From a virus, in IMG/VR virus record IMGVR_UViG_3300031140_000043, positions 1 to 24,149 of that record: DNA of 24,149 nucleotides; one strand, written 5' to 3'. A program made the position numbers and the translations under genes. The notes beneath the pieces were generated by a model. That model was given only the letters and a program-made list of their open reading frames with translations, searched no databases and was not told where the DNA came from. Below, piece by piece: positions 1-24,149 of the stretch. Position 1 is the stretch's first letter; each line of letters begins with the position of its first letter.

Positions 1-126
1 TATGACTTAGAAGTTAAAAAAGGAGGATCAGGTGCAAATCTATCGTTTTCTTTTGGAACTATTGGATCTAAAGGTTCAAATGTACCTTACGAACAAATTG
101 AAGGTATTATCAAGACTTTAAAATAA
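1..126 (+). CDS. 3' end of an unknown gene (5' truncated by window edge)
   Basis: Reading frame 1 is open from the first base to the TAA at 124-126 and gives a 41-residue C-terminal fragment beginning YDLEVKKGGSG and ending EGIIKTLK. The frame is followed by a clear terminator at 184-213, as expected at the end of a transcription unit. The fragment is glycine- and serine-rich in the middle (SGANLSFSFGTIGSKGS) and ends in an amphipathic helix-like stretch. I do not recognise the family, and nothing here suggests a function. It is on the same strand as everything downstream. Confidence 0.6.
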   Translation, partial: YDLEVKKGGSGANLSFSFGTIGSKGSNVPYEQIEGIIKTLK

Positions 127-183
127 TTAAAACATTCCGCGTATCATCGGAACTATCAACCACATGTGTTGAAACAATCAAAG

Positions 184-213
184 AATGCTCTGTATAAACT
201 ACAGAGCATTTTT
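184..213 (+). terminator. Rho-independent terminator
   Basis: An 11-bp perfect stem (184-194 with 200-210, AATGCTCTGTA / TACAGAGCATT) closes a 5-nt loop and runs into a T-tract at 209-213. It ends the transcript of the gene truncated at the window start. Two weaker hairpins precede it: TTCCG/CGGAA at 135-139/148-152 and CAAC/GTTG at 157-160/168-171. Confidence 0.85.
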
Positions 214-232
214 AATTTAAAAAGATACGTAA

Positions 233-472
233 ATGAATAATCAATTCTTATTTAAACCGGGTAATTACGAAGATTGGTCAATCTCGGCCCTTGATAAAGT
301 AACAAAGGTAATAGATTCGTGTAATACTATAGAACATATTGAAACTGCTAAAAATATGGTAGATCATTTCATATTAATGATGGCAATTAACGAGACATAC
401 CCAGACGAAACAATACAAGACATTTCAAAACAACTTTATCTTTATTTAACATTAAAGAAAAACAAAATATGA
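233..472 (+). CDS. hypothetical protein, 79 aa
   Basis: A small acidic, probably all-helical protein (MNNQFLFKPGNYEDW...) with no motif I recognise. The start is supported by the A-rich leader just upstream (aaaaagatacgtaa) and by its position about 20 bp after a terminator. Its TGA stop overlaps the ATG of the next gene (ATGA at 469-472), so it is translationally coupled to the cytidylyltransferase-like gene. It probably opens the three-gene unit that ends at 1967. There are no membrane segments or cysteine clusters. Confidence 0.65.
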   Translation: MNNQFLFKPGNYEDWSISALDKVTKVIDSCNTIEHIETAKNMVDHFILMMAINETYPDETIQDISKQLYLYLTLKKNKI

Positions 473-1047
473 TTAACCCAAAAGGAATAGTAGGATTTAC
501 TGCAGGTAATTTCGATCTTCTGCACCCAGGTTACATATATACCTTTGAAACTGCGAAAGAACATTGTGATTATTTCATGGTGTTTCTACAGATAGATCCA
601 TCAGAAACTAGATTCACTAAATACAAACCAGTTATTCCTCTATATGAGAGATATAAGACGTTAATGGCAATTAAATACATTGATGAGGTTGTAACTTACC
701 AAACAGAAGAAGATCTAATACAATTAATTGAATTTTATAAACCAGATGTAAGAATCCTAGGGGATGATTATATCGGTAAGAGATTCTCAGGAGATAATTT
801 AAGCCCTGAAGTAGTTTACACAACAAGATCACATGGATGGTCTACTACTAAATTAAAGGATCTTATTACAATGCAAACTGTAAAGCAAAATCCGGAATTA
901 ATTGATAGAGCAAAGAACGAAGATTCAACATCAGCTGCCCAGAAATTAATGCTAGAAATTAGAGATCAAATCGCACAATATTCTGAGGGTAAATTAACAG
1001 AGGTTGAATATAAGACTGGAATTAAAAAACTAATAGAACAAGCATGA
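469..1047 (+). CDS. cytidylyltransferase-like nucleotidyltransferase
   Basis: This 192-residue protein carries the HxGH-superfamily nucleotidyltransferase signature near the N-terminus: TAGNFDLLHPGY at residues 11-22, close to the usual (G)TFDLLHxGH but with Tyr in place of the last His. The second family motif, the STT segment, is at 124-133 (WSTTKLKDLI). The family (TagD-like glycerol-3-phosphate cytidylyltransferases, RfaE C-terminal domains) couples CTP or ATP to a small phosphorylated substrate and releases pyrophosphate. Residues after about 134 form a helical extension not needed for the core fold. The gene overlaps its upstream neighbour by ATGA, and its TGA overlaps the start of the sugar dehydratase gene. 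The pair therefore looks like a nucleotide-sugar or nucleotide-alcohol synthesis module. The exact substrate cannot be read from sequence, and the His-to-Tyr change in HxGH may affect activity. Confidence 0.8.
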   Translation: MINPKGIVGFTAGNFDLLHPGYIYTFETAKEHCDYFMVFLQIDPSETRFTKYKPVIPLYERYKTLMAIKYIDEVVTYQTEEDLIQLIEFYKPDVRILGDDYIGKRFSGDNLSPEVVYTTRSHGWSTTKLKDLITMQTVKQNPELIDRAKNEDSTSAAQKLMLEIRDQIAQYSEGKLTEVEYKTGIKKLIEQA

Positions 1048-1967
1048 GAATAATCGTAACAGGAGGACTTGGATTTATAGGATCATCATTCGTAAACTTA
1101 CTTAACAGAAGATTACCAAATGATGAGATAGTTATTTTAGATAAAATGACATATGCTGCAAATCCTAATAATATTAAAGTGGCGACAACCCTCATAATGA
1201 AAGATATATGTGATGTTGTCGCTGAAGACTTGGGGGACTATGATTACATGGTTCACTTTGCTGCGGAGAGCCATGTTGATAACTCTATTAAAGACGGTAA
1301 ACCGTTTATTAGAACTAATGTAGAAGGAACATTCAATCTATTAGAGTGTGCCAGACAGAACCCTAACTTAAAGAAGTTCATACATATATCAACTGACGAA
1401 GTATACGGAGATATGGCAGATATTGGTTTATTAGCGGAAGCTAACGAATCTTTCGGACTAACAGGATCTTCATACTATTCAGCATCAAAAGCTGCTAGTG
1501 ATTTATTAGTTGAAGCATGTGGAAGGACGTTTGGATTACCGTATTTAATTACAAGAACATGTAATAATTATGGAGAACACCAGAACGAAGAGAAATTCAT
1601 TCCAAAGATAATGAAATCCATAGCAAATGATTTAACCATTCCAGTTTATGGAGATGGTAGACAGGTTAGAGAATGGATCGACACTGAAGATAACGTCCAA
1701 TTAATTTACGAATTAATGTTATCTGATATGGAAGGAGAAGTATATAATATCGGAAGTGGAGAAAAGTATGAGAATATAGAGATCATTAATATGATAGGAG
1801 AAATGTTAGGAAAGACTCCTAAGTTTGAATTCGTAGAAGATAGATTAGGTCATGATAAAAGATATGCATTAGATTCTACTAAAGTTAGGGAAGTATTCTC
1901 AGATTGGGAAACATTATCATTCAAAGAATTTTTATTGGAACAAATAAATGCATTAAAGAACAAATAA
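1044..1967 (+). CDS. dTDP-glucose 4,6-dehydratase-like NAD-dependent sugar dehydratase
   Basis: A 307-residue extended short-chain dehydrogenase/reductase. It has the Rossmann glycine motif TGGLGFIGS (residues 6-14), HFAAESHVDNS (71-81, typical of RmlB-type enzymes), STDEVYGD (116-123, with the Thr-Asp-Glu catalytic triad of dehydratases), the YxxxK motif Y145-K149, and NNYGEHQNEEKFIP (174-187). In the family these enzymes convert an NDP-hexose to the 4-keto-6-deoxy sugar. The length is slightly below the usual 330-360, with compaction at the C-terminus. It overlaps the cytidylyltransferase-like gene by 4 nt and is followed by a terminator, so the unit ends here. Since the same window encodes a DNA glycosyltransferase, one possibility is that it feeds a modified sugar to phage DNA. 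Modification of host surface sugar or a lipid precursor is an alternative. Confidence 0.85.
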   Translation: MRIIVTGGLGFIGSSFVNLLNRRLPNDEIVILDKMTYAANPNNIKVATTLIMKDICDVVAEDLGDYDYMVHFAAESHVDNSIKDGKPFIRTNVEGTFNLLECARQNPNLKKFIHISTDEVYGDMADIGLLAEANESFGLTGSSYYSASKAASDLLVEACGRTFGLPYLITRTCNNYGEHQNEEKFIPKIMKSIANDLTIPVYGDGRQVREWIDTEDNVQLIYELMLSDMEGEVYNIGSGEKYENIEIINMIGEMLGKTPKFEFVEDRLGHDKRYALDSTKVREVFSDWETLSFKEFLLEQINALKNK

Positions 1968-1971
1968 ATGC

Positions 1972-2056
1972 AATTGTTAATAACTTTTATAAAATAAGTG
2001 AGTCAGGATTTTTCTGGTTCACTTTTTTTGTTTATATTTACTTATAACTAATAAAC
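1972..2056 (+). promoter_or_regulatory. promoter module, copy 1 (two conserved blocks)
   Basis: Block A is AATTGTTAATAACTTT (1972-1987). Block B (2032-2056) begins TTATATTTAC and ends CTAATAAAC. Both blocks recur exactly at 2485-2500 and 2545-2569 with the same 60-nt offset. Block B contains TATATTTA (2033-2040), one base away from the Bacteroidota -7 consensus TAnnTTTG. Block A read on the other strand contains TTATTAACA, 7 of 9 matches to a DnaA box, which may be chance. The module sits directly upstream of the ATG at 2067. The sequence between the blocks is not conserved; here it holds a terminator. Promoter function is inference. Confidence 0.5.
1997..2029 (+). terminator. Rho-independent terminator after the sugar dehydratase gene
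   Basis: A 10-bp stem (1997-2006 with 2014-2023, two G-T wobbles: AGTGAGTCAG / CTGGTTCACT) has a GATTTTT loop and is followed by six T residues. It lies between the two conserved blocks of the promoter module at 1972-2056, so termination of the upstream unit and initiation of the next are interleaved. Confidence 0.8.
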
Positions 2057-2066
2057 AACATATATT

Positions 2067-2486
2067 ATGATGAAAGTACAAGATTTAAAAGAAGGAGATA
2101 TTGTTAACATGGATCCTAATAATATCAATGGAGATATTGTTTTAATTACAGGTAAATTGATAAGATACAACGGTATGAATAAATACCTTATGGAAGTTGA
2201 AGGTACTGACATGTTAATTGACGGTGAAACTACTGTCAATTTAATAGAAAGCAATTATACTCCTAAATCTGAACAAGATAGATTTAATGAGATAATGAAT
2301 ACTAAGGAATATTTAACGCAAGAGGAATATGACTTTTGTTTTGGTGTTGATGGGTCTATTAGGATTGATACTTCATATGTCGGTAATAACGGTGAAACTC
2401 GATTGGGTGTTTATTTGAATTTAAGACTTTACTCAGAACATGATGAAGAAATATATGACGGTGATGATTGTAACAATATGTACTAA
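2067..2486 (+). CDS. hypothetical protein, 139 aa
   Basis: A strongly acidic protein of unknown family. The N-terminal part (VQDLKEGDIVNMDPNNINGD) resembles the opening of a small beta-barrel or translation-factor-like fold, but this is only an impression. The C-terminal tail is rich in Asp/Glu (EHDEEIYDGDDCNN). There are two adjacent ATG codons (2067 and 2070), and I cannot decide between them. The gene is preceded by promoter module copy 1 and followed by copy 2, so it is probably monocistronic and may be expressed early. No catalytic motif, membrane segment or signal peptide is visible. Confidence 0.65.
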   Translation: MMKVQDLKEGDIVNMDPNNINGDIVLITGKLIRYNGMNKYLMEVEGTDMLIDGETTVNLIESNYTPKSEQDRFNEIMNTKEYLTQEEYDFCFGVDGSIRIDTSYVGNNGETRLGVYLNLRLYSEHDEEIYDGDDCNNMY

Positions 2487-2569
2487 TTGTTAATAACTTT
2501 GTGAAAACAGTTGCACAAAAGTTTTTTTATATGACATAAAATGCTTATATTTACTTATAACTAATAAAC
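2485..2569 (+). promoter_or_regulatory. promoter module, copy 2
   Basis: This is an exact recurrence of block A (2485-2500) and block B (2545-2569) at the same 60-nt offset as in copy 1. TATATTTA lies at 2546-2553. A T-run at 2522-2528 sits about 18 nt upstream, roughly where a Bacteroidota -33 TTTG element would be. Block A overlaps the last two bases of the preceding gene. The module precedes the ATG at 2578 and probably drives the run of small genes and the glucosyltransferase and dCTPase genes behind them. Confidence 0.5.
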
Positions 2570-2577
2570 TAAAAGAT

Positions 2578-2919
2578 ATGCCATTCATTACTAAAGATCA
2601 AATTACTACTAAAAGAAAACAATTAAAAGCTGCACTTCCACAGTATAAGCTTTCAGTAACAAACAAACACTTCTCGGGAATTAACGTAGCAATCATAGAG
2701 GGACCTAACGATCTTGGACATGAATACAATCAATTGAACGAAAATTGTGCCGATTGGTATAATGCAGAAGTTCAATCTATATTATCTACAATAATGCCAA
2801 TATTAAACGAAGGAAAAGGAGCTTCAACTGAAGACGGTGATTACGGAATGATTCCAGATTTTTACACATGGGTCCAGATTGGAAAATGGGACAAGCCATA
2901 TATTTTAAAGAATAAATAA
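2578..2919 (+). CDS. hypothetical protein, 113 aa, resembling LPD29-type domains
   Basis: This small protein has a pattern I associate with the LPD29-type domain of large polyvalent proteins on phages and plasmids. It shows an N-terminal helix (ITTKRKQLKAALPQYKLSV), a strand with INVAIIEGP, a central helix and a C-terminal VQIGKWDKPYI strand. The resemblance is from memory, without a search, so the family call is tentative and the function is unknown. It follows promoter module copy 2 by 8 nt and is the first gene of the run leading to the DNA glycosyltransferase. No catalytic residues can be assigned. Confidence 0.65.
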   Translation: MPFITKDQITTKRKQLKAALPQYKLSVTNKHFSGINVAIIEGPNDLGHEYNQLNENCADWYNAEVQSILSTIMPILNEGKGASTEDGDYGMIPDFYTWVQIGKWDKPYILKNK

Positions 2920-2922
2920 ATT

Positions 2923-3069
2923 ATGACAGATGAAGAAACAATAGCACTGCTAGAAAAAGAAGCAGAAGATTTAAAGTACAGAGATCCTATTGATACTACA
3001 CAATGGGCATATAACGAAGGAATAGAAGATTTAATAATTAAATTCAGTAATAAACTAAAAATAAACTAA
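2923..3069 (+). CDS. small hypothetical protein, 48 aa
   Basis: The ATG at 2923 opens a 48-codon frame (MTDEETIALLEKEAEDLKYR...) ending with TAA at 3067-3069. It exactly fills the gap between the genes at 2578 and 3075, with 3- and 5-nt spacings. The close fit, the strand, the acidic helical composition and the A-rich start context support a real small gene. The leading part would form one amphipathic helix. Function is unknown. Confidence 0.6.
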   Translation: MTDEETIALLEKEAEDLKYRDPIDTTQWAYNEGIEDLIIKFSNKLKIN

Positions 3070-3074
3070 AAACT

Positions 3075-3275
3075 ATGGCAATCAACTACAAACATCATTG
3101 GGAAAAGAATCCAGTACTTAGCAGAACATTAACAAACAAAGAAGATTTCGATGCTGTAAACAAGAAAGCTCTTGCTAAGAATGAGAAAGAAACAGTATTT
3201 CCATCGTATATTATGATGGATGGAGTTCCTCACAAAATGACAAAGGACGGATGGGTTGCTTTTACTAAAATGTAA
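3075..3275 (+). CDS. hypothetical protein, 66 aa
   Basis: A small basic protein (MAINYKHHWEKNPVL...) with aromatic residues concentrated near the ends and a C-terminal MTKDGWVAFTKM. The start context (ataaactaaaaactATG) is the A-rich, SD-less type seen throughout the window. It lies 5 nt after the 48-aa gene and 41 nt before the next. I recognise no family and can propose no function. Confidence 0.55.
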   Translation: MAINYKHHWEKNPVLSRTLTNKEDFDAVNKKALAKNEKETVFPSYIMMDGVPHKMTKDGWVAFTKM

Positions 3276-3316
3276 ACAAATCCATTTAATAGAGTATAAG
3301 AATCAAACACAAATTT

Positions 3317-3586
3317 ATGAGGAGTATTTTAGAAGAAGCAAATGATATAGTAAACAATCGTAGCGAAGAAGCAGATAGATCTTACGGACCTTTTTCAGAA
3401 GGAATGGACAGAGCCGCTATGATTTTTCAAGGAATGACAGGGCACGAAGTAACGGGTGCAGATATGTTTAAAGCACTAGTAGCACTTAAATTCTCTAGGG
3501 AATCTTATAATCACAAGAAGGATAATTTATTAGATGCAGTAGCATACATACAAGGATTAGAAAATTACGTTAACGAAAAAGGATAA
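3317..3586 (+). CDS. phage protein resembling the DUF6378 family, 89 aa
   Basis: The protein is helical, with the layout of a widespread small phage family: an N-terminal ILEEANDIVNNRSEEADRSYGPF segment, a middle helix ending in GADMFKALVALKFSR, and a C-terminal DNLLDAVAYIQGLENY helix. That pattern matches my memory of DUF6378, of unknown function and often found among nucleotide-metabolism genes of phages. Its acidic helix pairs loosely recall MazG-like NTP pyrophosphohydrolases, but the metal-binding ExxE/ExxD pattern is not convincing. It lies immediately before the glucosyltransferase gene, with a 1-nt gap. Confidence 0.65.
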   Translation: MRSILEEANDIVNNRSEEADRSYGPFSEGMDRAAMIFQGMTGHEVTGADMFKALVALKFSRESYNHKKDNLLDAVAYIQGLENYVNEKG

Positions 3587-3587
3587 C

Positions 3588-4616
3588 ATGAAAGTAGCAA
3601 TCACATCAGTTTTTTCTAACTTGACATACAATAAAAAGAATCATAGAGGTTTGGAGATTGTATATTTTAAACAATTGTTAGAAGAAAACAATTACGAAGT
3701 AGATCTTATAGGAAAGAAAGGACGCAACACCGCAGATTTAGATTTCTATGTAGATTACAAAGACGCTAAATGGGATGAATATGATGCAATCTTTATTCAA
3801 TTAAGTACTGCTAACTTCTTCGGAGGTAAAGTTGGAGACCATACAGAATCTGTCGCTAGAGAAATAGCTGGATATGGCGGAAAGATCTTCACTCTCGTGA
3901 ATGATCCTCGTATTGATTTCTTGAATCCAGTAGAAAAATTGAAGAGATTCAATCTAATCCAAGATCTTGAATCTGAGTGGTCCGATGTGATTGAGAATGC
4001 AACCTACTTATTCCCTGGTAAAGATATTAGTAAATTCTTAGGAAGAACACCTAAAAACTGGAAACAATTAGACTGGTTCACTTATATGTTCAAGCAAAGA
4101 ATGTCTAGTAATATGACAAAACCAACAAACTCTTTATTCGACTTCGACACACCTAAAAAAGAAAATGATTTAATTTATTATGGTGATAATCGCGCAGCAT
4201 TTAGAGAGAAGCAAATTAGAAAGTACTTTCCAGATAGCGAAAACAATTTACTAATAGGATATAAAACTAAAAAAGTAAATGCACCTTTTGTAAAGAAGAT
4301 GGAACACTCTGTTTTATTAGATACAATTTCAAAAAGTAAAGCAAGTTTAATTATAGGAGACGCAGAACACTTAGATAATGTAATAACATACAGGTTCTAT
4401 GAAACTATGGCATCTGATTGTCTTGCTGCAATTCAAATAGAATACGATCCAAACAAAGAATTAATTAGTGATCCGGTTTTACGTGATATACTATATGTAA
4501 AATCAAAGTCTGATGTTGAGAAGTTAATAAGTTCTTACTCAGAAGATTTAATTTCACGACAAAAGAAAGAATTAGAAAACATTTTCAATAATCTTGATAT
4601 AACCTTTAAAATATAA
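3588..4616 (+). CDS. bgt: DNA beta-glucosyltransferase-like enzyme (T4 BGT family)
   Basis: This 342-residue glycosyltransferase aligns by eye along its length with T4 beta-glucosyltransferase (351 aa), which transfers glucose from UDP-glucose to 5-hydroxymethylcytosine in DNA. Matching landmarks are E23 in RGLEIVYF; STANFFGG (73-80; T4 has SSINFFGG); the catalytic-base position D106 in VNDPRID (T4 D100 in TDIRLPF); the two arginines R202 and R206 in YYGDNRAAFREK; and LIIGDAEHLDNVITYRFYETMASD (254-277), whose T4 counterpart holds the UDP-binding residues. The key residues are kept, so an active enzyme is expected. It protects phage DNA from restriction. The adjacent dCTPase/dUTPase gene is the expected partner. 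The donor sugar need not be glucose, since the window also carries nucleotide-sugar genes. Confidence 0.85.
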   Translation: MKVAITSVFSNLTYNKKNHRGLEIVYFKQLLEENNYEVDLIGKKGRNTADLDFYVDYKDAKWDEYDAIFIQLSTANFFGGKVGDHTESVAREIAGYGGKIFTLVNDPRIDFLNPVEKLKRFNLIQDLESEWSDVIENATYLFPGKDISKFLGRTPKNWKQLDWFTYMFKQRMSSNMTKPTNSLFDFDTPKKENDLIYYGDNRAAFREKQIRKYFPDSENNLLIGYKTKKVNAPFVKKMEHSVLLDTISKSKASLIIGDAEHLDNVITYRFYETMASDCLAAIQIEYDPNKELISDPVLRDILYVKSKSDVEKLISSYSEDLISRQKKELENIFNNLDITFKI

Positions 4617-4619
4617 CAA

Positions 4620-5087
4620 ATGGCAAATATAGACAATGAATGTAAAGATCTAGAAGTAAAAGATTTTTACACAAACTCAACAACACATTTAGCGGACATC
4701 ATGGAAAACCAAAAAAAGATGCAAGAGCAGACTTATGGTTTTAACTTTGAAGACATGTCAATACGAGAAGTAATGGATTTTTGGCATGTTAATACACATG
4801 CACTAGTCGATGAAATTCATGAAATGACTGACGCACTTGGAGGTATTAAAGATGGTTCTGGAAACGCAGTATGGAAATACTGGAAAAAAGACTTTAAGAA
4901 ATATGATACAATGAAAGTATCAGATCTTTCTGAAGGAGATAAAAAAGAACTGTATATGGAATGGGTAGATATTTTACACTTCTTTATGAATTATGCATCC
5001 TCAATTGGATTAGATGCAAAAACTGCTTTTAATTACTACTTCGCAAAAGCTGAAGAGAATGTTCAGAGGCAGAAACGCAATTATTAA
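4620..5087 (+). CDS. 56: dCTP/dUTP pyrophosphatase (T4 gp56-like)
   Basis: This 155-residue all-alpha NTP pyrophosphohydrolase closely matches T4 gp56 (171 aa). Shared features are the metal-binding ExxE helix DEIHEMTDALGG (64-75), the segment AVWKYWKK (83-90), EWVDILHFFMN (114-124) with the second acidic pair E114/D117, and the C-terminal YYFAKAEENVQRQKRNY. In T4 the enzyme hydrolyses dCTP, dCDP, dUTP and dUDP, so unmodified cytosine is kept out of progeny DNA and dCMP is supplied to the hydroxymethylase. It follows the glucosyltransferase gene by 3 nt, a functional pairing. No dCMP hydroxymethylase (gp42) gene is in the window, so the hydroxymethylation step must be encoded elsewhere if the modification is T4-like. 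Confidence 0.9.
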   Translation: MANIDNECKDLEVKDFYTNSTTHLADIMENQKKMQEQTYGFNFEDMSIREVMDFWHVNTHALVDEIHEMTDALGGIKDGSGNAVWKYWKKDFKKYDTMKVSDLSEGDKKELYMEWVDILHFFMNYASSIGLDAKTAFNYYFAKAEENVQRQKRNY

Positions 5088-5106
5088 TTAAAATTGTCAT
5101 AATGGG

Positions 5107-5127
5107 AAAGGTTCTCATTTACCTTTG
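5107..5127 (+). promoter_or_regulatory. candidate -7 box TACCTTTG and overlapping hairpin
   Basis: TACCTTTG (5120-5127) matches the Bacteroidota sigma -7 consensus TAnnTTTG exactly and lies 11 nt before the endonuclease ATG. A TTG lies 23 nt upstream, slightly further than ideal. The box overlaps a 6-bp hairpin, AAAGGT/ACCTTT (5107-5112 with 5121-5126). The endonuclease gene may therefore have its own promoter, or the hairpin may limit read-through or translation. Confidence 0.35.
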
Positions 5128-5138
5128 ATATATAGTGT

Positions 5139-6017
5139 ATGAAGAAAGCATTTATATATCAGTGGATTAACAAAATTAATAATAAGAAATATATTGGATC
5201 TCACATTGGAGTGCCTGAAGACAATTATACTGGCTCAGGCACTTACTTTAAGAACGCATATCTTAAAAATCCAGAATCATTCACTAGAGTTATTTTAGAA
5301 GTAATAGAAAGTGAAGACATACATTCGGAAATAAGAATTCTTGAAGAAAGTTATTTAAATAAAGTAGATGCTGCAAATAGCGTTGAATATTATAACATAA
5401 CTAATAGATACTACGGAGGAGATACTTATTCAGGACTTAGTACTGAAGACAAAGCAAAAATGATTAAAGGTTGGAGCGAATCTGGAAGATTAGACAGATT
5501 ACATAATCCACAGAAGTATATTGAATTAAAGAGAAAACAAAGTATCGCACAGAGAATTACAGGAAAGAATGTTTATCAATTTAGTAAAGATGGTTATTTG
5601 TTAAATGAGTATGATTGTTTAGAAGTAGCAGCAAATAAAACCAATACATCTAAAGGTAACTTACATAGTGCGCTGAATGAATCTAGAAATACCGCAGGAG
5701 GATTCCGATGGTCTTATAGTAAAAAACCTAATGATTTGATACCAGTTAAACCTAGGGTATATTCTAAAACAGGAAAACAAAAGAATCCAAGTGGAAAAAC
5801 AAATAAAATATTCACACAAGTATTACAATATGACTTAGAGAATAATTTATTAAGAACTTGGAATAGTAGAAACGAAATTGAAGAAGAATTAGGTATTAGC
5901 AAAGGTATGATTAACCATGCACTTAATAACAAAGTAAAGAAAACCGGAGAATATAAAGGTTTTATTTGGAAAAAAGGTAAACAAATCACAATTGTAGAAT
6001 ATAATAACAAATCTTAA
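5139..6017 (+). CDS. GIY-YIG homing endonuclease with NUMOD-type DNA-binding repeats
   Basis: This is a 292-residue free-standing homing endonuclease. The N-terminal GIY-YIG-type nuclease core is FIYQWINKINNKKYIGSHIG (residues 5-24), with YIGSH as the YIG motif and YQW as the variant GIY motif, followed by TGSGTYFKNA. Residues about 143-194 and 227-280 form two NUMOD1-like repeats, each with a V(Y/L)Q(F/Y) strand and a helix-turn-helix segment (NLHSALNESRNTAGGFRWSY; GISKGMINHALNNKVKKTGE), which in this class bind the target DNA. It stands 10 nt before the N-terminal DNA polymerase fragment. That placement suggests the polymerase locus is, or was, its target, and that it may have had a part in fragmenting the gene. 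It may have its own promoter at 5120. Confidence 0.85.
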   Translation: MKKAFIYQWINKINNKKYIGSHIGVPEDNYTGSGTYFKNAYLKNPESFTRVILEVIESEDIHSEIRILEESYLNKVDAANSVEYYNITNRYYGGDTYSGLSTEDKAKMIKGWSESGRLDRLHNPQKYIELKRKQSIAQRITGKNVYQFSKDGYLLNEYDCLEVAANKTNTSKGNLHSALNESRNTAGGFRWSYSKKPNDLIPVKPRVYSKTGKQKNPSGKTNKIFTQVLQYDLENNLLRTWNSRNEIEEELGISKGMINHALNNKVKKTGEYKGFIWKKGKQITIVEYNNKS

Positions 6018-6027
6018 AAATACATTA

Positions 6028-7425
6028 ATGATATTAGATATTGAGCAAAGAGACAAGGACGTAATTGTATCGTATTACGATAAAGAAGGAAAAGTTGCAT
6101 ATAAACAATATCCAATAGCACAATATCAGAATTGGTATATTTGTGGTGAAAAAGAAAAAGGAGTAAGTAAGGAATATACAAATTGGGATGGCCGCCCTGT
6201 TAAATTAGGATACGGTCGTCAATTTAATAAGTTTTCTCTTAATTACTTCATTGATGGTTTACCGGAAAAAGATCGTGAAGAGATCTTAGCATATAACTTG
6301 CCAAAGACATATTTCGTAGATATTGAAACAGAAATTGTTGATGGTTTTCCAAAAGCAGAAGAAGCGAAAACAAGAATCTTATCATTCTCAATTATTACAC
6401 CTGATCGTAAGGCAATCGTTTTAGGATTAGAAGATATGGCCCCTGATAAAATTCAAAAGATCGAAGATGATACTAACGAATATTTTAAAGACTTTGATCA
6501 AGATTGGGAATTTAAATACCATAAGTTCAAGAGCGAGTATGATATGGTTTATACTTTCTTAATGAAGTTCTTACCCAAGTTCCCTATGATGACTGGTTGG
6601 AATTTTATAAACTATGACTGGCAATATATCGTAAACAGAAGTAAAATATTACAGATAGATATTACTGAAGTTGGTATGACGGGGAAAGTTGATAGAAACG
6701 ACAGTAGACCTTTGCATATCGGAATCTTAGATTACATGCAACTGTATGACAAATACGATCGTAGTGTTAAAGTGAAAGAATCTAATTCACTCGATTACGT
6801 ATCAGGTCAAGTTTTAAATGTTAAAAAAATAAAGTATACTGGGGGATTACAAGATCTATACAGAGATAACTTTGTTAAATACATTTATTATAATGTAGTC
6901 GATTCAGTATTGGTATATTATATAGACCAGAAACTTAAATCAATGGAAGTTCTTTTAACATTGGCAAATATTACAAAGATGCCTCTTTATAAAGCAGCTT
7001 CGCCAGTGGCAGTTACAGAATCCCTAATGGCTAGGAAATTAGCAGAACAAGGAATGCGAATTGGAACTGAACAAAAGGAAGACTTTGAAAAAAGCACACA
7101 ATACGCAGGAGCTTATGTTAAAGAACCATTAGTTGGATATTATGAAGGAGTAACGGCATTTGATTTTGCTTCCCTATATCCTTCAATAATGAGACAATTT
7201 AATATATCACCAGATGCATATATTGAACAAGTTAAGAAACACGAAATAAAAGAGAGAAGAAAGGATAATGAAGTAATTGTATGTGATAATGGCGTTGTAT
7301 ATTCAAAAGAAGATTCTGTTCTTAAGAAAATACTTTCAGATTTATATAATCAACGTGTGGAATACAAAGATGAGTCATATAAATACTTTACTAAAGCTGA
7401 TAATCTCAAAAAAAGATTAAAATAA
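6028..7425 (+). CDS. 43A: family-B DNA polymerase, N-terminal fragment (gp43-like, exonuclease and palm motif A)
   Basis: These 465 residues match the first half of T4 gp43. The 3'-5' exonuclease is complete: Exo I DIE at 98-100, Exo II NFINYD at 192-197, and Exo III YNVVD at 288-292. The palm begins with QYAGAYV (359-365) and motif A DFASLYPSI (379-387). The frame then enters the fingers (ILSDLYNQRVEYKDE, 435-449) and stops after KKRLK, before motif B. Polymerase motifs B and C are encoded 3.6 kb away at 11048-12250. The two fragments sum to 865 residues, against 898 for T4 gp43, so little or nothing is missing. This fragment alone should have exonuclease but no polymerase activity. It follows the homing endonuclease by 10 nt and precedes nrdB by 9 nt. 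Confidence 0.95.
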   Translation: MILDIEQRDKDVIVSYYDKEGKVAYKQYPIAQYQNWYICGEKEKGVSKEYTNWDGRPVKLGYGRQFNKFSLNYFIDGLPEKDREEILAYNLPKTYFVDIETEIVDGFPKAEEAKTRILSFSIITPDRKAIVLGLEDMAPDKIQKIEDDTNEYFKDFDQDWEFKYHKFKSEYDMVYTFLMKFLPKFPMMTGWNFINYDWQYIVNRSKILQIDITEVGMTGKVDRNDSRPLHIGILDYMQLYDKYDRSVKVKESNSLDYVSGQVLNVKKIKYTGGLQDLYRDNFVKYIYYNVVDSVLVYYIDQKLKSMEVLLTLANITKMPLYKAASPVAVTESLMARKLAEQGMRIGTEQKEDFEKSTQYAGAYVKEPLVGYYEGVTAFDFASLYPSIMRQFNISPDAYIEQVKKHEIKERRKDNEVIVCDNGVVYSKEDSVLKKILSDLYNQRVEYKDESYKYFTKADNLKKRLK

Positions 7426-7434
7426 ATATAACCT

Positions 7435-8415
7435 ATGAAAAACAATATTTTCGAAAAGAGGGTAAATATTCTACCATATGAATACCCATCGCTATTAGCA
7501 TATAAAGACGCTATTAGACACTCATACTGGATTCATACTGAATTTAATTTCACAACCGACATTGATGATTTTAAAACTAAAATAACAGAACCAGAACGTG
7601 AAGTAATTAAAAGATCTATGTTAGCAATTGCACAGATCGAAGTTAGTGTTAAAACATTTTGGGCAGATCTTTATAAAAGAATGCCAATTACAGAAATAGG
7701 AGATGTTGGAATGACATTTGCAGAATCTGAAGTTAGACATAAAGATGCGTATGCACAGTTACTTAGAATTTTAGGACTTGAAGAAGAGTTTGAACATGTT
7801 ATTGAGATTCCTGCAATTAAGGACAGAATAGCATACCTAACAAAATATCTTGATGGAACTAGAAGCAAGGATAACAGAATGTACACCAAATCAGTACTGT
7901 TATTTTCATTGTTTATAGAGCATGTTAGTTTATTTAGTCAGTTTTTAATCATGATGTCTTTCAATAAAGATAGGAACTTATTTAAGGGAATTTCTAATGT
8001 AGTTGAAGCAACTTCAAAAGAGGAAGAAATTCACGGAAATTTCGGAGCAGAACTTATTAACATTATTAAATCAGAAAATCCCGAATGGTTTGATGCAGAG
8101 TTTGAAAAGGTTATTGATTCAGCATGCAAGAAAGCATATTTAGCAGAGGTTAAGATTTTAGATTGGATCTTTGAAAAAGGAGAACTTAGTTTTTTATCTA
8201 AAGACACTATTAAAAACTTCATACAAAACAGATTCAACAACTCGTTACAAAGAATTGGGATGAAGCCAGTATTTGAAGTAGATTTCACAGAAATCGAAAA
8301 AACATTATGGTTTGACGTGGAGATTCTTTCAACTAAAGAAGGGGATTTCTTTTACAAAAAATCAATAGATTATAATAAAAAATCAAAATCAATAACCGAG
8401 GATGATTTATTCTAA
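7435..8415 (+). CDS. nrdB: ribonucleoside-diphosphate reductase small subunit (class I, NrdB)
   Basis: At 326 residues this is the usual length for R2. The di-iron ligands are visible: E36 (TEFNF), E99 and H102 (ESEVRH), E162 (FIEHVSLF), and E197 and H200 (EEEIHG). The tyrosyl-radical residue Y106 sits four after H102, as Y122 does after H118 in E. coli. R2 generates the stable tyrosyl radical used by the large subunit to reduce ribonucleotides. The C-terminal tail (ITEDDLF) is the flexible acidic/hydrophobic peptide expected to dock into NrdA. The order is nrdB then nrdA, opposite to the common bacterial order. Both genes sit between the two halves of DNA polymerase. Confidence 0.93.
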   Translation: MKNNIFEKRVNILPYEYPSLLAYKDAIRHSYWIHTEFNFTTDIDDFKTKITEPEREVIKRSMLAIAQIEVSVKTFWADLYKRMPITEIGDVGMTFAESEVRHKDAYAQLLRILGLEEEFEHVIEIPAIKDRIAYLTKYLDGTRSKDNRMYTKSVLLFSLFIEHVSLFSQFLIMMSFNKDRNLFKGISNVVEATSKEEEIHGNFGAELINIIKSENPEWFDAEFEKVIDSACKKAYLAEVKILDWIFEKGELSFLSKDTIKNFIQNRFNNSLQRIGMKPVFEVDFTEIEKTLWFDVEILSTKEGDFFYKKSIDYNKKSKSITEDDLF

Positions 8416-8465
8416 AGAATAATATTTTTAATTTAAAACCAAACAAAAATAACAGACAAATTTAA

Positions 8466-10091
8466 ATGGATTACGAAAAAAATTATTGGCTAAACGAAGA
8501 CAGTCGAACATTCTTAAATAGAGGTTACATTTCAGAATCTCCAGAGCAACGAATCAAAGACGTTGCAAATACAGCAGAACATTACTTAAAAATTGAAGGA
8601 TTCGCAAAGAAATTTGAAGACTATATGACTAGAGGTTTTTATAGTTTATCAACACCGGTTTGGATTAACTTTGGAAAAGATAAAGGATTACCAGTTAGTT
8701 GTTACGGATCAAACGTTGATGATACGTTAGATAGTATTTTAAACGCAAGTAGAGAAATTGGAATGATGTCCAAATACGGTGGAGGAACTTCTGCATATTT
8801 AGGTAACATTAGAGCAAGAGGAACAGTTATTTCAACAGGAGGAACAGCAGATGGACCTGTTCATTACGCTAGGATGTATGATACTACAGTTGATGTATGT
8901 AAACAATCTGAAGCTAGAAGAGGGGCATGTGCTGCATGGCTACCGGTTGAACATAATGATATTTTAGAATTCTTAGATATCGGAACAGATGGTAACCCTA
9001 TTCAGAATTTACAATACGGAGTAACAGTTACTGATAAGTGGATTCAAGAAATGAAAGATGGCGATGTATCTAAGCGTAAGATATGGGCTAAAGTTATTCA
9101 AAGAAGAAATGAATTTGGATTTCCATATATAATGTTTAAAGATAATTCAAATAACAATTCACCATATAAAGAATTAGGACTTGAAATTACAGCATCTAAT
9201 TTATGTAGTGAAATACAATTACCAACAGATTCTTTTAATTCATTCGTATGTTGTTTAGGTTCTATTAACCTTTTACACTGGGATGAAATTAAAAAGACAG
9301 ATGCAATCGAAACTTACGTATTGTTCTTAAACGCAGTGATGGATGAATTCATTAAAAAATCAGGAGCATTACCTGGAATGCAAAGAGCACATAGATTCGC
9401 AGAACAGCATAGGGCATTAGGATTAGGAGTTCTTGGATATCATTCATTATTTCAATCTAAATTAATAGCATTCGATTCTTTACAATCAAAGGGATTAAAC
9501 CACGATATATTCTCAACACTTCAAGAAAGAAGTGAAAAGGCATCAAGATGGTTACATGATGAAAGAGGTTATAGATCTATTAGAGATGGTTATGCAAATA
9601 CAACTTTAAACGCAATAGCACCAACTAAATCTAGTTCTTTTATATTAGGTCAAGTTTCAATGGGAATCGAACCTATCAAATCTAATTATTTTATTAAGGA
9701 TTTAGCGAAATCTAAAACCATTTATAAGAATCCATTTCTTATAGAGGAATTAAATAAATATGATTTAAATACAACAGATGTTTGGGAAGGAATTCTTAAA
9801 AGAGATGGAAGTGTTCAGCACTTAGATTTCCCAACTAAAGAAGTTTTTAAATCGTTTGTGGAAATTACACCAAAGGAAATAGTTTTACAAGCAGCACAAA
9901 GACAGAAGTTTATAGATCAATCACAATCTTTAAATTTAATGATACACCCTAGCGTTCCAGCAAAAGATATTAATCAATTATATTTATTTGCCCACGAAGA
10001 AGGAGTAAAAACTTTATACTATCAATTTAGTCAAAGTTCAGCTCAATCATTTGCAAGAGATATCCTAGACTGCGCATCCTGTGAAGGATAA
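8466..10091 (+). CDS. nrdA: ribonucleoside-diphosphate reductase large subunit (class I, NrdA), lacking the ATP cone
   Basis: This 541-residue R1 has all catalytic elements: C79 (LPVSCYG) and C262 (VCCLGSINL) as the active-site redox pair, N245/C247/E249 in SNLCSEI with the thiyl-radical cysteine, the radical-transfer tyrosines Y518-Y519 (LYYQFSQ), and the C-terminal CxxC (C536, C539) that passes electrons from thioredoxin or glutaredoxin. It begins directly at the catalytic region and is about 200 residues shorter than E. coli NrdA. The N-terminal ATP cone, the site of dATP feedback inhibition, is absent, so the enzyme should resist shut-off by dATP. The start ATG has an A-rich leader. It is followed by a hairpin-rich spacer and terminator. 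Confidence 0.93.
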   Translation: MDYEKNYWLNEDSRTFLNRGYISESPEQRIKDVANTAEHYLKIEGFAKKFEDYMTRGFYSLSTPVWINFGKDKGLPVSCYGSNVDDTLDSILNASREIGMMSKYGGGTSAYLGNIRARGTVISTGGTADGPVHYARMYDTTVDVCKQSEARRGACAAWLPVEHNDILEFLDIGTDGNPIQNLQYGVTVTDKWIQEMKDGDVSKRKIWAKVIQRRNEFGFPYIMFKDNSNNNSPYKELGLEITASNLCSEIQLPTDSFNSFVCCLGSINLLHWDEIKKTDAIETYVLFLNAVMDEFIKKSGALPGMQRAHRFAEQHRALGLGVLGYHSLFQSKLIAFDSLQSKGLNHDIFSTLQERSEKASRWLHDERGYRSIRDGYANTTLNAIAPTKSSSFILGQVSMGIEPIKSNYFIKDLAKSKTIYKNPFLIEELNKYDLNTTDVWEGILKRDGSVQHLDFPTKEVFKSFVEITPKEIVLQAAQRQKFIDQSQSLNLMIHPSVPAKDINQLYLFAHEEGVKTLYYQFSQSSAQSFARDILDCASCEG

Positions 10092-10095
10092 CAGT

Positions 10096-10145
10096 TAAGA
10101 AACGGTGGTTTGAATACCACTCTTAGGACCGAAACTAGTTTTCGG
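10096..10145 (+). other. two intergenic hairpins after nrdA, possible structured RNA
   Basis: Hairpin 1 has an inner stem GTGGT/ACCAC (10105-10109 with 10116-10120) and an outer stem TAAGA/TCTTA (10096-10100 with 10121-10125), separated by an AACG bulge. Hairpin 2 is CCGAAA/TTTCGG (10129-10134 with 10140-10145). With the terminator that follows they make three consecutive hairpins in about 85 nt. Function is unknown: mRNA 3'-end protection or a small RNA are possibilities. Confidence 0.45.
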
Positions 10146-10149
10146 ATTA

Positions 10150-10186
10150 GATGCCAGGGGTTCGCTACTTCCTGGCATCACTTTTT
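10150..10186 (+). terminator. Rho-independent terminator after nrdA
   Basis: GATGCCAGG/CCTGGCATC (10150-10158 with 10171-10179) is a perfect 9-bp GC-rich stem, extendable by two G-T pairs. It is followed by ACTTTTTA. It separates the nrd genes from the clamp gene, which has its own promoter candidate. Confidence 0.85.
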
Positions 10187-10214
10187 AGTTAGGAATAATA
10201 TCTTTGATTAATTA

Positions 10215-10246
10215 ATGAAACTTTATGTAAATTCTCGTTATAATAC
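10215..10246 (+). promoter_or_regulatory. promoter candidate, ATGAAAC...TATAATAC class
   Basis: ATGAAA (10215-10220) and TATAAT (10239-10244) are separated by 18 bp, with TATAATAC and TGAAACT shared with the candidate at 14619. It lies 38 nt before the probable clamp start at 10285 and after a terminator, where a promoter is needed. Confidence 0.5.
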
Positions 10247-10284
10247 CTACAAATAAAATATTGTATTATAAATCCAAAAGAAAC

Positions 10285-11040
10285 ATGAAAATCACAATTA
10301 AAAAAGTAGATCAAACGAATTTCATCAACTTCATCAATAGATTGAAGGTAATTGATTCATTCGTTTATTTTAAGATTAAAGATGGTATCGTTCAAGCATC
10401 AGCTTACTTACCACAAAGAGATGCTGTAAAGCACCACAGACTTCCGGTTAGTCAATTATTTCAAATTGAAGAAGGAACAATCACAACAACCAAAGAACTT
10501 AAAGTTGCTTTCTTTGATGCACAGAAATTAACAGATGCATTCAAGCAATTCGAGTATGATTCTATTCAAGGTGAAATTGAATTCATTGAGAATGACGAAG
10601 ATTTCGTAGCATCTAGCTTCCGTATCTTTAATGACGAATTAGAAATTAAATTAGCTTGTTCTGAACCATCATTAGGATATAAAGATCTTACGGATTCTCA
10701 AATCGCAACTATTTTCAATGTAGAAGATGCAAGTTTTAAATTTGACATGGATTACACTACATTAAACAAAGTTAAATCACTTTTTGGATTAGATAAAGAA
10801 GAAACATTCTCTATCGAAGCAAATGGAAAAGGAGTTAAATTAACAGGTAACACTTACAATATGTTAGTTACACCGGATTATGAAGGTACTGCAGGTAAAA
10901 AAGTTACATTATTCAAAAAATATTTAAATCTATTAGACAAAGAAGACTATACAGCGAATGTATTAGATAATCGTGTTGTATTGAGATCAAATGACTCAGA
11001 GACATTATTAACTATTGCAACTTGCCAAACCGCTGAATAA
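10285..11040 (+). CDS. 45: probable DNA polymerase sliding clamp (gp45-like)
   Basis: The protein is 251 residues from the ATG at 10285. A TTG at 10261 would add eight residues, but the ATG has the better A-rich context (caaaagaaacATG). Composition and length fit a clamp monomer (T4 gp45 is 228 aa): two halves of alternating short strands and helices, with FFDAQKLTDAFKQF near residue 80 and a C-terminal RVVLRSNDSETLLTIA strand pair. Context is the strongest support: it directly precedes the C-terminal polymerase fragment and belongs to the replisome cluster. Sequence identity to T4 gp45 is not obvious by eye, so the call rests on architecture and position. A clamp would tether the polymerase and, as in T4, activate late transcription with gp55. 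Confidence 0.6.
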   Translation: MKITIKKVDQTNFINFINRLKVIDSFVYFKIKDGIVQASAYLPQRDAVKHHRLPVSQLFQIEEGTITTTKELKVAFFDAQKLTDAFKQFEYDSIQGEIEFIENDEDFVASSFRIFNDELEIKLACSEPSLGYKDLTDSQIATIFNVEDASFKFDMDYTTLNKVKSLFGLDKEETFSIEANGKGVKLTGNTYNMLVTPDYEGTAGKKVTLFKKYLNLLDKEDYTANVLDNRVVLRSNDSETLLTIATCQTAE

Positions 11041-11047
11041 ATAAAAC

Positions 11048-12250
11048 ATGACTGATATAGAACAATTAATAGAGAAACCAGAAAACGAACTTAGCGTTGA
11101 AGAAACGACAGTATTGATAGCACATTACGAACAGATGTCTGCTAAATATACTGCATATGAGCAAGCTGTCAAAGTAACGTTAAACTCGATTTATGGTGCA
11201 TTTGGAAATAAATGGTTTCATTTCTTTGATATAGAAATTGCAGAGTCAATTACCTTACAAGGTCAATCTGCTATTTTATATTCTGAAAAGATACTTAATA
11301 AGTATTTTCAAGAATTCTGGCCAAAGGATACTGCAGCTCACGAGCATTTTAATATTAAAGTAAAAGGAAGGTTAGTTAGACCATCAGTTGTTTATATTGA
11401 CACAGATTCATGTTATGTTCAGTTTGAAGAAATGTATGAATCTATTGAATGGTTAGGGCCAGACGAGCTTTCAATAGATAAATTCATTATGGAGTTGTAT
11501 AATTTTAGAATTAAAGATTATATATCAAAATGTATGCAGAAATATGCAGAAGTAACTAATACAGAAAACTTCTTATATTTTGATATGGAAACAATAGCAT
11601 ACTCTGGAATATGGTTAGCTAAGAAAAAATACTTGCAGAATATCGCGTGGGAAGATAAACTTGATATTGATGATAGATACCCTTCTCTTAAGAAGATTAA
11701 AACTATCGGATTCGATACGATACAGAGTTCTACACCGGCGCTTGCACGTAAGCATTTAACAGAGGCACTTCAATTAGTACTTTCTGAGAAACCAACAGCA
11801 GATCTTTTAAAGAAGCTTGTTGAATATCTTAAGAAATGTAAGAAGGAATTCAGACTTGCAGATATAGACCAAATTGCGTTTAACAAAAGAACGAACAACA
11901 TCGAGAAATATATTGTAGATGATACCATCGAATTCCAGATTGGACTTAAATGTCCTCCTAATGTAAGAGCTGCTGGATTCTACAATTTCTTAATGAATAC
12001 CAATCCTAAGTACAAGAACAAGTATAAGATGATAGGTAACGGAGAAAAGTTAAAACTATATAATTGTAAACATCATGTATCAGACATGTTCGCATATATG
12101 CCAGGTGATCACCCTTATGAGATTGCGCCTGAGGTTGATTATGAAATTCAATTTGAAAAAAGTGTAATCGATCCTTTGAATAGGGTATTAAAAGCTGTAG
12201 GTTTACAACTACTAAATAGAAACTTAATTTACTCAACATCATTATTTTAA
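11048..12250 (+). CDS. 43B: family-B DNA polymerase, C-terminal fragment (gp43-like, motifs B and C)
   Basis: These 400 residues supply what the fragment at 6028-7425 lacks: fingers motif B KVTLNSIYGAFGN (42-54), palm motif C VYIDTDS (115-121) with the catalytic aspartates, the downstream KKKY primer-binding motif (WLAKKKYLQ), and the thumb. The first 40 residues (MTDIEQLIEKPENELSVEET...) look like a helical continuation of the fingers rather than a foreign domain. The ATG has the A-rich context of a normal start (aataaataaaacATG), so this is a real separate gene. The C-terminus ends YSTSLF, in the position of the clamp-binding peptide of T4 gp43. It must assemble with the N-terminal fragment to form a polymerase. 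The clamp gene lies 7 nt upstream. Confidence 0.95.
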   Translation: MTDIEQLIEKPENELSVEETTVLIAHYEQMSAKYTAYEQAVKVTLNSIYGAFGNKWFHFFDIEIAESITLQGQSAILYSEKILNKYFQEFWPKDTAAHEHFNIKVKGRLVRPSVVYIDTDSCYVQFEEMYESIEWLGPDELSIDKFIMELYNFRIKDYISKCMQKYAEVTNTENFLYFDMETIAYSGIWLAKKKYLQNIAWEDKLDIDDRYPSLKKIKTIGFDTIQSSTPALARKHLTEALQLVLSEKPTADLLKKLVEYLKKCKKEFRLADIDQIAFNKRTNNIEKYIVDDTIEFQIGLKCPPNVRAAGFYNFLMNTNPKYKNKYKMIGNGEKLKLYNCKHHVSDMFAYMPGDHPYEIAPEVDYEIQFEKSVIDPLNRVLKAVGLQLLNRNLIYSTSLF

Positions 12251-12253
12251 ATT

Positions 12254-12445
12254 ATGAAAGCATCATTTTTCGACACAGTATTATCGATAGTTAAAAGCGA
12301 ACCAAACAATATGAAGTTAGGAGCTATCATCAGAGAGTTTATAGATAAAAAGGTATTAGCAGACAACGAAGCAAAGACACAACAAATAATTAAAAGTCAA
12401 ATAACAATATTTGACGACTTAAACAATTATGAAAATAGATCCTAA
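12254..12445 (+). CDS. hypothetical protein, 63 aa
   Basis: A small protein (MKASFFDTVLSIVKSEPNN...) predicted to be mainly helical. It starts 3 nt after the polymerase C-terminal gene and overlaps the next gene by 17 nt, which fits a tightly packed replication operon. No recognisable motif. Small proteins in this position of T4-like genomes are often accessory replication factors, but nothing in the sequence shows it here. Confidence 0.6.
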   Translation: MKASFFDTVLSIVKSEPNNMKLGAIIREFIDKKVLADNEAKTQQIIKSQITIFDDLNNYENRS

Positions 12446-12629
12446 AAAACTAATGGAAGATTTAACAGCTGAACAAAAAGAACAGTTGATTGAATATCAA
12501 AAAGTGTTTATGAGATTAAAAACTCTAAAAACACAGATGACAGATATACAAGAAGAAACAACAGATCTTCTTGCAATGCTCGGTAAAATGAGAGTAAAGG
12601 ATAAAAATAAAAAAGAAAACAATGGCTAA
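12429..12629 (+). CDS. small coiled-coil protein, 66 aa, upstream of uvsX
   Basis: The sequence is rich in Lys, Glu, Gln and regularly spaced Leu/Met (LIEYQKVFMRLKTLKTQMTD), which predicts one long helix or coiled coil, followed by a very basic tail (RVKDKNKKENNG). It overlaps uvsX by 8 nt and the preceding gene by 17 nt, so it is translationally coupled to both. A DNA- or recombinase-associated accessory role is conceivable from context only. Confidence 0.6.
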   Translation: MKIDPKKLMEDLTAEQKEQLIEYQKVFMRLKTLKTQMTDIQEETTDLLAMLGKMRVKDKNKKENNG

Positions 12630-13737
12630 AAAAGATTTTACATTTGGCGATTTAAATAAGCAACTAGCAGATTTAAATCCACTAGGATCCGTTATGGATA
12701 AATCTAGTTTCAGTGAAGTTACTGAATGGATTCATACAGGGAACTATCATTTAAATGCGTGTGTATCAGGTTCATTATTCGGCGGATGGCCTAATAATAG
12801 ATCTTGTTCAGTTGCAGGTCCTTCAGGTACTGGGAAAACATTCCTTACATTGAATTCAGTTAGAGAGGCAATCAACATGGGTTATCATATAATCTATTAT
12901 GATTCAGAAGCTGCTGTTGACAAAGAACAGATGATTAAGTTTGGTATTGATATTACTAAAGTAAATTATCAACCAATGAATACAGTTCAAGATTTCAGAA
13001 CATCTATTACTACAATTACTCAAAAGATGCAAGAGATCAAGCATAATGGCGGGAAGATTCCTAAAATCATGATTATCTTAGATTCTGCAGGTAACTTAGC
13101 AACTAGAAAAGAAATTGATGATGCTGCATCTGGTTCTGAAAAATCAGATATGACTCGTTCTAAAATTCTTAAATCAATCTTTAGAATTATAATGACACCT
13201 TTAGCGGATCTTAAGATTCCATTCATTTTTACAAATCACACGTACCAGTCACAGTCTTTTATTCCAATGCAAATTGCAGGTGGAGGAACAGGTCCTGAAT
13301 ATGCTGCATCGATTGTATTAATGTTAAACAAAGCACAGTTAAAAGACGGTGCAGATAAAGTAGGTATTATTGTTACGGCAAAACCAACCAAAAATAGATT
13401 TGCAAAACCAACCCCTATTAAATTCCACCTAAACTTTAGTGAAGGTATGAATCCTTATGTTGGATTAGAACAATATGCAACATGGGATATTTGTGGAATT
13501 ACTAAAGGAACTATTGAAAAAGGAGTTAAAACTCCTAAAGCAACAGCAAGAGGATGGATTTGCGATCACTTAGATGCAACCGTTCCTAATAAGGAATTCT
13601 TTACTGAGAAAGTATTTACAAGAGAGGTTTTAGAGAAAATTGAAAAACACATCAAACCAATATTTAATTACAATTCTGATTCATCAACCATGGATATAGA
13701 GGGAATGTTAGATGATATTGAAGATACTGACGAATAA
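12622..13737 (+). CDS. uvsX: UvsX recombinase (RecA/RadA family)
   Basis: The protein is 371 residues; T4 UvsX is 391. Walker A is GPSGTGKT (66-73). The DSEAAVD segment (94-100) carries the catalytic glutamate region of RecA-like ATPases. Walker B is IMIILDS (149-155). The FTNHTYQSQSF stretch and GGGTGPEYAASIV correspond to the L1/L2 DNA-binding loops and the core that follows. It forms filaments on single-stranded DNA and drives strand exchange for recombination-dependent replication and repair. The C-terminal tail is acidic (EGMLDDIEDTDE), as in RecA proteins. The stop overlaps the next ATG (TAATG). Confidence 0.92.
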   Translation: MAKKDFTFGDLNKQLADLNPLGSVMDKSSFSEVTEWIHTGNYHLNACVSGSLFGGWPNNRSCSVAGPSGTGKTFLTLNSVREAINMGYHIIYYDSEAAVDKEQMIKFGIDITKVNYQPMNTVQDFRTSITTITQKMQEIKHNGGKIPKIMIILDSAGNLATRKEIDDAASGSEKSDMTRSKILKSIFRIIMTPLADLKIPFIFTNHTYQSQSFIPMQIAGGGTGPEYAASIVLMLNKAQLKDGADKVGIIVTAKPTKNRFAKPTPIKFHLNFSEGMNPYVGLEQYATWDICGITKGTIEKGVKTPKATARGWICDHLDATVPNKEFFTEKVFTREVLEKIEKHIKPIFNYNSDSSTMDIEGMLDDIEDTDE

Positions 13738-14048
13738 TGAAAGTGGACGTTCATTCAATAGTTGATGACAAACTACCAATAAAATATATACTAGGCATTC
13801 AGGATCAGTTAGAAGCTTTTCCTGATGCTTATGATATTTTATACATATTCATCAACGAAGCTGTAAGAAGGCCAGACAGACAAAAGGAAACATTTACTAA
13901 GCATGCTTTAATGAGATACCATTCAAAGGGTAACCATAAAAATGCAGAAGAAGGTTTAAAAAGAGCAATGCAATTAGGTTTAATTGAACAAGTTAAATTT
14001 GATGAAGGCAAGGAAACATACGAAATAAAAATAAACCCATACACATGA
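13737..14048 (+). CDS. hypothetical protein, 103 aa, winged-helix-like
   Basis: The C-terminal half has the look of a winged helix: a helix (NAEEGLKRAMQLGLIEQV) followed by a beta hairpin (KFDEGKETYEIKINP), a pattern of small DNA-binding proteins where a final 'GLI' is followed by the wing. The N-terminal half (DKLPIKYILGIQDQL) is helical and may be a dimerisation region. It overlaps uvsX by 1 nt and the oxygenase gene by 4 nt (ATGA), so it is co-translated with them. The call is structural impression only; a role in replication or recombination is inferred from position. Confidence 0.6.
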   Translation: MKVDVHSIVDDKLPIKYILGIQDQLEAFPDAYDILYIFINEAVRRPDRQKETFTKHALMRYHSKGNHKNAEEGLKRAMQLGLIEQVKFDEGKETYEIKINPYT

Positions 14049-14617
14049 TAGCAGTATTTGACGATTTCATAAAAGATGAAAATCTAATTAAAGACATTCA
14101 AAATGATCCTAATTTCTACATACCAACAGGATATTACAAATACTGGAAAGGATGGTGGAATAAAGAACCAGAAACAGTTAAACAAAGGTTGATACAATAT
14201 ATATGGAAAGAACATCTTCCAATTAAATTAAATGTATCAATTGACGGATTCGAACATTGGACTGGGTTACAAATTGCTGATTCAACGGATGGTAGACGAA
14301 ACTATTTAGAATTACATTTAGATGATGATGTTGCATATAGAAAGGAAACAGGAAATAGAATGTTCCCTTTATTAGGATGCGTATACTATCCCCCTGGTTT
14401 TGAATTCGAAGGCGGAGATCTTCATATCTATACAGATGGGGAAGAAAACTCGCCAGAGGTAATCAAAACAAAAGCAAACAGATTAGTTATATTTAATCCA
14501 GGTGAATTCGTTCACGGAGTATCTGAAGTAACATCAGGAACAAGAGGAGCAATTGCAATTAATATATGGTCAACAGAGCCATGGTCAGTTGGTCAAGGAC
14601 ATATTGTGTTAGAATAG
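14045..14617 (+). CDS. 2-oxoglutarate/Fe(II)-dependent oxygenase (prolyl-4-hydroxylase-like)
   Basis: A 190-residue double-stranded beta-helix oxygenase. The iron triad is H91-x-D93 (LELHLDDD) with distal H157 (EFVHGVSEV), and R167 (GTRGAIAIN), ten residues on, is the 2-oxoglutarate-binding arginine. FEGGDLHIY (121-129) is the GG-L strand of the prolyl-4-hydroxylase-like group. Such enzymes couple oxidation of 2-oxoglutarate to hydroxylation of a protein or small molecule, and are frequent in T4-like marine phages with unknown targets. Here it is embedded in the core replication operon between uvsX and gp41. The substrate is unknown; because the window also shows DNA modification, nucleic acid as substrate is possible but not indicated by the sequence. 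Confidence 0.85.
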   Translation: MIAVFDDFIKDENLIKDIQNDPNFYIPTGYYKYWKGWWNKEPETVKQRLIQYIWKEHLPIKLNVSIDGFEHWTGLQIADSTDGRRNYLELHLDDDVAYRKETGNRMFPLLGCVYYPPGFEFEGGDLHIYTDGEENSPEVIKTKANRLVIFNPGEFVHGVSEVTSGTRGAIAINIWSTEPWSVGQGHIVLE

Positions 14618-14618
14618 A

Positions 14619-14650
14619 TTGAAACTATTATGATAACATTGATATAATAC
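14619..14650 (+). promoter_or_regulatory. promoter candidate TTGAAA-N18-TATAAT upstream of gp41
   Basis: TTGAAA (14619-14624) and TATAAT (14643-14648) are separated by 18 bp and followed by AC, with a predicted start near 14655 and the helicase ATG at 14672. The arrangement, including TGAAACT and TATAATAC, matches that at 10215. It looks like a sigma70-type or phage-modified promoter rather than a Bacteroidota TAnnTTTG promoter. Confidence 0.55.
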
Positions 14651-14671
14651 GTATACAAAAACAAATCATAT

Positions 14672-15985
14672 ATGAAATTCGGAGCAGACTTTGAAAAGAT
14701 CTTTTTTAAATTATCTCTTGCTAAACCCAAGTATTTTGAAACAATAGATCGTTCGTTTTATTCATCAGACGATATAGCAATATTGCATACACTAGCATCA
14801 AAGTTCCATGCTAAATTCCATGAAACTCCATCAGTCGACCAAATGGTTGTTCTTACAAAATCACCTAAAGTTAAAGGTAAAATTGATGAGAATATCGTAG
14901 AGTTATTATATAGAGTAGATCTATTACAATATGACGAAGAGTGGTTAACTCAGACAATGGAGTCCTGGATTAAATGGAGAAACTTCGAAGGTACATTAAT
15001 GGATACGATCGAATATGTTAAAACAACCGACGTAACTCCAGAGAATGTAGACAATATAGTATCTAAAGTTAAAACATTAATTAACGAAAGAAACGCAATA
15101 ACATTTAATTCAGACATTGGATTAGATTTCTTTAATGCAGACGATCACTATAGTGAAGATAGAGTCAAAGTAAGTTCTGGTTATAACTTTTTAGATAGAG
15201 TATTAAACGGAGGTTATGATAAAGACGGTTCTTTAGTAGTTTATGTAGGAGAACAAAATATTGGTAAATCTATATTCTTAGCAAATGACGCAGCAAACTT
15301 CGTAAAGATGGGAGTAAATACAACATTCATATCTGCGGAAATGTCAGCACCTAAAGTCTTAAAAAGAATTGGAGCTAACTTACTAAGTATTACAATGAAT
15401 GAATACGATGAAAAAGCAAAGAATCGTGATTTAATAAAAAGAAAGATTGAAAACGTTGGAGATGGCCTTACACCTCCAGGGCAATTATTCATTAAACAAT
15501 TTCCAACTTCACAAGCGACAGTACCAGATATTGAATCATACTTAAAGCAAATTGAAGAAGAAAGAAGAATAAAATTAGGAGCAATAGTTATTGATTATAT
15601 CAATATACTTGCAAACTACAGAAATCCAAATTCAGAAAACACATACTTAAAGATCAAGCAGATCGCTGAAGATTTAAGAGCAATGGGAACACGTAACGGT
15701 TGGTTAATTGTTACAGCGACTCAGATTAATAGAAATAACTATAATTCAAGTGATATTGGAATGGGAGATGTTGCAGAGTCTGCAGGTCTATCTCACACAG
15801 CTGATATGATGTTAGGTATTATACAAGATGACTTGATGCGATCTAGTTATGAATATTGGTTAAAAATCCTGAAAATCAGGGATGGTGAAGGTAAGGGAAC
15901 TAAGTGTAAGTTAGAAATTAATTACAACTACATGAGACTTACAGAAACCGATGAAACTACTAACTCAAATATACACAGTTTATAA
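14672..15985 (+). CDS. 41: replicative DNA helicase (gp41-like, DnaB family)
   Basis: A 437-residue DnaB-family helicase; T4 gp41 is 475. An N-terminal helical domain (1-140) is followed by the RecA-like motor with YNFLDRVLNGG (171-181), Walker A GEQNIGKS (193-200), SAEMS (221-225, the catalytic glutamate region), Walker B AIVIDYI (304-310) and VTATQINR (motif H3/4 region) near the C-terminus. It forms a hexameric ring on the lagging strand and unwinds DNA 5'-3' in front of the polymerase. It follows a 54-nt leader with a strong promoter candidate, so it may have an internal promoter in the operon. The stop overlaps the next ATG (TAATG). Confidence 0.92.
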   Translation: MKFGADFEKIFFKLSLAKPKYFETIDRSFYSSDDIAILHTLASKFHAKFHETPSVDQMVVLTKSPKVKGKIDENIVELLYRVDLLQYDEEWLTQTMESWIKWRNFEGTLMDTIEYVKTTDVTPENVDNIVSKVKTLINERNAITFNSDIGLDFFNADDHYSEDRVKVSSGYNFLDRVLNGGYDKDGSLVVYVGEQNIGKSIFLANDAANFVKMGVNTTFISAEMSAPKVLKRIGANLLSITMNEYDEKAKNRDLIKRKIENVGDGLTPPGQLFIKQFPTSQATVPDIESYLKQIEEERRIKLGAIVIDYINILANYRNPNSENTYLKIKQIAEDLRAMGTRNGWLIVTATQINRNNYNSSDIGMGDVAESAGLSHTADMMLGIIQDDLMRSSYEYWLKILKIRDGEGKGTKCKLEINYNYMRLTETDETTNSNIHSL

Positions 15986-16461
15986 TGTCAGGAGAAAAAG
16001 AACAGAAAGATTCTCAAGGGAGAACTAAAAGAGATAAAATATTCGATAATACATTCGAAGAAACAGACTACGAATTCGATACGTCAATGTCATTTGCATT
16101 AGCGCCAAGAGCAGTAGATAATAGATCTGAAGAAGATAAGTTAGAAACAAATTTAATTGCAACAGAGCTACATGATTTAATCATGAATTCTAGATTTAAG
16201 AAGTTTAATGTCATTGACGAATTTCAACAAACCGTCAAATTAAATAAAATCGACATTAACGAGGTTTATGAATTTATATCTGGAGAAACAAAACAAGCAC
16301 ATTCACTTGTTGACGTATTTTCTGAGATGTGCGATTACTTTAATGTAAATCCAACTAGATTCTACCAATCACTCGGTAACAAATTCAAAGAAGAGCTAAT
16401 CGAAGAATTAGACGCAAGAACAAATATACTAAAAAAGAAAAATATCAATAGATTGTTTTAA
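15985..16461 (+). CDS. hypothetical protein, 158 aa, between helicase and gp47
   Basis: The N-terminal 60 residues are charged and likely disordered (MSGEKEQKDSQGRTKRDKIF). The remainder looks like a compact helical domain (SLVDVFSEMCDYFNVNP followed by FKEELIEELDARTNILKKK). It overlaps the gp41 gene by 1 nt and ends 1 nt before gp47, so it belongs to the replication operon. I do not recognise the family. A helicase or primase partner is possible from location alone; no zinc-binding or primase motifs are visible. Confidence 0.65.
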   Translation: MSGEKEQKDSQGRTKRDKIFDNTFEETDYEFDTSMSFALAPRAVDNRSEEDKLETNLIATELHDLIMNSRFKKFNVIDEFQQTVKLNKIDINEVYEFISGETKQAHSLVDVFSEMCDYFNVNPTRFYQSLGNKFKEELIEELDARTNILKKKNINRLF

Positions 16462-16462
16462 T

Positions 16463-17578
16463 ATGATTGAAAGTAAAATCTTAAAGAAGCCTGTAAAAAG
16501 GATCTGGGTTTTAGGTGATATGCACTTAGGCGTTCGTTCGAATTCTATGGAATGGTTAGACATTCAAAAAGACTTTTATGAAAACGTATTTATACCAACC
16601 CTAAAAGAAAAAGTTAGACCCGGGGATATATTAGTCCAGGTTGGAGATGCCTTTGATAATAGACAGAGTATTAATTTAAAAGTATTAAATTATGCTGTAA
16701 ATCTATTTGAAAGATTAGGTGAAATCCTACCAACGCATGTTATATGCGGTAACCATGATATATGGGCAAAGAAGAGTAACGATGTTACTTCAATTGATTC
16801 ACTTAAATGGATTCCAAATGTACAGATCTATAAAGAACCTAAGTTGTTTAAATGGGGAGAGAAGAATGTATTGTTAATGCCATGGCGAAGAGATACCGAG
16901 CATGAGGTTGAAACTCTTGCAGATTTCCCTCAAGCAAATATGGTATTTTGTCATTCAGAGGTTCGTGGAATTAAACTTAATTCAAAGGTTACAAATCTAC
17001 ATGGAGTCGAGGCAAATTCATATGATCAGTTTGACGGAGTTTGGTCAGGACATATACACTATAGACAAAAGAAAGGAAAACTAAGAATGGTTGGAGTTCC
17101 TTACCAATTAACAAGATCTGATGCAAACAATGTAAAAGGATTCGATTTAATTGATTTAAAGGATATGTCAGAAACTTTCTTTGAAAATGATAGATCACCT
17201 AAGTTTGTCAAAGCGTATTTAACAAGTCTATATAATGTATCTCTTGGTGAATTTAAAGAAGAGATTAGAAATAACTTCGTTGATTTATTTATACCATCAC
17301 ACATAGCAGCTACGACTTCACTATCTAAATTTATTAATCAAATTCAAAATGTAGGGAGAAGAATAGAACCTAACATATACGAACAAGACACATTTATAGA
17401 TAAGGATATGTATGACATGGAGGAAATTGAAGATCTTTATAAGAACTACAATATCTTACACTTATGTAATATGTATATTGATGGAATGCAGAAGGATGAT
17501 GAAACAAAAGCACAAATCAAGGATAGAATAAAGAGATTGCACGACTTATGTGCTTATAATTACGATAGCGAACAATGA
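16463..17578 (+). CDS. 47: recombination exonuclease subunit (gp47-like, Mre11/SbcD family)
   Basis: A 371-residue metallophosphoesterase; T4 gp47 is 339. The five metal-binding motifs appear in order: LGDMHLG (17-23), GDAFDNR (61-67), CGNHDIW (95-101), CHSEV (163-167) and SGHIHY (195-200). The enzyme resects DNA ends together with gp46 to prepare 3' tails for UvsX. The C-terminal part is a helical capping region. Its TGA overlaps the start of gp46 (ATGA at 17575-17578), the usual coupled 47-46 arrangement. Confidence 0.95.
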   Translation: MIESKILKKPVKRIWVLGDMHLGVRSNSMEWLDIQKDFYENVFIPTLKEKVRPGDILVQVGDAFDNRQSINLKVLNYAVNLFERLGEILPTHVICGNHDIWAKKSNDVTSIDSLKWIPNVQIYKEPKLFKWGEKNVLLMPWRRDTEHEVETLADFPQANMVFCHSEVRGIKLNSKVTNLHGVEANSYDQFDGVWSGHIHYRQKKGKLRMVGVPYQLTRSDANNVKGFDLIDLKDMSETFFENDRSPKFVKAYLTSLYNVSLGEFKEEIRNNFVDLFIPSHIAATTSLSKFINQIQNVGRRIEPNIYEQDTFIDKDMYDMEEIEDLYKNYNILHLCNMYIDGMQKDDETKAQIKDRIKRLHDLCAYNYDSEQ

Positions 17579-19248
17579 GAATCCAATCAATAGAATTTAA
17601 GAACTTTGCAAGTTACGGAAATGCAATTCAACGGTTAGAATTTGAAGAAGACCATTCAGAATTATTCCTAACACTTGGTAAAAACGGCCACGGAAAGACG
17701 ACAATCGCTAACGCGATAGTTTTTGCGTTATATGGAAAAGTAGAAGGAGTTAAAATGTCTGATCTGCCTAACCGTATTAATAAAGAATTATGGGTAAAGA
17801 TTAATCTACAATGTAAAACCACAGAAGTTTCAATAGAACGTGGATTAGCACCTAGTAAATTTGAAGTAAAGCTTAATGGTATTGAATTCGATAAAGCAGG
17901 GAAAAGATCTGTTCAAGAATATTTAGAAGAGGAAATCTTCGGAATTCCATATCATGTATTTAAGAATATTATTATATTGTCAGTTAATGATTTCAAATCG
18001 TTTTTAACAATGACTAATAATGATAAGAAGCAAATTATCGATAAGATGTTTGGTTTCTCTATTCTTAATGAAATGCAACAATCAATCAAAGAAGAACGTA
18101 AAGGTCTAAAGGTTGATTTAGATTCGTATGAAAGAGAATTGACTCAGTTGAATGAGAATATCACTTCAGTTAATATGAAACTTAATGAATTGATGGCGGA
18201 ATCTGACCAGAAGGACAAGAAAAGAATTCAAGAATTAAAAGATTCATTAATCAAATACACAGATAATAGAAACAAATTAGAAACCGCTCAAACTGCAATT
18301 TCAAAGAGTTTAGGAAATGTCTCAGTAGATTTAAGATCCGCACAAGATGATAAATCAAAACTTAATTATGAATTAACTTCTCTTAGAAAGAAATTAAGTT
18401 TATATGAAAGTAATGCATGTCCAACTTGTGAAGGAGAGCTTTCTACTGAATTTCATGCAGATCGTAAATTAGAAATAAAAAATAAAGTAGAGCAATTGCC
18501 TTCGCAAATTAATATAGAATCAGCGAGAGTAATACAAATAGAAGAAGACATACAAACACTACAAAGTAAAGATAGAGCAGTTAGAGATAAAGTTTCAACT
18601 ATTAATACTAACATTAGAAATCTTAAGGGAGAACTAATAAAGATTAAAGATTCTTTAAATAACGGTGATAGCTTTGCACACATGCAATCTTTGATAGATG
18701 GTTTCACTACACAAGAAACGAAGAAGACTAAAAATAAATCAAAGGTTAATAGTGAATATTACTTCCTAGAAAATCTTGAAGAAATTCTAGGAGAAGATGG
18801 AGTTAAGAATCTTGCAGTTAAAACTATTCTACCAGGTCTAAATACGAATATAGCGGCAATGGCACAGACCATGCACCTTTCATTCCATATTAGATTTGAT
18901 GAAAAATTCAATTGTATTATTAATCATTTAGGTGAGGAAATTAATCCACTTACCCTTTCGACAGGAGAACGTAAAAAAGCAGATTTCATTATTATCATTG
19001 CAATCATTAAAATACTTAAATTGAGATTTCCACAGCTAAACTTGTTATTCTTAGATGAGTTGCTTAGTTCGGTTGATGCTGACGGAGTTCATAATATTTT
19101 AAAGATACTAAGTCAGGTTATTAAGGAAAGTAAAATCAACACATTTGTGATAAATCACTCAGTGCTGCCTCATGAATTATTTGATAAAAAAATACAAATA
19201 TATAAAGAGAACGGTTTCTCTAAATTCGATATTGAGACTATAGAGTAA
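17575..19248 (+). CDS. 46: recombination endonuclease subunit (gp46-like, Rad50/SbcC family)
   Basis: A 557-residue SMC-like ATPase, almost the same length as T4 gp46 (560). Walker A is GKNGHGKT (35-42). Two coiled-coil arms run through about residues 165-280 and 295-400, joined by a zinc-hook CPTC (282-285). The ABC signature is LSTGERKK (461-468) and Walker B is LLFLDE (490-495), followed by the D-loop SSVD. With gp47 it forms the ATP-dependent end-processing complex required for recombination-dependent replication. Last gene of the operon, ending 14 nt before the first virion gene. Confidence 0.95.
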   Translation: MRIQSIEFKNFASYGNAIQRLEFEEDHSELFLTLGKNGHGKTTIANAIVFALYGKVEGVKMSDLPNRINKELWVKINLQCKTTEVSIERGLAPSKFEVKLNGIEFDKAGKRSVQEYLEEEIFGIPYHVFKNIIILSVNDFKSFLTMTNNDKKQIIDKMFGFSILNEMQQSIKEERKGLKVDLDSYERELTQLNENITSVNMKLNELMAESDQKDKKRIQELKDSLIKYTDNRNKLETAQTAISKSLGNVSVDLRSAQDDKSKLNYELTSLRKKLSLYESNACPTCEGELSTEFHADRKLEIKNKVEQLPSQINIESARVIQIEEDIQTLQSKDRAVRDKVSTINTNIRNLKGELIKIKDSLNNGDSFAHMQSLIDGFTTQETKKTKNKSKVNSEYYFLENLEEILGEDGVKNLAVKTILPGLNTNIAAMAQTMHLSFHIRFDEKFNCIINHLGEEINPLTLSTGERKKADFIIIIAIIKILKLRFPQLNLLFLDELLSSVDADGVHNILKILSQVIKESKINTFVINHSVLPHELFDKKIQIYKENGFSKFDIETIE

Positions 19249-19262
19249 TATACAAAAATACA

Positions 19263-20528
19263 ATGGCATCATACAATTTAAAATATAATAACGATGATAG
19301 CGTAATAAGACATGTTATTATTGGTCTATTGGCTGATTTAAATAACAAGGTTTATTTTCATCGACAAGCAACTGCAGATTCTAGAACGGTAATTGATGTT
19401 CCGTTTTATTATGCTATAACAGGGGATGATCAGTTTTTACGAGATAATTTCTTATTCAAAACAGCATCAGGTGCAGATTGCCATCCAGATATTGCATTTG
19501 CAGACGCAAACTATGATGTAGTTCCAAGAGGAGTTGTTAATTTAACAGGAATGTCAATAGACTCAGGAAAACTAGTTAATAAGCGTAATATGGGAACATA
19601 TACTAAAATGAATGCTGAAGGAGCTATGGAAGGCTATCAGGCAGAGTTTGAGATGGTTCCTATCACACTAAGTGTAGATGTTGAAATATTAGTTAGTTCT
19701 ACATTGGATGCATTCAAGATCACTGAAATGCTTATCAAGCGTTTGTATAAATCAAATTATTTTAACGTTGAAGTAGGTCATTTAGACGAGGCAACATATA
19801 GATTAAGTTCTTATTATTCAATGCCAGACGATTACGATGTACAAAAACCAATTGATTTCACATTTGATGATAAGGACAAATATAAGATAACATTTCCAAT
19901 AGAAATAAATACATTTATTCCATCATTTGAATGGGAAACTGAAACGCATGTTGGAAATAGAATGTATGAAATTAACACGAAAACAGTTTCAGCAAATGGA
20001 TCAGATAACAAGCAAAAAGAAACAGTTACTGTAAATTCTAACGGTGCAACATCGGTTCAATCAACATCATTAGATGACACTAATCCAAATGCAGGTGGAG
20101 CAAGTGATATCCCAAAACACACAGGATGTTTAGTACAATTACCAATTACCAGAAGTGCTGGAGATAATCCTGATCCTTCTGGACTTTTACACATGGTTAA
20201 TGTTACTTTATTAAACGGATCTTCCTTTACATTCGATGATAGGCTTTTAACAACACCACATGCTTTTGATAATTCAAATACAGTAGGTAGGATTGAAGCT
20301 CCGGGAACATTAGATGGTCTTGTAGGTTTTAATACAAAATCAATGTTAACAAACCCAACAGGTGATATTCAATTATATGAACCAAACTATGTATTTAGAA
20401 TCAATAAAATTCCTAAAGGTATTTATACACTAGATGGAACATACGTTAAAATGATAGGTATTTTAGATGCAGGTGGAAATACTATTCCATTTAATTCAAC
20501 AAATAGCCCTGGATCATTTTGTATTTAA
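19263..20528 (+). CDS. putative virion structural protein (tail/neck), 421 aa
   Basis: The first half has the pattern of a structural protein common in T4-like marine phages: SVIRHVIIGLLADLNNKVYF, then VDVPFYYAITGDDQF and a segment with EFEMVPITLSVDVEILVSS leading to a helix (FKITEMLIKRLYKS). In that family the middle part binds neighbours in the tail or baseplate. Residues about 240-290 are low-complexity and hydrophilic (Asn/Ser/Thr-rich, TVSANGSDNKQ...), and the C-terminal third is a separate beta-rich domain, perhaps exposed. I cannot assign a T4 gene number. The start has an A-rich context (caaaaatacaATGG). It is the first virion gene after the replication operon and precedes the candidate internal protein. 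Confidence 0.7.
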   Translation: MASYNLKYNNDDSVIRHVIIGLLADLNNKVYFHRQATADSRTVIDVPFYYAITGDDQFLRDNFLFKTASGADCHPDIAFADANYDVVPRGVVNLTGMSIDSGKLVNKRNMGTYTKMNAEGAMEGYQAEFEMVPITLSVDVEILVSSTLDAFKITEMLIKRLYKSNYFNVEVGHLDEATYRLSSYYSMPDDYDVQKPIDFTFDDKDKYKITFPIEINTFIPSFEWETETHVGNRMYEINTKTVSANGSDNKQKETVTVNSNGATSVQSTSLDDTNPNAGGASDIPKHTGCLVQLPITRSAGDNPDPSGLLHMVNVTLLNGSSFTFDDRLLTTPHAFDNSNTVGRIEAPGTLDGLVGFNTKSMLTNPTGDIQLYEPNYVFRINKIPKGIYTLDGTYVKMIGILDAGGNTIPFNSTNSPGSFCI

Positions 20529-20594
20529 ATAGAAAGAATCATTATTTTTCTAAGATATATAATAAAATAAAGAAAATAAAACAAATATAAAATT

Positions 20595-20882
20595 ATGAAA
20601 CACGTAAAATTATTCGAAGCATTTACTTCAACATTAAACGAAGGAAATTCATTCAAGAAAGAACTTAAAATTTTAAACAAGGAATATAACAAGGTGGATT
20701 CTGACGGTGAATCAATAACAGTATGGGATTTTCAAGAATCTGAAGACTATGCCGTAGTATTTACATGGGATGTTGAAGAAGAATCAGTAATTGGTGAAGA
20801 TCAAAAAAAGGCAAGATCTGACGAAGGAGAAGATATTAAAACTGCACAAGATTTTATCGACTTTATCGATGATCACATATAA
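20595..20882 (+). CDS. candidate internal (encapsidated) head protein with capsid-targeting peptide, 95 aa
   Basis: The N-terminus (MKHVKLFEAFTSTLNEGNS) resembles the capsid-targeting sequence of T4 internal proteins (MKTYQEFIAEA...). It has a short basic-amphipathic segment and ends in LNE-G (residues 14-17), which fits the T4 prohead protease consensus (L/I)-x-E followed by a small residue. Cleavage after E16 would leave a 79-residue acidic protein. The remainder (QESEDYAVVFTWDVEEESV) is acidic and beta-rich with no known fold. Its location among virion genes agrees. If correct it would be packed in the head and injected with the DNA, as T4 IPI, IPII and IPIII are. A plain hypothetical protein with a chance match is the alternative. 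A weak inverted repeat (TAGAAA...TTTCTA, about 20530-20552) and TATAAT (20558-20563) lie upstream. Confidence 0.6.
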   Translation: MKHVKLFEAFTSTLNEGNSFKKELKILNKEYNKVDSDGESITVWDFQESEDYAVVFTWDVEEESVIGEDQKKARSDEGEDIKTAQDFIDFIDDHI

Positions 20883-20908
20883 CATTAATAAAAACAAAAC
20901 AAATTAAT

Positions 20909-21661
20909 ATGAAGACTAATATTTTAGCACCTTTTGTAAAAACAGAAGAATCATTTAAATTTTACGTAAATGGTAGAGTTTTTGAAATGATCAATAATAC
21001 TATTACTGAAACTGAAAACGTAGATTCTACTTTAAAGAATGCAATTGCTGCATTTGAATCGTTTGAATTCGCAACATCAACAGTAAAATGGTTCCATGGA
21101 GCCTCTAAATTTACTTATAGCTTAACTGAAAATACATTCTCAATTGGAGATGTAGTTGTTGAAAACTTTACAGATCATGTATTATCTGCAGGATTAGTAA
21201 GATATGAAAACAAAGCAACTGCAGAGTTATTCGAATCTATTTCAACAATGGTAGAAAACTTTGTATCTTTAGATTTCGCAGCAACATTTGAAGGAAACGA
21301 CAATATTGTTAACTTATTTAAAATCGAAGAAAAAGTTTATGTTTCTAGATTTAACACAACAAACAGAATTGCAAAATTCTTTGAAGCTACTAACGCAAAT
21401 GCAGCAGTAGATTTCGTAACTGAACAAACAGGTTTATCAGCTGCTACTTTCTTAAATGAATTAGTAGATGGACAAGCTCTAGAAATTGCACAGAACGAAG
21501 CAAAGATAGTTTCTTATCAAGATATGATCGCATTCTTGAAAGATCAAAGAGGTTTATTAGCAGAGGCTGATAAGTCTGTTGAAGAAATCAAAGCCGCTGA
21601 TATTTTAATCAACGAAGAAATTTCTACTTGGGAAACTAAGATTGCTGATTTAAAAGCATAA
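20909..21661 (+). CDS. hypothetical protein, 250 aa, likely virion-associated
   Basis: Low in Cys and Pro, rich in Ala, Glu, Asn, Thr and Phe. Residues 1-150 alternate short strands and helices; the C-terminal 60 residues (AEADKSVEEIKAADILINEE...) form a coiled coil. No known motif. It is preceded by 26 nt of A-rich sequence and followed by a very strong terminator, suggesting a highly expressed end-of-unit gene. Position between structural genes and the late sigma gene makes a virion or head-scaffold role plausible, but this is inference. Confidence 0.6.
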   Translation: MKTNILAPFVKTEESFKFYVNGRVFEMINNTITETENVDSTLKNAIAAFESFEFATSTVKWFHGASKFTYSLTENTFSIGDVVVENFTDHVLSAGLVRYENKATAELFESISTMVENFVSLDFAATFEGNDNIVNLFKIEEKVYVSRFNTTNRIAKFFEATNANAAVDFVTEQTGLSAATFLNELVDGQALEIAQNEAKIVSYQDMIAFLKDQRGLLAEADKSVEEIKAADILINEEISTWETKIADLKA

Positions 21662-21683
21662 TTCTAACAAACAACATTATTTA

Positions 21684-21716
21684 AAAAAAGGAGCTTCGGT
21701 TCCTTTTTTGTTTTTT
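21684..21716 (+). terminator. Rho-independent terminator with UUCG tetraloop
   Basis: An 11-bp stem (21684-21694 with 21699-21709; AAAAAAGGAGC/GTTCCTTTTTT, one G-T wobble) closes a TTCG loop with the stabilising C-G closing pair. It is followed by G and six T residues. The A-tract/T-tract symmetry could also work in the reverse direction, but no minus-strand genes are present. Confidence 0.9.
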
Positions 21717-21777
21717 AAACAAAAGGCATTTATGGTGTATAACTCTTAATTAAACACAAATAATATACATATACAGC

Positions 21778-22152
21778 GTGGCTAGAAAAAAGAATTACCT
21801 AAACAATAAAGACCTCTATAACGAGATGGTACTTTCAAAGGATGCAGATAAGTTAACGAAAACAGCGGAGAAGATGTTAATATTGTTAGCAGAAAAAACT
21901 ATAAATAAAATGAGATATGTTAGTGAGGATGATCGTAATGACTGTCTTCAATTTGCAATGTTAGATCTTCTTAAATACTGGAGAAACTTCAATCCAAAAT
22001 ATCCAAATGCTTTTGCATACTTTACAGAGATTGCAAAACGTGGATATGCTAAAGGATGGAATAAAATACACCCTCAAAAATACAAAGGAACAATATCAAT
22101 TACTGGAAACGGTGGAGGTGATGGAGAACATTCAGGAATATACACATTATAA
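21778..22152 (+). CDS. 55: late-transcription sigma factor (gp55-like)
   Basis: 124 residues from a GTG start at 21778; the frame begins MARKKNYLNNKDLYNEMV, matching the NYVNNKELLQAI opening of T4 gp55. The core segment NPKYPNAFAYFTEIAKRGYAKGWNK (residues 79-103) corresponds to [21 protein letters not shown], the sigma region-2-like -10 recognition helix of T4 gp55. It should direct host RNA polymerase to late promoters. It is much shorter than T4 gp55 (185 aa): the tail after residue 105 is a glycine-rich GNGGGDGEHSGIYTL, without the clear acidic/hydrophobic clamp-binding peptide of T4. The terminator upstream shields it from the preceding unit. Its TAA directly abuts the gp4 start. Confidence 0.75.
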   Translation: MARKKNYLNNKDLYNEMVLSKDADKLTKTAEKMLILLAEKTINKMRYVSEDDRNDCLQFAMLDLLKYWRNFNPKYPNAFAYFTEIAKRGYAKGWNKIHPQKYKGTISITGNGGGDGEHSGIYTL

Positions 22153-22644
22153 ATGTCTATAAAGAATGTCAAACCAACAAAGAATTCTGGATTCAACCAA
22201 GGATATTATATCCCGGCCTTTCCTAAAAAATACATAGGTCCCACTCCAATAATATATAGGAGCTCATGGGAACGTAAATTCTGCGTATGGTGTGATAATA
22301 ATGACAAGGTATTGAATTGGTCAAGTGAGCCCCTAGAAATTAAGTATTGGTCTAGGCAAGATAATAAGGCACATAAGTATTATCCAGACTTTTATTTTAA
22401 GCAAATACAACCCGATGGTAATACATTAGAATATGTTGTAGAAATTAAACCAAAAGCACAGATAACTAAACCACAGCCTCCAAAGAATCCTTCTAAAAAA
22501 TCTATCCAGTCATATAAGTTCTTAGCGGAACAGTATGTTAAAAATATGGATAAATATAATGCAGCACTAGAGTTTTGCGAAGGAAGAGGTTATAAATTTA
22601 TTGTTTTAACTGAAGATACTATATTAAAGAATGGGTTACGTTAA
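22153..22644 (+). CDS. 4: head completion protein (gp4-like)
   Basis: 163 residues, T4 gp4 about 150. The N-terminal half is the conserved portion: FPKKYIGPTPIIYRSSWERKF (24-44), CDNNDKVLNWSSEPLEIKYWS (48-68), and the HKYYPDFYFK motif (75-84). The acidic/Lys residues of PDFY and VEIKPKAQ (94-101) give a PD-(D/E)xK-type pattern, so the fold is related to nucleases. In T4 gp4 is a minor head component needed to finish the head so that tails can attach. Starts immediately after gp55 and overlaps the next gene by 14 nt. Confidence 0.88.
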   Translation: MSIKNVKPTKNSGFNQGYYIPAFPKKYIGPTPIIYRSSWERKFCVWCDNNDKVLNWSSEPLEIKYWSRQDNKAHKYYPDFYFKQIQPDGNTLEYVVEIKPKAQITKPQPPKNPSKKSIQSYKFLAEQYVKNMDKYNAALEFCEGRGYKFIVLTEDTILKNGLR

Positions 22645-23215
22645 GAATAGAATAAAGGAATTAAGCAAAGAAGCGGGTAGCAAGTCAAAGGCTAGATCTG
22701 CATCTGAGAAATGGTTTAAGGAAAGTTCTAAATCTAGGTCATTAACAGAGGCTCAGCAGACTAGATCAAGGTTTGAACCAGGTAAAATATACGTGTTTGA
22801 TTATAAACCCATCACAAAAGATTTACCATGGTTTGATGCAAGCCCTCTAGTTCTAGCGTTAGAGCATAAAGGAGAAAATGACTTAGGTATTAATTTAAAC
22901 TTACTACCTAATAAAATTAAAGAGGAATTATTAGATACATTATATGATAGGATGAAAGGTCAAATCAAAAATGCAACCTCAGGTAAACGAGGAGAAAATG
23001 CATTAAGACAGGCTCCTTTAAGAATTACATACGAAGGCATGTCAGCTTACCTTAAAAGATATGGATATGATTTTGCAATCAGACAATATGTACCTAATAG
23101 AAAAATAAGACAAACAGTGGTTAGTTACACTAAATGGCCAGAAATTGCATTATGCGATTTTATAGAGCTACATGGTACGACGATAGCCCAAATTAGAAGA
23201 ATGTTTTTTAGCTAA
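22631..23215 (+). CDS. 2: DNA end protector-like protein (gp2-like)
   Basis: 194 residues. After a basic, serine- and lysine-rich N-terminus (1-47, with clusters such as SKSKARSASEKW) comes FEPGKIYVFDYKPITKDLPWFDASPLVLALE (48-78) and GINLNLLPNKIKEELLDTLYD (86-106), patterns I associate with gp2-type DNA end protectors of T4-like phages. In T4 gp2 binds the ends of packaged DNA and protects it from RecBCD-type nucleases. T4 itself has gp2 of 274 residues in the same gene neighbourhood (2, 4, 53), which supports the call. The protein is shorter here. A different baseplate or head protein is an alternative. Confidence 0.55.
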   Translation: MGYVKNRIKELSKEAGSKSKARSASEKWFKESSKSRSLTEAQQTRSRFEPGKIYVFDYKPITKDLPWFDASPLVLALEHKGENDLGINLNLLPNKIKEELLDTLYDRMKGQIKNATSGKRGENALRQAPLRITYEGMSAYLKRYGYDFAIRQYVPNRKIRQTVVSYTKWPEIALCDFIELHGTTIAQIRRMFFS

Positions 23216-23256
23216 TAAAAACAGAATATATAAACAAATATAATAAAGTAATAACT

Positions 23257-24149
23257 ATGGCAGGATTCGTAGAGAGAAATGGCCCTTTAAGTTACAATAA
23301 GAAATCATTTAAACTAAAAGATCAGTTGAAAAAACTGTCTTCTTTTGGAATGTTTTATGATGATTTAGTACTTAGACAATCACAGGCAATTGGACCAGTA
23401 GAGGATAAAATAGGATTTGGTCAGATGAACCAAATGGGATTAGACTCTGATGATATGTATGGCGCATTCGCAGCATTATCAATGTCAGACACTAATATGC
23501 GTAAGAACATTCCGTTCTTCGATCAAGCATATGAGGGAAAACGTGAAGAACTAAGAGCGTTTTCAACGTATGACGAAATAGAAGACATCTTAGATATTCT
23601 TTGTGATGAATCTATTGTATATGATAACAAAAACTTTTTCGCAAATCCTGAAATTATAGGGATGGATGTTTCTGAAGACGTTACTAAATATCTTCAAAAA
23701 TCATTTAGAAATATTTACCAATATTTTGGTTTTACACAAGATCAATCAGCATGGTACTATTTTAGAAAATTCTTAGTTGATGGTTATTTATCATTTGAGA
23801 TTATATATAGCCCTGATCAAAGTGAGATTATTGGTTTTAAAGAAATTGATCCTATTACACTAGTTCCGGGATATAATAAAGAAGACAAAAAGAAAGTTTG
23901 GACTCAGTTTAAAGACGATCCAATTAAAGAAAGAGTCCTATATGATTCACAGATCATTTATATCTCTTATTCATCTATTACTACAGCATCTAGGGTAAGT
24001 TACTTAGAACGTCTTGTTCGTTCATTTAACTTAATGAGAATTATGGAACACACTAGAGTTATTTGGGCAGTTACAAATTCATCTTACAGAATGAAATTTA
24101 TTATCCCAGTCGGTGGTAAATCTAAAACTAGAGCAAAACAATCTCTTGC
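23257..24149 (+). CDS. 20: portal vertex protein (gp20-like), 3' truncated by window edge
   Basis: The ATG at 23257 opens a frame that is still open at the last base (297 full codons). The end of the visible part, VSYLERLVRSFNLMRIMEHTRVIW followed by YRMKFIIPVGGKSKTRAKQSL, matches the portal signature of T4 gp20 (VSYLEKAIKPLNQLRMLED...). Earlier, SWYYFRKFLVDGYLSFE-like text (residues 166-183; here AWYYFRKFLVDGYLSFEI) and EIDPITLVPGY are also portal-like. Portals form a 12-mer ring through which DNA is packaged and ejected and to which the neck attaches. A TATAAACA (23229-23236), one base off the T4 late promoter TATAAATA, lies about 21 nt upstream of the ATG. Confidence 0.88.
   Translation, partial: MAGFVERNGPLSYNKKSFKLKDQLKKLSSFGMFYDDLVLRQSQAIGPVEDKIGFGQMNQMGLDSDDMYGAFAALSMSDTNMRKNIPFFDQAYEGKREELRAFSTYDEIEDILDILCDESIVYDNKNFFANPEIIGMDVSEDVTKYLQKSFRNIYQYFGFTQDQSAWYYFRKFLVDGYLSFEIIYSPDQSEIIGFKEIDPITLVPGYNKEDKKKVWTQFKDDPIKERVLYDSQIIYISYSSITTASRVSYLERLVRSFNLMRIMEHTRVIWAVTNSSYRMKFIIPVGGKSKTRAKQSL

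Follow-up and report, generated by a model that had tools for sequence, protein, structure and literature searches.

A modular N-terminal leader with a predicted prohead-protease site on a 95-residue protein and on many unrelated proteins of uncultured T4-like phages

The principle by which T4 targets proteins into its head through a short N-terminal sequence (CTS) is known. As set out in PMC9026906, the first ten residues of internal protein IPIII are enough for packaging, with positions 4 and 7 important to targeting, the prohead protease gp21 cleaves after L/I-X-E, T4 leaders are 10–19 residues long, and IPIII mutants show head defects. The leaders read MKTFKEFTSTTTPVSTITE-A in IPI and MKTYQEFIAE-A in IPII and IPIII, the cut falling before the A. 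Each of the three proteins blocks one GmrSD enzyme, and the known ip genes of T-even genomes were found via the signal sequence (both points from PMC12373910); IPIII is required on strain ECOR17, according to PMC9391042. An N-terminal signal on a packaged protein is also described for DarB of phage P1, where it suffices to bring a reporter into the head, although according to PMC9024508 the Dar N-termini have no common consensus, unlike the leader described here.

The gene considered here lies in a 24,149-base fragment (the window) of the genome of an uncultured T4-like phage. It runs on the + strand from an ATG at 20595 to a stop codon at 20880–20882, and its 95-residue product begins MKHVKLFEAFTSTLNEGNSF; T4 ipI likewise has 95 codons and lies near genes 3, 2 and 4. 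The features of the region are as follows.

19263–20528, + strand: gp3-type tail sheath stabiliser, the upstream neighbour (phrog_227, E 4.2e-5)
20554–20562, + strand: GATATATAA, candidate late promoter at −41, the sole + strand copy in the window, found at the same place before the homologue in the relative G004
20595–20882, + strand: predicted precursor of an internal (head-packaged) protein, 95 aa, with 64% identical homologues and the whole gene on 4 contigs
20595–20642, + strand: 16-residue leader MKHVKLFEAFTSTLNE, predicted capsid-core targeting sequence, common to unrelated proteins
20634–20645, + strand: LNE-G, predicted S77 (gp21-type) cleavage site, cut after E16 (bond between 20642 and 20643); it fits L/I-X-E and the motif is enriched behind the leader
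20643–20879, + strand: predicted mature body, 79 aa, charge about −14, orphan family; helix, four strands, helix in a weak model
20909–21661, + strand: ORF without assigned function, with an ORF also following gp3 here in G004 (106516–107700)
21778–22152, + strand: gp55-type late sigma factor (phrog_234, E 4.7e-10)
22153–22644, + strand: gp4-type head closure protein (phrog_218, E 8e-45)
22631–23215, + strand: gp2-type DNA end protector (phrog_429, E 2.3e-23)
23258–24149, + strand: portal (gp20) gene, stopping at the window end; in relatives a leader-bearing gene in the gp67 position, an S77 protease-scaffold gene and gp23 come next

The original prediction, drawn from the letters of the window, had set this gene between virion genes; gp3 does lie on one side, but on the other the neighbour is the ORF of no assigned function. 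Its description of an N-terminus ending in LNE-G, the pattern of the T4 prohead protease, is correct, the ORF starting MKHVKLFEAFTSTLNE-G. The protein has homologues that are 64% identical across residues 1–94 on four near-identical contigs, the 150-kb G004 among them, and the DNA differences from the L002 homologue fall 22/13/40 by codon position over 94 codons; from this identity and this codon-position pattern we conclude that the ORF is a real gene. In named phage records the DNA surrounding the gene had no counterpart, the leader by itself drew nothing at E 10, and the 95-residue protein had chance matches only. Among open-licence PMC papers we found no published description of the leader, or of a CTS in Bacteroidota phages. 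The capsid protein of the group is nearest to that of a 462-kb metagenomic phage (51.5%), after which come the Lak phages of Prevotella at 37% and Tenacibaculum phages at 32.5%; given its nearness to the Lak/Prevotella and Tenacibaculum phages, a Bacteroidota host is likely. The Tenacibaculum phage PTm1, near by its major capsid protein, was considered as a cultured relative and ruled out, having no such leader.

Other window genes, named from their translations, include a split DNA polymerase, nrdB/nrdA-like genes, a clamp-like gene, a helicase and gp47/gp46. The family B polymerase is divided, on the same reading, between two genes (6028–7425 and 11048–12250); the roughly 3.6 kb that separates them holds ribonucleotide reductase and clamp-like genes, and a GIY-YIG-like ORF (5139–6017) stands directly before the first half. 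G004 has the same split order, at 91266–92684 and 97759–98967.

Searching IMG/VR for MKH[VI]KLFEAF in the first ten codons returned 56 stretches, which together with loci already collected gave 38 distinct proteins; one of these (20 aa, cut) was left out, and among the remaining 37, all of at least 40 residues, the bodies behind the leader fell into 26 clusters at E 1e-3. The DNA pattern of the leader, ATGAARNNNRTNAARNNNTWYRANNNNTWY, matched G004 11 times on one strand and 0 times on the other, and ten further relatives picked by capsid protein 45 times, always on the capsid-gene strand (not all of these matches are independent, because some of the ten contigs are close kin); the reversed-pattern control gave 0 in both sets. 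One of the ten, the S77-bearing G019, had no match to the pattern, nor did PTm1 and T4, the two named phages checked. Among ORFs, the leader core starts 12 of the 162 predicted in G004, vs. 3 of 846 internal methionines (which themselves resemble starts or fusions), and in G017 there are 15 leader ORFs and a further two that have in-frame methionines upstream, including a run of seven at 69,944–73,049; the leader expression used for these ORFs, and for the gp67-position genes below, was written after examples had been seen, so such N-terminal counts are descriptive, while the cleavage motif lay outside the expression. Tagged genes number up to about 15–17 per genome, far more than in T4, and the set of cargos differs greatly from genome to genome. 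The cargo genes also move, since homologues of the window gene, which itself sits after gp3, lie between nrdA and the clamp gene in G004, a site that holds cargo genes in G006 as well. The leader is, as far as sequence can tell, a module heading unrelated bodies. The original prediction had likened the N-terminus to the targeting peptides of T4 and suggested looking for more proteins with the same leader; that search was positive, with leader and cleavage motif heading many unrelated proteins in the relatives.

The resemblance to T4 internal proteins is one of design: a short N-terminal leader of the MK..F type, ending in LxE before A or G, on unrelated small bodies. The consensus differs, being MKH[VI]KLFEAF...[LIV]NE-A. 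The motif [LIVM][NST]E stood at residues 11–22 in 29 of the 37 leader proteins, as against 3 of 213 control windows (twelve residues each, further in, same proteins); since the search had fixed residues 1–10 only, this is an independent observation, with the proviso that leaders copied from one another are not independent cases. The G004 leader ORFs had [LIVM]xE[AGSK] at residues 10–25 in 10 of 12 cases vs. 7 of the 150 other ORFs (Fisher 4.6e-10). For G017 the figures were 10 of 15 vs. 15 of 185 with [LIVM][NST]E (3e-7), and only 7 of 15 vs. 21 of 185 with [LIVM]xE[AGSK] (0.0015). Throughout the window's group, taking in some contigs without a protease search, 50 of 66 leader proteins had the motif. 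Its consensus was mostly [LIV]-N-E before A (P2 was N in 41/50; P1' was A in 21/50 and G in 4/50), and the predicted cut fell after residue 13 in 36/50 and after residue 16, the window's case, in 6/50; predicted leader lengths in the group are within T4's range of 10–19 (range from PMC9026906). AlphaFold gave the leader region low confidence (pLDDT <50 at residues 1–17). We dropped the idea of an amphipathic helix, the hydrophobic moment of the leader being ordinary and 33% of G004 N-termini scoring higher.

A search for a gp21-like protease had also been proposed, and one was found. The window's own protease is out of sight because the contig ends within the portal gene; just past the portal gene of relatives lies an S77 protease, over the Pfam cut-off. 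In G004 the portal gene (phrog_213) is followed by the gp67-position ORF, which encodes 112 aa and bears a leader, then by a 686-aa protease chain and by gp23 (PF07068, E 9.8e-47). The chain starts with the S77 (gp21-type) protease (PF03420, E 1.9e-11; phrog_207, E 2.2e-34), to which a long acidic scaffold tail is fused. Like T4 gp21 (peptidase S77, PF03420), this protease adjoins portal and gp23; unlike gp21 it is fused to the scaffold in one chain, an arrangement also annotated in PTm1, and its cleavage specificity is predicted. The small protein between portal and protease recalls T4 gp67/gp68 and bears the same kind of leader, but is linked to gp67 by position and leader type only, with no family match. 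With both searches positive, we consider the original interpretation supported.

Capsid loci were compared in the best 80 of 565 IMG/VR stretches encoding relatives of the capsid protein. Within these, the gp67-position ORF, before the protease, was leader-like in 70 of the 78 loci with both genes, the other 8 reading FESFIK, and gp23 had KLYE and then D/E ahead of its mature part in 80/80. A loose expression found the ORF after gp23 leader-like in 53/72 of the same loci; several of the remaining 19 were near the leader (LYEQF, QEEF) and some plainly different. Two loci, L286 and L287 (G013, G028), gave a short gp23-like match with an in-frame TAA, which would reflect either an interrupted capsid gene or a different reading of TAA.

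Cleavage motif and protease went together: among distinct leader proteins, 30 of 48 had the motif where the contig has an S77 match, vs. 1 of 13 where it has none (P = 4.6e-4). This count leaves out G026 and G029, which nearly duplicate G024; G019 and PTm1, where the leader had no match; the S77-negative G031, which has leader matches in common with G024; and one of six G014 matches. The distant jumbo S77 contigs G024 and G027 have the leader mostly without the motif (1/4 and 2/8, together 3/12). Leader-type N-termini without LxE also occur on contigs lacking an S77 match (G011, G013, G025, G028, G030 and G033), so the role of the leader may be an older or a wider one. Four paralogues of about 510 aa (L086, L095, L101 and L106, in G011; also G028 and G030) start MK[YFH]IKL[FY]EAF, mostly without LxE, and on the contigs that carry them (G011, G028, G030) an S77 protease was not detected. 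The leader may predate its cleavage site.

Some cargos are joined in one chain. Residues 88–169 of q29 (L008:6403–6939) align with the window ORF, beginning at residue 4 of the latter (34%, E about 1e-6), and the joint is a decayed leader with an LNE-A site, FFESFTSTLNEA. The G006 protein q37 has the same first domain as q29 and a second that is homologous to another single-domain cargo, with the joint FFESYKSVNEA. These two-domain proteins, of G007 and G006, share domain A (82% over 101 residues) and differ in the second domain, and in both the alignment to single-domain proteins begins at leader residue 4. We also observed a leader-bearing cargo fused in frame, with no intervening stop, to an upstream ORF (L002:6333–7061, which is G004:95844–96572), at the same place in L003–L005. 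Its joint resembles an intergenic spacer followed by a leader, and the four near-identical contigs agree.

The body of the window protein had no match in Pfam, PHROGs, PADLOC (which covers defence, not counter-defence), PDB sequences, phage records or host genomes. AlphaFold had low confidence both in the body (mean pLDDT 62.7) and in the whole protein (56.9); Foldseek with the body model (pLDDT 62.7) gave nothing usable (best E 0.99), and no match to known inhibitors of GmrSD (type IV restriction) emerged from Pfam, PHROGs, PDB sequences or Foldseek with that low-confidence model. It is unrelated to IPI, IPII and IPIII (best blastp E 0.9 over 8 residues) and differs from them in charge, −14 as against +2 to +10 for the T4 mature parts. 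A DNA-mimic role was considered for so acidic a body (2.9% of 102 G004 ORFs are more so) and set aside because acidity does not mark the system as a whole, several further cargos being neutral or basic.

Most leader-bearing bodies match nothing. The exceptions include a GNAT acetyltransferase (G004 25007, PF13508, E 1.6e-7; weak in G017, E 0.002), an ATP-grasp (RimK-like) protein (G004 10600, phrog_2599, E 8.2e-9) and a nucleotidyltransferase with PGRFQPFHNGH (G017 71200, L232:17203–17796, PF01467, E 1.3e-7; a similar protein in G023). This last we take to resemble NMN adenylyltransferase; were it injected, NAD metabolism in the host or a defence based on NAD could be its target. All three fit roles in takeover, and PMC7824862 discusses GNAT domains in phage proteins that are injected.

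Upstream of the window gene, GATATATAA lies at −41, as it does before the G004 homologue; before the first gene of the G006 cargo array it lies at −31. It is strand-specific in the relatives: G004 has 23 copies, all on the coding strand (23/0), and G017 has 19, likewise all on one strand (0/19). It sits ahead of portal, sheath-like and tube-like genes (named by position and translation), and GATATATA is the most enriched upstream octamer of G004. The evidence for a promoter motif rests on these relatives, because the count in the window, 3 matches vs. 1.05 expected, is within chance. We take GATATATAA as a candidate late promoter of the phage group. A late promoter before every leader gene was ruled out, as it occurs within 90 bases of 0 of the 15 G017 leader genes.

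We judge it very probable that the 95-residue protein is the precursor of an internal head protein, targeted to the core, cut by the S77 protease after E16, packed and probably injected. What competes most seriously, though we consider it unlikely, is that the leader brings proteins into the prohead core for assembly or size control, in the manner of gp67/gp68 or of an assembly role of IPIII, and not as injected effectors. The great constancy of the leader on the gp67-position protein beside the protease (70/78, best 80 of 565 loci) speaks for this, as do the head defects of T4 IPIII mutants (PMC9026906) and a body so much more acidic than the basic T4 proteins. Against it, the cargo set varies greatly between genomes and changes sites, and several cargos are enzymes with no evident role in assembly (GNAT, ATP-grasp/RimK-like, nucleotidyltransferase). 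An altogether different destination (host membrane, phage assembly site, host RNA polymerase or protease) is improbable: leader-type N-termini without LxE on contigs without a detected S77 protease could be read this way, but in the window's group the leader accompanies an S77 site and is common to the gp67-position protein.

Another possibility, more improbable still, is that the common first codons are a DNA or RNA element, a translation start or recombination handle, encoding a functionless peptide. The leaders of the window gene and L002 differ at 3 of 48 bases, vs. 72 in the other 234, and even third positions are nearly identical; such near-identity of leader DNA in close relatives suggests copying as a DNA piece. 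Within a genome, though, leaders differ at about 2–3 synonymous codons of nine per pair (2.82 in G017, 2.47 in G023, 1.78 in G004), which is not a clean test since the pattern fixes part of the sequence; a decayed leader stands in frame inside two fused proteins, far from any start; and the LxE site a few residues on would be left unexplained. As for chance resemblance in one small ORF, neither an MK start nor the four residues LNE-G would count for much taken singly, but the tens of occurrences of the leader, against control counts of zero or close to it, contradict that reading and make its probability negligible.

On the reading we prefer, that of a packaged internal protein, the first ten or so residues (MKHVKLFEAF) would be the ticket into the prohead core, probably by binding the S77 protease-scaffold fusion and the gp67-position protein, of which the core would consist. 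Once the shell had assembled, the protease would cut after E16 (TLNE-GNSF) and release within the head an acidic body of 79 residues, which would ride in the virion, probably enter the next host with the DNA, and act before any phage gene is expressed. It might inhibit a host defence or serve another takeover role. Targeting and cleavage of the window protein we predict with considerable confidence, its injection with the DNA with rather less, and counter-defence is a tentative guess only, because the acidic body is an orphan. The sequences show a modular leader that stands before unrelated bodies, accompanies an LxE site and is common with the gp67-position protein, and they show a protease in the phage group; core binding, cleavage at E16–G17, retention and injection are what we would infer from these.

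New here, relative to the T4 principle, are another consensus, up to about 15–17 tagged genes per genome, arrays and fusions. We lean towards the view that widespread uncultured T4-like phages have a general cargo-loading system, in which one interchangeable tag, also present on the core protein beside the protease, would load some 12–17 proteins in the best-endowed genomes, some of them two-cargo chains with an internal tag that the protease could cut, as an early-effector kit delivered before phage genes are read. With the leader as a guide, genomes of a large uncultured group can be read for the proteins that probably travel with the DNA, and candidates for early takeover and counter-defence become directly testable. 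The tag could also serve to load foreign proteins into the heads of such phages.
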